Origin: Planctomycetaceae bacterium
GTDB lineage: Bacteria > Planctomycetota > Planctomycetia > Pirellulales > PALSA-1355
Direction: 5' to 3'
Length of the DNA: 64,000 bases
Assembly (NCBI GenBank): GCA_003153375.1
Contig: PLYM01000028.1
Location: forward strand, 1-64,000
The first letter of the stretch is position 1, and every line of letters starts with the position of its first letter. The notes beneath the pieces were generated by a model. It worked only from the letters and a program-made list of their open reading frames with translations. It had not been told where the DNA came from and ran no database searches. The position numbers were made by a program, and so were the translations under genes. Below, one piece after another: positions 1 to 64,000 of this stretch.

Positions 1-770
1 TTGAAGACGATTTTCATCAGGTCAGCGCCGATGTCGGCGATTTTCGTGAAGATACCGCCCGCGATCCGCAGCGCCGAAGCCCCCAACGATTCGCCGATGG
101 CAAAGCCGAGGAAGCAGTAGCCGACGATTTCGCGCGGCACGAACAGCAGGATGATGACCATCATGACCAGTTCGAGCGAAATCAAGAACAGGCCTACCGA
201 CATGCCAGCCCGCAAGGGAATGTTCACCACGTCCCAGGGTTGGCCCCGTAGCGAGGCAAACGCCGTGCGCGAGTTGGCATAGGTGTTGACGCGGATGCCG
301 TACCAGGCGACCCAATAGGAACCGCCCATACCGACGATCGAGAACAGCAAGACGAGTCCGGCGGTCTCGACCGATTCGCCCTGCAGCTCGATGAAGTAAT
401 AGGTCATCGCACTGCCGATGATGGCGAACAACATGATCAGGAACTTACCTTGCTGGATCAGGTAGGTTTTACAAGTCTGAAAGATGATTTCCGAAATCGC
501 CAGCATCGACTCGTGGGCCGGCAGGTTCTTGATCTGATTGCGGAGGTACAAGCTGATGCCAAGCGTGCCGGTGATCACCAACGCCCCATAGAACAACAAG
601 TTCCAGGCGCTGATTTCCTGGCCCGCGATGTTGAAGTGGCCCAGGTGCAAATCGGGAATGGCCAATTGGGCTTCGTTGGCCAAGGCCTTCGTGCCGGAGA
701 GCAGCCACAGGGCGAAGGACCCGATGATCGCGCGGGTCGCGAGGCGCGGTAAGTTACGAGGGAATGTCAC
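1..770 (-). CDS. hppA: membrane-bound ion-translocating pyrophosphatase (5' part, cut by window edge)
   Basis: Integral membrane pump that couples hydrolysis of cytoplasmic pyrophosphate to export of Na+ or H+. About 256 codons are visible of a family length near 700-800; the rest lies left of the window. The translation shows an N-terminal hydrophobic segment, a helix with SMLAISEIIFQTCKTYL, and the family motif GGIFTKIADIGADLMKIVF at the edge, which belongs to the pyrophosphate-binding region of this family. The start is taken as GTG at 770: a TAA stop lies in frame 21 bases upstream and a GGAGA Shine-Dalgarno sits just before. The ion specificity cannot be judged because the deciding residues lie outside the window. 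The family assignment is firm. Confidence 0.93.
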   Translation of the reverse strand, partial: MTFPRNLPRLATRAIIGSFALWLLSGTKALANEAQLAIPDLHLGHFNIAGQEISAWNLLFYGALVITGTLGISLYLRNQIKNLPAHESMLAISEIIFQTCKTYLIQQGKFLIMLFAIIGSAMTYYFIELQGESVETAGLVLLFSIVGMGGSYWVAWYGIRVNTYANSRTAFASLRGQPWDVVNIPLRAGMSVGLFLISLELVMMVIILLFVPREIVGYCFLGFAIGESLGASALRIAGGIFTKIADIGADLMKIVF

Positions 771-1482
771 GACTTGTCTCCAGATACTTTGTTAACTTGG
801 GTTTTTCTCAATGATGGTGTTCGGTGTGGCCGAAGGGTCGAGTCGCTCGACGTCGGGCGATTCATGACACGTTCGACGGGGGGTACTGGGATGCGGGGCG
901 TTTCGTCCTGGGAACTCTCGCCAAGCCGGAGGAATCGGCCCGGACTGAGTCAATCGCGGGGCAGACACCGGGCGGCGAGCAGCGGTTGCCATCGCGCATC
1001 GGACCACCCGTCGGCCGCCGGGCCAACAGCCGATGGTTGCGATGACGCAAATGCCAACAATACTGCATCAACAGCCGCCTTTGCCGACGTCGGAATGCAA
1101 GTCGCGCTTCCCGCATGAGCCATCGAGGCGGCCAGCGGGCCGTTCAACAACAGTGCGAACCAGCTTCCAACGACCAGTAGTGTCCAGGTCAGAAAGAGGC
1201 GCTCGGAGCAACGCGCAAGCCTGTGCGCCCAAACGCCTTTTGCGAGCCCCCGCGGGGCAACCCGCCACGTAAGTCCAAAAATGTAATTCACCTGCCCAAA
1301 TCTGTCAACCGAGCTTGGATCGCCGCGGGCGAATGACGTGCGAGGCCTCGATGATTCCACGATTCTTGGGGAAAACAGGCCGCTTTCGCCTCTGTGCGAC
1401 GAATGCCGTCTGTCCTTGCTGAACTGGTGGACTGCTCTAGAATTCCACAGCATCAGGATTCCTTCAGGGCTGGAGCCGCAAC
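771..1482. other. intergenic region between divergent hppA and the M50 protease gene
   Basis: About 710 bases between two divergently read genes. I see no RNA gene, terminator or clear repeat. Several open frames cross it, and the best of these (minus strand, ending at 950) has one hydrophobic stretch but no start with a ribosome site, so I do not call it. The region should hold the promoters of both flanking genes, but I could not pick out convincing -35/-10 pairs. Confidence 0.4.
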
Positions 1483-2355
1483 ATGAGTTTTGATTCGTTG
1501 GGTGACCGCCCCGGGGCTCCGTCGACATTGCCACCCGTGGCGCCCCTGGTGCTCGAACCGCACGAGGAGCCCACGTTCGCCAGTCGCCGCGTCAATCTGC
1601 CGATCATCCTGTTCCTTGCGACGTGCTTGACAACCTTTTTCGCCGCCGGCCCGATCTTTGCCGCAGCCCTAATGTTGACGTTGACATGCCATGAGATGGG
1701 ACATTTCATCCAGGCCCGACGATATCGTGTGCCCGCGAGCTTGCCTTATTTCATCCCCATGCCAATCGGTCCCTTTGGCACCATGGGCGCCGTGATTGGC
1801 ATGCGCGGTAACATGGGAAGCCGCAAGGCCGTGTTCGACATCGGCATCTCGGGGCCTTTGGCGGGCCTAGTGCCGGCGCTCTTCTTTACAGTCATTGGGC
1901 TACTTTGGTCGACCGTTGAACCCAAGAACAGTACGGCCATGGGATTGGGCGATCCGCTGCTCTTCAAGATTCTGGCGAGCTGGATTTTTGGCCCCCTGCC
2001 GCAGGGCGAGGACATCTATCTGCACCCGTTGGCCTATGCGGGCTGGGTCGGCATCTTCATCACCGCGCTCAACCTGTTTCCGATCGGGCAACTCGACGGC
2101 GGGCACATCCTCTACGCTCTCTTGCGCAACAAGGCGCAGCTTGTCGCGACGGTGGTTCTGTATGCCGCCGTGGGCGCGGTGATCATTACCCACCGCTACG
2201 AGTGGCTGATGATGCTGATGCTACTGATGCTCATGGGGCCGAAGCATCCGCCCACGGCCAATGACGACGAGCCGCTGGGCACCGGGCGCACGATCCTGGG
2301 CTGGCTGACGCTGTCATTTTTGATCATCGGCTTCACGCCCGTTCCGTTCGTTTGA
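1483..2355 (+). CDS. site-2 protease family (M50) membrane metalloprotease
   Basis: Intramembrane zinc protease of the S2P/M50 family, 290 aa. The zinc motif HEMGH is at residues 70-74 inside a hydrophobic segment, and the third-ligand motif (LFPIGQLDGG, Asp205) is near residues 198-207, both in the expected order and spacing. Several further membrane segments follow, and a 35-residue Pro-rich cytoplasmic-looking N-terminus precedes the first one. The start ATG has a GGAG site nine bases upstream. It stands alone, read away from hppA and converging on smc. Members of this subgroup without PDZ domain are widespread and mostly of unknown substrate, so regulated proteolysis of a membrane-bound factor is only a guess. 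Confidence 0.9.
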   Translation: MSFDSLGDRPGAPSTLPPVAPLVLEPHEEPTFASRRVNLPIILFLATCLTTFFAAGPIFAAALMLTLTCHEMGHFIQARRYRVPASLPYFIPMPIGPFGTMGAVIGMRGNMGSRKAVFDIGISGPLAGLVPALFFTVIGLLWSTVEPKNSTAMGLGDPLLFKILASWIFGPLPQGEDIYLHPLAYAGWVGIFITALNLFPIGQLDGGHILYALLRNKAQLVATVVLYAAVGAVIITHRYEWLMMLMLLMLMGPKHPPTANDDEPLGTGRTILGWLTLSFLIIGFTPVPFV

Positions 2356-2431
2356 CGAACCAGGGCGGGAAAAGGTGCACGGCGTAGCCTGCGCGAACGA
2401 TGTTCTCGCACATCGTTGAAGAATTCGCCCG

Positions 2432-5400
2432 TTAGGCCGCTTGCGTTTCGTCGCCGGCGGCCGTGGGATTTGGCTCGCTCTCGCGGACGTCGAGAATCTC
2501 GCCGTTGTCGCTGACGTCGTCAAATCGCACCGAAACGCGTTTCGAAACGCCCGACTCTTGCATTGTCACGCCGTACAACGTGTTGGCACAGGTCATGGTC
2601 TTCTTCGAGTGCGTGACCACGATGAATTGGGTCCAGGTCATGAACTCTTGCAGCACCGCGATGAACCGCTCGATGTTGGCTTCGTCCAGCGCCGCGTCGA
2701 CTTCGTCGAGCACGCAGAAGGGGCTCGGACGGCTGCGGAAGATCGCCAGCAGCAAGGCCACGCAGGTCAGCGTCTTTTCACCGCCGCTCAGCAGCGAGAT
2801 ATTGCGCGGCTCCTTGCCCGGCGGCCGGGCGACGATTTCGATGCCGCTGTCGAGAATGTCGACGCCGTCGTCGAGCACGATGTCGGCCTGGCCGCCGCCG
2901 AACAGCTTGCGAAACAGCGACTCGAAATGGCCGCGCACCACTTCCAGCGTGTCGGCGAACAATCGCCGGCTGTCGGCGTTGATCTTGCCGATGATCTGCT
3001 CCAACGACGCCTTGGCCGATGAGAGATCGGCATGCTGCGTGGAGAGTGTGTTAAAACGCTCTTCGAGCTCCTCCAACTCGGCCAGGGCATCGAGATTCAC
3101 GCCGCCAATGCTGTTGAGTTTGCCGCGCAAATCGGCGATCTCGCGTTCGATCTCGGCCCGTTTGCTTAACTCCTCGGGCGAGGGTTCCTGCTCCGACTCG
3201 GCCAGTTCGATGCCGTAATCCTCGCGCAAGCGGTCGGCAAGCGTGGTGCGCTCGTGACGCACTTCGCCGGCCGAGAGCTCCTTGGCGTGCAGCCGCGCTT
3301 CGAGCTTGCGAATTCGGGCCCGGGTGCGGGCGGCTTCGGCGATGAACTGAGCCTTTTCGGCCTGCCATTGATCGCGTTGGGCAACGCGACGAATCGAGTC
3401 GGCCGCGAAACTTTCCTTGCGCAGATAGAGCTCGGCGAGTTCGCTTTCGGCGGCCAGGATGTCGCGCTCGCCGCCTCGCAGCCGATCCAGGGCCACCTCG
3501 AGTTGCGTGCGGCTATCGGAGAGCGCGCGGCCACGCTCCTGTTGGTCGCGCTCGAGTTGCCCCTTTTGCGTTTGCAAATGGGCCACGGCCTGCTCGCTTT
3601 TGACGACCTCGATCTTCGTGGCATTCGTCTCACGGCTGAATCGTTGCCGGGCGGCTTCCAGTTCGTTGGCGCGACCGGTGCCTTCGGCAATGCGGTTTTC
3701 CAATTCGGCCAGGGTGCTCTCGATGCGTGCCAGCCGCTCGCGCGAGTCGGCGAGTTCCGTGGTGGCCCGCTCGTGTTCGGCCGTGGTCGCGACCAATTCG
3801 GCTTCGAGCGCCGCGTGCTGCTTGTGCAATTGCGAGTGCCGTTCGGCCGCGTTGCCGGCCCGCAGCCGCTCGTGGCCCAGTTCGGTCGACAATTGCTCGT
3901 ACTCGACCGACAGCGTGGCGGCCAGCTGATCGTGCTGGGTGATGCGCGCGTCGAGTTCGGCGCAGGCCGTCTGCTGCTTATCCACTTGCGCGGCCATTTC
4001 GAGGAGTTGCTGCTTGAGCACGCGCAGTTCGCTGCGCCGCGAGATGAGACCGGTCGACGTATGGCGTGGTCCGACATAGAGAGTGCCGTCGGCGGCGACC
4101 AGTTCGCCGGCCCTGGTGACAAAGCTCATGCCCCGGCCAACCGATTCCGCCAGTTTCAACGCTTGCCCCAGCGTTTCGACGATCCAGGTCTTGCCCAAGA
4201 GGCGTTTGGCAAGCAAGGCGAACTCGGGCGCGGTTTCGACAAACTCATCGGCGCGGCCCAGCACGCCACTTTGGCCGCGCAGATCGAGCTGATCCAAGTG
4301 CGTTTTCGGAGGTGTCACGTCGAGGCGGATGAATCCCACGCGGCCGGCGAGCGATGCCGACGATTGCAAATGATCGACCAGCTCGCGACCGCCGGCCACG
4401 ACCAGGCATTGGGCCAATTCGCCCAGCGCAGCTTCGATCAAGGGGGCCGTCTCGAAGTTGACGTTCAACAGATCGGCCACCAAACCCCGAATCTGGCTGT
4501 ACGGGCCCGCTTGCGCGCCCTGACTTTGCACGAGGACCTGCTTCACGCCGGCACTCAAGCCTTCCAATCGCTTTTCGAGTTCTTCAAGGACGGCCGCCCG
4601 TTCCGTGGCACCGCTGTGGCGTTGCCGTAATTGCCCCAACTGCCTCGCCAGGGTGCTCGCCTCGCGACGATCGTCGGACAACTGAGCCTGTACGCGCTGT
4701 AGTTCGCCGTGTTGGCTCTGGCAGCGAGCGGCTAGCTCCTCGGTCGCTGCGCGCAAGCGCTCGACCTCGATGGTCAGCGTGTCGCGGGCCGTGGCTAATT
4801 CGGTCAACCGCTGCGCGCCACGGTCGCACGTCGCTCGCGTGGAAGCGACCTTGGAACCCAGCGCGCTAATTTGATTGCCGAGCGATGAGGCGGCCCGCAG
4901 TTGCTCCAGGTGGGCGGCCCGATGCTGTTCGTTGGCGGCCCGTTGTTCGTCAACCTGACTCGCGACGCGCGTGAGTCCACGCTCCTCCTCGGCCAGTCGG
5001 CGGGCCACCTCGCGATGTGTCTGCTCGGCCGCCGCGAATTGCTCAATTACCTCGCGCAGCTGTTGCTGTAGATCGACGGCGCGTACGCCCATCGAGCTCA
5101 ATTGGCGACGGTAGCGGGCGATCTCTTCGTCCAAGTCGCGGCAGCGGCGGCGATCGTGCTCGACAGACGATTCGAGCGTCGCGATGCGTTCGCGGTTGTG
5201 GGTGATCCCCCCCTCGCTAGCTCGCATGGCCGCGTCGGCGGCGATGATTTGCGATTCCAAGCCCAAGGCCTGCGCATCGAGCGACTCGACCCGGGCCAGA
5301 TAGCCGGTCGTTTCGTCGCGAACGGCGGTCAGCTCGCCTTCGAGTTCGTTGAGCCGGGCCGTCAGTTGGCGCCAATCGGCCCAGCCGATTTGCGTGCGAA

Positions 5401-6070
5401 GAGCCTGCAACCGTTCGGCATATTCCTGGTAGCGGCGGGCCTTGCCGGCTTGCAGACGCACGGCACGGAGCCGGCTTTCGACTTCGTCGACGATGTCGGA
5501 AAGCCGCAGCAGATTTTGTTCGACGCGTTCCAAACGGCGGAGGGCTTCGATCTTCTTGGCCTTGAAGCGGCTGATGCCGGCTGCCTCCTCGAAGATCAGG
5601 CGTCGCTCGCGCGGCGACGACTGCAACAGCACGTCGACCTTGCCTTGTTCGATGACGCTATAGGCCTCGGTCGAAAGGCCAGTGCCGGCCAGCAGATCGC
5701 GGATGTCTCGCAGCCGGCACGGTTGCCGATTGATCAGATACTCGCCTTCGCCGCTGCGATAGACGCGCCGCGTGATGTGTACTTCGGTGGCGTCGATGGC
5801 CAGCAGCCGCTGCGAATTGTCGAGCGTCAGCGTGGTTTCGGCCGCGTTGAGCGGACGACGAGTGGCGGAACCGTTGAAGATGACGTCGGCCATCTCGCGG
5901 CCGCGCAGGCTTTTGACGCTCTGCTCGCCCAGCACCCACTTGATGGCGTCGACGATGTTCGACTTGCCCGAGCCGTTGGGTCCGACAACGACCGTGATGC
6001 CGCTGGGAAACTCCAATCGAGTTTTGTCGGCAAAGCTTTTGAAGCCGACCAGTTCCAGCGCCTTGAGCAT
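2432..6070 (-). CDS. smc: chromosome segregation protein SMC
   Basis: SMC ATPase that organises and segregates the chromosome with ScpA and ScpB, 1212 aa, the usual length for a bacterial SMC. Walker A (GPNGSGKS) is at residues 30-37, followed by a long coiled coil, a hinge around residues 520-670, a second coiled coil, the signature LSGGE at 1094-1098 and Walker B with the catalytic DE at about 1122-1123, followed by DEANIERF. The C-terminus has a short acidic tail after the head domain. No strong Shine-Dalgarno is visible before the ATG at 6070. scpA and scpB are not in this window. It lies 188 bases downstream of the FlgI-like lipoprotein gene on the same strand. Confidence 0.98.
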
Positions 6071-6258
6071 GGGCGAGATTCAGCCAGGGGAGTTATTTCG
6101 ATTGGCCCCCGCGGAGTCGGCCACGGGAGACAAACAGACACTCCATTTTACCAAGGAACGCCTCACCCGGCTGGCGTTTTTTCGTGGAATTTCACCCTAT
6201 ACAGCCCTGAGATCCCTGGGTCGCTTGCAAGATACTGGCGAGCGAAAGCTGCGGCTCA

Positions 6259-7968
6259 CTACCGCAGGGCTTTACGCTTTTTCGTGGAGAATAAATCGGG
6301 CATGGGGCTGCCCACGACAATTCGCTCGTCGTCGCGGCGCACCCCCTCGGCATCGGCCAGCGCGTCGTCCTTATGTCGATAAGCTCGGTCGCCGTCGGGC
6401 AAGGCATCGACCTCGAAGCGGCCCGACAAGGCGTGGCTGCTCTTGGCTTGTTGCAATGCTTGCACGACATCTGGATAGGTGCCGCCCAGTTCGACGACGG
6501 CGCGAATGATTTCGTCGATCTTCATCGATACTTGCCGTTTCTGATCGGACTGGCCGACGACAAACTTGCTGACCGTGGCTTTGTCGTCGCCGGCCGACTT
6601 GATCAGGATCGACTTGCCAGCTTCGAGCACGAAGGGCGCTTCCAGCGATTGTTCATGTCCGAACAGCACCACCTCGGGGCGATAGCTGCGGGTGACGTGT
6701 ACCATCGGCGGACCTTCGCAGTTCAGCACGTGATAGCCAAAGTGTCCGCCGAGGTTCTCGCCGCGAATCATCGGGTCGTTGGCATTCATGGCCCACAAGG
6801 CCCGGAAGGCGCCATAGCGGGTTTCGGAGCTGGGAACTTCCAGCAGGCTGACCAGCTGATCGTGCGCGGCCATGTCGTCGATGGTGCTCAGTGCCGCCAG
6901 GGCAAACGCGCGGAATGCCGGCTCGTCGCGGGCAGCCTGGGCCAAGGGAGCGGCGGCCTGGCTGTCGTCGAGATAGGCCAGTGCTTCGGCCGAGTAGAAG
7001 CGCACTTCCGGATCGCTGCTGGCAATTCCCTTGACCAGCGGAGCGATGGCCTCGCGGCCAATCGCTTCGAGGCGCAGGGCCGCGGTGGCGGCCGTGATCG
7101 GGTCGAGCAACTGACGCTCCAGAAGCTGCACCCGCAAGGTCTGCTCGGTGGCCGATTCCATGAGCGGAATCGACCGCACGACGCGAATGTAACGGGCAAT
7201 GTTGTCTTTGTAGCGCGGGTGTACCTTGAGGTCGATCCGCTCGTCGCTTTTCGGATTGGCGACGCCCTGCTTAATGCCGCGCGAGTAGGCGTGGAAGCGG
7301 CGGTTGATGGCCTGGCCAATCTGGCTGCTCAGCCGCACCGACTTGTCGTCGGGGCCGATGAACAGGCCAATGTCGCGCGACTTCAGCGCCGAGCCACCGC
7401 GAAGCACCCGGCCATGCACCAACAAAGCCTGATCCTTGTCGCCGCTGGCCGCGGGATCGACCAGCACGGCGCCTTCGCCCGTGGCCCAAACGTGGCCCTC
7501 GTGAACCTGTCCGCCCATGACGGCCAGTTCGGTGAGCCGCGTTTCCATGAGCCAACCGCCTCGCAGGCTGGTAGTTTCGCTACGTGAGGGAACCTGGACT
7601 TCAAGATCGAACTTGTCGCCCTTTTGCACGCCCGGCGGCAGGAAGCCGCGGACCAGCACGAGCGAGGTCGACGGTGAGGCCAGCAATTGATTGGGGTTTT
7701 GCACGCCGATCGTCTGCAACTCGTGCAACAGGGCCGAACGCTGCGGCGAGGGGGCCGGATCGGCACCGGTATTGTCGAGCCCGGTGACGAGGGCCACGGA
7801 CTCGACTTTGACATAGGTATGACCAAACGGCCGGGCGACTTCGCCGATCAGCCGGGTCTTCGATTCCAAAGCCTGGGTGAATTCTTCGGGGCTCTGCGAG
7901 CGCAGCGCGGGCGCGGCGCATCCGCAGATCGCGAATAAACTGCACAGTAACCACCCGCAGGGCTTCAT
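6259..7968 (-). CDS. FlgI-like (flagellar P-ring-like) lipoprotein with HEAT repeats
   Basis: Exported protein of 569 aa, function not established. Residues 1-17 form a lipoprotein-type signal ending ICGC. Residues about 50-270 resemble the flagellar P-ring protein FlgI: VESVALVTGLDNTGAD corresponds to the FlgI N-terminal motif and TTSLRGGWLMETRL to its conserved SLRGG segment. Residues about 290-395 contain two or three HEAT-type helical repeats, which FlgI lacks, followed by a Lys/Arg/Asp-rich tail. The start ATG at 7968 has a GGAGC site; a longer frame upstream has none. No flagellar gene is near. It may be an envelope ring or scaffold protein built on the FlgI fold. Assignment to FlgI rests on motif recognition by eye. 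Confidence 0.7.
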   Translation of the reverse strand: MKPCGWLLCSLFAICGCAAPALRSQSPEEFTQALESKTRLIGEVARPFGHTYVKVESVALVTGLDNTGADPAPSPQRSALLHELQTIGVQNPNQLLASPSTSLVLVRGFLPPGVQKGDKFDLEVQVPSRSETTSLRGGWLMETRLTELAVMGGQVHEGHVWATGEGAVLVDPAASGDKDQALLVHGRVLRGGSALKSRDIGLFIGPDDKSVRLSSQIGQAINRRFHAYSRGIKQGVANPKSDERIDLKVHPRYKDNIARYIRVVRSIPLMESATEQTLRVQLLERQLLDPITAATAALRLEAIGREAIAPLVKGIASSDPEVRFYSAEALAYLDDSQAAAPLAQAARDEPAFRAFALAALSTIDDMAAHDQLVSLLEVPSSETRYGAFRALWAMNANDPMIRGENLGGHFGYHVLNCEGPPMVHVTRSYRPEVVLFGHEQSLEAPFVLEAGKSILIKSAGDDKATVSKFVVGQSDQKRQVSMKIDEIIRAVVELGGTYPDVVQALQQAKSSHALSGRFEVDALPDGDRAYRHKDDALADAEGVRRDDERIVVGSPMPDLFSTKKRKALR

Positions 7969-8205
7969 GCCTTGCTCCGAATGTTTTAACCACGCCAATT
8001 GCGTGTGCGACCGTGCACACCACGTTGCTAAAGGGTGGCCGCCCATGAGAAACCGCGAACGAGTTTCCCTGTAAGGCTTTGACGAGGGCGGGAAGATAGA
8101 ACGGCATGCCCCCCCCCGTCAAGTCCGCTTTCCGCGATCGCTCTGGGCCAAACTGCTAGCCGTTGGCCGCCGTGGAGTTTCCTAGGCTTTTCGGCCCGTT
8201 TTCGC

Positions 8206-8445
8206 TTACGGCGGGTCGTAACCGCCTGCATGCAAAGGATGACAGCGTGCCAGGCGGCAGATGCCGCGCCAGCCGCCGCGCAGAAATCCGTACTTGTGCA
8301 CGGCCTCGATCATGTAGTTGCTGCACGTGGGTTCGAACCGGCAAGCCTGCCCCAGCCAAGGACTCAAGGTGATTTGATAGAGACGCACCACCGCCACCAG
8401 CAGTCGGGCAGGAATCGTGGCGATCGTGGCGCGGGGGGGGCGCAT
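8206..8445 (-). CDS. yidD: membrane protein insertion efficiency factor YidD
   Basis: Small protein of 79 aa that helps YidC insert inner-membrane proteins. The family core is plain: LYQITLSPWLGQACRFEPTC, then SNYMIEAVHKYG, GGWRGICRLARCHP and a terminal GGYDPP. The conserved Cys residues of CRFEPTCS and CRLARCHP are present. It starts five bases after the rnpA stop codon, so it is almost certainly the last gene of the dnaJ-like / membrane protein / rnpA / yidD operon. yidC itself is not in the window. Confidence 0.96.
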   Translation of the reverse strand: MRPPRATIATIPARLLVAVVRLYQITLSPWLGQACRFEPTCSNYMIEAVHKYGFLRGGWRGICRLARCHPLHAGGYDPP

Positions 8446-8450
8446 CGTGA

Positions 8451-8807
8451 CTACGAGCCTCGCAGTTTGTCGGCGGCCCGCCGGGCCAGACGGACCAGGG
8501 ACGCCTTGAGCGGTTCCAAGGCCGGTTCGGCATCAGCTCGCGGAATGACCACGATGTCGATTCCCTCGGGCAGTTCGACCCTCGAGAGCCGAAAAGCCTC
8601 GCGCAACAAACGTTTCCAACGATTTCGCACAACCGCCGCCCCGACTTTGCGCGACACGCTCAAACCCAAGCGGGAATGCGGCAGGCCATTTTCGCCGACA
8701 TAGATCAGGATCAGCCGGTCGGATGCCGAACAACGGCGATCATAGACGCGCTGAAAGTCGCCACCCGCACGCAATCGAAATGCCGGCAGGAATCGCTCGG
8801 AGATCAT
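8451..8807 (-). CDS. rnpA: ribonuclease P protein component
   Basis: Protein subunit of RNase P, which trims the 5' ends of tRNAs; 118 aa, the usual size. The RNR motif is seen as VVRNRWKRLLREAFR (residues 59-73), and the N-terminal FQRVYDRR matches the family. The start ATG at 8807 has a GGTGAGG site; longer frames upstream would run through the previous gene. It sits eight bases after a small membrane protein gene and five bases before yidD. The usual upstream partner rpmH (ribosomal protein L34) is not there; a DnaJ-like gene takes its place at the head of the operon. Confidence 0.97.
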   Translation of the reverse strand: MISERFLPAFRLRAGGDFQRVYDRRCSASDRLILIYVGENGLPHSRLGLSVSRKVGAAVVRNRWKRLLREAFRLSRVELPEGIDIVVIPRADAEPALEPLKASLVRLARRAADKLRGS

Positions 8808-8815
8808 CGGCAACC

Positions 8816-9127
8816 TCACCGCCCTTCGCCTGGGCCAGGCGTCTCGGAGTCGCCGGGCACCAACGGCTTGCGAAACCAATCGTCCTGATTTTCGCCCGTT
8901 GGCCGCAAGGGGCTGCGAGCGATACGCAGATAATGCCGTCCGCCCAACCAGGCCAGCGCCACCAGCGCCACGCCGACCAATATCAGGCCGAGCAGGGTCA
9001 TCAAGACCTTGGCACGATCCACCGGGTCGAGCTTCAACAACAGCGGCTCGGACTTTTGCTCGGCTTCGGCCAGCAAATGGGTCGCTGCCGTCAGCCGCAG
9101 AGTCAACGATGCCAGCAGGTTTACCAT
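8816..9127 (-). CDS. small membrane protein of unknown function in the rnpA operon
   Basis: Protein of 103 aa that I do not recognise. It has one clear transmembrane segment (about residues 42-62, [22 protein letters not shown]), a helical N-terminal part and a short Pro/Glu/Asp-rich C-terminal tail. Its ATG overlaps the stop codon of the DnaJ-like gene in the sequence ATGGTAA, and it ends eight bases before rnpA, so translation is probably coupled and the gene belongs to this operon. A role near protein export or folding would fit its neighbours (DnaJ-like, YidD) but is inference only. Confidence 0.75.
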
Positions 9128-10092
9128 CGCAAATCATGCCGCGGTGTCTGCGGGTGAGTGCTTTGTACGTGGGCGTCCAACTGTTGGATGGCCTCGATGG
9201 CTTTTTCGTCGAGCGGCGTCGGCAGCACGATCTCGACTTCGGCCAACAGATCGCCCGCCTCGGCATTGCGCGGGCTGACGCCGTGTCCTTTGATGCGCAG
9301 CTTCTTGCCGCTTGAGCTGCCGGGCGGAATGCGCAGCGAGATCGTGCCCTTGGGCGTGGGCACGTCGATCTTCGATCCCAGGGCGGCCTCGGCGATGGTC
9401 ACCGGCACGCGCACGTGCAGATTATTCCCCTCGCGGCGGAACCACGGATGCGGTGCCACGTGAATCGTGATGATAATATCGCCCGGGGTGCCGCCGGGCA
9501 CGCTTTCGCCTTTGCCACGCAGACGAATCTTCTTGCCTTCGTCGATGCCGGGTGGAATTTTGACGGCCAGGGTTTCGACGTGTCCGTCATGCCGCTGCAA
9601 CGAGACCTGAGCCTGGCCCCCCTGCACCGCGGTGCTAAAGGAGATCTCGAGGTCGGCGGCCAGGTCGGCCCCGCGCTGCGGCGAACTTTCGCGGCGCTGC
9701 CGGCCGCCGGCGCGGCGAAACTGGGTGAAGATGTCGCCAAACCCGCCGGTCGGATCGGCACCAAACCGCTCGCCAAAAAACTGGCTGAAATCCGGCTCTT
9801 CGCCACCGCCCTGCCCGGGGCCCCATTGCGGACGCCCCTGTCCAGGCCGCGGACCTCCGCCGCCGCCCATCGATTCAAACGAACTCCCGTAGCGGTCGTA
9901 GAGCTCGCGTTTGCTGGGGTCGTTCAAGACGTCGAAGGCCCGCTGCACTTCCTGGAATTTGCCTTTGGCCGTTTTGTCGTCCGGATTCATGTCCGGATGA
10001 TATTTGCGCGCCAATTTTCGATAGGCTTTCTGGATGTCAGCCGGCGATGCGTCGCGGCTGATCCCCAGAACCTTGTAATAATCCTCGGCCAT
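9121..10092 (-). CDS. DnaJ-like co-chaperone (CbpA type, J domain plus C-terminal domain)
   Basis: Hsp40 co-chaperone that delivers clients to DnaK, 323 aa. The J domain spans residues 1-70 with the HPD motif at 32-34. A Gly/Phe/Arg-rich linker follows to about residue 135, then the two beta-barrel client-binding subdomains. The Cys-rich zinc domain of true DnaJ is missing, so this is the CbpA (type II) form. It is the first gene of the operon with the small membrane protein, rnpA and yidD, overlapping the next gene by seven bases. No clear Shine-Dalgarno stands before the ATG. A second, zinc-containing DnaJ presumably lies elsewhere in the genome. Confidence 0.95.
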
Positions 10093-10138
10093 TGAGATTC
10101 GCGTGGGCGATGGAAGTGTTGCGGGTGAAATTCAGCCT

Positions 10139-10187
10139 GCCCCGTCTCAGACGGGGATTCGAGCCCTCGGGTCGTATTTTACGACCG
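10139..10187. other. two consecutive stem-loops between divergent genes
   Basis: CCCCGTC-TCA-GACGGGG at 10140-10156 and GGTCGT-ATTTT-ACGACC at 10070+100 (10170-10186) are perfect hairpins separated by 13 bases. They lie in the 225-base gap between the dnaJ-like gene and the secreted protein gene, which are read outward. No T-run follows either, so they are not ordinary terminators. They could be operator or leader structures for either gene. Only the base pairing is seen. Confidence 0.4.
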
Positions 10188-10317
10188 TGGCCCCAAAAGC
10201 AGCAAGCGGCGCCCGAGCAGACCGTGAAAAATCGACCGCAACGTCGCTCGCACGTGGTACTTTTTAATCATACGTCCATCCCGCGCCCGCTTGACGGTCG
10301 CTGCGTGAGGATTCTGC

Positions 10318-11859
10318 ATGTTGCGCCGGATTTTAGCCCTGGCCCCCTGGTGGGTCGCGTTGGCCCCCTGGCTGAGCGTTGCTCAACCGGCCACGGCGGG
10401 ACCCGGTGGACAATTTCGGATCGAGGTCGTCGATCGCGAGACGGGCGAGCCGATCGCCTGCCGCATGTACCTGACCAACGCGGCCAAGAAGCCGCTCAAG
10501 GCCCCCAACGTGCCCTATTGGCACGATCACTTCGTGTTCTCCGGCGGCATCACGCTCAAGCTGCCCAAGGGAGAATACGACTTCGAAATCGAGCGCGGGC
10601 TCGAATATCTCAATCGCATCGGCCATTTCACGATGGACGATTTTTCAAAGGACAAGAAAGAGGTCGACCTCAAGCGCTTTGTCGACATGGCCGCCGAGGG
10701 CTGGTGGTCGGGTGATCTCGACGTGCGGCGGCCGGCGAAAGACTTGCAACTGCTGATGGAGGCCGACGACCTGCACGTCGTCGAGTTGATCACCTGGCCC
10801 AACGGCAAGAGCTTGTTGCCGAAGACCAGTCTTTCGGACGATCCGCTCGTGCGATTTGATGGAAATCGCTACTACCACCTGGCCGGGGGCATCGACGAAC
10901 GGGCCGGCGGGACGCTGTTGTTTCTCAATCTGAAAAAGCCGCTCGATCTGGCCGGCTTCGAGCCTGAGTTTCCGCCGCAGCAGGACTCGATTCTGGCGGC
11001 CAAGCAACAGCAGGGCGCCTGGGTCGACGCTCCCAAGGCCTTTGCCTGGGACGTGCCGTTATGGGTCGCGCTCGGTCAGCTCGATTCCATTCAACTGGCC
11101 AACAGCAATCTGGCCCGCAAAAGCGCCGTGAAGAACGAAGGGGGTGGCAAGCCTCGCGACCTGCTGTACTTTCCGGGCGCCGAAGGAAACGGCCGCTGGA
11201 ACGAACGGGTTTACTACCACCTGCTCAATTGCGGGCTGCGAATTCCGCCTACGGCTGGCAGCGGCTCGGGTGTGGCTCCCAATTCGCTGGGCTACAACCG
11301 GGTTTACGCCCACGTGGACGGCGAATTCAGCTACGACAGTTGGTGGGACGCCGTGCGAAAGGGCCGCGTGGTCGTGACCAATGGCCCCATCATTCGACCC
11401 ACGGTCGAAGGCGAGGCCCCGGGCCACGTGTTTCAAGCCGCCGCGGGACAAGAAGTCGAGCTCGAAGTCGGTCTGACGCTCTCCACGCGCGACAAGGTGT
11501 CGTACCTCGAGATCATTCGAGACGGCGAACTGGCCCATCAGGTGCGCCTGGACGAGTGGGCCAAGCTGAACGGCAAGCTGCCGCCGATGGTCTTCAAGGA
11601 GAGCGGCTGGTTTCTGATCCGCGCCGTGACCGGCGTGCCCGACACCTATCGCTTCGCCACCACCGGCCCCTACTACGTGCAGATCGGCTACGAACCCCGC
11701 ATTAGCAAGTCGTCAGCCCAGTTCTTCCTCGATTGGGTCACCGAGCGGGCCCGTAATCTCAAGCTCAAAGACCCCGCCCAGCGCGAAGCCGTCATCAAAT
11801 ATCAACGCCAAGCCCGCGACTTCTGGAAAAACCTCGTCGAAAAATCCAACGCAAAGTAA
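10318..11859 (+). CDS. secreted PHP/CehA-like protein with degenerate metal site
   Basis: Exported protein of 513 aa with a signal peptide (about residues 1-27). The middle has the layout of the CehA/McbA family of PHP-type metallohydrolases: a beta-sandwich region (30-120), then GWWSGDLDVRRPAKDLQLLMEADDLHVV-type sequence around 128-154, and YNRVYAHVDGEFSYDSWWDAVRKGRVVVTNGPI-type sequence near 330-365. In active relatives the first motif reads SGDLHxH; here it is SGDLDVRR (131-138), so the metal-binding His pair is gone. I infer a non-catalytic or altered enzyme. The start ATG has a GAGG site nine bases upstream. It stands alone, convergent with nadE. Confidence 0.7.
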   Translation: MLRRILALAPWWVALAPWLSVAQPATAGPGGQFRIEVVDRETGEPIACRMYLTNAAKKPLKAPNVPYWHDHFVFSGGITLKLPKGEYDFEIERGLEYLNRIGHFTMDDFSKDKKEVDLKRFVDMAAEGWWSGDLDVRRPAKDLQLLMEADDLHVVELITWPNGKSLLPKTSLSDDPLVRFDGNRYYHLAGGIDERAGGTLLFLNLKKPLDLAGFEPEFPPQQDSILAAKQQQGAWVDAPKAFAWDVPLWVALGQLDSIQLANSNLARKSAVKNEGGGKPRDLLYFPGAEGNGRWNERVYYHLLNCGLRIPPTAGSGSGVAPNSLGYNRVYAHVDGEFSYDSWWDAVRKGRVVVTNGPIIRPTVEGEAPGHVFQAAAGQEVELEVGLTLSTRDKVSYLEIIRDGELAHQVRLDEWAKLNGKLPPMVFKESGWFLIRAVTGVPDTYRFATTGPYYVQIGYEPRISKSSAQFFLDWVTERARNLKLKDPAQREAVIKYQRQARDFWKNLVEKSNAK

Positions 11860-11892
11860 AGCTTCGTCCCGCCTCCCCCCTGCTCCTTCCTC

Positions 11893-11936
11893 GTTTTCAT
11901 CCTTCATCCTTCATCCTTCAGCCTTTCCTTTCTCAC
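11893..11936 (-). repeat. purine-rich heptad tract after the nadE stop codon
   Basis: Read in the direction of nadE, the stop codon is followed within 16 bases by CTGAAGGAT then two more GAAGGAT units and GAAAACGAGG. The heptad GAAGGAT is thus repeated in tandem directly 3' of the gene. The same motif, always purine-rich on the sense strand and always just behind a stop codon, occurs again at 28657, 32771-32852 and 38885-38950. Confidence 0.75.
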
Positions 11937-12772
11937 GTCCCCCAATCTCTTGGGTAACGAAAGTCGCGGTCCATCGTGCGGTGGGTGAGCTTAGCGATCA
12001 CCGGCATGCGGCGCTTGTATTGATTGCGGCGGATCATATTGAGCACGCGATCGACGAACGCGGGATCAAAACCCGCGGCCACGAGGTGATCGGGCTGCCA
12101 GCGACGGTCGACCAGCAGGACCAGCAGGCGATCGACGTCGGCGTAGGCAAATCCCAGTTCGTCCTCGTCGGTCTGGCCGACCCACAGGTCGCCGCTGGGC
12201 GCCTTGTCGAGAATCTCGCGCGGAACTTGCAGATGCGCGGCCAGTTGCCGCAATTGAGTCTTATAGAGATCACCGATTGGGTTGATGGCCGACGCCAGGT
12301 CGCCAAAGTGCGTGCCATAGCCCAGCAGCAGCTCGCTCTTGTTGCTCGTGCCCAGGACCAGGCCCTCGAACGCCACGCTTTGATCGTAAAGAATGGTCAT
12401 TCGCTCGCGAGCGCACTTGTTGGCCAGCCGCATGCGCGAGGCATCGGGAAACGCCGCAAAGTAAGCCTCGACTTGCGCCGAGATTGGCGCCTCAAGCGTT
12501 TGCACGCCCAGGGCCTCGACGACACGCTGGCTGTCGCGGCGAGTCTCCTCGCTCGACGTCTTATAGGGCATCGTCACGGCCAGCACGTTTTCCGGCCCCA
12601 TGGCCTTGGCGGCCAGGTAGGTGACGACACTCGAGTCGATTCCGCCCGAGAGCCCCAGCACGGCGCGGCGAAAACCGGTGCGCGTGATCTCGTTGCGAAT
12701 GAAGCGCACCAGGATCTCTTCGACCAGCGCTGGATTGATCGCCAGCTCGACTTTATCAGGGTCAAGTTTCAT
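11933..12772 (-). CDS. nadE: NAD synthetase (ammonia-ligase domain)
   Basis: Adenylates the carboxylate of nicotinic acid adenine dinucleotide and amidates it to NAD+, 279 aa. The PP-loop motif SGGIDSS is at residues 42-48, and GTSNKSELLLGYGT and a C-terminal KLTHRTMDRDFRYP fit the family. Length equals the ammonia-dependent form, without the glutaminase domain. Its first 11 bases overlap the end of a nitrilase-family gene, so the two chains probably form a glutamine-dependent enzyme that is a single fused chain in many bacteria. The start ATG at 12772 lies inside the upstream gene, consistent with translational coupling. Confidence 0.95.
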   Translation of the reverse strand: MKLDPDKVELAINPALVEEILVRFIRNEITRTGFRRAVLGLSGGIDSSVVTYLAAKAMGPENVLAVTMPYKTSSEETRRDSQRVVEALGVQTLEAPISAQVEAYFAAFPDASRMRLANKCARERMTILYDQSVAFEGLVLGTSNKSELLLGYGTHFGDLASAINPIGDLYKTQLRQLAAHLQVPREILDKAPSGDLWVGQTDEDELGFAYADVDRLLVLLVDRRWQPDHLVAAGFDPAFVDRVLNMIRRNQYKRRMPVIAKLTHRTMDRDFRYPRDWGT

Positions 12773-13685
12773 AACGTCGCCGCTTGATCCGCTGAAGCTC
12801 CTCGATCGTCAACAACAATTGCTCGTCGCGTCCCAGCGGCGTGATCAGGCGCTCGCGGCGCAGTTCGGCCAGGTCGCAACTCACGGTGGTCAGGCAGGCG
12901 TCGAATTGCGGCGCCTGGGCGATGATGCGACCGTCGGCTCCCACGACCATGCTGTTGCCGAAGAAGCACAGGCCGTCTTCGAAGCCGACGCGATTGACCA
13001 CGATCAATAGCGTGCCGAGCAATTGCGAGAACACCCGGGCCAGCAGTTCGTACGTCTCGGCCGTGGCGATTTTGGGCCCGGAGACGCCACGGGCCGGCGA
13101 GTTGATAATGCAGATCAGGACGTCGACCTCCTCGGCCTGCATGATCGTGGCCGCCGAAACGTGCCACAGATCCTCGCAAATCAGCATGCCGACACGGCCG
13201 AAGCGGGCCGAAGTGAATGCGCGAAACCGCCTGCCGGCGGAAAAATAGCGGTGCTCCTCGAACAAGCCGTAGGTCGGCAGATACACCTTGCGATGCACGT
13301 GCATCAGTCGCCCGCCCTCGGCATAGAAGCCCGCGTTGTAGAACTGGTGCCCTTCGGCCTCCTCGACAAACCCCGCCACCAGGGCCATCGGACTGGCGGC
13401 TTCGATGAGTTCGGCGATCTCGGCGCTGGCCCGGTTCATGGCCACTTCGGGCACCATGTCGCGCAGGAAGTAGCCGGTGAGCGAGAGTTCGGGAAAGACC
13501 ACCAGGTCGGCTTGTTCGCGCTGGGCCGCCTTGATTTGTTCCAGGTGCAGGGCCAAATTTCGCTGCCGGTCGCCCAGCGCCGGGGCGATCTGGGCCAAGG
13601 CGACGCGCAATTCGGCCGGACGCGGAGTGGGCTCCGACAAGGGCGCGGCGGCGGGCTGCTGCGTGGGCTTGGCGCTGAGGGTCAC
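12762..13685 (-). CDS. nitrilase-superfamily amidase, probable glutaminase partner of NadE
   Basis: Carbon-nitrogen hydrolase of about 307 aa. The Glu-Lys-Cys triad is in place: E66 in VVFPELSLTGY, K133 in HRKVYLPTYG and C170 in MLICEDLWH, the last two with the spacing and flanks seen in the glutaminase half of glutamine-dependent NAD synthetases. It overlaps nadE by 11 bases and is read first, so I infer it releases ammonia from glutamine for NadE. The start is taken as GTG at 13685, preceded by GGGGAGA at eight bases; a GTG 48 bases upstream is possible but has a poorer site. The first 25 residues are Pro/Ala-rich and not conserved. Confidence 0.85.
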   Translation of the reverse strand: MTLSAKPTQQPAAAPLSEPTPRPAELRVALAQIAPALGDRQRNLALHLEQIKAAQREQADLVVFPELSLTGYFLRDMVPEVAMNRASAEIAELIEAASPMALVAGFVEEAEGHQFYNAGFYAEGGRLMHVHRKVYLPTYGLFEEHRYFSAGRRFRAFTSARFGRVGMLICEDLWHVSAATIMQAEEVDVLICIINSPARGVSGPKIATAETYELLARVFSQLLGTLLIVVNRVGFEDGLCFFGNSMVVGADGRIIAQAPQFDACLTTVSCDLAELRRERLITPLGRDEQLLLTIEELQRIKRRRYET

Positions 13686-13820
13686 AGGGCAAATCTCCCC
13701 AAAAAGCTCGCGGCACACGGTATGGGTCCGCACCTGCTAGCTTCGGACCTCACTGCTTGAGTGTCAAGGCTCGCGCCCTATAGATTGAAGCTCTCGGCGG
13801 ATTCTGGTGTGGCCGGGACA

Positions 13821-13861
13821 AACAAGCAGCCGCGCTGGTCGAGAAGACCAACGCGGCTGCT
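13821..13861 (-). terminator. Rho-independent terminator of the His-rich protein gene
   Basis: On the minus strand a long stem (GCAGCCGCGTTGGTC pairing with GACCAGCGCGGCTGC, loop TTCTC) is followed by TTGTTTGT. It lies 46 bases beyond the stop codon of the His-rich protein gene. Confidence 0.7.
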
Positions 13862-13906
13862 ATCGTATTACACAGTTTCAACGATCGAGCGGTTGCCTCG
13901 GTAGGC

Positions 13907-14761
13907 TTAGCTCTTCTCGGTGGCCGTTTCAGCGGCCGGCTTCGCGTCGGCCGGCGGTTCGCTCATGCGGGCCATGGTCAAACGCTCGAGCTCGCCGTCC
14001 TCGCCGTGCATGGCCAAGGGACCGCTCTCGCCTGTCAGGCTGGCCAGGGCCGTTTCATAGACGTTCTCTTTGTCGGTGCCGACGGTCCAAGCGACTTGCT
14101 GTGTTTGCTTGTCGATGGCGCCGTGGATCGGCTCTTCCTTGTCGTTTTCCAAGTCATAGTAGGTGCCCCGCAGCACGCCTTCCTTGTTCACGGCCAGTTG
14201 CAGCATGGCGTCCGCGTCCTTCTCGTTCTCAGCAGCCAGCGTGAAGACGCCCAGCGGCAGGAATTGGCTCTTGCTGTTCGGATCGGCAGCTCCAGTTTGC
14301 GCCAGCTGCGTGGCCCGCGTGGCCGGATTGGTTTGCTGCGGCTGACCCGAGCCGTTGTCGCTGGTCACGTAGGTGGGGGCCGATGGATAGGAGTAGGCGA
14401 CGGGATTGTTCGCCGACATGCCCATCCAGCCTGCGGCCGCACCAAACGTGGCAGGGGCCCACCAATTGGCGCCGTTGCCGCCGTACCAGCCGCCGGTGTG
14501 GTTGCCGTACCAGCCCGCCGAGAACGGATGGTGATTGCCGTTCCAGCCAGCATAGTGATGGCCGTTGTGATGATGATGCGCGTGATGGTGATCGTGGTGG
14601 TGGTCATGATGACCGCTGTGGTGATGGCTGCCGTGATGACCACCATGGTGGCCGCCGCCATGATGACCACCGCCGTGGCCGCCGCCCTTGGCGTGCAGTT
14701 GATTTGCCGAATAGGCCAGGACGACCACGAAAGCCAGCGAAAGCCAAAAGCAGTTTTTCAT
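13907..14761 (-). CDS. exported His/Gly-rich protein of unknown function
   Basis: Protein of 284 aa with a signal peptide (about residues 1-25, ending LHAKG). Residues about 26-70 are an extreme His/Gly tract (GGHGGGHH, HHHDHHHAHHHH), then a Trp/Gly/Asn-rich stretch (HPFSAGWYGNHTGGWYGG) to about 115, then an ordinary acidic domain of about 130 residues (around 150-265) with a beta-sheet-like pattern including FLPLGVFTLAAENEKDADAMLQLAVNKEGVLRG in part. The His tract could bind Ni, Zn or Cu in the periplasm; the C-terminal domain recalls small planctomycete stress-type domains but I cannot name it. The ATG at 14761 has a GAGAGG site. A strong terminator follows, so it is probably transcribed alone. 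Confidence 0.75.
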   Translation of the reverse strand: MKNCFWLSLAFVVVLAYSANQLHAKGGGHGGGHHGGGHHGGHHGSHHHSGHHDHHHDHHHAHHHHNGHHYAGWNGNHHPFSAGWYGNHTGGWYGGNGANWWAPATFGAAAGWMGMSANNPVAYSYPSAPTYVTSDNGSGQPQQTNPATRATQLAQTGAADPNSKSQFLPLGVFTLAAENEKDADAMLQLAVNKEGVLRGTYYDLENDKEEPIHGAIDKQTQQVAWTVGTDKENVYETALASLTGESGPLAMHGEDGELERLTMARMSEPPADAKPAAETATEKS

Positions 14762-14979
14762 CAACACACCTCTCGAATTAATGCTGTGGAATTTGAGCCG
14801 GTTAGGCCGGAGTTTGGCCGTATTTTGAGCTTCAGACTTTTGAAGCCTAGCTCATGGCACAAGGACAGGCCGGCAGCGGGTAGCCCGCAGCAGAAAATGC
14901 CGAGAATTGCGCGCAAGAGCCCAAGAAACAGGGCTTTTTTGCCTGTGTAGCGGCAAGGGGAAACCGGCCGAATATTCGC

Positions 14980-15876
14980 TTATTGGTGGGCGAGCAAGTA
15001 GCGAATGGCCTGCACCAGCTCCCGCCGGGTTGTGCGCGAATACTCAAGATCGAACCACAGCACCTTGCCCGCGGCATCAACCAGATAGGTGCGCGGCACC
15101 TTAGTCGTTGCCAACTGCTTGAATGCTTCACCCTGGGGGTCGCTGAGTTGCGGAAAACTGGCCCCAGCCTGTTTGACCAGGTCGCGCGCCAATTGAGGAT
15201 CATCGCCCGTGTTGACGCCAATCACGGCCACGCCGTTGCCGCCGAATCGACCGAGCACGTCAGGCTGCAAGTCGCGCAGCTCCTCCAGGGCGGTGGGCTT
15301 GCTGCCGTTCCAGAACAGCACCACCGTGAGCTTCTTGCCGAATGATTTGGCCAGAGGCTGCTCGCTGCCATCAAGGGTCGCCAACTGTAAGTCGGGCAGC
15401 GTGTCGCCGACTTTCACGCGACAGGTGTCGGCATGGGCCTTGGTCAGGCCGACAGCGGGCAGCGTCAGATTGGCCGTTTGCACCTCATCCAGGGGCACCT
15501 TGGCAGCAACAAGCTCCACACCTTCAGATCGGGGTGAGTCGCTGGCCGGTAGGGCTTCGGTGGCCCGCGTCTTGGCGGTGGCCGGGGCGTCTGCTGCTGT
15601 TGCGTCCTCGGTCTTCTCCGGTTGGCCGCCTTCGGGCTGAGTGGCTGCGGGAGGGCTTGTGGGAGCACCAGCGGCTGGTTCACCGGGCGCTCTGGAATTC
15701 TGGGCCACGCGTGCCGGCTCGGTCTTGCTCGGCTGATCAGCCGGCGTGGAGGGCGCGGCACCGGCCTTGTTTTGCGCTGTGGCGCCGCCCGCGGGCGCAC
15801 CCTGGTTGCAACCTGAGACGGCCAACAGCAGGCCGATCACCACGATGAGTTTGCTGAATTCCCCGCCAATAGCCAT
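14980..15876 (-). CDS. thioredoxin-fold lipoprotein without CxxC
   Basis: Envelope lipoprotein of 298 aa. The signal ends with the lipobox VSGC (Cys23). A long Ala/Pro/Thr/Glu-rich linker runs to about residue 150, then a redoxin/TlpA-like domain from 155: KVGDTLPDLQLATLDG, LTVVLFWNGSKPTALEELRDL, VAVIGVNTGDD, KVPRTYLVDAAGKVLW. The family's WCxxC is replaced by WNGSKP (from Trp189), while the cis-Pro loop (VPRTY, Pro261) remains. It therefore cannot do thiol-disulfide exchange in the usual way and may be a binding or scaffold protein. The start ATG has an AAGGAA site; a longer frame would run into aspS. aspS ends 103 bases upstream on the same strand. Confidence 0.8.
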   Translation of the reverse strand: MAIGGEFSKLIVVIGLLLAVSGCNQGAPAGGATAQNKAGAAPSTPADQPSKTEPARVAQNSRAPGEPAAGAPTSPPAATQPEGGQPEKTEDATAADAPATAKTRATEALPASDSPRSEGVELVAAKVPLDEVQTANLTLPAVGLTKAHADTCRVKVGDTLPDLQLATLDGSEQPLAKSFGKKLTVVLFWNGSKPTALEELRDLQPDVLGRFGGNGVAVIGVNTGDDPQLARDLVKQAGASFPQLSDPQGEAFKQLATTKVPRTYLVDAAGKVLWFDLEYSRTTRRELVQAIRYLLAHQ

Positions 15877-15979
15877 TGCTGGATTCCTTTCCGCGCCAGC
15901 GTGCTCGAATGCCCGCTGCGCAAGCGCCAGACTGCCCCGGATGGTTCGCCTCCAATTGTCCACCGCGCGCCCAGAATGG

Positions 15980-17758
15980 TCAACGCCCGTCGGCCCCGCG
16001 AATTTGGATGCCCAGCTCGCGCAACTGCTTGGCATCGACCGCGCCGGGCGCCTCGGTCATCAGATCCGTGGCTTTTTGCGTCTTGGGAAAAGCGATGCAA
16101 TCGCGGATGTTGTCGAGCCGGCCGAACAGCATCACCCAGCGGTCGATCCCCAGCGCAATGCCGCCGTGCGGCGGCGCTCCATAGGCCAGCGCGTCGAGCA
16201 GGAAGCCGAACCGCTCGCGGGCCTGCTCGGGCGTGATCCCCAGCAGCCCAAAGACCTGCTGCTGCACTTGCGGATCGTGAATTCGGATCGTGCCGCCGCC
16301 CGCCTCGGTGCCATTGATCACCAGATCATAAGCTTGCGCGCGACACTTGCCCGGATCGCTGGAGAGCAGCGCGACGTCTTGCGGCCGTGGAGCGGTGAAG
16401 GGGTGGTGCATCGCGCCCCAGCAACCATTCTCCTCATCCCAGGCGAACATGGGAAACTCGACGATCCAGGAAAAGTTCATCGTGGCCGGATCGTAGAGCT
16501 TGAGCGCTTCGCCCAGCCGCTTGCGCAGCGCATAGAGCGCCTTGCAGGTGACCTCGAAGCGATCGGCCACGAAGAGCAGCAAGTCGCCGGGCGCGGCATC
16601 CATCCGCTCGGCGATTTTTTCCAACATGGCGGGCGTGAAGTTCTTGGCGATCGGCGACGCCAAGGTGCGGCCTTCCTCGACCTTGAACCAGGCCAGGCCC
16701 TTGGCGCCAAAATCCTGCGTCACGTAACTCGTGAGCTCGTCGATGCCCTTGCGCGAATAAGCCGCGGCGGCTCCCTTGGCGTTGATGCCGCGCACGCGGC
16801 CCCCCTCGTCGACGGTGGCGCGGAACACACGAAACTCGGCTTCGCGGGCCAGATCGCTGATGTCAACCAGCTCCATGCCGAAACGCAGATCGGGCGCGTC
16901 GTGGCCAAAGCGCTCCATGGCCTCGTCATACGTCATGCGCGGCAGCGGCAGTTTCACTTCCTGGCCCAGGACCTCGCGCGCCAGCCGGGCCACGAGTCCG
17001 TCGATCAACCCGATGATGTCGGAACTGTCGACAAAGGACATTTCCAAGTCGAGTTGCGTGAATTCGGGCTGTCGATCGGCCCGCAAGTCCTCGTCGCGGA
17101 AACAGCGGGCGACCTGCACGTAGCGATCGTAGCCAGCGATCATCAGGATTTGCTTATAGAGCTGTGGCGACTGTGGCAGAGCGAAGAATTTGCCGTTGTG
17201 AACGCGGCTCGGCACCAGGTAGTCGCGCGCGCCCTCGGGCGTGCTGCGGCCGAGCATCGGCGTTTCGACGTCAACGAAGTCGAGCTCGTTGCAATACTTT
17301 CGCATGCCTGAAATGATCTGGTGGCGCAAAAGAATCGTGTTCTGCATCTCGGGCCGGCGGAGATCGAGATAGCGATACTTGAGCCGCAGGTCCTCGTTCG
17401 GCAATTCCTTGCCGCCCGGCTGAAATGGCGGCGTGAGGCTCTTGTTCAGGATCTCAAGCCGCGTCGGGCGAACTTCGATTTCTCCGGTCGCCAGGCGGGG
17501 ATTGACGGTGCCCTCGGGGCGCGGTGCCACAGTGCCCGTGACCGAAATCACAAACTCGCTGCGGAGCGTGCGGGCCAGCTCGTGGTTTTCGGCGCCGCTT
17601 TCGGGCCCGAAGACGATCTGGGTCTTCCCATAACGGTCGCGCAAGTCAATGAAAATACCGCCACCGTGGTCGCGGTAGCTGTCGACCCACCCGCACAGCG
17701 TCACTTCCTGGGCGATCTGATCGGAGCGTAATTGGCCGCACGTATGAGTTCGAATCAA
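15980..17758 (-). CDS. aspS: aspartyl-tRNA synthetase
   Basis: Class IIb synthetase that charges tRNA-Asp (or both tRNA-Asp and tRNA-Asn if non-discriminating), 592 aa, the bacterial length. The OB-fold anticodon-binding domain opens with RTHTCGQLRSDQIAQEV, motif 2 is around FRDEDLRADRQPEFTQLDLE, the GAD insertion domain follows, and motif 3 reads GGIALGIDRWVMLFGR. The start is taken as TTG at 17758 because a perfect AAGGAG lies eight bases upstream and the product then begins like other AspRS proteins; an ATG 51 bases further up (17809) lacks a site. Whether it is discriminating cannot be told here. Confidence 0.96.
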   Translation of the reverse strand: MIRTHTCGQLRSDQIAQEVTLCGWVDSYRDHGGGIFIDLRDRYGKTQIVFGPESGAENHELARTLRSEFVISVTGTVAPRPEGTVNPRLATGEIEVRPTRLEILNKSLTPPFQPGGKELPNEDLRLKYRYLDLRRPEMQNTILLRHQIISGMRKYCNELDFVDVETPMLGRSTPEGARDYLVPSRVHNGKFFALPQSPQLYKQILMIAGYDRYVQVARCFRDEDLRADRQPEFTQLDLEMSFVDSSDIIGLIDGLVARLAREVLGQEVKLPLPRMTYDEAMERFGHDAPDLRFGMELVDISDLAREAEFRVFRATVDEGGRVRGINAKGAAAAYSRKGIDELTSYVTQDFGAKGLAWFKVEEGRTLASPIAKNFTPAMLEKIAERMDAAPGDLLLFVADRFEVTCKALYALRKRLGEALKLYDPATMNFSWIVEFPMFAWDEENGCWGAMHHPFTAPRPQDVALLSSDPGKCRAQAYDLVINGTEAGGGTIRIHDPQVQQQVFGLLGITPEQARERFGFLLDALAYGAPPHGGIALGIDRWVMLFGRLDNIRDCIAFPKTQKATDLMTEAPGAVDAKQLRELGIQIRGADGR

Positions 17759-17964
17759 CGCTCGATCTCCTTGCCACACGAACTGTTCGTCACCGGTTCC
17801 GCCATGCAAAGGGGCTATCTTACCTTAGACAAGCAAACACGCGAAAGGTGACCGCCCACGGACGCGGCGGTTGCGAGTGGGCAGCCGATCCAGTCGTCAG
17901 GAGCCGCCAGAATGCCAAGAAGTGTCACTCGCGAGCGAGGGCGCCAGCGGGTGATGGCGGGGCG

Positions 17965-18001
17965 AAAAAAAACGGGCCGCCCAAAAAACTGGGCGGCCCG
18001 C
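17965..18001 (-). terminator. Rho-independent terminator of the PEP-CTERM gene
   Basis: On the minus strand CGGGCCGCCC pairs perfectly with GGGCGGCCCG around a short loop (AGTTTTTT), followed by eight T. It lies 36 bases beyond the stop codon of the PEP-CTERM gene. Confidence 0.88.
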
Positions 18002-18037
18002 GGTTTCAACTGGTTGAAGGGCGCTAATGCCGGCTGA

Positions 18038-18703
18038 CTAGGCCGAGCGACGCCGGCGAGCAAAGGCCAGGACCGAAGCCATGCCGAGGCCGAGCAAGGC
18101 CACCGAACTGGGCTCCGGAACCGGAGTGTAGAAGTAGGTCACCGAGCCGGTCAGGCCGGCACTCGTTACCTGGCTGGCCGCGGTGTTCCCGCCCGTGTTG
18201 GACAACACGGTTTGGGTGAACGTCGAAGCTGGCAGGGCATAGGTGCCCAAACCAGTGAACTCCGCCAGGATGGGAGCCGCCGAATACGTACCGCTCGCCG
18301 ATGTGGACGTGCTGATCAGCGGCGAAGTGACGTTACCGCCACCAGGCAAGCTATAAGCATACGTTCCCGAGAGCAGGTCGATCTGCGGGGTCGGCGCCAA
18401 ATTCAAGCCGCCGTCCTGAGCCGTAAACTGCACTTCGGTGCGGGCGGTTCCACTCGAAGGATCGGGCGAGGTATTGGTCACCGTGATCGTCGTGTCGAAA
18501 CTGCCGTGCAGGTCGACTTCGACGGCAGTGAGCGTGCCGAGCGCGGGATTGAATTGTTGAAAGGTCAGGCTCGATACCCAATCCGTCGAAGTCGACGGAA
18601 TCGGAGTGCTCGTGGTGTAGGGCCCGTCGGTGGCCGCGAAAGCCGTCGGGAACAGCGCGCCGCAGAGGGCGAACGAGGCGAACAGCAGTGTCAATTTGCG
18701 CAT
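18038..18703 (-). CDS. PEP-CTERM protein, choice-of-anchor E-like
   Basis: Exported protein of 221 aa. A signal peptide (residues 1-24, ending AFAATDG) leads into a beta-rich domain with TDWVSSLTFQQFNPALGTLTAVEVDLHGSF-type start that matches the choice-of-anchor E pattern, and the C-terminus carries PVPEPSS, a hydrophobic helix and RRRR, the sorting signal cut by exosortase. The protein is thus predicted to be processed and released or attached to surface polymer. The ATG at 18703 has a GAAGGA site. A terminator follows and an AT-rich promoter region precedes, so it is transcribed alone. No exosortase gene is in the window. Confidence 0.88.
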   Translation of the reverse strand: MRKLTLLFASFALCGALFPTAFAATDGPYTTSTPIPSTSTDWVSSLTFQQFNPALGTLTAVEVDLHGSFDTTITVTNTSPDPSSGTARTEVQFTAQDGGLNLAPTPQIDLLSGTYAYSLPGGGNVTSPLISTSTSASGTYSAAPILAEFTGLGTYALPASTFTQTVLSNTGGNTAASQVTSAGLTGSVTYFYTPVPEPSSVALLGLGMASVLAFARRRRSA

Positions 18704-18824
18704 TAGCAATTCCTTCAGTCAGTGAAACCAGTTGAGCCTATCGGTTGATTACCGCCAGTGTGCCTGCTCTCGGTCGCTTCGCGCGAGGATCCCTCCCAAT
18801 GAGGGTCTGCTGCGTTAAGGTCCG

Positions 18825-18852
18825 AGTGTAACTTAAAAAAACTGAAACACAA
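18825..18852 (-). promoter_or_regulatory. possible sigma-70 promoter of the PEP-CTERM gene
   Basis: On the minus strand TTGTGT and TACACT are separated by 16 bases, in an AT-rich stretch unusual for this genome, about 120 bases before the PEP-CTERM start codon. Sequence match only. Confidence 0.35.
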
Positions 18853-18899
18853 TCCATTTTTTGTGATCAGACAAGAAATTTATCTTGACTATGTTGTAT

Positions 18900-19835
18900 T
18901 TACACACTCCCTGGCACCGATCGGACGATTTTCAGGGCGACATCCGGCGTCTGATCGCGGGGCGTCCGGGCCACAAAGCGAGATTCGCTCAAACTGCGAT
19001 ACCAGGTCCGCTGTCGTTTGGCGAATTGACGCGTGCGAATTTTCACTAACTCGATCGTATCAGGCAGGTTACGGACTCCATCCAAGTGTTCGATCACCTC
19101 GCGGTAACCGACCGCCTGGGTCGCGGTGTGACTCAGCGCCGAGCCCCCGGCCAAAAGTTCGCGAACCTCTTCGACGAGGCCTTGCCGGAACATGGCTTCG
19201 ACCCGCTCGTCAATTCGGACGACCAGTTCGTCTCGCGGCCAATCGAGTACGAACACCCGGCTGTCGGCCGCCTGCCGTGCCTGGCCAAATTGCTGCTGGA
19301 GGGCCGTGATCGACTTCCCCGTCTTTTCCCAGACTTCCAAAGCCCGCACGACCCGCCGGGTGTCACTGGGATGCAGCCGGGCGGCCGACTGTGGATCGAC
19401 TTTGGCCAACCGCGCGTGAAGCCCCTCAGGCCCGTTGCTCTCGGCGATCGCCAGAAACTCGCGTCGCAATGGCCAGTCGGCGGCGGGGCCCACGAAGATG
19501 CCGCGCAGCATCGACTTCAAATATAGCGGCGTTCCCCCCACGAACAGTGCCAAACGCCCCCGAGCCGCGATGTCGGCCGCAGCCTGTTCGGCGGCGGCCA
19601 CATACTTGGCCAAGCTAAACTCCTCGCCGGGCGAAACCACGTCGATCAAATGGTGCGGAACCCCGCGACGTTCGTCCAGCGTCGGTTTGGCCATGCCGAT
19701 GTCCATGCCGCGATAGACGGCCATCGAGTCAAGCGAAATGATCTCGGCGTTCAACAGCAGCGCTAACTCGACGCCCACGGCCGTTTTGCCGCTGGCGGTC
19801 GGACCACTCAGATACCAGCAATCAGGCAGGGGCAT
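18900..19835 (-). CDS. miaA: tRNA dimethylallyltransferase
   Basis: Transfers a dimethylallyl group to A37 of tRNAs that read UNN codons, 311 aa. The P-loop GPTASGKT, then SLDSMAVYRGMDIGMAKP, the HHLIDVVSP segment and VGGTPLYLKSMLRG are all typical. The C-terminal RTRQFAKRQRTWYR segment, which contacts the tRNA, is present. I use ATG at 19835; a TTG 15 bases upstream is an alternative and neither has a strong ribosome site. It is monocistronic as far as can be seen, divergent from hisE. miaB is not here. Confidence 0.96.
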   Translation of the reverse strand: MPLPDCWYLSGPTASGKTAVGVELALLLNAEIISLDSMAVYRGMDIGMAKPTLDERRGVPHHLIDVVSPGEEFSLAKYVAAAEQAAADIAARGRLALFVGGTPLYLKSMLRGIFVGPAADWPLRREFLAIAESNGPEGLHARLAKVDPQSAARLHPSDTRRVVRALEVWEKTGKSITALQQQFGQARQAADSRVFVLDWPRDELVVRIDERVEAMFRQGLVEEVRELLAGGSALSHTATQAVGYREVIEHLDGVRNLPDTIELVKIRTRQFAKRQRTWYRSLSESRFVARTPRDQTPDVALKIVRSVPGSV

Positions 19836-20011
19836 GGCGGAGGGGCTCAAGGTTTTTCGGCTGAAAGCTGAGACGAACGAGGGGCCGCGTCAGAAAAAAT
19901 GGCAACGCCAAAATTGGGGACGGTGAAGGCAACACGTTAGACTGTCGAACGCGTCGTCACTCGCCTGCATCCGTTCTACAACGCGGGGGCGTGAGCCTCT
20001 AGCCTGATCCC

Positions 20012-20377
20012 GTGAACCCAGCCAGCTCGATTTTCGCCCAGTTAATGGCGGTCATTCAGGACCGCAGGGCGAATCCGTCGGCCAAGTCCTACACGAATCG
20101 GTTGTTGAGTGGAGGCGTGGATAAGATCGGCGCGAAAATCGTCGAGGAGGCCGCCGAAGTGGTGGCTGCCGCCGCCGAGGCGGGTGAAGAAGGCCGCCAA
20201 CACACGATCCATGAAGCGGCCGACGTCCTCTACCATCTGTTCGTACTGCTCGGCCATCGCGACATTTCGCTGGCCGAGGTTGAAACGGAGTTGGAACGCC
20301 GGTTTGGCACTTCCGGACTCGAGGAAAAAGCGTCTCGCACCGCGCCGCCCGGCGCTCGGCCATCCGGGGACGGCTGA
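20012..20377 (+). CDS. hisE: phosphoribosyl-ATP pyrophosphatase
   Basis: Second step of histidine synthesis: hydrolyses phosphoribosyl-ATP to phosphoribosyl-AMP. 121 aa, a stand-alone HisE. The MazG-like core is clear: SYTNRLLSGGVDKIGAKIVEEAAEVVAAA and HEAADVLYHLFVLLGHRDISLAEVE, carrying the Glu/Asp metal ligands. GTG start at 20012. The C-terminal 20 residues are Pro/Gly-rich and variable. It is away from other his genes and its stop codon lies one base from that of the convergent amidohydrolase gene. Confidence 0.94.
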   Translation: MNPASSIFAQLMAVIQDRRANPSAKSYTNRLLSGGVDKIGAKIVEEAAEVVAAAAEAGEEGRQHTIHEAADVLYHLFVLLGHRDISLAEVETELERRFGTSGLEEKASRTAPPGARPSGDG

Positions 20378-20378
20378 A

Positions 20379-21614
20379 TCAGTCGGAGTGAGCCAGTTCG
20401 CCGCCGATCCAAACCTGCCGCACGCGGGCGGTCGAAGCCAGGATCGCGTCATGCGGGTCGGCCAACTGCTCAACCAATTGAACGACTGCAAAATTGGCCC
20501 GTTTGCCAGGCTCAAGCGTGCCGACACGGTCGGACAGCCCCAGGGCCTGGGCCCCCCCGAGGGTCGCCAGCCGCAGCAGCGTGGCCGGGTCGACGTCCGG
20601 GTGCTCGGCCGCCACGAACCGCAGTTCATCGAACAGGCTGAGATCGGGATTCGAAGCTCGGCTGTCCGTTCCCAGGGCTAACGCAACTCCCGCTTTCAGC
20701 AGACGGGCCAGCGGATAGCGCGGGTGCCGGAAAAAATGGTGGGTGCGCGGGCAATAGACAACGGTCATCGTGGCCACGTGTGCGCTGAGGAATTCGACGT
20801 CTTGGTCGTCCAGATAATTGCCGTGAATCACCAAAGACCGTGGGGCCCCAGCAAGCTGCCGCAGATAGTCGAGCACCTGCGGATAACGGGCCGTGGGGTT
20901 GGCGTCCCAAGCACCAAAGTCGCGCAACAACTCGGCAAACGGTCCGCCACCCGAGCGCAACAGCTCGAGCTCCTCGGGCGATTCGGCCAGGTGCATCGCC
21001 AAGGGAATCTGAAACCGCCCGGCGAGCTCGACCAGGCCGCTGAGCAGTTGGGGGTGAACCGTGTAGGGCGCGTGAGGGCTAAGCCCCGGCAAAATGTTCG
21101 GCGATCTTGTGTCTCGTGCGAACTGCTCGGCAGCCGCGAGCGCGGCGGGAACCCGTGCGACGACCGGCGCGATCAACTCGAAGAACATTCGCACGTCCGG
21201 CGTCAACCGAGCGGCCTGGGGCTCCATCGCGCGCCAATCGCGCGTGGCAATCTCGCCGACGGTCGTGGTTCCCGCCGCCAGGCTTTCGCGCAGGCCCTGG
21301 GCGACGGCCGCGTCGTGCTCGGTCGCGTCCGTGGCGCGGCGTGCGGACACCGTGTGGCGAATCCAAGCCGGCAGGGACATTCCCGGCGTGCCGAGCGGCG
21401 CGGCAAGACCGCTAAACTCCAAGTGCGTGTGGGCATTGACCAGGCCCGGCAGAATGGCCACATCGCCGAGGTCGCGTGCCGGCTCGCCAGCATGGACGCC
21501 GACGGAGACGATTTTCGAGCCGCGCACGACGACCAGGCCGTTGGCGATTGGCGGGGAGGCGACGGGCAGCACCCAGCGAGCCCGTAGTGCCAGTTCCGGC
21601 GTGCTGGTGACCAT
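20379..21614 (-). CDS. amidohydrolase of the SsnA/ATZ-TRZ (cytosine-deaminase-like) type
   Basis: Metal-dependent hydrolase or deaminase, 411 aa. The metal motif HTH is at residues 62-64 (LVNAHTHLEFSG), with MHLAESPEE and VIHGNYLDDQDVEFL in the middle and LGTDSRASNPDLSLFDELR carrying the last Asp. The pattern fits enzymes that deaminate thiomethyladenosine, S-adenosylhomocysteine, guanine or chlorinated triazines, but the substrate cannot be read from the sequence. Its neighbourhood to the futalosine genes (3.3 kb away, same strand) is worth noting because aminodeoxyfutalosine deaminase belongs to this superfamily and the pathway needs such a step in some bacteria; this is inference. It ends one base from hisE. 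Confidence 0.82.
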   Translation of the reverse strand: MVTSTPELALRARWVLPVASPPIANGLVVVRGSKIVSVGVHAGEPARDLGDVAILPGLVNAHTHLEFSGLAAPLGTPGMSLPAWIRHTVSARRATDATEHDAAVAQGLRESLAAGTTTVGEIATRDWRAMEPQAARLTPDVRMFFELIAPVVARVPAALAAAEQFARDTRSPNILPGLSPHAPYTVHPQLLSGLVELAGRFQIPLAMHLAESPEELELLRSGGGPFAELLRDFGAWDANPTARYPQVLDYLRQLAGAPRSLVIHGNYLDDQDVEFLSAHVATMTVVYCPRTHHFFRHPRYPLARLLKAGVALALGTDSRASNPDLSLFDELRFVAAEHPDVDPATLLRLATLGGAQALGLSDRVGTLEPGKRANFAVVQLVEQLADPHDAILASTARVRQVWIGGELAHSD

Positions 21615-21669
21615 CGCGATATCCGGCGGTTTGAGACAGCCTCGTGCGGCCGTTCACAATATCCGCCGG

Positions 21670-23892
21670 CTAACTCGGCATCCAGCGGGCCGACTGGTGC
21701 TCGATCGCCTCTTGCAGCGACTCTTCGGCGGTGCGCGCATACGGCAGGCGGTGGAACCAGGACAGGATCGCCCCGGCCGCCAACAAACTGCCGATGACGA
21801 CGGGCCAGTGGTAGAGCTGACCTTCTTCACTCGCGCCGCGCATCAGCCAGTGCAACCAGTGCTGATCGTCTTCCAGATAGGGCTTCAATTGGCCCACGAA
21901 CAAGGCCAGTGAATTGTGTACGACATGAAATAGGACGCCCGGCAACAGGCTGCCGGTCTGAATGGCCAGGAAGGCAATCACCGCGCCCAGCAAGCAAGCG
22001 ATCAGCGACTGCTGAAACAACGCGTGCGACGCGCCGAAGAAAATGCTGCTCAGCACGATAGCCGTCCATTTGTGGCCCATCCGGCGGAAGCCCGAGAGAA
22101 TAAACCCGCGGAATGCCACTTCCTCACAAATTGCCGGCATCACGGCCAACACCAGGAACAACACCCACATGTTGTCCAAGCCGGCCGTCATGCCCTTGAG
22201 CTGTTCAGCCAGCCGTTCGTCGAGCGGATAGACGTGGTTCACAATGACCTGCAACACGTTGACCGTCGGATGAAGCGCCACGGCCAACAGCACGGCGGCC
22301 GCGACGGCGGCCAGCGGCGGTTTGCGCAACAGCAGCGTCTGCGCGGGACTGCGCGTCAGCATGATCGTCATCAGCAGCGCCGGCGTGGCAATGACGACTA
22401 ACTGAGTAACGGCGGCGGCCACGGCCAGGTTACCGACGTCCAGCGAAAAGCTCATGAAGAACTTGATCAGCAGGATCAGCACGCCGCAAAACATCGCTTC
22501 GCCAAAGCTGGGCGTGGCTTCCCGATCGCGCAGCAAGTGCTTGACCCACAGGCCGACGTCCCACCGTTCGCTTTCGCGGAACAGCACGCTCTCGTTGTTG
22601 AACTGATTCGTGGCCCAGCGAATCGCCAGCCAGCAGCAGCACAGAGTCACGGCGACCACGATCGGGATGAACGGCAACGCTGCCAGATAATTGCCTTCGA
22701 GCATGGCTCGCAACAGCAGCACCACGCCGGTGACGGGAATCAAGCTGTTGCCCAGGCTCAGTTCGACGCCGGGCGACATCGGCAGGATCGTCAGCGGCAT
22801 CGTCACCAACACGAGCGGCATCAAGTAGTATTGCCCCTCCTTGGTGCTGCGGGCGAAGGCCGCCAACGCCAGGCACAACGCGCTAAACAGGGCCGAAACA
22901 GGCACCAGCGCGATCAACAGCCAGAGAATCGCCAATCCCGGCGGCGGTCCGAACTCGGGCATGAGCGGCAATTGGCCGAGGATGAACGACCCGGTCACGG
23001 CCAGGCTCGCCAGGTTCAAGGTCGCGGTGGCCATGCTGAAGATCATGATCGTCAGCAGCTTGCCCCACACGATCTCGATGCGCTCAGCCGGACTGGAGAG
23101 CAACGTCTCCAGGGTGCCTCGCTCTTTTTCGCCGGCACACAGATCGATGGCCGGATAGAACGCGCCGGTCAGGGCCCAAATCAATAGCACGAACGGCAAG
23201 ATTTTGGACCAGGCCGCCGCCTTGTGCTGTCCTTCCTCTGCCACGTCGAGCGTCGTGATCTCGAAGGGTTTGGCCGTTGCGGGCGGAAGTTGGGTATCTT
23301 TCAGGTTCTGTTGGCCAATCTCGTCGCGCCAGCGATCGAGCACGCCGGCCACGCGGCGGTGGGCCGCCTTCGAGGCCTCTTTCGACAAATTCGGAAAAAT
23401 CTCGATCCGCGGAACTTGCAATTCGGCTTCCGACGCTTGGGAGTCGCCCTCCGGCGTGCCGTGGTGCAACAGCGCGCTGTGAAAGCGTTCGAACTGGCTG
23501 ACGAAGTTCGGCGGAAAGTAAACCACGACCTCGAAGTTGCCTTCGCGCATCTCGCGACGGGCCTCGGCCAGCGGATCCTGGCGCGGCCCCTCGTCGGCGG
23601 GCAAGTCTCGCAGAGTCAGGTGCAGCAGTTGCGCGGCGAAAGGATCGGCAAACAAGTTGTTCGAAAAACGATCCTCCTGCACCAGCGGCGGCAGATCGGG
23701 GCTATGCGGGGCGCCGAGCACCAGCACGCGAATCGCATGCTCGCGCATGAACTGGGCCACCTGGAAGAAGCTCATGCCCAACAGGGGATAGAGCACCAGC
23801 GGCAACACCGCGATCATGAACAGCGTTCGCCGGTCGCGCAGCTGATCGCGGATTTCCCGCACCAGGATCAATTTGACGTTCGACCACTTCAT
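21670..23892 (-). CDS. ABC-2 type permease (NatB-like) fused to a CPBP intramembrane protease
   Basis: Membrane protein of 740 aa with two parts. Residues 1-430 are an ABC-2/NatB-like permease: first helix with [17 protein letters not shown], a large extracytoplasmic loop, then [25 protein letters not shown] and further helices. Residues about 440-720 are a CPBP glutamic-type protease domain with the motif EEVAFRG (Glu590, Glu591, Arg595), the second motif ending in His623 and HVVHN (Asn660). Both catalytic motifs look intact. The first codon overlaps the end of the ATPase gene in ATGA, so they form a two-gene exporter. The fusion suggests a peptide or membrane protein is cut and exported or that the protease regulates the pump; unproven. 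Confidence 0.85.
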
Positions 23893-24677
23893 GACGCTCG
23901 GCTCGCCATGGGGTTTGCGGAGCCGTCGGGCTCGTGGGTTCGGTCGTGCTCGTGAATCAGGCTGAAGAACAATTCTTCCAGGTCGCTTTCGTCATGTCGC
24001 TGGCACAGTTCGCCAAAGGTGCCTTCGGCCAGGATATGGCCGCGGTGCATGATCGCGATCCGATCGCAGAGTTTTTCAGCCTCGCGCATGATGTGGGTCG
24101 AAAACACGATGCACTTGCCATTGTCTCGCAGCTCCGAGACGGTCTTCAGCAACGCCCGGGCGACCAGCACGTCGAGCCCGCTCGTGGCTTCGTCAAAAAT
24201 CAGCACCGGCGGATCGTGAACGATGGCCCGCGCGATGGAAACTTTTTGCTTCATGCCGGTCGACATCTTGGCCCCCAGCACGTCGCGAATCTCGTTCATC
24301 TGCAAGCGGGTGAACAAGTTTTCCATCCGCTCGCGCAGCGGTTCGTCGGCCAGGCCGTAGAGACGGCCAAAGTATTCGACCATTTCCCAGGCCGTCATCC
24401 GATCGTAGACCGCCGTGTTGGCCGACATGAAGCCGATCTGATGGCGGACCAGCGACGGCTGCGTCACGACGTCAAAGCCGTTGATCGTGGCCGTGCCCTG
24501 GCTGGGCCGCAACACCGTGCTCAGGATACGCAGGACCGTGGTCTTGCCGGCGCCATTGGGCCCCAGAAGCCCATAGATCTGGCCGGGCATCGCATCGAAG
24601 CTCACGCCGCCCAGCGCGAAGACTTTGCCCCGCTTCAAATCGGCGTAATGCTTCGTGAGTTGGCGAACGTGGATCAT
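23889..24677 (-). CDS. ABC transporter ATP-binding protein (NatA-like)
   Basis: ATPase subunit, 262 aa, that powers the fused permease next to it. Walker A (GPNGAGKT) is at residues 39-46, the signature reads [14 protein letters not shown] instead of the standard LSGGQ, as is common in NatA-type exporters, and Walker B is [12 protein letters not shown], followed by the switch His in [10 protein letters not shown]. The C-terminus is a short polar tail. The start is taken as ATG at 24677, where the protein begins like other family members; the frame remains open for 105 bases upstream. The stop overlaps the permease start by four bases. Confidence 0.93.
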
Positions 24678-24885
24678 TCTGCCCGGTGCCCGGAGTGTCT
24701 CACGACGACCGATCGTAGCGAATCTGCGATCTATGCCGTCGCGGGCGGTCGCGCAGCGCCGAACCGCACGCCGGCTGCGCATACCTTAAGGTACCACACA
24801 TTACGCGCGCGGATGGAAAGGTTAAGATCGGTAAATCGCGGGAAATGCCGACGTCAGGAGCGTGATTCCACGAGCGTCGACCGCT

Positions 24886-25980
24886 TCAGGCGGCGACGGG
24901 TTCGAGGGGCGCCTCGTCGATCAATTCGTAGAAGACGTTGCGCCGGCGAGGCGTGTAGCCGAGTTCCGTGATGGCGCCGCGCATTTCGTCGAGCGTCAGG
25001 TAGTGGACCGTGCCGGCAGCGGCCACGACGTTCTCCTCGATCATCAGGCTTCCCATGTCGTTGGCGCCGTAGAGCAACGCGATCTGGCCGATCTTGAGGC
25101 CCTGCGTGACCCAGCTCGATTGGATGTTGGCGAAGTTGTCGAGATACAGCCGGCTGACGGCTTGCGTCTTCAAATACTCGAACGAACCGGCCGCCGAGAG
25201 GTGGGCCATTTCGTAGCCCGGCTGGAACGTCCAGCAGATGTAGGCGGTGAACCCGCCAGTTTCGTCTTGCAACTGCCGCAAGCGCTCGAGATGTTCAATC
25301 CGTTCGGCCAGCGTTTCCACGTGGCCGAACATCATCGTGGCGGTGCTGCGTCCGCCCAGCTCGTGCCAGACGTGATTCACGTTCAGCCAATCGTCGGTCA
25401 GCACTTTGCCGCGCGTCAGTTCCTTGCGCACGCGATCGACCAGAATCTCGGCGCCGCCACCGGGCAGGCTGCCCAGTCCGGCAGCGCGCAGCCGCTCGAG
25501 CACGGTCTTCAACGGCAGCTTCGAGAGCTTGGTGAAGTGGTGAATCTCTGGCGGGCTGAAGCCGTGAACATTGACCTGCGGAAAGTGGCTCTTGATGTCG
25601 CGCAGCAGCTCTTCGTACCACTCGAGTGGAAACTCAGGGTGCAGCCCGCCTTGCATCAGGATCTGATCGCCGCCCAGGTCGACGGTCTCTTGAATCTTTT
25701 GCAACAGCTCCGACCGCTCGAGCACGTAGCCTCCGGCGTCTTTCGGCTTGCGAAAGAACGCGCAGAAATCGCAAACCGCGGTGCAGATGTTCGTGTAGTT
25801 GACGTTACGGTCGATGTTGTACGTGCGATAGGACTCGGGATGCAGCCGGCGCGTCACGGCGTCGGCGGCGCGGCCGAGCGCGGCCAGGTCGTGGCATTCG
25901 AGCAACCGCAAACCCTCGTCGGGCGAGAGCCGCCCGCCGTCGGCTGCCTTATCCAGAAGTTTGGCAATCGTTGAGTCCAA
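24886..25980 (-). CDS. mqnC: cyclic dehypoxanthinyl futalosine synthase (radical SAM)
   Basis: Radical SAM enzyme of the futalosine pathway to menaquinone; cyclises dehypoxanthinyl futalosine. 364 aa. The [4Fe-4S] motif CxxxCxxC is at Cys66, Cys70 and Cys73 (NICTAVCDFC), and the SPPEIHHF, GGGAEIL and TFQPGYE segments match the family. The start is a TTG at 25980 with a GGAG site; it lies 32 bases inside the 3' end of mqnA, so translation is probably coupled. mqnB and mqnD are not in the window. Distinguishing MqnC from MqnE by eye rests on overall length and motif flanks, so a small doubt remains. Confidence 0.9.
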   Translation of the reverse strand: MDSTIAKLLDKAADGGRLSPDEGLRLLECHDLAALGRAADAVTRRLHPESYRTYNIDRNVNYTNICTAVCDFCAFFRKPKDAGGYVLERSELLQKIQETVDLGGDQILMQGGLHPEFPLEWYEELLRDIKSHFPQVNVHGFSPPEIHHFTKLSKLPLKTVLERLRAAGLGSLPGGGAEILVDRVRKELTRGKVLTDDWLNVNHVWHELGGRSTATMMFGHVETLAERIEHLERLRQLQDETGGFTAYICWTFQPGYEMAHLSAAGSFEYLKTQAVSRLYLDNFANIQSSWVTQGLKIGQIALLYGANDMGSLMIEENVVAAAGTVHYLTLDEMRGAITELGYTPRRRNVFYELIDEAPLEPVAA

Positions 25981-26764
25981 GTTCGACTCCGCTGGGGGCC
26001 AGGCCGAGCTGCGCGGCCTTATTGTAGAACAACTCCAACCCGCGCTGCTCGCGAGCGCCCAAATAGAAATAGAGATTGTCTCGCAAGTACGACACGCACT
26101 GCGGCCGCGTCAGCCCGAGCGGCGCCGCTTCGCGTTCGGCGATTTCTTCCAGATGAGCCAGCCCCGCGTCGCGAGCCTCGCAGAGGGCCGCCTCGAGGCC
26201 GCTCAGTTCCGCTCCGGCGCGCGCCACCCACATCGCAAAAACAAATGGCAACTCGGCCCAGCGGCACCACTGGTCGCCCAGGTCCCAGACCACTTCGAAA
26301 CGGCCGCCGGGCGAGTGCATGGCTCGATCGCCGATCAGCAGCACCGCGTCGGCCTGCGTGTCGGCCAGCGAATCGCCCAGGGGCAGCGGCTTCAGTTCGG
26401 GTCGCACGCCGTGTCGTTCGGCCAGCAGAATGCGCGTTAGCGCCACACTGGTGCGCGAGCCGGCGTCGAGTGCCAGGGTGCGGATCGATTCGATCGGCAC
26501 GCGGCTGAACAATTTGACACTGAGCACCGGTCCGCGGCAGGCGATGCAGGCGTTGGAGACGATGGCGTAGGCGGGATCGTGAAAAAACTCGATGGACGGG
26601 ATCAGGGCCACGTCCAGGCGGCCAGCGGCCAACTCATCGGCTAATCGGCTGGGAAAATCCAACACAATCTCGGCTTGCGGAGCGAAGCGCTCCAGGCCGT
26701 AGATCAACGGCTTGGTATTCAAATAGTTAACCGCGCCGACACGTAACTTCGGACGGTTGCTCAT
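25949..26764 (-). CDS. mqnA: chorismate dehydratase, menaquinone synthesis
   Basis: First step of the futalosine pathway: converts chorismate to 3-[(1-carboxyvinyl)oxy]benzoate. 271 aa, with a periplasmic-binding-protein-like fold and no signal peptide. VGAVNYLNTKPLIYGL, LALDAGSRTSVALTRILL and VLLIGDRAMH are family landmarks. The ATG at 26764 is preceded at 12 bases by GGAGG. The 3' end overlaps mqnC by 32 bases in another frame. Together the two genes show that the organism makes menaquinone by the futalosine route. Confidence 0.93.
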   Translation of the reverse strand: MSNRPKLRVGAVNYLNTKPLIYGLERFAPQAEIVLDFPSRLADELAAGRLDVALIPSIEFFHDPAYAIVSNACIACRGPVLSVKLFSRVPIESIRTLALDAGSRTSVALTRILLAERHGVRPELKPLPLGDSLADTQADAVLLIGDRAMHSPGGRFEVVWDLGDQWCRWAELPFVFAMWVARAGAELSGLEAALCEARDAGLAHLEEIAEREAAPLGLTRPQCVSYLRDNLYFYLGAREQRGLELFYNKAAQLGLAPSGVELGLNDCQTSG

Positions 26765-26866
26765 GGTCGTCGATCGCCTCCTCGAAAAATCGCACCCAGC
26801 CTCGTCGCAAACCGTGAGCGAAAATCGCCGCAATCGGCTGCCTCGTCACGTTGACAGAGCAGGTGC

Positions 26867-26896
26867 TTGTGAATCTTTTCACTAACTGTCATTATA
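26867..26896 (+). promoter_or_regulatory. possible promoter before the hexulose-phosphate-synthase-like gene
   Basis: TTGTGA and CATTAT are separated by 17 bases in an AT-rich patch of the 245-base gap between divergent mqnA and the hexulose-phosphate-synthase-like gene. A second TTGACA lies at 26851. Sequence match only. Confidence 0.3.
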
Positions 26897-27009
26897 TGGA
26901 TCGCGCCCGGTAATGCACAGTCCATTGGCCCCGTGGGCCCACCAGTCTAACCGTGGCCCGCTCGGATCTTTAACTACCTTTGGCCCGGAACCTCCACGAA
27001 CTTCTTGCC

Positions 27010-27717
27010 ATGAAACCGATCGTTCAGATCTCGCTCGACATTACGACCAGCCGGGAAGCTTTGGAAACCGCCGAAATGGCCATGCGAGCCGGCGTCGATT
27101 GGCTCGAAGCGGGCACGCCGCTCATCATTGCCGAGGGCATGCACGGCGTCCGGGCGCTGCGCGAGCGTTTTCCCGACACGCCGATCGTTGCCGACCTGAA
27201 GACCATGGACGGCGGCTATCTGGAAGCCGAGATGATGGCCAAGGCCGGCGCCACGCACGTGGTGGTGATGGCCCGCGCCCACGAGGAAACGATCCGTTGC
27301 GTCGTCAAGGCGGGCCGCGACTTTGGCGTGCAGGTGATGGGCGACAATATGGTGTGCGAGGACATGGTCGCCGGGGCCAAATGGCTCGAAGATCTTGGCT
27401 GCGACTTCGTCATCCATCACATCGGCTACGACGAGCGCCGCGGCATCGCCGCGCGCGGCCAGCGAATGCCCAGCCCCTTGGATCAACTGCGCCAGGTCGT
27501 GGCCGCCGTGAGCGTGCCCGTGCAAGCGGTCGGTGGGCTGACACTGGAGCAAGCCGTCAAAACCCCCGAATACGGCGCCCCCCTGGTCGTGCTGGGCGCT
27601 CCGCTGACCATCGACGCTGAAGCTTTTAAAACGGCCAGCGGCGACTTGGAGAGCTCCTTGCGGCTGATTTGCGAAAAAGTCCACGCCTACGGCGACGTCA
27701 AGGTGGGGAAAAAGTAA
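27010..27717 (+). CDS. OMPDC-superfamily enzyme, 3-hexulose-6-phosphate-synthase-like
   Basis: TIM-barrel enzyme of the orotidine monophosphate decarboxylase superfamily, 235 aa. The metal-site motif ADLKTMDGG (residues about 61-69) is the hallmark of 3-hexulose-6-phosphate synthase and 3-keto-L-gulonate-6-phosphate decarboxylase; GGLTLEQAVKTPEYGAPLVVLG is the phosphate-binding end. Which reaction it runs (formaldehyde fixation with ribulose-5-phosphate, or sugar-acid decarboxylation) is open. No 6-phospho-3-hexuloisomerase gene is adjacent; instead an SDR and a sugar isomerase follow on the same strand. The ATG at 27010 is preferred; a TTG 30 bases upstream is possible. Confidence 0.8.
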   Translation: MKPIVQISLDITTSREALETAEMAMRAGVDWLEAGTPLIIAEGMHGVRALRERFPDTPIVADLKTMDGGYLEAEMMAKAGATHVVVMARAHEETIRCVVKAGRDFGVQVMGDNMVCEDMVAGAKWLEDLGCDFVIHHIGYDERRGIAARGQRMPSPLDQLRQVVAAVSVPVQAVGGLTLEQAVKTPEYGAPLVVLGAPLTIDAEAFKTASGDLESSLRLICEKVHAYGDVKVGKK

Positions 27718-27718
27718 G

Positions 27719-27875
27719 TGGTGGTTGGTGGCTAGTGGTTGGTGGTTAGATATGAAGAAACGACGAATCAGCGGGCCACTGGCCGGCACGAGAACGCCAC
27801 CTTCCACGGACGATTCAGAAGTGCCACCCTGCGATTTTCCAGCTTACTAATCACTGACCACCAACCACTAGCCCC
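27719..27875. repeat. direct and inverted repeats between the synthase-like and SDR genes
   Basis: Right after the TAA stop comes GTGGTTGGTGG(C/T)TAG twice in tandem. The 17 bases at 27730-27746 (GGCTAGTGGTTGGTGGT) recur as a perfect inverted copy at 27857-27873, just before the SDR start codon. The arms enclose 110 bases with no gene. A transcript across it could fold into a long hairpin that hides the start region of the next gene. Confidence 0.7.
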
Positions 27876-27881
27876 TACTCC

Positions 27882-28658
27882 ATGCGTCTCCAAGATAAAG
27901 CGATTCTGATCACGGGCAGCACGACGGGCATTGGCGAGGCGATTGCGCGGCGGGCGATTGCCGAGGGCGCCAAAGTGCTCGTACACGGGCGTGACGCCAA
28001 GCGCGGGCGGGCGCTGGTGGCCGAGCTCGGTGATCGGGCGGTGCTGCACGTGGATGACATCGCCGATCCGGCCGCTCCGGCGCGGATGGTGGCGGCGGCC
28101 GTCGCGGCTTTTGGCAAGCTCGACACGCTGGTGAACAACGCGGCCTCGGTCGAGCGGAGCAACCTGGCCACGACGGACCTGGCGCTGTTCGACAAGATCA
28201 TCGCGATCAACCTGCGGGCGCCACTGCTGTTGATCAAGGCGGCAGCTCCGCATCTGAAGGCCTCGCAGGGCGCGGTGCTGAACATCGGCTCGGTGAATGG
28301 CTTTTGCGGCGAGCCGAACTTGCTGGCCTACTCGATCTCGAAGGGTGGGTTGATGACCCTGTCGCGCAATCTGGCCGACGCGATGGGCCGCGACCGCGTG
28401 CGGGTCAACCACTTCAACGTGGGCTGGGTGCTGACGGCGAACGAATACGAAGTCAAAATCGCCGATGGCCTGCCACGCGACTGGCCCGACCGCTTGGATC
28501 CGGCCACGGCCCCGGCGGGCCGGTTGATCAAGCCCGAGGAAATCGCAGCCGCCGCCGTCTACTGGATGGGCGATGAAAGCCGTCCGATCAGCGGCACGGT
28601 CTTGGAGTTGAATCAATATCCCGTCATCGGTCGCAATCCGCCGAAGGAAACGAAGTGA
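27882..28658 (+). CDS. SDR-family oxidoreductase
   Basis: Short-chain dehydrogenase/reductase, 258 aa. The cofactor motif TGSTTGIG is at residues 11-18, NNAAS in the middle, the catalytic Ser in NIGSVNG and YSISK as the YxxxK pair. A basic residue pattern (VHGRDAKRGRA) after the second strand may favour NADP, which is inference. It is the second of three same-strand genes (synthase-like, SDR, sugar isomerase), which suggests a role in oxidising or reducing a sugar or polyol. No Shine-Dalgarno site is visible. Confidence 0.88.
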   Translation: MRLQDKAILITGSTTGIGEAIARRAIAEGAKVLVHGRDAKRGRALVAELGDRAVLHVDDIADPAAPARMVAAAVAAFGKLDTLVNNAASVERSNLATTDLALFDKIIAINLRAPLLLIKAAAPHLKASQGAVLNIGSVNGFCGEPNLLAYSISKGGLMTLSRNLADAMGRDRVRVNHFNVGWVLTANEYEVKIADGLPRDWPDRLDPATAPAGRLIKPEEIAAAAVYWMGDESRPISGTVLELNQYPVIGRNPPKETK

Positions 28659-28698
28659 AGAGAAGGATGAAGGCGGACGAATAAAGGATGAAAACGAA
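28656..28698 (+). repeat. purine-rich heptad tract after the SDR stop codon
   Basis: The TGA stop is followed directly by AGAGAAGGATGAAGG and, 12 bases on, AAAGGATGAAAACGAAG. This is the same GAAGGAT unit seen behind nadE and the 389-aa epimerase gene, again purine-rich on the coding strand. Confidence 0.7.
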
Positions 28699-28750
28699 GA
28701 CCAATCGCGGCACACAAGCCACTAAACCTTAGCCCCGAAACCTTACTCCC

Positions 28751-29635
28751 ATGCCTCGCTTAGCTGCATTTCCGAAGGCTTACATGGATCCGCTGGTTGT
28801 TGATGGATCGATGACGATTCGTCAATGGGTGGACATGGCGTCGAAGTTGGATATCGATGGGCTGGAGTTTTATTGTGGATTCTTGGAGTTGCAGGAGCGG
28901 AAGAATTGGGTCGAGTCGCGAAAGATCGTCGAGGACCATGGCCTGTCGATCCCGATGCTGTGCTGCTCGCCCGACTTCACGCATCCCGATGCCAAGTTCC
29001 GGCAGCAGCAGGTCGATTTGGAAAAGGGTTGGATCGACATGACCGTCGCGTTGGGCGGGCAATACTGCCGCGTGCTGTCGGGTCAGCGGCGGCCCGAAGT
29101 GTCGCGCGCCGATGGCTTGCGTTACGCGGCCGAGGGCATCGAAGCGTGCATTCCGCATGCGGCGGCCAACGGCGTGACGTTGATTCTGGAGAATCACTAC
29201 AAGGACAACTATTGGCAGTATCCGGAGTTCGCGCAGCACACCGACGTCTTTTGCGACCTTGTGGATCGCATCCACTCGCCCCATTTCGGCGTGAACTACG
29301 ATCCGAGCAACACGTTCCTGGCCGGGGAAGATCCGCTGGAACTGCTGGCCCGGGTGAAAAATCGCGTGGTCACCATGCACGCCAGCGATCGCTATCTGGC
29401 CGAGGGAACGATCGAAGACTTGCGCCGCGAAGAAGACAGCGTGGGCTATGCCAAGCGATTGCGGCACGGCGAAATTGGCAAGGGAATGAATGACTACGAT
29501 GCCATCTTCGGCACCCTGGCCAGCGTGGGTTTCGACGGCTGGATCAGCATCGAAGACGGCGTCGACGGCATGGATCAACTGGAGCGCAGCGCACAGTTCC
29601 TGCGGAAAAAGATGCAACAATACTGGCCGCGATAG
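28751..29635 (+). CDS. sugar phosphate isomerase/epimerase family TIM-barrel protein
   Basis: AP-endonuclease-2-like TIM barrel, 294 aa. GLEFYCGFLELQ, LILENHYKDNYWQ, FGVNYDPSNTFLAGEDPLELL and GWISIEDGVDGM mark the strands with the Glu, Asp and His metal ligands of xylose-isomerase-like enzymes. The family includes epimerases, isomerases, dehydratases and decarboxylases, and the substrate cannot be told. It ends the synthase-like/SDR/isomerase run and is closed by a bidirectional terminator. No Shine-Dalgarno site. Confidence 0.85.
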   Translation: MPRLAAFPKAYMDPLVVDGSMTIRQWVDMASKLDIDGLEFYCGFLELQERKNWVESRKIVEDHGLSIPMLCCSPDFTHPDAKFRQQQVDLEKGWIDMTVALGGQYCRVLSGQRRPEVSRADGLRYAAEGIEACIPHAAANGVTLILENHYKDNYWQYPEFAQHTDVFCDLVDRIHSPHFGVNYDPSNTFLAGEDPLELLARVKNRVVTMHASDRYLAEGTIEDLRREEDSVGYAKRLRHGEIGKGMNDYDAIFGTLASVGFDGWISIEDGVDGMDQLERSAQFLRKKMQQYWPR

Positions 29636-29677
29636 AACGTCGCTCTCGTGCATCCTCATAAAAAAACCGTCATGAAT

Positions 29678-29713
29678 AAAAAAAGGCCGCCCCAAGGGAC
29701 GGCCTTTTTCGTT
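29678..29713. terminator. bidirectional Rho-independent terminator
   Basis: GGCCGCCCCAAGGGACGGCC has seven A on its left and five T on its right, so it can stop transcripts from both sides. It sits between the convergent sugar isomerase gene (ending 29635) and the PEP-CTERM gene (ending 29742). Confidence 0.85.
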
Positions 29714-29741
29714 GAGCGATTGCTTTTGTCGCGATGGAGCT

Positions 29742-30848
29742 CTACCGCGAGCGACGACGACGACGCCAGGCGGCGATTCCCAAGCCGGCCAGGCCGAGGG
29801 CCAATAACGACATGCTGCCGGGCTCGGGCACGTTGGTCGTGTAAGGCGAGTAGAACTGGCAAACGGTCGTTCCATCGGGCATCAGTCCCCCGCCGATGCG
29901 GATGATCGAAGGCTCGGCGTTGGTCACCGAGTTGTCCCAGTTGGTCCCCACGCCATTTGTCGAACCATGGTAGCCAAAGTTATTGAACTGGCTGACATAG
30001 AACGCGCAGTCCGGGCCGACGGAAGCCAGGTCGCCATAAGCCCCGCTGCCGGTAGCGATGTCGGTGATCGTGGGCACGCCGCTGAAGCCGGGTCCCAACA
30101 CATATTTCGAAATCGTGCCGTCGTTGTTGTTGCTGTACAGAATGCTCACGGTGCTGCTGTCGCTGAAGGCCAACCCGTCGGGAAAATGCGGTGTGTTAAA
30201 TGAATTCACCACGGCACCGGTGCTCGTGAGAATCGTCATGGTGCTGTTGCTCTGGCCGGTCACGGCGATATTGCCCAACGGTCCGGCGACCATTCCGTCA
30301 ATCAGGTAGTTGGCGGAATAGATCAACGTGTTGGTGAGGGCGACGGGATCGTAGATGTAGACGTTGCTGTTGCCCCCGCCATCGGAATAGGCGATGCGGC
30401 CATCGGGCATCGTGGTGACGCCATAGCCGGCGCCGCCGACGCTTCCCGGCAAGGACTGCGCCGGAGCCGACCAATTGGATGGGTTGAAGCGCTCGAGGCC
30501 ACTGCCGGTCACCGTGTAGATGTAGCCATCCAAACCGTTCGTCATGCCATAGCCTGTCGAACTCAGGCCCGAGATGGTATGCGTCGCGACCACGCCGTGC
30601 AGCGACGTGCCCTGGTGCGTCGTGTTCTGTGTCGGGCTGTACTCCAGGATGTCCGAACCGTTGCGGGTCAACAGTTCATTGCCGCTGGTCCAGGCCATGC
30701 CGGGTCCGCCGACGAGCGGACCGGTGTAGATCTCCTGCGTGTAGGTGGGGTCGAGCGTCGGATACTGCACGGCCAGGGCGCTCGTGGCCAGCAACGAATT
30801 GAACGAGGCGGTCAACAGTGCGAGCGCAACAGCGAGTGAGCGTTTCAT
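29742..30848 (-). CDS. PEP-CTERM protein with beta-propeller-like domain
   Basis: Exported protein of 368 aa. Signal peptide 1-26 (ending SALAVQ), then a body with repeated Gly/Asp motifs such as GMTNGLDGYIYTVTGSGLERF, MPDGRIAYSDGGGN and PLGNIAVTGQSN that suggest an NHL/SMP-type beta-propeller. The C-terminus is NVPEPGS, a hydrophobic helix and RRRRRSR, the exosortase sorting signal. The ATG at 30848 has a GGAG site seven bases upstream. A bidirectional terminator closes it. Likely a surface or matrix protein; binding partner unknown. Confidence 0.86.
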   Translation of the reverse strand: MKRSLAVALALLTASFNSLLATSALAVQYPTLDPTYTQEIYTGPLVGGPGMAWTSGNELLTRNGSDILEYSPTQNTTHQGTSLHGVVATHTISGLSSTGYGMTNGLDGYIYTVTGSGLERFNPSNWSAPAQSLPGSVGGAGYGVTTMPDGRIAYSDGGGNSNVYIYDPVALTNTLIYSANYLIDGMVAGPLGNIAVTGQSNSTMTILTSTGAVVNSFNTPHFPDGLAFSDSSTVSILYSNNNDGTISKYVLGPGFSGVPTITDIATGSGAYGDLASVGPDCAFYVSQFNNFGYHGSTNGVGTNWDNSVTNAEPSIIRIGGGLMPDGTTVCQFYSPYTTNVPEPGSMSLLALGLAGLGIAAWRRRRRSR

Positions 30849-31186
30849 GAGCGATCTCCAGAGAAAAAGAGCGAATTGAGGGACAGCGACCAGATAGAGA
30901 GGCATCTCACGGAGTGCTGTGGCACGGCCACTAACCCCGAGGATCGCAAGATTATGCCTGCTAAAAATCGCGCCGTCGAGTTATGTAAATTATTTTTTGA
31001 CGTGCGGTCGCCTGGGCGTGCGCTAAGGACGCGACGCGGGCAAAAGATGGGGCAACTGGATTTCGAGCCCAGAGCCGGTCGCGCGCGATAAGCGATAAGA
31101 AGCGGAGCACTACGGAACCCCGCCAAGCCGCCAGCAAGAGCAGGCCGGCGGCCCGGTCGTCGCAAGCGTGCCACTCTCCGATGGGC
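30849..31186. other. intergenic region upstream of the PEP-CTERM gene
   Basis: About 340 bases between the small membrane protein gene (upstream, same strand) and the PEP-CTERM gene. An AT-rich island (TTATGTAAATTATTTTTTGA at 30983-31002) stands out from the GC-rich surroundings and resembles the AT-rich islands before the other two PEP-CTERM genes. I see no RNA gene or clear open frame. Confidence 0.4.
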
Positions 31187-31519
31187 TTACGCTTGGGATC
31201 GCTTGGCTTCCTTGCCACAGCCGCGAGGCATGCCGGAAACGTGCATTCCGGCCAGGAAATCCTGCCACGAGCCGTGGCGGGCGGAGCCGATGCGAGCTTC
31301 GAGCACCTGCTTGATGTCGGCGGCTGACATGCCACGCTGGATCATTTCCATCTTCAACGTGGCTTCCATTTCATCGAGTTGCGTGCGGCGATAATAGCTG
31401 GCCACGACCTTGGTAATCGCCACCACAATTCCGCCGATCAAGGCCAACAGGCCGACGATGATGCCGCACAGACCGAGAATCTCGCCGCCGTTGAGCTTCG
31501 TAACTAGTTCGTTCCACAT
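31187..31519 (-). CDS. small membrane protein, function unknown
   Basis: Protein of 110 aa that I do not recognise. One transmembrane segment (about residues 15-38, LGLCGIIVGLLALIGGIVVAITK without break) is followed by RRTQLDEMEATLKMEMIQRGMSAADIKQVLEARIG-like cytoplasmic helix; the pattern membrane anchor plus short amphipathic coiled region recalls phage-shock-type and anti-sigma-like small proteins, but the resemblance is loose. The ATG at 31519 has GGGAGA seven bases upstream. No partner gene is adjacent: the next gene upstream begins 185 bases away. Confidence 0.7.
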   Translation of the reverse strand: MWNELVTKLNGGEILGLCGIIVGLLALIGGIVVAITKVVASYYRRTQLDEMEATLKMEMIQRGMSAADIKQVLEARIGSARHGSWQDFLAGMHVSGMPRGCGKEAKRSQA

Positions 31520-31703
31520 CGGAAATCTCCCGCAGTCGCAGTTTCGTCGAAACCAACCAGACCTCCGCCGTCGGGTATTCGCTTCAGTATGGTCAATCTT
31601 GGCCCAACCGCAAGAAAAGCAGTTTGCGGTACTGCTCGCTAAGGTCAAAAACAGCGCCCCGGAACAGGAATTCCGCAGCCGTGGCCCGTTCCGTCAAGCC
31701 GAT

Positions 31704-32756
31704 TCACTTCACGCCAGACAGCAGCCCGCAGTGTACCAGCGTGGGCACGATCGGTTCGGGGCGCAGGCCGGCGGCGGCGAGCCAGGTGCGGTATTCGGCG
31801 GCGCTGTAGGCGCGGCCTTCGGTGAAGGTGAACAAGGCGGCCGAGTAGAGGGCCAGCGGCAGGGGGCCGTCGAGCGCGTCGTTCAGGAAGACGTCGTGGA
31901 TCACGAGGCGGCCGCCTGATGGCAAGGCCGCGGCACAACGTCCGATCAGCGTCTGGCACTCCCTCACGTCCCAATCGTGCAGGATGTTCGATAGCAAGAT
32001 CACGTCGGCGTCTTGGGGCACGGAGTCGACGAACATGTCGCCCGCGAGCAGTTCCAGCCGATCTTCGACGCCATAGGCGCGCGCCATCTCAGCGGCCACT
32101 TTGAGCACTTCGGGACGGTCCCAGACCGTGGCTCGCAAATGCGGGTGACGTTCGAGGCAGGCAATGCTATAGATGCCCGTGCCACCACCGACGTCAACGA
32201 GCATGCGGGCCGACTCGAGCGGCAACCGCTCGGCCAGATACGGCGCCACGTTCTTGGCCCGACCGGCCAGCGCCAAGGTGAAGTGGCGAGCCGTAGCTTC
32301 TTGCTCCATGGCCGAGGGCAGGTCGTCGCGGTAAATGAATCCGACCCCCTGCTCTTCCGGCTTGTGACCCAACGGGGTATTGGTCGCAAGCCTTTCGATC
32401 ATGTCGCGCACGCCCTGCGTGTCGGCCGACAGCCCGATGTACTGGCTGATGTCGAACGCGTCGCCCGGCACCAGGTGTTCGCGCGCCATGGGAGTCAGCT
32501 CAAAACGCCCTGCCGCATCGACCGCGATCAATTGCATCGCCCGTAGCGCCGTGAGCAGCACGATGAAGGGCCGTTCCGCGAGTCCCAACTCGCCGCGCAG
32601 TCTCTCGCGATCCAACGGCCCGCCTGCCAGTCGCTCGAAAACCCGAAAGTGGGCCACCGCCGCCGTCAACAGCTCGGTGCCATAGTTGCCGCGATACAGC
32701 TCGAAGATCGGCGTCGGATCGAGATGCGAGCGCGCCAGCGCCGACAACTTTGCCAT
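31704..32756 (-). CDS. SAM-dependent O-methyltransferase (acetylserotonin/COMT type)
   Basis: Two-domain methyltransferase of 350 aa. Residues about 15-110 form the winged-helix dimerisation domain (ELLTAAVAHFRVFERLAGG), and the catalytic domain has motif I LVDVGGGTGIYSIACL, then ATVWDRPEVLKVA, LLAGDMFVDSVP and SNILHDWDVREC, where the catalytic His and Asp sit in plant and bacterial relatives. The C-terminal YRTWLAAAGL is typical. Such enzymes methylate hydroxyls on aromatic or polyketide small molecules; no biosynthetic partner is next to it, so the substrate is open. The ATG has AGGAG eight bases upstream. It lies downstream of the 389-aa epimerase gene on the same strand. Confidence 0.88.
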   Translation of the reverse strand: MAKLSALARSHLDPTPIFELYRGNYGTELLTAAVAHFRVFERLAGGPLDRERLRGELGLAERPFIVLLTALRAMQLIAVDAAGRFELTPMAREHLVPGDAFDISQYIGLSADTQGVRDMIERLATNTPLGHKPEEQGVGFIYRDDLPSAMEQEATARHFTLALAGRAKNVAPYLAERLPLESARMLVDVGGGTGIYSIACLERHPHLRATVWDRPEVLKVAAEMARAYGVEDRLELLAGDMFVDSVPQDADVILLSNILHDWDVRECQTLIGRCAAALPSGGRLVIHDVFLNDALDGPLPLALYSAALFTFTEGRAYSAAEYRTWLAAAGLRPEPIVPTLVHCGLLSGVK

Positions 32757-32770
32757 CACGGCACTCCTAA

Positions 32771-32849
32771 TAGGCTGAAGACCGAAGGCTGAAGGCCGAA
32801 GGAAGAAAAACAAAAACCCTGCCGCGTTTCATCCTTCATCCTTCTCTTC
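32771..32849 (-). repeat. purine-rich heptad tract after the epimerase stop codon
   Basis: In the direction of the upstream gene the stop codon is followed by GAAGAGAAGGATGAAGGATG, then AAACGCGG, an A/T block, and a pyrimidine-rich part that on the plus strand reads GGCTGAAG(A/G)CCGAA twice. It carries the same GAAGGAT units as the tracts behind nadE and the SDR gene. Confidence 0.7.
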
Positions 32850-34019
32850 TCACGCCTTGAGTTGTTCATCGTGGCGCATGCCGCTGGGCGGCTGATCGGC
32901 GCGGTGGAGATTCTCGAGGGCCGCTTTGGCGCCGGCGTGTTGTTCGACATCGTTGTCTTCCCATTCGATCGAGACGCCGCCGGTGAAGCCGGCGCGATTC
33001 AGCTCGACCAGCAGGGCTTCGGTGCTGGTGGCGTCGCGGGCGGTGCCGGCCGTGACGAAGTTCCAGCCATTGTGCTTGTCACCCATCGGACGATGACCAC
33101 CCAGGCGGCCGTTGCGCGTATAGCCGCCGACGACTTGCACGCCCTTGATGTGAGCGCAGTGAATGCGGTCGCCGTAGGCGCGAATGAAGTCGACTCCCGA
33201 CACGCCCTGCCACTCCATGTGCGAGCAATCGAAGTTGAAGCCCGCGGCCTTGGCAAACCCGGCGGCATCGACCGCGGCCAGGTAATCGCCAGCGCTGGTG
33301 ATGTCGCCCATTGCACGCTCGCTGGGATGACATTCCAGATCGAACGTGGTGCCGTACTTCAAGCAGGCCTGAAAGACCGGCGCGAACCGTTCGACCAGCA
33401 GCTCCAGGCTCACCTTGAAGACGTCGGGGATCGGATGGCCGCCCAAAGAACTAGGCAGCGGCGGGAATAGGAACCAGTGGCTCCAGCAATGGGCCGGCGA
33501 GCCGACAAAGCCCGACACGGGAATCACCCGATCCTCGAGCTTGGCAATGAAATGCGCCAGCCGCACGACATTCACCAGCGCTTCGGTGGCCTGGCGGCGG
33601 GCGATCTCGGCCACGTTGTCGGGCACATAGAAGGGATTGGTGCGGGGCGGATTGTTGCCGGCGGCGCGCCACTTGGAATACGCCTCGACGCTCTCGCCGC
33701 CCAAAAACTGAATCGTCTTGGCGCTCGGCTCATCGCCCAAGGCCTGACCTTGGAGATGGGCGGCCAGCGAAAAAATTTCGAGGCCACGTTTCTTGGCCTT
33801 GCCGACGCGCTCCTCGGCATAGGCCTTTGCCCCCGCGTCGTCGCCGCAACGTTTCAGGTCGAGCTCCCAGGTGGCTTCTTCCCAGCCATCGAACCCGGTC
33901 TTGGCAATCCAGTCGAGCCAGGCGTCTTCGGGCACATTGCCGAACTGGCCGCGCACCAGCCCAATCTGATGATAGGAGTGCTTGCCCGCACGATGCTTCG
34001 CGGTTTGGTGGTGGCCCAT
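32850..34019 (-). CDS. sugar phosphate isomerase/epimerase family protein (large form)
   Basis: Xylose-isomerase-like TIM barrel of 389 aa, clearly different from the one at 28751. Landmarks are GFDGWEEATWELDLKRCG, TTFDLECHPSERAMGD, GFNFDCSHMEWQGVSG and the Glu in GVSIEWEDNDVEQ, which together supply metal-binding Glu/His/Asp residues. Family members of this size in planctomycetes are annotated only generally. The ATG at 34019 has GGGAGA nine bases upstream. The methyltransferase gene follows after 93 bases containing a heptad repeat tract. Confidence 0.85.
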   Translation of the reverse strand: MGHHQTAKHRAGKHSYHQIGLVRGQFGNVPEDAWLDWIAKTGFDGWEEATWELDLKRCGDDAGAKAYAEERVGKAKKRGLEIFSLAAHLQGQALGDEPSAKTIQFLGGESVEAYSKWRAAGNNPPRTNPFYVPDNVAEIARRQATEALVNVVRLAHFIAKLEDRVIPVSGFVGSPAHCWSHWFLFPPLPSSLGGHPIPDVFKVSLELLVERFAPVFQACLKYGTTFDLECHPSERAMGDITSAGDYLAAVDAAGFAKAAGFNFDCSHMEWQGVSGVDFIRAYGDRIHCAHIKGVQVVGGYTRNGRLGGHRPMGDKHNGWNFVTAGTARDATSTEALLVELNRAGFTGGVSIEWEDNDVEQHAGAKAALENLHRADQPPSGMRHDEQLKA

Positions 34020-34257
34020 GCTAGTTGGTCTCCCGTTCTCTTTCCTGGCGGCTGTTTTCGCCGAAGCGAATGGCTTTTTGACTCCGAATCGGGCATCTTA
34101 TTGCATCAGGATCGAATTGCAAGTCGGCGAACGTGGAGGTAATGTCATAACGCGTTGTGCCCTGGTCGCGACGATCGCCTCGAAGGGCTCGTTAGAACTC
34201 CGGACGAGCGCGGCCCGCCCTGCCACCGTTGTTCTGCTACAAAACTACCCAGCCGGA

Positions 34258-34530
34258 ATGAGCGACGAATCAACCGTCAGCACCGATCCACAAGAAAGTA
34301 AACTGCCAGCTAGTGCGCACTTGCTTTGCGGTTGGCCGCTGTTGCTGGTCGCGATCGGCGGCGCGATCGGCGGTGGACTTGGGGGACTGGCGTATGGCAT
34401 CAATGTGAAAATCTATAAGTCGGAACTGCCGACGGCCGCCAAAATCGTCTTGAATCCCGTGGTCGGGCTGACGGCAATCGCACTCTGGTTGGTAATCGTG
34501 ACGTTGATTCAGGCCGCACGCGAAAAGTAA
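34258..34530 (+). CDS. small membrane protein, function unknown
   Basis: Protein of 90 aa with two hydrophobic segments (about residues 26-48, LLVAIGGAIGGGLGGLAYGI, and 66-85) and a polar N-terminus. I do not recognise the family. The chosen ATG is the first one that leaves a protein-like N-terminus; the frame continues upstream without a ribosome site. It ends 23 bases before the FAH-family gene on the same strand and may be co-transcribed with it. Confidence 0.55.
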   Translation: MSDESTVSTDPQESKLPASAHLLCGWPLLLVAIGGAIGGGLGGLAYGINVKIYKSELPTAAKIVLNPVVGLTAIALWLVIVTLIQAAREK

Positions 34531-34553
34531 ACCTTTCTCGTCCGAGCATTAGC

Positions 34554-35417
34554 ATGCAACTGGCAAAAATCCGCACGGGCGACTGGCAGGAAGCGATCGC
34601 GCTGGTCGAAGGCGACGACTGTGTGCCGCTGGAGGTGCTGGCGGCTTATCGGACGTTGAGCGATATTCTTGAGTCACCCGATCCGGCCGGGATCGTGCGA
34701 CGGCTTGTGCCGCCCCGCGCGACGCGATTGCCGCTCGACACGGTCGAACTGCTGGCGCCGATCGATCGCCAGGAGGTGTGGGCCGCTGGCGTGACTTACC
34801 GCCGCAGCCAGGTGGCGCGGATGGAAGAATCGAAAGGGGCCGCGTCGTTCTACGACCAGGTGTATGTGGCCGACCGTCCAGAGCTATTCTTCAAGGCCAC
34901 CCCGCATCGTGTGGCCGGACCGGGTCAGGCGGTACGCATTCGCCAGGACGCGCATTGGAACGTGCCCGAGCCGGAACTGGCGCTAGTGCTCAACTCGCGG
35001 CTGGAGCTGGTGGGCTTCACGATCGGCAACGACATGAGCTCACGCGACATCGAGGGAGAAAACCCGCTCTATCTTCCCCAAGCCAAGCTCTATGACCAAT
35101 GCTGTGGCCTGGGGCCATGGATCACGCTATCGTCGGCGATGCCTCGGCCCGAGGAGATCGAGATCGGTTTAACGGTCGAGCGTGGCGGGAAGCTGGCGTT
35201 CGAAGGGTCGACATCCGCCGGGCAGATGGCCCGCACGTATGCCGATCTGATTGACTGGCTGGGCCGCGACAATTCGTTTCCCGAGGGTGTCATCTTATTG
35301 ACCGGCACGGGCGTGGTACCGGGCGACGAGTTTACGCTGGCAGCTGGCGACACGGTTCGGATCACGATCAGCGGCATCGGCACGCTGATCAATACCGTGA
35401 CACAAGGCGGGCGGTGA
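34554..35417 (+). CDS. fumarylacetoacetate-hydrolase-family protein
   Basis: FAH-fold enzyme of 287 aa. EVWAAGVTYRRSQVAR opens the catalytic domain; the metal ligands are in VPEPELALVLN (Glu-x-Glu) and FTIGNDMSSRDIEG (Asp), and LLTGTGVVPG is the conserved end loop. The overall layout, with an N-terminal domain of about 75 residues, recalls 2-keto-3-deoxy-sugar-acid dehydratases of pentose oxidation pathways better than true fumarylacetoacetase, but I cannot fix the substrate. The neighbouring sugar isomerase genes fit a sugar-acid role. ATG start, no strong ribosome site. Confidence 0.84.
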   Translation: MQLAKIRTGDWQEAIALVEGDDCVPLEVLAAYRTLSDILESPDPAGIVRRLVPPRATRLPLDTVELLAPIDRQEVWAAGVTYRRSQVARMEESKGAASFYDQVYVADRPELFFKATPHRVAGPGQAVRIRQDAHWNVPEPELALVLNSRLELVGFTIGNDMSSRDIEGENPLYLPQAKLYDQCCGLGPWITLSSAMPRPEEIEIGLTVERGGKLAFEGSTSAGQMARTYADLIDWLGRDNSFPEGVILLTGTGVVPGDEFTLAAGDTVRITISGIGTLINTVTQGGR

Positions 35418-36247
35418 AACGGCCGCAGCCGTCATTGCTTCGCCAGGAACATCGCTCCCCGCTGGCGAGGCTTCTCCAGCGTTGCTAGCGCGCTACAATC
35501 CCTATGGCCGCCAGAAATGGGCGAATTCTCGCCATCGGAACAAGGGTTGGGGAACACTTCATCGATCTATTCCCCGGATCCGGCAACAACTTGCTGACCC
35601 GACTTAACCGGTGGCTTTAACAATAGGCCGCACAATGGTTTGGGTCCGCCGCGAATTGACCATCCGCACGGACCGGGAGGTTCGTCACCTGCGCTAGGAC
35701 CCCACTGCGCGTTACGACTGGCGAAAGTTTCTAAAGTCTCCACCCTCGGCGTAACGAAACTAACTTCGGAAGGTTTGTTCCGCCAGCGACTTTTAGAGCG
35801 GGCGAGACAAATCGCAGGGGGGAACCTGCCCATAAGGCGCTCACGCCTTATTTCGAGCTGTCGGCCGAATTCGGTCGACTGCGCACGCGCGTTCTCTCCG
35901 ATGCCAAGACTGAAGTCAGACCGGAACGGTTCGGTCAGCAGTTGAAAATCAGCCGGCCATCATGAGCTGGGCAAACTTTAGGGTTTGATGATTTTCAACG
36001 ACTGAAGCGACCGGAAGTCTGCCGATGAGCTAATTGAGGGCTCGGATCAGAAGGACCTGAACCACGCCAAGCGATGAACGAAGTACAGCCCCGACCCAGA
36101 TGTTCATGGACGGCCGGTTGACCCCACAGCCGGCCCGAAGGACCGGACCTAGGCCAAACCCATGAGCAAGGGGCGATAACGCTCCGCGGGCAGATAGCCA
36201 GCGGAGCAGAGTTCCCACACCAGCGCGAGTCAATTGGAGAGCCTGCG
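35418..36247. other. 830-base gene-free leader region before the HTH/pseudo-receiver gene
   Basis: The longest gene-free stretch in the window. No open frame in it looks like a gene. It holds a perfect stem-loop (35832-35851) and an inverted pair GTTGAAAATCA at 35942-35952 / TGATTTTCAAC at about 35990-36000. I searched it for RNase P RNA, tmRNA and 6S signatures on both strands and found none. Its base composition is less GC-biased than the flanking genes. It could be a long 5' leader, a small RNA locus or a hub for DNA-binding proteins. Confidence 0.5.
35832..35851. other. perfect stem-loop in the long leader
   Basis: ATAAGGCG-CTCA-CGCCTTAT, an eight-base perfect stem with a four-base loop, followed by TTCG. 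It might act as a weak terminator on the plus strand or as a structural element of an RNA. Confidence 0.45.
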
Positions 36248-36820
36248 ATGAAGGTCTTCACAACGGGTCAGGTCGCTAAGATCTGTAAAGTTGCCCCACG
36301 TACTGTCAGTAAATGGTTTGATTCCGGTCGGTTGAAGGGTTACCGCATTCCCGGTTCCCAAGACCGCCGTATTCCGCGTGAATATTTGATTCGGTTCCTG
36401 AAAGAGCATGGTATGCCCTTGGGAGACCTCGAGGACGAGGCCATGGCCAAGGTGCTGCTGGTCGGTCAAGACCAGGTGCTGATCGAAAACCTGAAGCAAA
36501 AGCTGCCCTTGGACCGCTCGTTCAAGATCGCGGTTGCCGCCAGCGGTTTCGAAGCCGGCATCCAGGCCGAGAGCTTCCACCCCGACTGCATTATCGTGGA
36601 CTTCTCGATCGGTCGGGTCGAGGCCCTGCAGATTTGCCAGAACCTGCGTCGGAATCCGGAATATGCCGACACGATTCTGATCGCCCTGCTGCCCGATGAC
36701 GGCAGTTCGACGAGCTTCGATCGTTCGAGCATCAATGAGACGTTCAAAAAGCCGTTCGACGCCGCCTTGTTGGCCGAACGCTTGCGAACCTTGATCGGCG
36801 CCCGCAAAGAGCTCGTCTAA
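36248..36820 (+). CDS. helix-turn-helix regulator with pseudo-receiver domain
   Basis: Putative DNA-binding regulator of 190 aa. Residues 5-55 are an excisionase/MerR-type helix-turn-helix (GQVAKICKVAPRTVSKWFDSG, then RIPGSQDRRIPREYL). Residues 67-186 have a response-regulator receiver fold: Asp118 aligns with the phosphorylated Asp (IIVDF) and Lys168 with the conserved Lys (FKKPF), but the N-terminal acidic pair is replaced by GQD and the Thr/Ser site by LLP, so phosphorylation is doubtful. The gene uses GGT, CGT, AAA and GTC codons in its first 50 codons unlike the GC-rich choice of neighbours, a sign of high expression. GGAGAG site six bases before ATG, strong terminator after, and a very long leader. 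Confidence 0.85.
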   Translation: MKVFTTGQVAKICKVAPRTVSKWFDSGRLKGYRIPGSQDRRIPREYLIRFLKEHGMPLGDLEDEAMAKVLLVGQDQVLIENLKQKLPLDRSFKIAVAASGFEAGIQAESFHPDCIIVDFSIGRVEALQICQNLRRNPEYADTILIALLPDDGSSTSFDRSSINETFKKPFDAALLAERLRTLIGARKELV

Positions 36821-36877
36821 ATCCGGCTGCCTCCGGGCAGCAGGCTGACTCTCTAGCTGGTCGATCGTGCAATCAAC

Positions 36878-36909
36878 CCGTCGCGGATGACCCCCGCGAC
36901 GGTTTTTTT
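36878..36909 (+). terminator. Rho-independent terminator of the HTH/pseudo-receiver gene
   Basis: CCGTCGCGG and CCGCGACGG form a perfect nine-base stem around ATGACCC, followed by seven T. It lies 58 bases beyond the stop codon. Confidence 0.93.
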
Positions 36910-37207
36910 GCGCGCCGACATTCGCCGCGCCGGGGCGCCGCCGCAGGCCTTGTGACCGCGCGGGGGCCGGGTCGCACACCGGTCGACCGCGTCGGGCCCG
37001 GCAAATCTCTCGCCGCAAAAACCCTGGCGGATCGCCCGATTGGCCGCCTCTCGCCCCCTCGACGGCGTGGCACATTGCCTTAGAATAGGGAGACCAGCTC
37101 CGGACGATCCACGAGCCAGCCTAGAGGGCCGGAAGGGCGGACGGCAGTTGTGCCCGCGCCCCGTGGGCACGTTTCGCGGCTTTCAAGGCAGGCGCCGGCA
37201 CGGGACC

Positions 37208-37684
37208 ATGAACGAGTTGTCGCATTTTGACGAAGACGGCGGCAGCCGCATGGTCGACGTGGGCGCCAAGGACATCACGGTGCGTCTGGCTCGCGCCAGC
37301 GGCCGAGTGGCCATGAATCCCTCGACGCAGCTTTTGATCCGCGATCAGAAGTTGGCCAAGGGTGACGTGCTCGAGGTGGCCCGGCTGGCCGGCATCATGG
37401 CCGCCAAGCACACCTCAGATCTGATTCCCCTGTGCCATCAGCTCGCCCTGGATGGCGTACACGTCGAGTTCGATTTTCCCGATTTGCAGCACATTGGCAT
37501 CCAAGCCACGGCCCGGGCGAGCGCGCGGACGGGGGTCGAAATGGAAGCTTTGACGGCCGTGCTCGTGGCCGCGCTAACGATCTATGACATGTGTAAGGCG
37601 GTCGATCGTGGGATGGTGATCGAGCAGGTGCAATTGGAAGAGAAGTTTGGCGGAGAAAGCGGCTATTACAAGCGCGAGCAATGA
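37208..37684 (+). CDS. moaC: cyclic pyranopterin monophosphate synthase (molybdenum cofactor)
   Basis: Second enzyme of molybdenum cofactor synthesis: turns 3',8-cyclo-7,8-dihydro-GTP into cyclic pyranopterin monophosphate. 158 aa, the usual size. [20 protein letters not shown] and [22 protein letters not shown] are the two conserved active-site segments. The start ATG at 37208 gives the normal N-terminus ([14 protein letters not shown]); the frame is open further upstream but not conserved in character. moaA and other cofactor genes are not here. The gap of about 300 bases upstream, after the terminator at 36909, shows nothing I can name. Confidence 0.95.
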
Positions 37685-37872
37685 GCGCTCGACGGTTGGG
37701 TGCCACGACTTTCGGCGCTGCCTCTGCAAGGCCGCCGGACGGGCCGATTGACCGCGGGCGAGACAATGCGGCAGCTTGATAAGCCCAACCGCAGGCAGGC
37801 GGTCGGTTAATCGCGGCCCGGGGCTGCGGTTAACGTGTTGGATATCACCATTGGGAACTGAGGGATGCAGCG

Positions 37873-38877
37873 ATGAATCAAGCGATCCAACAGCAGGATG
37901 CGCTGGCTCGCCATTGGAAGCGCCTGTACGCGCCGATTGCCACCGAACTGGCTGCCGCCGAAACGTTGCTGCGGGCCGAACTCTCGAGCGACGATCCGTT
38001 TGTCGACCAATTGGTGAAGCACGCCTATCGCCTGGGAGGCAAGCGGCTGCGGCCGGCCTTGCTGCTGTTGAGTGCCAAGGCCACGGGCGCGACCACGCGC
38101 GACCACATCGTGCTGGCCGCCGTGGTCGAGATGATCCACACGGCCACGCTCGTTCACGACGACGTGCTGGACGAGGCCAGCCTGCGACGACACCGCGAGA
38201 CCATCAACGCCCGCAACGACAACGAAGCAAGCGTGCTGGTCGGTGATTTTCTCTTTACGCACGCTTTTTTCCTGGCCAGCTCCCTGGAGACCACGTTTGC
38301 CTGCCAAACCATCGGGCAAGCGACGAACACGGTTTGCGCGGGCGAATTGCGGCAGATCAACAGCCGCGGAAACTTCGCGCTCAGCGAGACGGAATATCTA
38401 GCGATCATTGACGCCAAGACCGCGGAACTGTGTGCCTGCTGCTGCCGCCTGGGCGCCCATTACGCGGGAGCCGCGCCGCAGGAAGAAGAAGCCCTGGTGC
38501 GTTTCGGACGCAACCTGGGCATCGCCTTCCAAATCGCCGACGACATGCTCGACCTGGTCGGCGACGAGTCCTTGATGGGGAAGAGCCTGGGCACGGATTT
38601 GGAAAAGCAGAAGCCAACCCTTCCCTTGATCCGCCTGTTGTCGGAAAGCAGTGCCGCCGAGCGTGGGGAGATTCTGGAGTTGCTAACCTCGAAGAATCGC
38701 GCCGATGCGCAGCAGGTGAGCGTGTGGCTCGAACGCAGCGATGCCCTGCGGTACGCGCGCGACAAGGCCCGTCATTATGCGGAGCTGGCAACCGAGGAAG
38801 CTGGGCGTCTGCCCGCTTCAGCAGCCCGCGACGTGCTGCTCTCCCTCAGCGAGCTCGTCGTCAGCCGCCAAGACTGA
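37873..38877 (+). CDS. polyprenyl diphosphate synthase (trans-type)
   Basis: Isoprenoid chain-elongating enzyme of 334 aa. GGKRLRPALLLLSA precedes the first Asp motif DDVLD (Asp96, Asp97, Asp100), and the second is DDMLD (Asp223, Asp224, Asp227), followed by GKSLGTDLEKQKPTLP. The residue pattern before the first motif (HTATLVHDD) fits long-chain, quinone-tail synthases such as heptaprenyl or octaprenyl diphosphate synthase, which would supply the menaquinone side chain. Product length cannot be fixed by eye. The next gene is convergent, with complementary heptad tracts between them. Confidence 0.93.
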   Translation: MNQAIQQQDALARHWKRLYAPIATELAAAETLLRAELSSDDPFVDQLVKHAYRLGGKRLRPALLLLSAKATGATTRDHIVLAAVVEMIHTATLVHDDVLDEASLRRHRETINARNDNEASVLVGDFLFTHAFFLASSLETTFACQTIGQATNTVCAGELRQINSRGNFALSETEYLAIIDAKTAELCACCCRLGAHYAGAAPQEEEALVRFGRNLGIAFQIADDMLDLVGDESLMGKSLGTDLEKQKPTLPLIRLLSESSAAERGEILELLTSKNRADAQQVSVWLERSDALRYARDKARHYAELATEEAGRLPASAARDVLLSLSELVVSRQD

Positions 38878-38954
38878 AGGCCCGGACGAAGGATGAAGTG
38901 GCGAAAAGCCCGAGGCGTTTCCGCCCTCCTTCACCCTTCATCCTTCATGCGTTT
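38878..38954. repeat. facing heptad tracts between convergent genes
   Basis: Behind the polyprenyl synthase stop stands GACGAAGGATGAAG, and behind the PilZ gene stop, on the other strand, GCATGAAGGATGAAGGGTG. Because the genes face each other the two tracts are complementary (GAAGGATGAAG with CTTCATCCTTC) and a read-through transcript from either side could form a hairpin. No T-run follows. Confidence 0.65.
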
Positions 38955-39314
38955 CTAGGATCCCACCGCGGCCATGCCAGCGAAGCGGCCACCGCTGATA
39001 TACCATCCCTCGCCACACGGTTGGCACCACAGGATCTGGGTCCGCACGCGAATCGAATAACCCTGTTCGTGCGAGATACTGATCTCGACTTCGCACTGCG
39101 GCAGCGCGACATTGTGAATCAAGCCGATGCCGGATGCGGAAATCTCGCGGCTGAACGCCGAGTAGCTATGCCCATCGTCGGTCCGGATCGAGACCGGACG
39201 AAAGAATGCAAAACGGACTTCGTGGCGGCGGTCTTGCTTCTCATCGTTTTGCGCCTCGACGATCAGCTGATAAATCGCCTTGCCAGGCGAGCGTGTGTCT
39301 TCGGCTAAAGTCAT
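38955..39314 (-). CDS. PilZ-domain protein
   Basis: Single-domain PilZ protein, 119 aa, the type that binds cyclic di-GMP. The binding motifs are visible: RHEVR (residues 30-34, the RxxxR motif) after a basic linker, and EISASGIGLIHN (the D/NxSxxG motif, here with Ser-Ala-Ser-Gly). The C-terminal half has WCQPCGEGWYISGGRF. The start ATG at 39314 is preceded by GGGGAGA. It stands alone, convergent with the polyprenyl synthase gene, and presumably affects surface or motility functions in response to c-di-GMP. Confidence 0.88.
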   Translation of the reverse strand: MTLAEDTRSPGKAIYQLIVEAQNDEKQDRRHEVRFAFFRPVSIRTDDGHSYSAFSREISASGIGLIHNVALPQCEVEISISHEQGYSIRVRTQILWCQPCGEGWYISGGRFAGMAAVGS

Positions 39315-39531
39315 GTGTTCGTCTCCCCGAAAAATGTGAAAGTTTGTTGGGGGCTGCCCAGGAAAGAATAGGCCATGACCTCTCGATGGACGGGCGACGG
39401 GCCTGGCTTGCGGCAAATTTGACGTAAAAACGGCCCCCCGAAGGATCTTCGGAAATGCGCGCTTGGCCACTGGCTTTTTGGGCCTCAACGGTCCACCAAA
39501 CCGGATAACAGAAAATATCGGTGATTTATTG

Positions 39532-39559
39532 TTGACATGACAGTCGGTACGGTTAGATT
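39532..39559 (+). promoter_or_regulatory. sigma-70-type promoter of the third PEP-CTERM gene
   Basis: A perfect -35 TTGACA and TAGATT are 16 bases apart in an AT-rich patch, about 110 bases before the PEP-CTERM start codon. Sequence match only. Confidence 0.5.
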
Positions 39560-39669
39560 GGTCAGCGAGTAGTCCATGCGCGCCCGGCAGAATTGCTTCG
39601 CCGGACATATCCGAACTGAGCCCTGCGGCGACGGCTGCAGACGTAGGGCCACAAAAAAGGAAGTCGCTA

Positions 39670-40692
39670 ATGATCCGGACCAAAGCTCGATTTGCCGCTT
39701 TGGCGGCCGTGGTGGCCGTTGCCCTCTTGACAAATCGGGCCCAGGCAACGCCGGTCACGACACCTGCCCCTTTGCCAAACGGCGCGTTTGGAACAACCCT
39801 TTCGGCCACGGGCAATGCCGCACTCACCAGTGCTAGCGGAAACTACCGCACCTGGACCAACATTCCATTTATTGGTTTTGTTTCCACCAACACGGGCCTC
39901 TCGGCATCGAGTCAGTCGCCCAGCATCACGATGCCCAACGTGAACATCGCCAATGCTCCCGCCAGCGCGACGTCCAACATCACTTACGACAATCATGCCC
40001 CTCCTAGCAACCTGTCGCTCAACTCGCTGAACGCCGATTTGAACGGGGCCGGGGCCGCCAACCAAAACTACCCGTTCACCATCAGCGCCGGTGCGATCAA
40101 CGTCAGCTCCAGTCTGGGTACCTTCCCGTTGACCTTGACCGTGAATGGTCAAATTACCGATGCCAGATTCGACTCGTCCGGCACGCCCGCGGACGCCAGC
40201 AGCGGCCTTTACAGTATTCCGGGTACGCTTTCTCTGACCATTCAAGGGACGGTGAACGGCTCGATCAGTATCTTGGGAATTCCAATTAGCCTGGGAACGA
40301 TCTACACGCTCCCATCCACCACTCTGCCGATCGTTACCAGTCTGCCTGGAGCCATGGTGCTCACAGACCTCAGCGGCGGCGCGGGGCCCTATCCGGCCAA
40401 TATGAAAGTCGACCTGCTTGCAGGGGGCATTCCCTCAGTTAATTTTTCGACGTCGCTGCCGTTCAGCGGAGTCCTCGCCACGGATCCCGGCGGTCACACT
40501 GCAGGACTCACCAGTTTGATCGTCGGTGCCGGTTCGGCGTTGAATGTCACCTTCACGCTGGGCAACCCGCAATACGATCTGAACGGTACCCTACCCTTGG
40601 CGGTCGTACCGGAACCTGGTTCGTTGGCCATTGCAGGCCTGGGGTTTCTCGCTATGGCAGGCCTTTGCTGGCGGAAAAAGCAGGCCGCATAA
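39670..40692 (+). CDS. PEP-CTERM protein
   Basis: Exported protein of 340 aa. Signal peptide 1-26 (ending RAQATP), then a Ser/Thr/Asn-rich beta-sheet body with patterns like FPLTLTVNGQITDARFDSSG and LSLTIQGTVNGSISILGI, and the sorting signal VVPEPGS, a hydrophobic helix and WRKKQAA at the end. Low charge and high Ser/Thr content suggest a heavily glycosylated or structural surface protein. AAGGA lies eight bases before the ATG, a clear promoter is 110 bases upstream and a terminator follows. I do not recognise the body domain. Confidence 0.85.
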   Translation: MIRTKARFAALAAVVAVALLTNRAQATPVTTPAPLPNGAFGTTLSATGNAALTSASGNYRTWTNIPFIGFVSTNTGLSASSQSPSITMPNVNIANAPASATSNITYDNHAPPSNLSLNSLNADLNGAGAANQNYPFTISAGAINVSSSLGTFPLTLTVNGQITDARFDSSGTPADASSGLYSIPGTLSLTIQGTVNGSISILGIPISLGTIYTLPSTTLPIVTSLPGAMVLTDLSGGAGPYPANMKVDLLAGGIPSVNFSTSLPFSGVLATDPGGHTAGLTSLIVGAGSALNVTFTLGNPQYDLNGTLPLAVVPEPGSLAIAGLGFLAMAGLCWRKKQAA

Positions 40693-40720
40693 AGCTCGCG
40701 TCCACGCGCTGTTTTCAACA

Positions 40721-40757
40721 GGCGCCCTCCTGGTCCTTCGGACAAGGAGGGCGCTTT
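40721..40757 (+). terminator. Rho-independent terminator of the third PEP-CTERM gene
   Basis: GCGCCCTCC and GGAGGGCGC form a perfect outer stem with further inner pairing around TTC, followed by TTTCGTT. It lies about 30 bases beyond the stop codon. Confidence 0.7.
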
Positions 40758-40857
40758 CGTTGGGCCGGTCTCGCGGGTACTCTGAGAGCAGCTGCCTAGT
40801 GTTGAACCGGAGTTGCCTCGTGCCCCCGCCTCCGCACGCAGCGCGGTATCCTCGGCC

Positions 40858-43290
40858 ATGAATCAGCGAGAAAGAACGACCGCCTGGCGAGAGCATTCTC
40901 GGCCAATCGCAGTCGGGCAGCGGCTGTTGTACGGCGCCGGTCTCATGCTACTGGTCGCGCTCGTTTATTGGCCAACCCTCGACAACGGGTACGTTTCCGA
41001 TGACCAGGATTATGTCATCAATAACCGCGCGATTCAGTCGCTCCAGGGTCTGCGCGACATCTGGTTCAAGCTGGGCACGGTCCAACAGTATTACCCCGTG
41101 GTGTTCACCACGTTCTGGGCCGAATTTCAATCGTGGGGTCTTGAACCGCGCGGTTATCACGTCGTGAACATGCTGCTGCACGGTCTTTCGGCGGTCTTGA
41201 TGTGGCGACTGCTCGAGCGACTTGACGTTGCCGGAGCCTGGCTGGCCGGGGCCATCTTCGCCGTGCATCCGGTCGAGGTCGAAAGCGTCGCCTGGGTGAG
41301 CGAGCGGAAAAATGTGCTGTCGTGCGCGCTGGCTCTCGGTTCGTTGCTGTCGTATCTGCGCTATTCTCCCCTGGAAGCCCGCACGCTGGCCGACGACTCG
41401 CCAGCCCGGCGGTCTCCAGGGAGTTACTACGCCCTATCGCTGGTCTTGTATGTCGCGGCGCTGTTGGCCAAGTCGGTCACGGCTAGCGTACCGGCCGTGC
41501 TGCTGGTGATCGTCTGGTGGAAACGGGGTCGCCTGAGCCGGCGTGACGCGGCGCCTTTGGTTCCGTTTTTCGCCGTCGGGCTAGCGCTCTCATACTTGAC
41601 GATCTGGATGGAGAAGAACTACGTCGGCGCGCAGGGCCAACATTGGGATCTTTCCGTCGTCGACCGCCTGCTGATCGCCGGCCGCGCCGCCTGGTTCTAC
41701 GCCGCCAAGTTGGCCTGGCCGTATCCCCTGATGTTCTTCTATCCGCGTTGGACGATCGACGCGACCGCCGACTGGCAGTATCTCTATCCGCTGGCGGCCG
41801 TCGCCCTGCTGATCGGTCTGTGGCTCGCGCGGAAGCGCATCGGCCGCGGCCCCCTGGCCGCCGTGCTGATTTTCGGTGGCGTGCTCACGCCGGCCCTCGG
41901 TTTCTTCGACGTCTTTCCCTTCAAGTTTTCCTTCGTGGCCGATCATTATCAGTACCACGCCGGCACCGCGATGATCGCGCTGGCTGCCGCGGGCATGACC
42001 TTCGCCTGGAAATTCCGGCCGCGGCCCTGGTGGATCGCACCTTGTGCCGCTACCGCTTTGCTCCTGCCGTTGGCCCTCATCGCGCGGCAGAAGACATGGG
42101 TGTACGCGGATAACGTGACACTGCATCAGGACGTGCTCGCGCACGACCCGCAGTCGTGGGCAGCCTTGAACAATGTAGGATCGTGCCTCCTGAACCAAGG
42201 GGACTACGAGCAGGCCATGTCCTATTTCCGCCAGGCGATTCGTTTGATTCCTCGCGATGCCATGCCGCGGGTGAACCTGGGCTTGGCCCTGCTCAAGCAG
42301 CGCCAATTTGACGAAGCCGCCGCCGAACTTCGGCGCGCCCTGGAGTGCAGCGAAACGCCGCAAGAGCAAGCTGCGGCCTGGAGGCTGCTGGGGACCACTC
42401 AAAGCGAACAGTCGCATTACGATGATGCCCTGGAGAGCTATGGCAAGGCCATCGCGTTGCAGCCGACCTCTGCGGCCTATGTGAATCGAGGCCGGGTCCA
42501 CGTGAATCGGGGGGACACGGCGGCGGCCATCGCCGACTTTGACAAAGCGCTGGCCTTGCAGCCGGAGACGACCGAGGCACTCTTGCTGCGTGCCACGCTG
42601 CTGGCTCAGGGCGGTAAATTCGACCGGGCGCTGGCGGACTTGCAAAGCGTGCGCGCCAGCGTGGGAGACAATCCGGAATTACTCGCCCAGCTTGCCGCCG
42701 TTTACCAAGGCGCGCACCGATGGGAAGAGGCAATTGCAATCTACAACCAGCTGCTCGCCAGCCATCCCGGTAGTGCGGCCGCCTTTCGAGGCCGCGGCGA
42801 CTCGTACTTGGGTTGGGGAAAACAGCGTCAAGCCATTGCCGACTACGAAGCGGCAATTCGGCTGGAGCCTGAGAATCGCGAGGCGCTCAACAACCTGGCC
42901 TGGATTCTGGCGACCTCACCCGATGGCCAGCTGCGCGACGGCAAGCGAGCGGTGGATCTGGCCAAAACAGCCTGTGCCGTCACGCTGTACAATCGCGCCG
43001 ACATCCTTAGCACCCTTGCTGCCGCGTACGCCGAAATCGGCGACTTCGAGCAGGCGATCGGATTCTCGCAGCGCGCTGTAGACATTGCCAACGAGCAGTT
43101 GCAAGGTGAATTGCTCAGGCAGCTCGAGGCCTATCGCGCGCGACGCCCTTGGCGCGAAGCGCTCCCGGAAGACGCCGCGAAAGCGCGAGCGGCTGGGAGG
43201 GGCTCCTTGCGCCGATCTCCCCTCCCAGCACGCGATTCCCGCACCTCGTCAGGGCTCAGCGCATTCGACGGCCTGGTTGAGATGACGTAG
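40858..43290 (+). CDS. GT-C-type membrane protein with TPR tail (TMTC-like), first copy
   Basis: Polytopic membrane protein of 810 aa with about ten transmembrane segments in residues 20-420 and tetratricopeptide repeats from about 425 to 780. The first loop has the acidic pair (DNGYVSDD, Asp48/Asp49) typical of GT-C glycosyltransferases, followed by GLRDIWFKLG, QQYYPVVFTTFWAEF and AVHPVEVESVAWVSERKN, the hallmark of bacterial relatives of the TMTC O-mannosyltransferases. A lipid-linked sugar donor is expected, the acceptor is unknown. The C-terminal block EALNNLAWILATSPDG recurs in the two following genes. The ATG at 40858 has no strong site. Confidence 0.8.
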   Translation: MNQRERTTAWREHSRPIAVGQRLLYGAGLMLLVALVYWPTLDNGYVSDDQDYVINNRAIQSLQGLRDIWFKLGTVQQYYPVVFTTFWAEFQSWGLEPRGYHVVNMLLHGLSAVLMWRLLERLDVAGAWLAGAIFAVHPVEVESVAWVSERKNVLSCALALGSLLSYLRYSPLEARTLADDSPARRSPGSYYALSLVLYVAALLAKSVTASVPAVLLVIVWWKRGRLSRRDAAPLVPFFAVGLALSYLTIWMEKNYVGAQGQHWDLSVVDRLLIAGRAAWFYAAKLAWPYPLMFFYPRWTIDATADWQYLYPLAAVALLIGLWLARKRIGRGPLAAVLIFGGVLTPALGFFDVFPFKFSFVADHYQYHAGTAMIALAAAGMTFAWKFRPRPWWIAPCAATALLLPLALIARQKTWVYADNVTLHQDVLAHDPQSWAALNNVGSCLLNQGDYEQAMSYFRQAIRLIPRDAMPRVNLGLALLKQRQFDEAAAELRRALECSETPQEQAAAWRLLGTTQSEQSHYDDALESYGKAIALQPTSAAYVNRGRVHVNRGDTAAAIADFDKALALQPETTEALLLRATLLAQGGKFDRALADLQSVRASVGDNPELLAQLAAVYQGAHRWEEAIAIYNQLLASHPGSAAAFRGRGDSYLGWGKQRQAIADYEAAIRLEPENREALNNLAWILATSPDGQLRDGKRAVDLAKTACAVTLYNRADILSTLAAAYAEIGDFEQAIGFSQRAVDIANEQLQGELLRQLEAYRARRPWREALPEDAAKARAAGRGSLRRSPLPARDSRTSSGLSAFDGLVEMT

Positions 43291-43294
43291 CGTG

Positions 43295-45550
43295 ATGGCC
43301 AAAGCGAAACCCAGACCCCGAAATCCGGCCGCCGCGATCCCCGATCCCGACACGCGCCAGTTCACGCACCGCGCGCAACATCCGTTGCTTCAGTCGGCCA
43401 CCATTTTCCTGGTGGCCCTGGCCGTTCGCGCACTGCACTTATTCGAAATGCGCACGTCGGTACTCTACGACGTGCTGATCTCCGATGCTCGGCAATACGA
43501 CGATTGGGCCCAACGCATCGCGGCTGGGGATTGGCTGGGGGGACGCGAGGTGTTTTATCAAACTCCCTTATACCCTTATGCCCTGGCGATCCTGTACGCC
43601 ACCCTGGGCCACTACGTCTGGCTGGTACGAGTCGCTCAGTCGATTGGCGGATCGTTGGCGTGCGTTTTTCTGTGCCGCGCAGGCTCGCGATATTTCTCTC
43701 CGGCCAGCGGCTGGATCTCCGGCCTCTTGCTGGCCCTGTATCCGCCAGCAATTTTTTTTGACGGGATTCTGCAGAAGTCGTCGCTCGATCTGCTGTTGAT
43801 GACTTTGCTTTTGTGGACGCTGGCGACGGCACTGTCGCAGCCGCGCGCAGTAGTGTTCATGGCGGCCGGCTGCCTCTATGGCGCGCTGACCTTGAACCGC
43901 GAAAACGCGGCGATCTTGCTGCCGGTCCTGCTGGCCTGGATCGTCGGCCTTTCCTGGTCGCAGCCAGGCAAAACCATGGTCATTCGCCTGGTCGTCTTTG
44001 TTCTGGCGGCTGCCGCCGTGTTGGCACCGATCGGGCTGCGAAACTGGTACGTTGGCGGCTCTTTTACGCTCACCACCTCGCAAATGGGTTCGAATTTCTA
44101 CATCGGCAATCACGCGGGAGCCAGCGGCACCTACGAGGCGGTGCGCAGCGGCCGGGGAGACCCAAGGTACGAGCGCGAGGATGCGAGGCTGGTCGCGGAA
44201 CAATCCCTCCAGCGATCCCTGTCGGCGGGCGAGGTTTCGGAGTTCTGGCTGCAAAACTCCTGGACGTATATTCACGGCGACCCCGCCGGCTGGCTTCGCC
44301 TTTTGAGTTGGAAATGGCTCCTCACGTGGAACAGCGCGGAGTTGATCGACTCGGAAAGCCTGGGCGCGCACCAGCGCCATTCGTTGATTTTGTTCTTGCT
44401 CACCCCCCTGCTTCATTTTGGCATCCTATGCCCACTGGCTGCGGTTGGCCTGTGGTCGACGCGCCATGATTGGCGCAGGCTGTGGCCTCTTTACGCCACA
44501 CTGCTGTCGTTTTCGGCGGCCGTGACATTCTTCTATGTCGTCGCCCGCTATCGCTTTCCTTTGGTCCCCCCAGTTGCGCTTTTTGCCGGCGTGGGATTGC
44601 TGAACATTGGCCAATGGATCACTGGCCGGGGCGGCCTCCGCACGCGCGAGATTTTGATTGGCGGCCTTTTGTTTGTCACCGCCGCGGCAGCCTGCAATTG
44701 GCGCATGCCAAAGACCTTTGACGATGAAGCTTTGACCTATTTCAATGCAGGCACGTCGCTACTCGAATTGGGCCGCGTGGAAGAGGCGGTCGTGCTCCTC
44801 GAACAATCCGTGGCACTTGAGCCGAGGCAGCCGGCCACTTATATCAATTTGGGCCGAGCCGCGTTGGCCTTGGGTGAATTGCCCCAGGCGCAGCATTTCC
44901 TGCAGCAGGCCATCGATCTTTCGCCAACCGACGGAATCGCCTGCCTGGAATTGGCCAGGTTATGGGAGAAGCAAGGAGACCGCGCGCAGGCGATCGATTG
45001 TTTGAAGCGCGCGATCCGCTGCGATCCCTTGCTCGCGCCTGCGCATCAGATCCTGGGAAATCTTGAATTCCAGCAGGGAGACCTCGCCGCCGCCGTGGCT
45101 GAACTTCGCCGTGCCGTCGAGATCGAACCCCGCGCGCCCGGCGCGCTCCTCGATTTGAGCGTCGCCCTAGCTGCGCAAAGGCAATTCAGCGCCGCAGTCG
45201 CGGAGCTTCGCGCGGCGCTGGAAATCGAACCCCGCGCGATCGCGGTTGCCAACAACCTAGCCTGGATTCTCGCGACGTCTCCCCAGGATTCGGTGCGCAA
45301 CGGAAAAGAGGCCGTCACGCTGGCCGAGGGAATTTGTCGGGACACCGAGTTTCAACAACCCGAACTTCTGGACACGTTGGCCGCGGCCCTGGCCGAGAGC
45401 GGACGATTTGACGAGGCCGTCGAAGTGTGCCGCCGCGCCGAGGCGCTGGCCGAGCGGAGCAGGAATTCGCAGTTGGTCGAGACCTGCCAGCGGCATCTCG
45501 TAATGTTGATGCAGCACCGAGCACTTCGCGACCCCACTGACGAGCCTTGA
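43295..45550 (+). CDS. GT-C/ArnT-like membrane protein with TPR tail
   Basis: Membrane protein of 751 aa. Residues 30-460 hold the PMT/ArnT-like (GT39/GT83) glycosyltransferase fold, with LISDARQYDDWA (Asp64, Asp69, Asp70) in the first loop and an N-terminal Pro-rich cytoplasmic tail; residues about 480-740 are TPRs, for example YINLGRAALALGELPQAQHFL. It differs from its two neighbours in the membrane half but shares the C-terminal ANNLAWILATSPQD block, so the tail module seems to have been exchanged between genes. It begins five bases after the preceding stop codon and is probably co-transcribed. Substrates unknown. Confidence 0.78.
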   Translation: MAKAKPRPRNPAAAIPDPDTRQFTHRAQHPLLQSATIFLVALAVRALHLFEMRTSVLYDVLISDARQYDDWAQRIAAGDWLGGREVFYQTPLYPYALAILYATLGHYVWLVRVAQSIGGSLACVFLCRAGSRYFSPASGWISGLLLALYPPAIFFDGILQKSSLDLLLMTLLLWTLATALSQPRAVVFMAAGCLYGALTLNRENAAILLPVLLAWIVGLSWSQPGKTMVIRLVVFVLAAAAVLAPIGLRNWYVGGSFTLTTSQMGSNFYIGNHAGASGTYEAVRSGRGDPRYEREDARLVAEQSLQRSLSAGEVSEFWLQNSWTYIHGDPAGWLRLLSWKWLLTWNSAELIDSESLGAHQRHSLILFLLTPLLHFGILCPLAAVGLWSTRHDWRRLWPLYATLLSFSAAVTFFYVVARYRFPLVPPVALFAGVGLLNIGQWITGRGGLRTREILIGGLLFVTAAAACNWRMPKTFDDEALTYFNAGTSLLELGRVEEAVVLLEQSVALEPRQPATYINLGRAALALGELPQAQHFLQQAIDLSPTDGIACLELARLWEKQGDRAQAIDCLKRAIRCDPLLAPAHQILGNLEFQQGDLAAAVAELRRAVEIEPRAPGALLDLSVALAAQRQFSAAVAELRAALEIEPRAIAVANNLAWILATSPQDSVRNGKEAVTLAEGICRDTEFQQPELLDTLAAALAESGRFDEAVEVCRRAEALAERSRNSQLVETCQRHLVMLMQHRALRDPTDEP

Positions 45551-45748
45551 CGGGTATTGCCCACCACACCATCGTGCCTCTCGCTCCGCACCAAGGTTGA
45601 CATAATGAACTGCCTGGTTGCAGAGGGCCTTGTCCCCAAAACAACGTGGAGTTCTGAGCGAATCGGAGCGAAAACCTTAGTTTCTTCCGCTCTAATCGTA
45701 TGTATGCAGGTCACCTCTGCCATTTAAGTCCAAAGCGGCATACGTATT

Positions 45749-47590
45749 ATGATGATGCGGACCGAAAAGCGAACGAACTTAGCGGCCCCTGTCGGTTCTA
45801 TTCTGCCGCGTGGATCGATGCACGCCCTGGGATTGGTGATTCTTGTTGCGATCGTTTTCTGGCCAATACTCGATAACGGTTTCATTTGGGATGACGCCGA
45901 AAACCTGGAAGACAACCCCGCGCTCAAATCGCTGCCCGGGTTGCGCGACATCTGGTTCAAGCTGGGGGCAACGCCTCAATACTATCCGCTGACGCAAACC
46001 AGTTTCTGGATCGAATATCACCTCTGGAAACTCGACCCGCGTGGCTATCACCTGGTGAGCCTGCTCCTGCACGCGGTCGCGGCGGTGCTGGTGTGGCGCG
46101 TCTTGCTGCGGCTGGCAGTTCCAAGCGCCTGGTTCGCAGCCGCGCTGTTCGCGGTCCATCCGATTTGCGTGGAGAGCGTGGCTTGGGCGACAGAGCGAAA
46201 AAACCTGCTGTCTTGCATCCTGGGCCTGGGCGCGCTGCTGGCCTATTTTCAGTTTTCGCCCCCCGACCATTCGGTTGAGTTGAATAACAGCCCGAGCACG
46301 TCGGCCAGCAGGCGGCGATTTTACGCCTTGGCCCTGTTGTTGTACGCCGGGGCGCTGTTGAGTAAGACGGCCGTCGTGGCCCTGCCCGCCGTGCTGCTGG
46401 TTCTCTTTTGGTGGAAGCACGGCCGGTTGACGTGGCGCGACGCTCGGCCCCTGGTGCCGTTTTTCGCGATCGGGCTGGCACTGGGCTGCCTGACAATCTG
46501 GGTGGAGAAACACCACGTGGGTGCCGCGGGCCAGGAGTGGAACATGCCGCTCGTTGATCGCTTTCTGGTCGCCGGCCGCGCGTTGTGGTTCTATGTCGGC
46601 AAGCTGCTTTGGCCCGACCCGATCGTCTTTGTCTATCCCCGCTGGGCCATCGACTCGCGTGCCGCCTGGCAATATGTCTTTCCCGTGGCTGCGCTGCTGG
46701 CAATCGTTGGACTGTGGCTGGCGCGAGGGCGGCTGGGCCGGGGCCCCATCGCCGCGGTGGTGATCTTTGCTGGGCTGCTCTTGCCGGTGCTCGGATTCTT
46801 CAACGTCTACATGTATCGTTTCACGTTCGTTGCCGATCATCTGCAATACCAGGCCAGCATCGCCCTGTTCGCGCTGGCGGCAGCCGCCCTGGCGACGTTC
46901 GCGGCACGCGTGTTCCCAGCCAAAACGTGGGTCGTCGTGGCGGCCGGCGCCGCGGTGATCGTTCCCCTGGCCTTACGCTCGCGCGCGCAGACGTTTGCCT
47001 ATCAGAATTCCAAGACGATCTATGAGGAGATCATCGCCCACAACCCGCTGTGTTGGATGGCGCACATCAACCTGGCCGAGTACTTGCAGCGGCGCGGCGA
47101 TAGAGCCGCGGGCCTGGCCTGCCTGGAGACGGCCGTAGCGACGTTCAATCGACTCGAGGAGACCGATCCCGATAACTCGGCGATCTTTCGCGGTCGCGGC
47201 GATTTGAATCTGCGACTCGGCAAGCAGCGGCAAGCGATTGCCGATTATGATCGCGCGATCGAACTCGACCCAGAAAATCGCGAGGCGATGAACAATCTGG
47301 CCTGGTTGCTGGCCACCGCGCGTGACGACCGCTTGCGAAACGGCCAACGGGCCGTCGAGTTGGCCAGCCAGCTGGGCAAGGAAGGGAGCAGCGCGAATCC
47401 GCACACGCTGAGCACGCTGGCAGCGGCCCATGCCGAAGTGGGCGACTTCGAGGCCGCCGTGGCCGCGTTGCGACAAGCCGTCGAGCTGAGCGGCGAACAA
47501 GTCAGCCGAAACCTGCATCGCGAGCTCGAAAGCTACGAAGCCGGCAAGCCCTGGCGCGAAGGCCCAGCAATCGCTTCCGACGCCCCTTAG
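45749..47590 (+). CDS. GT-C-type membrane protein with TPR tail (TMTC-like), second copy
   Basis: Paralogue of the protein at 40858, 613 aa, with the same membrane half: DNGFIWDD (Asp48/Asp49), GLRDIWFKLG, PQYYPLTQTSFWIEY and AVHPICVESVAWATERKN. The TPR tail is shorter, with only about three repeats (residues 435-600), and ends with the shared EAMNNLAWLLATARDD block. It starts with three ATG codons in a row; I use the first. The gap of about 200 bases before it shows nothing I can name. Its last four bases overlap the end of a convergent membrane protein gene. The two copies suggest tandem duplication with later change of the tail. Confidence 0.8.
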   Translation: MMMRTEKRTNLAAPVGSILPRGSMHALGLVILVAIVFWPILDNGFIWDDAENLEDNPALKSLPGLRDIWFKLGATPQYYPLTQTSFWIEYHLWKLDPRGYHLVSLLLHAVAAVLVWRVLLRLAVPSAWFAAALFAVHPICVESVAWATERKNLLSCILGLGALLAYFQFSPPDHSVELNNSPSTSASRRRFYALALLLYAGALLSKTAVVALPAVLLVLFWWKHGRLTWRDARPLVPFFAIGLALGCLTIWVEKHHVGAAGQEWNMPLVDRFLVAGRALWFYVGKLLWPDPIVFVYPRWAIDSRAAWQYVFPVAALLAIVGLWLARGRLGRGPIAAVVIFAGLLLPVLGFFNVYMYRFTFVADHLQYQASIALFALAAAALATFAARVFPAKTWVVVAAGAAVIVPLALRSRAQTFAYQNSKTIYEEIIAHNPLCWMAHINLAEYLQRRGDRAAGLACLETAVATFNRLEETDPDNSAIFRGRGDLNLRLGKQRQAIADYDRAIELDPENREAMNNLAWLLATARDDRLRNGQRAVELASQLGKEGSSANPHTLSTLAAAHAEVGDFEAAVAALRQAVELSGEQVSRNLHRELESYEAGKPWREGPAIASDAP

Positions 47591-48120
47591 CCGCCACTGA
47601 GCAGGCGATGAATCCGCGCCAGGATTTCGCGGATGGTGCTCGTCGATCGGGGACCGTGCCGCCCTTCGGGCAGCCGAAGCGAGAAGAACCGCATTCGCGA
47701 AGCGGACGTCGAGGCGCGCTGGGCGCTCGACGACGTTGCGTCGGCCAAATAGTGCGAGAGACTGTCGTCGAACGAACGGGCCCCACTGCCGCGCGGCCCG
47801 AAATCGGGTCCGGCGTCAATCGCTTCGGAGCGGCGAGGATCGCCGAGCGCCGCCGCGACTCCGAATAGGACCGCGGAGATTATCATGGCGCCTACCACCA
47901 CGAACGAGCCGGCAACGGCCCATTGAGAGAGCTGCGGCTGGTCTATCTGTCCTTCGGACCACTCCATCAGTGCCCACAAAACGCTAGCCACGAACGGCAG
48001 CCCAGTACACAAGGCGCCAAGGCCGGCCCCGCGCAACAGGCCCCGGCCGACGGCCCGCGGTCGCCACCATCGATCGCTATCCCCGGACGGCGGGTGCGCG
48101 ATGCTGTTTCGATCGTCCAT
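47587..48120 (-). CDS. membrane protein of unknown function next to nrdR
   Basis: Protein of 177 aa that I do not recognise. Two transmembrane segments (about residues 30-52 and 70-92) are followed by a long polar tail rich in Ser, Arg and Asp, with DDSLSHYLADATSSSAQ in the middle. It starts 22 bases after nrdR on the same strand, with an AGGTG site, so it is probably in the same transcript. The stop overlaps that of the convergent TPR membrane protein gene by three bases. No function can be inferred. Confidence 0.68.
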   Translation of the reverse strand: MDDRNSIAHPPSGDSDRWWRPRAVGRGLLRGAGLGALCTGLPFVASVLWALMEWSEGQIDQPQLSQWAVAGSFVVVGAMIISAVLFGVAAALGDPRRSEAIDAGPDFGPRGSGARSFDDSLSHYLADATSSSAQRASTSASRMRFFSLRLPEGRHGPRSTSTIREILARIHRLLSGG

Positions 48121-48142
48121 CGAAGCACCTGGTCGGCAGCGG

Positions 48143-48769
48143 TTAGTCGTCCCGTCCCGGACCGGCGGGCGGATTGGCCTTGGCCATCATGCCGTCGAGT
48201 TCGTCGACAAAATCCTGCACGTCCTGAAATTGTCGATAGACACTGGCGAAGCGGACGAACGCCACCTGGTCGAGCTTACGCAAATGTTGCATCACCAACT
48301 CTCCCAGAATCGTCGATTCGACCTCGGGCTCGGCCCGGGCGTGTACGTCGTTTTCGACTTCGACGACGATCGCCTCGATCTGCTCGTCGCTGATCGATCG
48401 CTTCCAGCAGGCCTTTTCGAGTCCCTGGCGTATTTTCTGCCGCTCGAAGGGGGCCCGGGTGCCATCCTTCTTGATGACCTTGATGGCGCGCTCCTCGCTG
48501 CGTTCGAAGGTCGCGTATTGCCGGCGGCAGGCCAGACACTCGCGCTGGCGACGGACGGCAAAGCCGCCTTCACCAATATCGGTTTCTAGCAGGCGGTTAC
48601 TGTCCTCGTGACAAAACGGGCACTTGATCGGATCGTCGACGCGCTCATACGTGTTATAGCGCGTCTGACAGCCCAGGCACTCACGGCGACGGCGAATCGC
48701 GAAGCCATCGTGACTCGTGCGCGAGTCGATGACCCGGTCGTTGTCGACGCCGCAACTAGGACATTTCAT
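48143..48769 (-). CDS. nrdR: ribonucleotide reductase repressor NrdR with doubled zinc ribbon
   Basis: Transcriptional repressor of ribonucleotide reductase genes, 208 aa against the usual 150-160. The difference is a duplicated N-terminal zinc ribbon: Cys3, Cys6, Cys31, Cys34 in the first (MKCPSCG, RRECLGC) and Cys50, Cys53, Cys78, Cys81 in the second (IKCPFCH, QRECLAC), each with the family's RR-rich loop. The ATP-cone domain follows from about residue 96 (VIKKDGTRAPFERQKIRQGL). The C-terminal FVRFASVYRQFQD is typical. The duplication may widen or strengthen DNA contact with NrdR boxes. No nrd gene is in the window. Confidence 0.93.
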   Translation of the reverse strand: MKCPSCGVDNDRVIDSRTSHDGFAIRRRRECLGCQTRYNTYERVDDPIKCPFCHEDSNRLLETDIGEGGFAVRRQRECLACRRQYATFERSEERAIKVIKKDGTRAPFERQKIRQGLEKACWKRSISDEQIEAIVVEVENDVHARAEPEVESTILGELVMQHLRKLDQVAFVRFASVYRQFQDVQDFVDELDGMMAKANPPAGPGRDD

Positions 48770-49007
48770 GACAGACTCGATGCCGGCGAGCTAGCCCGGC
48801 GAACGCACAGGGCCCGCCAATGGGCCCAAACCTGGGCACCCCCATGATACCAAGAAGGGTTGGACCAACCAGCCGACAGGGCCAAATTGAGCGCGCTGGC
48901 CCCCGCACGACCGGCTCGCGAAGCTCTAGTGCCGTTTGCTCAGCCAACCTTATAATTGCGACGCGCCGTTCTTCGATTTCCGGGTCACGCGAGTCAGGAG
49001 GGTTCGC

Positions 49008-49694
49008 ATGAAATGCCAGGTTTGCCATGCCGAAGCCGGCGCCGACGCGGCCTTTTGCCCCCACTGCGGCGCCAAACTGGCGGGCATTGACAGCAAAGCG
49101 GCAAATCCGGCTGCGGCACCTGCCGTGGTCGAAGAGGGGAGCGGCGCCACGGCCGGCGCGGCTCTGGGAGGGCGCCGCCGCGCGGTCGATGTGCCCGAGG
49201 AAACTTTGTGGGAAGGCCGCTATTCGCCCAAAGCCATGTTCGGGTCCATCTTGGGAGCCGCGATCGCCACGCTGGCGCTCTTGATCGTGGCGGGATTGCT
49301 CGGCGACTCCGACTTCTGGGGCGTGCCGTTGGCTGGCATCGCCGTGATCTGGCTGCTGGTTGCCGTTCGCTTCGCGCACAAGCGGCTCGGCATTCACTAT
49401 AAGCTGACCAACCAGATGTTCTATCACCAGCACGGCGTGCTCACCCGCGTGAGCAATCGGGTGGAAGCGATCGACATCAACGACGTGACGTATGTTCAGG
49501 GTTTGCTCGATCGCCTGGTGAACGTCGGCAAGATTCGGATCGCTTCCAGCGATCAGACCAACGGCACGCTGTGGGTCGAAGGTGTCGAGAACGTGCAGGA
49601 CGTGGCCAAGTTGATCGACAAGGCTCGCCGCGCCGAACGCATCCGCCGCGGCGTCAGCGTCGAATCGATTGGCGGCGGGGCGCCATCTCCCTAG
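49008..49694 (+). CDS. zinc-ribbon plus bacterial PH-domain membrane protein
   Basis: Protein of 228 aa. A zinc ribbon (MKCQVCHAEAG, FCPHCG; four Cys) opens the chain, a polar linker follows, then VPEETLWEGRYSPKAMFGS leads into two transmembrane segments (about residues 78-120) and a bacterial PH domain (YdbS/bPH_2 type: YKLTNQMFYHQHGVLTRVSNRVEAIDINDVTYVQGLLDRLVNVGKI in outline). The role of these proteins is mostly unknown. AGGAGG six bases before the ATG is one of the best ribosome sites in the window. It is divergent from nrdR and convergent with rpoN. Confidence 0.82.
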   Translation: MKCQVCHAEAGADAAFCPHCGAKLAGIDSKAANPAAAPAVVEEGSGATAGAALGGRRRAVDVPEETLWEGRYSPKAMFGSILGAAIATLALLIVAGLLGDSDFWGVPLAGIAVIWLLVAVRFAHKRLGIHYKLTNQMFYHQHGVLTRVSNRVEAIDINDVTYVQGLLDRLVNVGKIRIASSDQTNGTLWVEGVENVQDVAKLIDKARRAERIRRGVSVESIGGGAPSP

Positions 49695-49743
49695 CGCTGC
49701 TGCCCGCCCAAAGCGTCGAAAGCGACTGCGCAAACCGGCAGCG

Positions 49744-51438
49744 CTACTCTCCGGCCGACAAGTCCGAGACGCCGTTGGACTTGTGCGGCTCGGCCCCGTG
49801 CGAATCAGACCCGTGCGAATCGGCGGCACGGCCGAAGCTCTTGTGGCCGTCGCTCGCCGCGTGATGACTCGCACCATCCCCGTGTTGCGGCCGCTCTTCA
49901 ACGAGTTGAGCGGGCACGTCGGCCAGCGGCGTCGGGGGAATAGCTGCAACTGGGGGAGCGGGGGCACTCCAGTCGCGGCGCTGGCGCGAGCTGGCGATGT
50001 CCATGGCCTTGCGATATTTGGTCACCGTGCGACGGGCCACGGTCAAACCGTGCTTGGCCAATTCTCCCACCAGGTCATCGTCGCTGAGCGGATGCTGCTT
50101 GTTTTCGTTGTCGATGATTTCCTGCAACTTCAGTCGCACGGCGTCCCAGGCAATTTCCTCGCCGGCCGCGCTCACGGTGCCGCCGCAGAAAAATCGCTTG
50201 AGCGGAAAAATGCCGCGGGGCGTTTGAATCCATTTATCGTCGACCGCGCGGCTGACCGTGGTGACGTGTACGCCCACCTTGTCGGCGATTTGCTGCATTT
50301 TCAGGGGCTCGATGGCCTCGGGCCCCTTGCTGAGAAACTCGGTCTGATGGTCGACGATGGCCTGCGCCACGCGCGTCAGCGTGTTGCGGCGCTGCTCGAT
50401 CGATTCGATCAGCCACTGCGCCGAATTGATCTTCCGCTTGATGTATTCGCGGGTTTCGGCGTTGGCCTCACCGCTGGTGAGCAGCTTGCGGTAGTAGGCG
50501 CTGATATAGAGGGTCGGCGTGCGGCCGTCCTCGAGTCGCACCTTGTATTTATTGTCGTCGCCCAGTTCGACGAACACGTCGGGCGTGACATTGGGCACGA
50601 AAGCATCACCAAAATTCGCGCCCGGCTTGGGATTCAACTTGCGCAGCTCGTCGCGTGTCTGCTGAATCAGCGTGATCGAATAACCGGTCTTGCGCTCAAT
50701 GACCGGCAGACGGTTGTGCTCCAGATCCTCGAGATGGGTCGAGATGATCGTCTTGAGCTGTTCGTAATGCGGCATGTTGGGCAGGAGCTGCAACAACAGG
50801 CACTCCCGCAGGTCGCGGGCTGCCACGCCCGGCGGGTCGAGTTTTTGCACGACGGCCAGCGCCTGCTGCGCCAAGGCCAGTTGATCGGGGCCGCCGGTGG
50901 GATCGATCGTGTCCTCCAGCCGCGACTGTAAATAGCCGTTGGCGTCGAGGTTGTAGATGATACGGTCGCACATCGCCCGCAACTCGGGGCTGAGATTGAA
51001 CCAACCGAGCTGATCGTGCAGATAGTCGTGCAATGATTGCGGACGGGCCACCATGTTGGCCATCGCGTCGTGCTTGCGGGCCCCCTCTTCCTCGACCCGC
51101 GTGCTCGAGGGACGCGAGCGCTCCTCGAAGTGGTCGGGCCACTCCTCGTCCATGTTCAGCAGCCGCTCGAAATCCTCCTCATGGTTCTTCGTGTCGTCGA
51201 CCACCAACTCGCGCTCTTCCTCGCTGGGCGCGTTGGGGTTTTCTTCCTCGACGGGCTCCTCGGGCAGATCGAGATCCTCGTCGGCCAGGTCGAGCACCGG
51301 GTTCTCTTGAATCTCCTGCTCGATGCGTTCCTGCAGCGCCATGATCGGCAACTGCAGAATTTCCATCGACTGGATCATGCGCGGCGCAAGCACCTGCTTT
51401 TGAACCATGCGCAGTTCTTGGCCGAAGGAAAGTCGCAT
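49744..51438 (-). CDS. rpoN: RNA polymerase sigma-54 factor with His-rich C-terminal tail
   Basis: Alternative sigma factor for activator-dependent promoters, 564 aa. The N-terminal Gln-rich region I (LSFGQELRMVQKQVLAPRMIQSMEILQLPIMALQERI in outline) is clear, an acidic region II follows, then the core-binding domain, and the RpoN box ARRTVTKYRK at residues 468-477. In most RpoN proteins the box lies within about 25 residues of the end; here a low-complexity tail of about 80 residues rich in His, Ser, Asp and Pro follows. It is read last in the ffs-dnaX-ybaB-recR-rpoN strand, 85 bases after recR. No strong ribosome site before the ATG. Confidence 0.95.
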   Translation of the reverse strand: MRLSFGQELRMVQKQVLAPRMIQSMEILQLPIMALQERIEQEIQENPVLDLADEDLDLPEEPVEEENPNAPSEEERELVVDDTKNHEEDFERLLNMDEEWPDHFEERSRPSSTRVEEEGARKHDAMANMVARPQSLHDYLHDQLGWFNLSPELRAMCDRIIYNLDANGYLQSRLEDTIDPTGGPDQLALAQQALAVVQKLDPPGVAARDLRECLLLQLLPNMPHYEQLKTIISTHLEDLEHNRLPVIERKTGYSITLIQQTRDELRKLNPKPGANFGDAFVPNVTPDVFVELGDDNKYKVRLEDGRTPTLYISAYYRKLLTSGEANAETREYIKRKINSAQWLIESIEQRRNTLTRVAQAIVDHQTEFLSKGPEAIEPLKMQQIADKVGVHVTTVSRAVDDKWIQTPRGIFPLKRFFCGGTVSAAGEEIAWDAVRLKLQEIIDNENKQHPLSDDDLVGELAKHGLTVARRTVTKYRKAMDIASSRQRRDWSAPAPPVAAIPPTPLADVPAQLVEERPQHGDGASHHAASDGHKSFGRAADSHGSDSHGAEPHKSNGVSDLSAGE

Positions 51439-51523
51439 ATTTGTTGTTAACCAGGTTGTGTCGGATGGCAGACACCGCGCCAGGGGTCTCGCGCCGCGTC
51501 GCCGGGGGTCAAAACTTCAGGGA

Positions 51524-52117
51524 TCAAAACTTTTGGCGGCCCGCCAGGGCGTCGGCCAAAATCTCCTTGTTAGCAAATTCTAGCACGCTTCCGCTCGTGA
51601 TGCCGCGCGCCAAGCGGGTGACTTCCAGCGGCAAGTCGGCCAGCAGGTTCGAGATATAGAGCGCCGTTCCATCGCCTTCCAGCGTTGGATTCGTGGCCAT
51701 GATGACCTCGCGAAAGCCTCCTTTTCGCACCCGCTGTTCAAGCGCCTCGATCGTCAACTGCTCGGGCCCGATGCCGTCCAGCGGAGCAATTCGGCCCAAA
51801 AGCACGTGGTAGAGCCCGCGATAGGTGCCGGGTTGTTCCAGAGCCATCAGGTCGCGCGGCTGCTCAACCACGCACAGTTGGCCGTGGTCACGCCGGGCAT
51901 CGCGACAAATCTCGCACTCTTCCTGTTCCGTCAGATTATAGCAGTTGCGGCAGTAGCGGACGTTTTGTTTTACGCTGCGAATCGCCTCGGCCAGCGCCGT
52001 GGCCTCGGTTTCGTGAATTCGCAACACGTGATAGGCCAGCCGTTCGGCCGACTTTTTGCCAATGCCGGGCAGCTTGGCAAATTCATCGATTAGTTTCGTG
52101 ACCGATTCACTGATCAA
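51524..52117 (-). CDS. recR: recombination mediator RecR
   Basis: Helps load RecA on gapped DNA with RecO and RecF, 197 aa, the normal length. An N-terminal helix-hairpin-helix ([15 protein letters not shown]), a Cys4 zinc finger ([16 protein letters not shown]), the Toprim domain ([14 protein letters not shown]) and the C-terminal [12 protein letters not shown] are all present. The start is TTG at 52117, where the protein begins like its family ([11 protein letters not shown]); GAGG lies 11 bases upstream. It follows ybaB by 52 bases. The dnaX-ybaB-recR order is conserved in many bacteria. Confidence 0.97.
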
Positions 52118-52169
52118 AGTCTGCCAGCCTCACCTTCCATGCGCCATTGAGTGGAGTCTGCCCCCCATT

Positions 52170-52550
52170 TTAGGCTGGTGGCTTGTCAGGGTCACCCCCC
52201 GAAAGCTGCGAAAGCAACGAGCTCATGTCGGGCATGTCGACCCCTTCGGTGAGCGATTTCATGGCCTCGAGGTGAAGTTCTTTCGCCTTGGCCAGAGCCT
52301 GATTGACGGCCGCGGGCAGCAAATCTTCGATGAGCTCGCGGTCACCTGAGGTGATCAGCGACGGGTCGATGCGGCAACTGAGCATCTCGCCCAGCCCATT
52401 CACTTCGACCTGAACCATGCCGCCACCGCTCGAACCCTCGGCCCGGCGCGTTTTGAGTTCTTCAGTAATCACCTGCATCTTGCCGCCCATGGCCTGGGCC
52501 TGCTTGATGAACGAGCCAATATTCGCCAGATTACCCAAACCTTTAAACAT
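52170..52550 (-). CDS. ybaB: YbaB/EbfC-family nucleoid-associated protein
   Basis: Small DNA-binding protein, 126 aa, found between dnaX and recR in many bacteria. The family core is seen in KMQVITEELKTRRAEGSSGGGMVQVEVNG-type sequence and DRELIEDLLPAAVNQALAKAKEL, with a C-terminal LSQLSGG tail. The ATG has GGAG eight bases upstream and the gene begins 20 bases after dnaX, so it is in the same transcript. It acts as a dimer that binds and bends DNA without strict sequence preference. Confidence 0.95.
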   Translation of the reverse strand: MFKGLGNLANIGSFIKQAQAMGGKMQVITEELKTRRAEGSSGGGMVQVEVNGLGEMLSCRIDPSLITSGDRELIEDLLPAAVNQALAKAKELHLEAMKSLTEGVDMPDMSSLLSQLSGGDPDKPPA

Positions 52551-52570
52551 GCACTTCTCCTCTCGGCAGG

Positions 52571-54355
52571 CTAACCGTCTTGTTCCTCGACGCGAACCAC
52601 GCGGGCGTCGAAAAGTTCAGCGGCCCGCCGGACCAAGGGATGCTCGGCCTTTTCGGCCAGCCGTTGGCGATTGGGCACGGCTCGGCGCGGCGCCGCCGTC
52701 GCGGTTTCCTCTTCCTTGAGCGTGTTGAACTCGATCTGAATGGTGCCGCCGGCCGCCTCGGCCAGCGCTGCTTGCAGCTTGGCAAGCTGATCGGGTCGCT
52801 CACAGAAAACTCTGCACGCAGTATACTTCGGGCGGAAGGCAATCACCAGACGATTCGGCGCGGCGAGCGTGACCGATTCGCAGAGCGCCGCGTTCTCAGC
52901 CGCCAGATCGGAAAGGCTCTCCAACGCCCGTCGCCAGATCGCATCGACGGATGCGGTCGACAGCGCAATCGGCTCTTGTGCCCGTCGCGGCTCGACCGAA
53001 TCAGGACCGTTGACACCACTGAGCGCACCGTTCGGCTCGGGCGCCCGCGGCGGCAACTCAGCTTTTTTTTTTGCCGCCGCGTCGGAAATCGCCGCAGCAG
53101 ACGAACCGATCGACGGCCGCGCCGGTCGCGTCTCGGGCAGATCCACCGCGACCCCGCTGCGCATCTGCGCGACCAAATCGGCCAGCGCGTCGAGGTTTTC
53201 AAGGTTCGCAATCCGCACCAGCGCCATCTCGGCCAGCGTGCGGCTCTGCGTGCTATAGCGCAAGCGCGCGAGGGTGTGGTCCAGAATCTGCATGATCGCC
53301 AGGACCGTCTCCAATCCCAGCTCCTTGCCGGCCTCGGTCAGCCGCTCGTGCTCGGCGGGCGCCGTGTGCAAGAAGGCGTCCGGCGGACAGCCGACGGCCG
53401 CCGTCATGCAATCGCGGAAGTAACCGAGCAATTGTTCGAGCAACTGGCCAACGTCAACACCTTCGGTCAAGGCCAGGTCCAGGTCGGCAATAGCCTGCCG
53501 AGCGTCGCGGGCAACCAGGTGGCCAACCAGTCCAGCCAGGCGCACGTCACCGGCCGTGCCGAGCATCGTGTGGACGTCGGCCGTGGTGATGTGCCGGCCG
53601 CCAAAACCCAACAGTTGTTCGAGCAACGACTGGCTGTCGCGCATCGAGCCGGCAGCCCGCCGCGCCAGCATGGCCAAGGCTTCGTCGTCGGCCGTGACGC
53701 CTTCGGCCTCGACGATCTGCCGCAGCCGCGCGATGATCGACGGCAGCTGGATGCCGGCGAAATCGAACCGCTGGCAGCGCGACAGGATCGTGATCGGAAT
53801 CTTCGTGGCTTCGGTCGTGCAGAAGATGAACTTGACGTGCTCGGGCGGCTCTTCGAGTGTCTTGAGCAAGGCGTTGAAGGCCTCGCGCGTGAGCATGTGA
53901 ACTTCGTCGATGATGTAAATCTTGTACCGCGCCCGACTGGGCCGGATGCTGACGTTTTGCCGCAATTGGCGAATTTCATCGATGCCACGATTGCTGGCAC
54001 CATCGATTTCCAGCACGTCAACGTCGCTGCCGGCCGCGATGCTCTGGCAGATGTCGCACTCATTACAGGGCGTGGCCGTCGGGCCCTGCTGGCAGTTGAG
54101 GGCCTTGGCGAGAATGCGGGCCGCCGATGTCTTGCCCACCCCTCGCGCGCCTGTGAACAGGTAGGCATGGCCCACGCGATTGGCCGCGATGGCACCCGTC
54201 AGGGCGCGGGCGACGTGCTCCTGGCCGATCAGCTCTTCGAACGTCCGCGGCCGATAACGGCGAGCCACCACCACGTATTGCCCTGCCCGATCGGGGGCGG
54301 GGGCGGCTGGCGAATCTGAATTGGCGTCGTGCGCGGACATTGATGTCAGGTCCAT
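52571..54355 (-). CDS. dnaX: DNA polymerase III clamp-loader subunit tau/gamma
   Basis: Clamp-loader ATPase, 594 aa. The P-loop GARGVGKTSAAR, the Cys4 zinc module (ALNCQQGPTATPCNECDIC), the DEVHMLTREAFNALLK Walker B and the SRC arginine-finger motif (LSRCQRF) are in order. The C-terminal third is the tau-type region, Pro/Ala-rich in the linker. I take the ATG at 54355; an ATG at 54340 is an alternative. A longer frame reaches back to 54472 but would overlap the SRP RNA gene, so it is not used. The Lys run near 53067 (KKKAE from AAAAAAA-type codons) could allow frameshifting to a gamma form, as in some bacteria. Confidence 0.96.
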   Translation of the reverse strand: MDLTSMSAHDANSDSPAAPAPDRAGQYVVVARRYRPRTFEELIGQEHVARALTGAIAANRVGHAYLFTGARGVGKTSAARILAKALNCQQGPTATPCNECDICQSIAAGSDVDVLEIDGASNRGIDEIRQLRQNVSIRPSRARYKIYIIDEVHMLTREAFNALLKTLEEPPEHVKFIFCTTEATKIPITILSRCQRFDFAGIQLPSIIARLRQIVEAEGVTADDEALAMLARRAAGSMRDSQSLLEQLLGFGGRHITTADVHTMLGTAGDVRLAGLVGHLVARDARQAIADLDLALTEGVDVGQLLEQLLGYFRDCMTAAVGCPPDAFLHTAPAEHERLTEAGKELGLETVLAIMQILDHTLARLRYSTQSRTLAEMALVRIANLENLDALADLVAQMRSGVAVDLPETRPARPSIGSSAAAISDAAAKKKAELPPRAPEPNGALSGVNGPDSVEPRRAQEPIALSTASVDAIWRRALESLSDLAAENAALCESVTLAAPNRLVIAFRPKYTACRVFCERPDQLAKLQAALAEAAGGTIQIEFNTLKEEETATAAPRRAVPNRQRLAEKAEHPLVRRAAELFDARVVRVEEQDG

Positions 54356-54385
54356 CGACGTGTGCCCGGCCGGGCGAGCGGCCGT

Positions 54386-54497
54386 CGGCCTCGGATGAGA
54401 GGCCCGTCGCACAAAGAGATGACTGTTTATGGCTGCTGACTTTCGTCCCTGACCAGGTTCACAGGTCCCCATTGCGAGGGCCCCTCATCAGAGGCCG
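54386..54497 (-). ncRNA. ffs: signal recognition particle RNA (small bacterial type)
   Basis: RNA scaffold of the signal recognition particle, about 112 nt. The conserved domain IV is present on the minus strand: GAACCTGGTCAGG, then a GAAA tetraloop closed by GAC/GUC, then AGCAGCC. The distal stem pairs over its full length: CGGCCTC with GAGGCCG, GATGAG with CTCATC, GGCCC with GGGCC, and CGCA with TGCG, separated by single-base bulges. It lies directly upstream of dnaX, a position known for this gene in other bacteria. The ends are set at the base of the stem and may be a few bases off; transcription probably starts about 20 bases upstream. Confidence 0.9.
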
Positions 54498-54524
54498 CAG
54501 GCGAGGCAGTTTGCGAAACCGTTA

Positions 54525-54553
54525 TTTTTACGTTCCCGGGGGGCAGCCGTCAA
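54525..54553 (-). promoter_or_regulatory. promoter of the SRP RNA gene
   Basis: On the minus strand TTGACG and TAAAAA are separated by exactly 17 bases, placing a start a few bases before the SRP RNA stem. The block is the most promoter-like sequence in this GC-rich gap. Confidence 0.6.
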
Positions 54554-54883
54554 AGGCCCGAATTGCAATCGCGTGGCAGGGACCCGCCCGATCCGCTCGC
54601 CAATCAGCCAGCCCGGTCGGCGAGAAACCGGCGTGTGCGTTCGGCTCGCCAGCGCCGCAACAGCTGGTCTCGACTGGAGCGGCAATGCCGACTCTGAGTG
54701 CGGGATTCGCGAGTTATCCGCGAGTCTTGCGGATTTGTAATCACTTCATGACCACCAAAACGCGTGGCCATTCGTAGAATTCAGTAGGCGACCCGAAAGC
54801 GGCGGCAACCCTCGGGCCTGCGATTTGCTTCGCATGTTCCACAGTGGATTGCAATTCAGCGTTTTGACAGGGGGGTACGAACA
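54554..54883. other. intergenic region between divergent SRP RNA and the Gly-rich TPR gene
   Basis: About 330 bases. Apart from the SRP RNA promoter at its left end and an AGGGGGG site close to the next start codon I see no gene, RNA or repeat. It must contain the promoter of the Gly-rich protein gene, but I cannot point to it. Confidence 0.4.
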
Positions 54884-56101
54884 ATGAGACTCTACGCTTC
54901 GAAATTCATGGTGGCGGTGCTCGCCGCACTGCTGGCCTTGCCGGCTTCGTCGGCCTGGGCTCACGGTGGGGGCGGCGGTGGCGGCGGCCACGGTGGTGGC
55001 GGCGGTGGACACGGCGGCGGTGGAGGCCATGGTGGTGGCGGCGGACGCGGCGGCTGGGGTGGAGGCGGCGGTCGCGGAATGAGCGGAATGAGCATGTCGC
55101 GTGGAATGGGAGGAAGTAATTTCGCTCGCGGCGGCAGCGGCAACCTGTCGCGTGGTGCCAGCGGCAACTTCACCTCCCGCAATTTCGGCAGCCAGTCACA
55201 CGTCTCGGGCTTCCGGGGAACAACGGGCACGCGCGGCGTCAACGGCCTGTCGAGCGCGGGCCGCTCGAATTTCGTTGGCCGCAATTTCGCCAGCAACAAC
55301 TTCAACCGCGGCAATTTCAATAATTTCAACAACGGCCGTTTCGGCTTCTTCCCAGGGTTTGGTCTGTGGGGACTCGGCTGGGGATTTCCCTGGTGGGGAC
55401 TCGGTGGTTATGGTGGATGGGGCGGGTATGGCTATGGCGGATATGGCTACGGTGGGTACGGATACGGATACGGAAACAACTACGGCAACGTTTCCTATGC
55501 CAACAACTCGCTGCAGCCCAGCGACGATCAGTTGCAAGCGGCTTCCGATTATATTGCGCGCGGCGAACAACAGTTTCAGGCCGGCAAGTATCAGGAGGCG
55601 ATTCGCGATTGGCGGCACGCCACGGTCGACAATCCGAACAACGGCGGGCTCGTCTTGCTCATGAGCCAGGCATTGTTCGCGCTCGGCCAGTACGACGAGG
55701 CGGCAGGAGCCGTGCAGATGTCGATGCAGATGCTGCCCGACACCGAGTGGGGCACGGTCGTGAAGGAATACAAGCAACTGTATCCCAATATCCAGAACTA
55801 CACGGACCAACTCAAAGCGTTGGAACGTGCGCGGGACGCCAAGCCAGACGATCCAGCGGTTCGCTTCCTGTTGGGCTACCATTTCGGCTACTTGGGCTAT
55901 CCCAAGGAAGCCGTGCGTGAACTCGACAAGGGACTGGAATTGCAGCCCAAGGATCTAGGAGCGCAAAAGCTGCGAGACATCTTCGCGGTGAAGGCGGGCC
56001 TGCCGGCTCGTCCGCACACGGCTGAAGAGGCTCCGGTTGGAAATCCGGGCCAGGGAACCCAAGTGCCGCAAGCGGCGCCTCCCGTCGGCACCCCTTCGTA
56101 G
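54884..56101 (+). CDS. exported Gly/His-rich protein with TPR-like C-terminal domain
   Basis: Protein of 405 aa. Signal peptide 1-26 (ending SAWAHG), then about 45 residues of Gly/His repeats, a Gly/Ser/Asn/Phe-rich stretch with NFARGGSGNLSRGASGNF and NRGNFNNFNNGRF to about residue 155, a Trp/Gly/Tyr block (GYGGWGGYGYGGYGYGGYGY) to about 205, and a TPR-like helical region from about 212 (QLQAASDYIARGEQQFQAGKYQEAIRDWRHA in outline) to 365. The Pro-rich end has no sorting signal. AGGGGGG precedes the ATG and a strong terminator follows. Low-complexity composition similar to the His-rich protein at 13907, so both may belong to the cell surface. Function unknown. Confidence 0.78.
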   Translation: MRLYASKFMVAVLAALLALPASSAWAHGGGGGGGGHGGGGGGHGGGGGHGGGGGRGGWGGGGGRGMSGMSMSRGMGGSNFARGGSGNLSRGASGNFTSRNFGSQSHVSGFRGTTGTRGVNGLSSAGRSNFVGRNFASNNFNRGNFNNFNNGRFGFFPGFGLWGLGWGFPWWGLGGYGGWGGYGYGGYGYGGYGYGYGNNYGNVSYANNSLQPSDDQLQAASDYIARGEQQFQAGKYQEAIRDWRHATVDNPNNGGLVLLMSQALFALGQYDEAAGAVQMSMQMLPDTEWGTVVKEYKQLYPNIQNYTDQLKALERARDAKPDDPAVRFLLGYHFGYLGYPKEAVRELDKGLELQPKDLGAQKLRDIFAVKAGLPARPHTAEEAPVGNPGQGTQVPQAAPPVGTPS

Positions 56102-56122
56102 TTCCCGTGAACGATTGAACCG

Positions 56123-56162
56123 AAACACCATTGCCTCCTGAGCGAGGCAATGGTGTTTTTTT
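56123..56162 (+). terminator. Rho-independent terminator of the Gly-rich TPR gene
   Basis: ACACCATTGCCTC and GAGGCAATGGTGT form a perfect 13-base stem around CTGAGC, followed by seven T. It lies about 20 bases beyond the stop codon. Confidence 0.95.
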
Positions 56163-56239
56163 GTGCGCCCCAGCAAAAGGCGCCGGCTTCGGCGATTGGC
56201 GATGCGGCTCGACCCAAGCGCCCCGCCCGCAAAGCGGAA

Positions 56240-57025
56240 TCAGTGCGCCGCGGGCGTCACGAGAATTTTTTCGGCGGCGGCTCGCCCCAGCGTGGTTTCG
56301 TGGCCCGCGACATTCACGGTCACGATGCCGGCTTCAGCACGATTGGCCACGATGCGTCCCATCGATCCCAGCGGCAGACCCGAACTGCTCAAAAAGCGCA
56401 GGAACTCGGGCGACTGATCGATCACGCGCGAGAAGCAGAACTCATCACCCACGGCGCATTCGGCCAGGGTGCGGCTATCGGGCGTTTCGAAGGTGCCGTC
56501 GGAACGTGGGATCGGATCGCCGTGCGGGTCGGCCTGGGGATGGCCGAGGAAGGCGTCGATCTTGTCGACGAGCCGATCGCTGACGGCATGTTCCATGTGC
56601 TCTGCTTCTTCGTGCACCTCATCCCAATTCAAGTTCAACGTCTTGACCAGGAACAATTCGATCAGGCGGTGCCGACGCACGACGCGCAAAGCCAGGGCGT
56701 TTCCGGCGGGAGTCAGACGCACGCCCTCATAAGGCATATAAGTAACGAGGTTGCTCTCGCTGAGCGTCTTGAGCATGCTGGTCACGGTGCCGGGCGAAAC
56801 GCCCAAGGCGTTGGCCAATTGCCCGGTGGCCGCCTGCCCCTCGCCACTCATGCAAACCTGAAAGATGGTCTTGATATAATTTTCAACCGTTAAGCTTGGC
56901 AAATTTTTGCCTCCACTCGCGGACCGTGACGGCGCTCCGTTACGCCCCGAGCGCGACGGGGCAACTGCAGAGCCGGGGAAACTCTCTCGAGACGGGGGAT
57001 TCATCTTTTTCAAGCCGTTTCTCAT
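56240..57025 (-). CDS. DtxR/MntR-family metal-dependent transcriptional regulator
   Basis: Metal-sensing repressor of 261 aa. After a 45-residue basic, Ser-rich extension comes the winged helix-turn-helix (LANALGVSPGTVTSMLKTLSESNLV), then the metal-binding and dimer domain: LRVVRRHRLIELFL, WDEVHEEAEHMEHAVSDRLVD and GHPQADPHGDPIP, with Glu and His ligands where MntR and DtxR have theirs. The C-terminal part resembles the SH3-like/FeoA domain. Whether it senses Mn or Fe cannot be told. An imperfect palindrome lies in the divergent region with mch. No transporter gene is adjacent. Confidence 0.9.
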   Translation of the reverse strand: MRNGLKKMNPPSRESFPGSAVAPSRSGRNGAPSRSASGGKNLPSLTVENYIKTIFQVCMSGEGQAATGQLANALGVSPGTVTSMLKTLSESNLVTYMPYEGVRLTPAGNALALRVVRRHRLIELFLVKTLNLNWDEVHEEAEHMEHAVSDRLVDKIDAFLGHPQADPHGDPIPRSDGTFETPDSRTLAECAVGDEFCFSRVIDQSPEFLRFLSSSGLPLGSMGRIVANRAEAGIVTVNVAGHETTLGRAAAEKILVTPAAH

Positions 57026-57078
57026 CGTGTTCGCATTGTAGTCGCGACTCCCAAGCGGCCAAGGAGATCGAGCGCCGT

Positions 57079-57093
57079 GAATTATTACAATTC
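57079..57093. promoter_or_regulatory. possible operator in the mntR-mch divergent region
   Basis: GAATTATTACAATTC is an inverted repeat (GAATT, five bases, AATTC) in the 208 bases between the divergent regulator and mch genes, about 55 bases upstream of the regulator start codon. It is a candidate for autoregulation only. Confidence 0.25.
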
Positions 57094-57233
57094 CGACAGC
57101 TTATGCTTCTTCTCGGGCCATTGTCAGCAAAACCATCGGGGGCCATGATTGATCGATCGGATTTTCAGCCCAAAGGTTCCGCGACGAAAGCGGTTGTTAA
57201 CTAAATATTAATGTTCCACCCGTCCGAGCTTGC

Positions 57234-58202
57234 ATGAGCGCCAAATTAAATCTTAATCAACGCGCCGCGGCGCTGTGCCAGGCCTTGATCGCCGATGCGG
57301 ACGAACTGGGGATCGGCGTGCTGGCGAATTCATACGGCACGAGGTTGATCGATTGCGGGATCGCGACCACCGGCGGTCTGCGCGCCGGCGCGCGGCTGGC
57401 CGAAATCTGTCTGGCTGGATTGGGAAGCGTCGAGTTTTTGCCCTCGGCGGTGGAATTCAACACGGGCCCGGCCGTGATGGTCATGACCGATCATCCCGTG
57501 GCCGCTTGCATGGCATCGCAATATGCAGGCTGGCAAATCGCGGTAGAAAAATTCTTCGCGATGGGGTCGGGCCCGATGCGGGCCGCCGCGGCGAAAGAGG
57601 CGCTTTTCGACAAGATCGGCTGCACGGAAAAGGCGGCTGTGGCGGTCGGAATTCTCGAAAGTCGCAAGCTACCGCCCGACAACGTCTGCCAACAACTGTC
57701 GGCGGCCTGCGGCGTGGCGCCCCAGAATCTGACGCTGCTGGTGGCGCCCACCGCCAGCCTGGCGGGTTCGGTGCAAGTCGTAGCGCGCAGCGTCGAGACC
57801 GCGCTGCACAAATTGTTCGGGCTTGGATTCGACCTGCAGCGCGTCGTGAGCGGCTGGGGCACGGCTCCGCTGCCGCCGGCCTCGCCCGATGATCTGACGG
57901 CAATCGGTCGCACCAACGATGCGATTCTCTATGGCGGCGAAGTGACCTTATGGGTGCGCGGCGATGACGCCAGTCTCGAAGCGATCGGCCCTCGCATCCC
58001 CAGCGGCGCTTCGCACGACTATGGGCAACCGTTCTCCGTGATCTTCGAAAAGTACCATCGCGACTTCTACAAGATCGATCCGCATCTGTTCAGCCCCGCC
58101 GTGATCACGCTCGCGAATCTCGACACGGGCCGCACGTTCCGCTTCGGCCACACGCTGCCGCGGGTGATCCACGAATCGTTCGACATCCGGCAAATCGCCT
58201 AG
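57234..58202 (+). CDS. mch: methenyltetrahydromethanopterin cyclohydrolase
   Basis: Converts 5,10-methenyl-H4MPT to 5-formyl-H4MPT in the archaeal-type C1 pathway found in methylotrophs and planctomycetes, 322 aa, the family length. GVLANSYGTRLIDCGI, SVEFLPSAVEFNTGPAVMV-type sequence, FFAMGSGPMRAAA, GYGGEVTLW-type sequence (ILYGGEVTLWVRGDD) and FYKIDPHLFSPAVI are hallmarks. It is followed after 30 bases by an ATP-grasp gene on the same strand. The rest of the pathway (fae, mtdB, ftr/fhc) is outside the window. The start ATG has no strong site. Confidence 0.96.
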   Translation: MSAKLNLNQRAAALCQALIADADELGIGVLANSYGTRLIDCGIATTGGLRAGARLAEICLAGLGSVEFLPSAVEFNTGPAVMVMTDHPVAACMASQYAGWQIAVEKFFAMGSGPMRAAAAKEALFDKIGCTEKAAVAVGILESRKLPPDNVCQQLSAACGVAPQNLTLLVAPTASLAGSVQVVARSVETALHKLFGLGFDLQRVVSGWGTAPLPPASPDDLTAIGRTNDAILYGGEVTLWVRGDDASLEAIGPRIPSGASHDYGQPFSVIFEKYHRDFYKIDPHLFSPAVITLANLDTGRTFRFGHTLPRVIHESFDIRQIA

Positions 58203-58232
58203 CACGCGTCATTCTGACAGAGCGGTTTTCCA

Positions 58233-59129
58233 ATGCACCTGGCCGTGTTGTGCTCGCCCGAAAGCTGGTATCTGAAGGATCTGACCCGCGCGGCCGAGGG
58301 CCGGCATCAATTGACCTGTGTCGCGTTTCGTGAACTGGCAACCGAGCTGGGCCAGGGCGGTGAACGGTTCGTCGCCGGCGGCGTTGATCTGGCTCGCGTC
58401 GATGCCGTGCTGGTGCGCACCATGCCTCCCGGCACGCTGGAGCAGGTCGTGTTGCGCATGGACCTGCTGGGCCGACTGGAAGCCACGGGCAGGCCGGTGA
58501 TCAATCCGCCGCGAGCGGTTGAAGCAGCGGTGGACAAGTATCTGGCCAGCACGCGGCTGGCCGCCGCAGGGCTGCTGGTGCCGCGGACCGTGGTTTGCCA
58601 GACGGTCGACGAGGCCGAGCAAGCCTTCGCACGGCTGGGGGGCGACGTTGTGATCAAGCCCCTCTTCGGTGCCGAGGGCCGCGGCATTGCGCGGCTGAAC
58701 GATCCGGCGATTGCCCAACGGACTTTCAGCCTGCTCGTGCAACTGGGAGCCGTGCTTTACTTGCAGGAATTCATTCCCCATGATGGGTGCGACCTGCGGG
58801 TGCTCGTGGTCGGTCGACGGATGTGGGGCATGCGCCGTCGCAATGCACTCGACTGGCGCACGAATATCAGCCTCGGCGCGACAGCGGAACCCCTGGAAGT
58901 GACGAGCGAGATGGGCGATTTGGCGCGGCGGGCGGCCGATGCGATCGGAGCCCCCCTGGCGGGCGTCGACTTGTTGCCGGGGCGCGACGGCCGGCTCTAC
59001 GCGATCGAGGTGAACGCCGTGCCCGGTTGGCAGGCCCTGTCACGCACGTTGCACGTCGACGTGGCTCGGCACGTGCTGGAATTTATGGAGGATCTTATGA
59101 ACGCTTCGACTGGCACGTCGCCAGGCTAA
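58233..59129 (+). CDS. ATP-grasp ligase of the RimK/MptN type linked to mch
   Basis: ATP-grasp enzyme of 298 aa that joins an amino acid (often glutamate) to a carboxylate using ATP. VDKYLASTRLAAAGLLVPRT opens the ATP-binding part, GGDVVIKPLFGAEGRGI is the glycine-rich lid, and YAIEVNAVPGWQAL carries the metal-binding Glu and Asn. Its position directly after mch, where ATP-grasp genes are known in H4MPT clusters, suggests it modifies the methanopterin tail or a cofactor of the pathway; this is inference from context. The next gene, oleC, starts nine bases downstream, so it may share a transcript with a different pathway. Confidence 0.85.
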   Translation: MHLAVLCSPESWYLKDLTRAAEGRHQLTCVAFRELATELGQGGERFVAGGVDLARVDAVLVRTMPPGTLEQVVLRMDLLGRLEATGRPVINPPRAVEAAVDKYLASTRLAAAGLLVPRTVVCQTVDEAEQAFARLGGDVVIKPLFGAEGRGIARLNDPAIAQRTFSLLVQLGAVLYLQEFIPHDGCDLRVLVVGRRMWGMRRRNALDWRTNISLGATAEPLEVTSEMGDLARRAADAIGAPLAGVDLLPGRDGRLYAIEVNAVPGWQALSRTLHVDVARHVLEFMEDLMNASTGTSPG

Positions 59130-59138
59130 TAACCGCAC

Positions 59139-60836
59139 ATGACGCACGTCGCAGCTTCACCCAACGTGACTTCCGCCGAGCCCCTTGGCTGCAACGTCGC
59201 CCGGCGCCTATCAGTGACCGCCGCGCGGATGCCCGACGCGGTGGCCATCGCCATGCCGCGCGGCCGCGAATCAAACGGCAAGCGGCAGTATGAGGCCTGC
59301 ACGTTTCGCGAACTGGAAGCAGACACCTCGCGCATCGCAAGCGGATTGCGGGCCATGGGCGTGGTGCCGCGCACGCGGATCGCGCTCTTGGTGCGCCCCA
59401 GTCGAGAGTTTATCTCCTTGGCGTTTGCCCTGTTCAAGGTGGGCGCGGTAACGATCCTGATCGACCCCGGCATGGGGCGAAAAAATCTGATCCAATGCCT
59501 GGCAGACGCCGAGCCCGAGGGTTTTGTCGCGATTCCGTTGGTTCACGTCGTTCGTACTCTGTTCAAGCGCCGCTTTCCGCGGGCCCGCTTCAACGTGACC
59601 GTCGGGCGACGGTGGTTTTGGGACGGGCTGACGCTCGACGAAGTGCGGCAGCGGGGCAGCGATACGCCATTTTGTCACCAGACCAGCGCTGACGATCCGG
59701 CGGCGATTATCTTCACAACCGGCAGCACGGGACCTCCGAAGGGGGTTCTGTATTGTCATGGCAACTTCGACCGCCAGGTCAGCGAGCTGGGGGATTTCTA
59801 TAAGATCCGCCCGGGAGAGATTGATCTGCCTGGCTTTCCATTGTTCGGGCTATTCAACTGCGCGTTGGGCGTGACGACGGTCATTCCCGATATGGATCCG
59901 ACGCGGCCGGCGCAGGTCGATCCGCGCAAGATTGTCGAGGCGATTCGCGACTGGCAGGTGACCCAGGCATTTGGCTCGCCAGCCATCTGGAACCGCGTCG
60001 GCCAATACTGCGAGCAGCAGCAAATTCAATTGCCAACGCTGCGCCGCGTGTTGTCGGCCGGCGCGCCAGTGCCACCCCACGTGCTGGCGCGGATGAAGCA
60101 GTGCATTGCCGCCGATGGGGACGTGCACACGCCCTATGGCGCTACCGAAGCGTTGCCGGTGGCCTCGATCGCGGCCAGCGAAGTCCTGAGCGAAACGCAG
60201 TTCCTCTGGGCCCAAGGAAACGGCACTTGCATCGGGCGACGCTTTCCGGGCATTGATTGGAAAATCATCACGATCACCGACGGTCCCGTTGCCGATCTGA
60301 CGGCTGTCAAGGAATTGCCCCTTGGTCACATCGGCGAGTTGATCGTCTCGGGGCCGGTCGTGACGCGCGAGTATGTGACGCGCGTCGAGGCCAATGCCTG
60401 GGGCAAGATCATGGACGGCCCGCGCGTGTGGCATCGCATGGGCGACGTGGGGCACTTGGACGAGGCGGGCCGATTTTGGTTTTGTGGACGCATGGCCCAC
60501 CGCGTGCAAACGGCCGAGGGCGTGATGTTCACGATTCCCTGCGAGGCGATCTTCAATCAACATCCCGACGTTTACCGATCGGCGCTTGTGGGCGTCGGTC
60601 CGCCAGGGCAGCAGCGGCCCGCGATCGTCGTCGAGCCGTGGCCAGGGCACATGCCGCGTGGCCGGGCGGCACGCGAGAAGTTGCTGGGCGAGTTGGCCGA
60701 ACTCGCGCGCGGCAATTCGCTGACCAGCCGCATCCAGGACTTTCTGCTGCACCTCTCGCTGCCGGTCGATATTCGCCACAACGCCAAGATCTTTCGCGAG
60801 AAGTTGGCCGTTTGGGCAGCACCCCGGCTGAGGTAG
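59139..60836 (+). CDS. oleC: olefin beta-lactone synthetase (AMP-binding)
   Basis: ANL-superfamily enzyme of 565 aa that closes a 2-alkyl-3-hydroxy acid to a beta-lactone in long-chain olefin synthesis. The ATP-binding motif FTTGSTGPPKGVLY (residues around 190-203), GATEALPVA and GRMAHRVQTAEG mark the adenylation domain; the N-terminal GCNVARRLS and LLVRPSREFISLAFALFKVGAV follow OleC sequences closely. The C-terminal Lys of NAKIFREKL is in the usual place. oleD follows after three bases. oleA and oleB are not adjacent; upstream are ATP-grasp and mch genes instead. Confidence 0.93.
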   Translation: MTHVAASPNVTSAEPLGCNVARRLSVTAARMPDAVAIAMPRGRESNGKRQYEACTFRELEADTSRIASGLRAMGVVPRTRIALLVRPSREFISLAFALFKVGAVTILIDPGMGRKNLIQCLADAEPEGFVAIPLVHVVRTLFKRRFPRARFNVTVGRRWFWDGLTLDEVRQRGSDTPFCHQTSADDPAAIIFTTGSTGPPKGVLYCHGNFDRQVSELGDFYKIRPGEIDLPGFPLFGLFNCALGVTTVIPDMDPTRPAQVDPRKIVEAIRDWQVTQAFGSPAIWNRVGQYCEQQQIQLPTLRRVLSAGAPVPPHVLARMKQCIAADGDVHTPYGATEALPVASIAASEVLSETQFLWAQGNGTCIGRRFPGIDWKIITITDGPVADLTAVKELPLGHIGELIVSGPVVTREYVTRVEANAWGKIMDGPRVWHRMGDVGHLDEAGRFWFCGRMAHRVQTAEGVMFTIPCEAIFNQHPDVYRSALVGVGPPGQQRPAIVVEPWPGHMPRGRAAREKLLGELAELARGNSLTSRIQDFLLHLSLPVDIRHNAKIFREKLAVWAAPRLR

Positions 60837-60839
60837 CCC

Positions 60840-61859
60840 ATGCGCGCACTGGTGACCGGGGCCGGCGGATTCCTCGGCCAGTATCTCGTCGAGCAGCTCG
60901 TCGCCCGGGGCGATCGCGTCCGCACGCTGGCTCGCGGCGATTATCCGGCGCTGGCCCGACTGGGTGTCGAGACCGTGCGTGCCGACCTGCGCGATCGGGC
61001 GACAACGATCGACGCCTGCGCCGATATCGACGTCGTCTTTCACGCGGCGGGCGTGGCCGGGATCTGGGGCCCCTGGGAACACTATTACGGAATTAACTAT
61101 CTCGGCACCGAAAATGTAATACAGGGTTGCCGACAGTATCGCGTGCCGCGACTGGTCTACACCAGCAGCCCTAGCGTCACGTTTGACGGCACCGCGCAGG
61201 AGGGTGTCGACGAGTCAGCGCCCTACCCCGATCGTTGGCTGTGCCACTACCCGCACACCAAGGCGTTGGGCGAGCAGGCTGTGCTCACTGCAAACAGCGA
61301 TGAGTTGCTCACCTGTGCCCTGCGGCCGCATTTGATCTGGGGTCCGCGCGATCAGCATTTGATTCCTCGGCTGATCGAGAGGGCTCGTTCTGGCAGTTTG
61401 CGCAGAGTGGGCGACGGCGCGAATCACGTCGACATGGTCTATGTCGAAAACGCCGCCTCGGCCCATTTGCAAGCCGCCGAGGCCCTCAAGCCTGGCTCAC
61501 CGGTCGCCGGCCGGGCTTACTTCATCAGCCAAGGCGAGCCGGTGAACTGCTGGAATTGGATCGATGAGATTCTGGGGTTAGCCGGGCTGCCGCCCGTGCG
61601 ACGGTCGATATCACTTGCGGCTGCCTGGCGTGTGGGGGCGGTTCTCGAAATGGGTTACCGTCTGTTGGGTCGCACCAGCGAGCCGCGCATGACCCGCTTT
61701 TTGGCTGCCCAGTTGGGCACTTCGCACTACTTCGACATCAGCCGCGCCCGGCGTGATTTCGGCTACGAAGCCAAGATATCGACCGCCGAGGGGATGCAAC
61801 GACTGGCTGCGTCCCTCGCTGGCAGCGTGAGTCGCCCCACGGCGCATCGAACACGTTGA
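60840..61859 (+). CDS. oleD: 2-alkyl-3-oxoalkanoate reductase (NAD-dependent epimerase family)
   Basis: Extended SDR of 339 aa that reduces the 2-alkyl-3-keto acid made by OleA, supplying the substrate of OleC. The cofactor motif GAGGFLG is at residues 7-13, VVFHAAGVAGIWGPWEHYYGINYLGTENV in outline is specific for this group, and the catalytic YxxxK is YPHTK. Its ATG follows the oleC stop codon by three bases, so the two are co-translated. The last 20 residues are basic and variable. A gap of 233 bases then leads to the ketosynthase gene, in which I see no gene or RNA. Confidence 0.93.
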   Translation: MRALVTGAGGFLGQYLVEQLVARGDRVRTLARGDYPALARLGVETVRADLRDRATTIDACADIDVVFHAAGVAGIWGPWEHYYGINYLGTENVIQGCRQYRVPRLVYTSSPSVTFDGTAQEGVDESAPYPDRWLCHYPHTKALGEQAVLTANSDELLTCALRPHLIWGPRDQHLIPRLIERARSGSLRRVGDGANHVDMVYVENAASAHLQAAEALKPGSPVAGRAYFISQGEPVNCWNWIDEILGLAGLPPVRRSISLAAAWRVGAVLEMGYRLLGRTSEPRMTRFLAAQLGTSHYFDISRARRDFGYEAKISTAEGMQRLAASLAGSVSRPTAHRTR

Positions 61860-62092
61860 AGTCACGGAAACGCGACGCTGTGAAAACGCTGCTCTCGTCT
61901 CGACCTAGCGAAACCCAGCATCCAGCGGGGCTTGCCAACCTCGACACAACCCGGTAACTTCAAAGGTTTTACTGAACAGAAGCGACGAACCCTGCGGGGC
62001 TGGGCTCCGCGCGGCGTTGGGTCTTGGAACCGTGCAGCGAACGCGGTGTTGCCTCGAACGCGAGGCGGATCGCGCCCCACGGAAGGCAAACG

Positions 62093-63337
62093 ATGATTGC
62101 AGGAGTCGACGAGCGGAGCCGGATTGTGATTACCGGCATCGGGCTGGCCTCGCCCAACGGCAACAATCTCGCCGAGTTTCGCGAGAGCTTGTTGGCCGGT
62201 CGTAGCGGCGTGCGACCTTATGAAATTCGCTATGTCGGCAAAACCGTGGCCGGCGTCTGCGGATTCGACGAGTTGCGCTATCAGAAACGCAAAGACCTGC
62301 GTCGCGGCACCCGGGCGGGCAGCGTCGGCATCTATTGCGCGAACGAAGCCCTGCTCGATTCCGGGATCGATTGGGCGAACGTCGACAAGTCGGCCGTGGG
62401 CATCTATATCGGCGTCACCGAGCACGGCAACGTCGAAACCGAGAACGAGATCTACGAGCTCAAGGGCTTCGACTACGACACGCAGTTCTGGTCGCACCAC
62501 CACAACCCGCGCACGGTGGCCAACAACCCGGCCGGCGAGATTTCGCTGGGCTTGGGCATCACGGGCCCCCACTACACGATCGGGGCCGCCTGTGCCGCCG
62601 GCAACGCGGGCATCATTCAGGGCGCGCAGATGCTGCGGCTGGGCGAGTGCGACGTGGCCCTGGCCGGCGGCGTCTCGGAGAGCATCCACACCTTCGGCAT
62701 TTTCGCCAGCTTCAAGAGCCAAGGGGCCCTGGCCAGTCACGCCGACGCCCAGCGGGCTTCGCGCCCCTTCGACGTCGATCGCAATGGCATCGTGGTCGCC
62801 GAGGGGGGCTGCATCTACGTGCTCGAACGCTACGCCGACGCCAAGCGGCGCGGCGCGAGGATTCACGGCGAGATCGCCGGCTATGCGATGAATAGCGACG
62901 CCAGCGATTTTGTGTTGCCCAATGCCGAGCGCCAGGCCCAATGCGTGGCCAAGGCGCTGGAGCGGGCCGGTCTGAACGCCGACCAGGTCGACATCGTGAG
63001 CACGCACGCCACGGGCACGGCCAGCGGCGACGAGCAGGAGTGCGCGGCCCTGCGGCGCGTGTTTGGCGATTCGCCGCGGACGTCGTTCAACAATGCCAAG
63101 AGTTTTATCGGCCACACGATGGGGGCCGCCGGCGCGTTGGAACTGGCCGGCAATCTGCCCGCGTTCAGCGACAAGGTTTGCCACGCCACGATCAACGTCG
63201 ATCAGCTCGATCCCGAGTGCGCGCTGGCGGGTCTGGTGATCAATGAGCCGCGCGAGCAAAAGCAGGTCGACGTGATTCTGAACAATTCGTTCGGCATGCT
63301 GGGCATCAACTCGGTTGTCATCGTGAAACGTATTTGA
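62093..63337 (+). CDS. beta-ketoacyl-ACP synthase II-type (FabF-like) ketosynthase
   Basis: Condensing enzyme of 414 aa. The active site is complete: Cys167 in GAACAAGNAG (the usual flank is TACSSG), His305 in STHATGT and Lys336/His341 in NNAKSFIGHTMGAAG. The flank of the Cys and the N-terminal KDLRRGTRAG differ from primary-metabolism FabF, so I infer a dedicated ketosynthase of a secondary or modified fatty acid pathway. GGAAGG lies six bases before the ATG at 62093. An acyl carrier protein gene follows after 36 bases and an FAD oxidoreductase gene after that. It is not OleA, which is a KAS III-type protein. Confidence 0.9.
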   Translation: MIAGVDERSRIVITGIGLASPNGNNLAEFRESLLAGRSGVRPYEIRYVGKTVAGVCGFDELRYQKRKDLRRGTRAGSVGIYCANEALLDSGIDWANVDKSAVGIYIGVTEHGNVETENEIYELKGFDYDTQFWSHHHNPRTVANNPAGEISLGLGITGPHYTIGAACAAGNAGIIQGAQMLRLGECDVALAGGVSESIHTFGIFASFKSQGALASHADAQRASRPFDVDRNGIVVAEGGCIYVLERYADAKRRGARIHGEIAGYAMNSDASDFVLPNAERQAQCVAKALERAGLNADQVDIVSTHATGTASGDEQECAALRRVFGDSPRTSFNNAKSFIGHTMGAAGALELAGNLPAFSDKVCHATINVDQLDPECALAGLVINEPREQKQVDVILNNSFGMLGINSVVIVKRI

Positions 63338-63373
63338 GCAGAGAGAAAGAGCAAGAGGGGGAGACCGCACGGC

Positions 63374-63634
63374 ATGACTCCGGTGGAAATTAAAGCAGTC
63401 ATTCTCGACATTCTGGAAGGCATTGCGCCCGATGAGGACCTGAGCGATTTGAAGGATGACGTTCCGCTGCGCGAGCAGTTGGAATTGGACAGCATGGACT
63501 TTCTGGACATCGTGATGGAGCTGCGCAAGCGTTATCGGGTGCAGATACCCGAGGACGATTACGTGCAGTTGGCCACGATGAACAGCACGGTCAATTATCT
63601 CTCTCCGATGATGAAGGATCTGGAGAAAGCCTGA
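63374..63634 (+). CDS. acyl carrier protein
   Basis: Carrier of acyl chains, 86 aa, with the phosphopantetheine Ser40 in LELDSMDFLDIV. Acidic throughout, as carriers are, with YRVQIPEDDYVQLATMNSTVNYL as helix III and IV region. The DSMD motif and the sequence between helices differ from the housekeeping AcpP (DSLD), so it is a dedicated carrier. It lies 36 bases after the ketosynthase and 95 bases before the FAD oxidoreductase on the same strand. A purine-rich patch (GAGAAAGAGC) before the start may serve as ribosome site. Confidence 0.92.
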   Translation: MTPVEIKAVILDILEGIAPDEDLSDLKDDVPLREQLELDSMDFLDIVMELRKRYRVQIPEDDYVQLATMNSTVNYLSPMMKDLEKA

Positions 63635-63729
63635 CACGGTGGAGCGAATCGTCGGGACTGGCGCGGCGCCGCGGCTTGCAAAGCGTGGCGGCCGGTCCGG
63701 CGCCCAAACGCTCGATCGCGAACGCCCCC

Positions 63730-64000
63730 ATGTCCCACTACGACACGATCATCATTGGCGCCGGAATGTCGGGCCTGGCGGCAGGAATTCGCCTGGCCTA
63801 CTACGATCAACGCGTGTGCATTCTGGAGCGGCACACGACGATCGGCGGGTTGAATTCGTTCTACCGCCTCGACGGCCGCAACTATGACGTCGGGCTGCAC
63901 GCCGTGACGAATTTCACCTCGAAGGGCGCCCGCAAGGGACCGCTAGCGCGGCTGCTGCGCCAACTGCGATTCAGTTGGGATGACTTCTGCCTGTCGCCGC
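63730..64000 (+). CDS. FAD/NAD(P)-dependent oxidoreductase, phytoene-desaturase-like (5' part)
   Basis: The first 90 codons of a flavoprotein cut by the window edge. The dinucleotide motif GAGMSG is at residues 10-15 (YDTIIIGAGMSGLAAGIRLA), followed by ILERHTTIGGLNSFYRLDGRNYDVGLHAVTNF, the pattern of phytoene desaturase / carotenoid isomerase-type oxidoreductases (CrtI-CrtISO). It follows the ketosynthase and carrier genes on the same strand, so it probably desaturates or otherwise oxidises a carrier-bound chain. The full length, membrane anchor and C-terminal motif are outside the window. Confidence 0.85.
   Translation, partial: MSHYDTIIIGAGMSGLAAGIRLAYYDQRVCILERHTTIGGLNSFYRLDGRNYDVGLHAVTNFTSKGARKGPLARLLRQLRFSWDDFCLSP

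Follow-up and report, generated by a model that had tools for sequence, protein, structure and literature searches.

Why would a repressor that ordinarily works with one zinc ribbon carry two? The question is raised by an nrdR gene in a 64,000-nucleotide stretch of DNA from a Planctomycetaceae bacterium (the window; contig PLYM01000028.1). According to PMC9110341, NrdR has 140–220 residues with a single ribbon and an ATP-cone, in some cases with a variable C-terminal part as well. In ordinary NrdR, DNA reading and chain pairing fall to the same ribbon, which makes these functions hard to mutate apart. In a protein with a second ribbon, nature provides a way to tell the reading residues of a ribbon from the pairing ones, and to learn how the signal of the ATP-cone crosses an extra domain to reach the DNA.

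The window gene (48143..48769, minus strand) encodes 208 aa plus a stop codon. It reads from 48769 down to 48143, from an ATG start to a TAA stop, without a frameshift. Ribbon 1 (R1; residues 1–46, 48632..48769) has the zinc ligands C3, C6, C31 and C34, ribbon 2 (R2; residues 48–93, 48491..48628) has C50, C53, C78 and C81, and both precede the ATP-cone (residues 96–183, 48221..48484), all on the minus strand. This is exactly the arrangement claimed in an earlier note on this DNA: the Pfam model Zn_ribbon_NrdR (PF22811) matched two stretches (108.1 bits, with the cut-off at 27.2), and the ATP-cone model (PF03477) matched once, over residues 96–183 (83.9 bits). The NCBIfam model TIGR00244, “transcriptional regulator NrdR,” scored 222.6 bits for the window protein and 227.0–231.9 bits for three two-ribbon homologues, against a curated cut-off of 124.65. 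The hallmarks of the family are present, with an ATP-cone after a ribbon and, in all four two-ribbon species, an R1 CxxC...CxxC module with D15, R17, RRRR and R37; with two PF22811 stretches and eight cysteines, however, the protein departs from the exactly-one-ribbon architecture. Here the family label by itself conceals a changed domain layout in a repressor that is considered universal. Unlike in other long NrdRs, the extra length of the 208-residue protein is not a C-terminal tail. No ATG, GTG or TTG codon stands at the start of R2, where I48 is encoded by ATC, and a truncated translation starting at that position was ruled out.

In a fold comparison, which served as confirmation only, the ATP-cone was matched by the ATP-cones of NrdR and of ribonucleotide reductases, and solved NrdR structures aligned with R2 plus the ATP-cone; the NrdR chains gave high rmsd values because the domain angles differ. 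AlphaFold2 modeled both ribbons well, each as three-stranded. One-chain models reached a mean pLDDT of 86.0 and a pTM of 0.57 for the whole protein (53 sequences), and 78.4 and 0.42 for the ribbons alone; the predicted placing of R1 relative to R2 is without confidence. Like the single-ribbon NrdRs of Streptomyces coelicolor and Escherichia coli (PDB 7p37, 9fvr, 9fxk, 9gex), the window protein combines a zinc ribbon with an ATP-cone, belongs to TIGR00244, has the DNA-contact residues in R1, and goes with a reductase gene preceded by two 16-bp boxes that lie about three turns from each other. Unlike them, it has a further ribbon after the reading one and ahead of the ATP-cone, and this ribbon is without R17, R28 and R37.

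The two-ribbon form is a trait of a lineage, the point that the earlier note had proposed to check by aligning planctomycete NrdRs. It is present at full length in all four genomes of the window's GTDB family, which are separate assemblies from three genera. The other three proteins are 83–88% identical to the window protein over the whole length, which rules out chance, and also an assembly error or frameshift, offered in the earlier note as a possible refutation, as the source of the repeat. In three of the four genomes, the gene was also found on named contigs (JACQFF010000133.1, JALHMI010000002.1 and QQVE01000010.1), all from metagenome-assembled planctomycetes. In the window genome (6.7 Mb, 291 contigs), the single match to the two-ribbon protein was the window gene itself.

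We surveyed the order, the class and the phylum for further cases. At the level of the order, 368 of 396 genomes had an NrdR match, and the full two-ribbon match occurred only in the four family genomes, among the matches listed (the best ~155). With the two-ribbon part as query, 252 of 397 genomes of the class matched and 145 did not, and an unbroken full match was seen only in the two family members drawn, again among the best ~155 matches listed. In the phylum, 362 of 392 genomes matched, and among the matches listed (best ~155) the only full one was in the window's genome, which was the sole family member in that draw. These surveys were limited to Planctomycetota, and a divergent doubled NrdR below the best ~155 matches could be missed. 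Genomes with at least two matches (15, then 32) were re-searched, and none had tandem ribbons; each second match was either the ribbon of a single-ribbon gene, aligned with R1, or a fragment, or a low-scoring hit at another place. Two genomes of the class survey, G385 and G927, matched residues 5–103 only by reading through a stop and were rejected as two-ribbon cases. Matches were found in 37 plasmid records and 17 phage records, where the 15 places listed for each set spanned at most 219 bases, too short for two ribbons; viral contigs gave no match to the two-ribbon protein. As a separate observation, the displayed no-match genomes of the class survey all came from families f6 and f118, much of which may be devoid of NrdR. 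No published description of a two-ribbon NrdR was found in the open literature searched, which included NrdR in planctomycetes.

The surroundings of the gene are those of an ordinary nrdR. The rpoN gene for sigma-54 (49744..51438, minus strand) lies in a neighborhood conserved with nrdR, and between them, on the opposite strand, is a gene for a bacterial PH-domain protein with a short zinc ribbon of its own (48936..49694, plus strand). A 177-aa open reading frame without a Pfam match (47587–48120, minus strand) lies downstream of nrdR. Since nrdR stands beside rpoN both in the two-ribbon family and in single-ribbon relatives (e.g. L039 and L114), the two-ribbon gene is the ordinary nrdR locus plus one ribbon. 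The single-ribbon NrdRs of sister Pirellulales (e.g. L114, in genome G419) share the rpoN neighborhood and the type of nrdJ operator and are 65–66% identical over the shared part; they differ from the two-ribbon form in having one ribbon, with R17, R28 and R37 all present.

A tree built from 110 ribbons put the four R1 sequences into one group and the four R2 sequences into another (100/99), with stem lengths of 0.28 and 0.55, which places a single origin before the split of the family's genera. The earlier note had proposed a duplication inside the gene. The repeated ribbon in one gene is real and present throughout the lineage, and such a duplication is its likely origin. The tree, built on 46 columns, leaves R1 and R2 unjoined, and the two ribbons of one protein are 43–52% identical. 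Alternatively, the second ribbon may have been acquired from another nrdR. Among the six pairs of species, dN was 0.04–0.08 for R1, 0.07–0.19 for R2 and 0.07–0.12 for the ATP-cone stretch, dS was at least 0.78 or saturated in every pair, and dN/dS of R2 was ~0.2 or lower. All four cysteines of R2 and many of its other positions were invariant across the three genera. These rates indicate that both ribbons are under purifying selection, R2 less so and evolving faster.

The two ribbons differ most tellingly at the residues that contact DNA. In the S. coelicolor NrdR–DNA complex, as described in PMC9110341, R12, R26–R29 and R37 touch the backbone, D15 and R17 lie at the bases and give specificity, and an R17A protein lost binding to wild-type and mutant operators alike. 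We compared the window protein with 102 distinct single-ribbon planctomycete NrdRs, a set gathered by similarity to it and not drawn at random; an earlier comparison with 82 such proteins had first shown the losses in R2. R17, R27, R28, R29, R37 and E42 were invariant in all 102. R1 of the window protein has R12, D15, R17, R26–R29 and R37, and D15 and the invariant residues are kept in R1 of all four species. In R2 of these species, the equivalent of position 17 is D, S, E and E, that of position 28 is Q, Q, Q and H, that of position 37 is Q throughout, and that of position 15 is E, E, E and D; in the window protein, the equivalents of D15, R17, R28 and R37 are E62, D64, Q75 and Q84. The earlier note had described an arginine-rich loop in each ribbon and had treated the ribbons as equivalent. 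The loop is intact in R1 (RRRR) and reads RRQR in R2, and equivalence does not survive the comparison: R2 lacks R17, R28 and R37 in 4/4 species, whereas R1 has them all. That R2 would no longer read the operator is well supported by these substitutions, and its losses are one ancestral event rather than four, as all four species share one family. R2 could still touch the DNA backbone, as the equivalents of R12, R26, R27 and R29 are kept.

The residues that pair ribbons show a different distribution. In E. coli structures, as described in PMC12176259, ribbons pair through an inter-chain strand of residues 39–45 and through salt bridges of R27, R29 and E42. In R1 of all four two-ribbon species, T39 has become N and E45 has become D, at positions that hardly vary among the single-ribbon relatives (T39 in 101/102, E45 in 99/102). 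R2 retains R27, R29, E42, R43 and E45 in all four species (R27, R29 and E42 correspond to R74, R76 and E89 in the window protein) and T39 in three, with A in the window protein. Position 36 holds a small residue in R1 versus R in R2 in 4/4 species, and single-ribbon proteins nearly always have R, K or H there. The strand of R2 is not fully conserved, as position 44 is S in 4/4 and position 41 is F, F, C and Y. Judged from these alignments, R1 and R2 have diverged in opposite directions. The altered strand of R1 could weaken the R1 pairs, which ordinary NrdR needs for kinking DNA, and from the retained residues only, a pairing role seems most likely for R2.

What DNA does this protein face? PF02867 and TIGR02504 both point to a single reductase large subunit in the window genome, the class II enzyme encoded by nrdJ, and an ATP-cone in NrdJ was sought with Pfam and gave no match. 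For the operator scans we used ACACWATATATWGTGT, which we take to be the consensus of the NrdR box. Papers on NrdR describe the box as palindromic, 16 bp long and with GC pairs that are conserved. The earlier note had proposed searching for boxes before the nrd genes of the same genome, and this search was productive: a pair precedes nrdJ in all three family genomes with a detectable nrdJ, and in the window genome its boxes start at 2906 and 2938 of locus L075, 32 bp apart. Start to start, the three pairs lie 32, 31 and 32 bp apart. In shuffles that kept base composition only, with every spacing between 18 and 60 bp scored, 0/40 reached the score of the real promoter in each of the three. A genome-wide scan allowing up to three mismatches found 30 places versus 19 for the reversed control, and among the listed places the nrdJ pair were the only two sites so spaced.

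The same operator geometry is used with one ribbon. At single-ribbon reductase loci, the best box pair lay at 31–32 bp in 15 of 19. We left the other four out of the half-site count: at L079 and L180 the antisense frame had been taken, with L079 having a weaker pair at 31 bp, and at L083 and L186 the best pairs were at 28 and 30 bp. Among the kept loci, shuffles reached the score in 3/40 trials for L179, 1/40 for L191 and 5/40 for L192. According to PMC12051234, box spacing is sensed as helix phase, with an optimum of 15–17 bp and a second minimum near 24–27 bp, and the linker is suggested to set flexibility. The suggestion of the earlier note that a doubled ribbon could change operator spacing finds no support in the family pairs before nrdJ, which at 31–32 bp are spaced as in single-ribbon relatives. 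The C opposite the conserved G was present in 12/12 family half-sites and in 60/60 kept single-ribbon half-sites, a count favored by the picking of boxes by score. Within 600 bp before nrdR, we found no box-like site above 10/16 that would point to autoregulation in the four genomes (best 9, 10, 9 and 9). The nrdJ promoter of the window genome is sigma-70-like (TTGACG, 16 nt, TAAGAT) and ends 11 nt before box 1; thus, the boxes cover the transcription start.

Based on these observations, we favor, with a probability of about 0.6, a reading in which R1 would read the boxes and R2 would act as a pairing or spacer module that does not read. When the ATP-cone carries dATP plus ATP, the R1 heads of four chains would each read a different one of the operator's four half-sites, in the manner of the single ribbon in ordinary NrdR. 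R2, placed between the head that reads and the ATP-cone, would pair and space without reading bases, and R2–R2 pairs would perhaps keep the tetramer together. The bound repressor would lie over the nrdJ transcription start region, and reductase synthesis would fall at high dATP. Because there are four half-sites with the base read by D15 and R17 and one reading ribbon per chain, the four R1 heads of a tetramer fit. Both functions would then apparently be separated within a single polypeptide whose operator is still the ordinary one. A fuller version is possible but tentative: with reading and chain pairing split, the outer ribbons would read and the inner ones would pair as a scaffold, forming an elongated eight-zinc tetramer on the ordinary three-turn operator.

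R1 might instead form a pair with R2 of its own chain on a single box; two chains, linked by their ATP-cones, would then cover an operator that ordinarily takes four. Such a pseudo-dimer would make sense of the salt-bridge residues R27, R29 and E42 kept in R2 and of pairing strands that differ in complementary ways, as expected of a heterologous pair. It would, however, put a non-reading ribbon on half of each box, yet all 12 family half-sites, in boxes picked by score, keep the C, and for ordinary NrdR the inversion of a single GC pair in each box meant a loss of ~60-fold, as reported in PMC9110341. AlphaFold2 did not pack R1 against R2 with confidence either (pTM 0.42; one chain only). Two chains with internal R1–R2 pairs do not fit because the four half-sites all keep the read base, and we regard this arrangement as unlikely. 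Somewhat less probable still is that R2 reads a second, different DNA element. The spacer sequence GGGCATCT, which stands directly before box 2 in 3/3 family promoters, would be a candidate, and R2 is under purifying selection and retains R12, R26, R27 and R29. At that place the single-ribbon locus L191 has GGGCATTC and L182 has GAGCATC, so the element may predate the second ribbon, and its conservation in three promoters that are themselves related may reflect common ancestry as well as function.

The substitutions in R2 can also be viewed from the inactive side of the cycle. Its former DNA face, normally buried in dodecamers or filaments, might have been remodeled to change sequestration in the ATP-bound state; the residues lost in R2 (15, 17, 28 and 37) are among those sequestered in ATP-loaded filaments according to PMC12176259. 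They are, however, the DNA-contact residues as well, so the pattern fits either role, and we give this explanation a low probability. That R2 is a neutral relic, a decaying duplicate without a role, seems very improbable: it does evolve faster than R1 (dN 0.07–0.19 vs 0.04–0.08; stem branch 0.55 vs 0.28), but four cysteines and many other positions are invariant over three genera with dS of at least 0.78, its dN/dS is ~0.2 or lower, and it is the ribbon joined to the ATP-cone.

Several further features were seen around nrdJ. In G394, the congener of the window's organism, a two-ribbon nrdR is present and no large subunit of a class I or II reductase was detected; the assembly is 95% complete, and the absence is probably due to a gap. 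Across Pirellulales (L075, 2867–2953 in G000:C70; L076, L077, L082, L179 and L187), nrdJ promoters combine a TTGAC-type −35 with a TAAGAT-like −10 that ends about 9–12 nt before box 1, and they do so whether the lineage has the doubled or the single ribbon. In the family, GGGCATCT occupies the end of the spacer (2922–2937 in L075; also in L076 and L077), and its place is taken by GGGCATTC in L191 and by GAGCATC in L182. The nrdJ leader of L075, in which no Rfam family was matched, has after box 2 an inverted repeat resembling CCACC-N3-GGGTGG (2971–2984), which is also found in L077 and in the single-ribbon locus L182.
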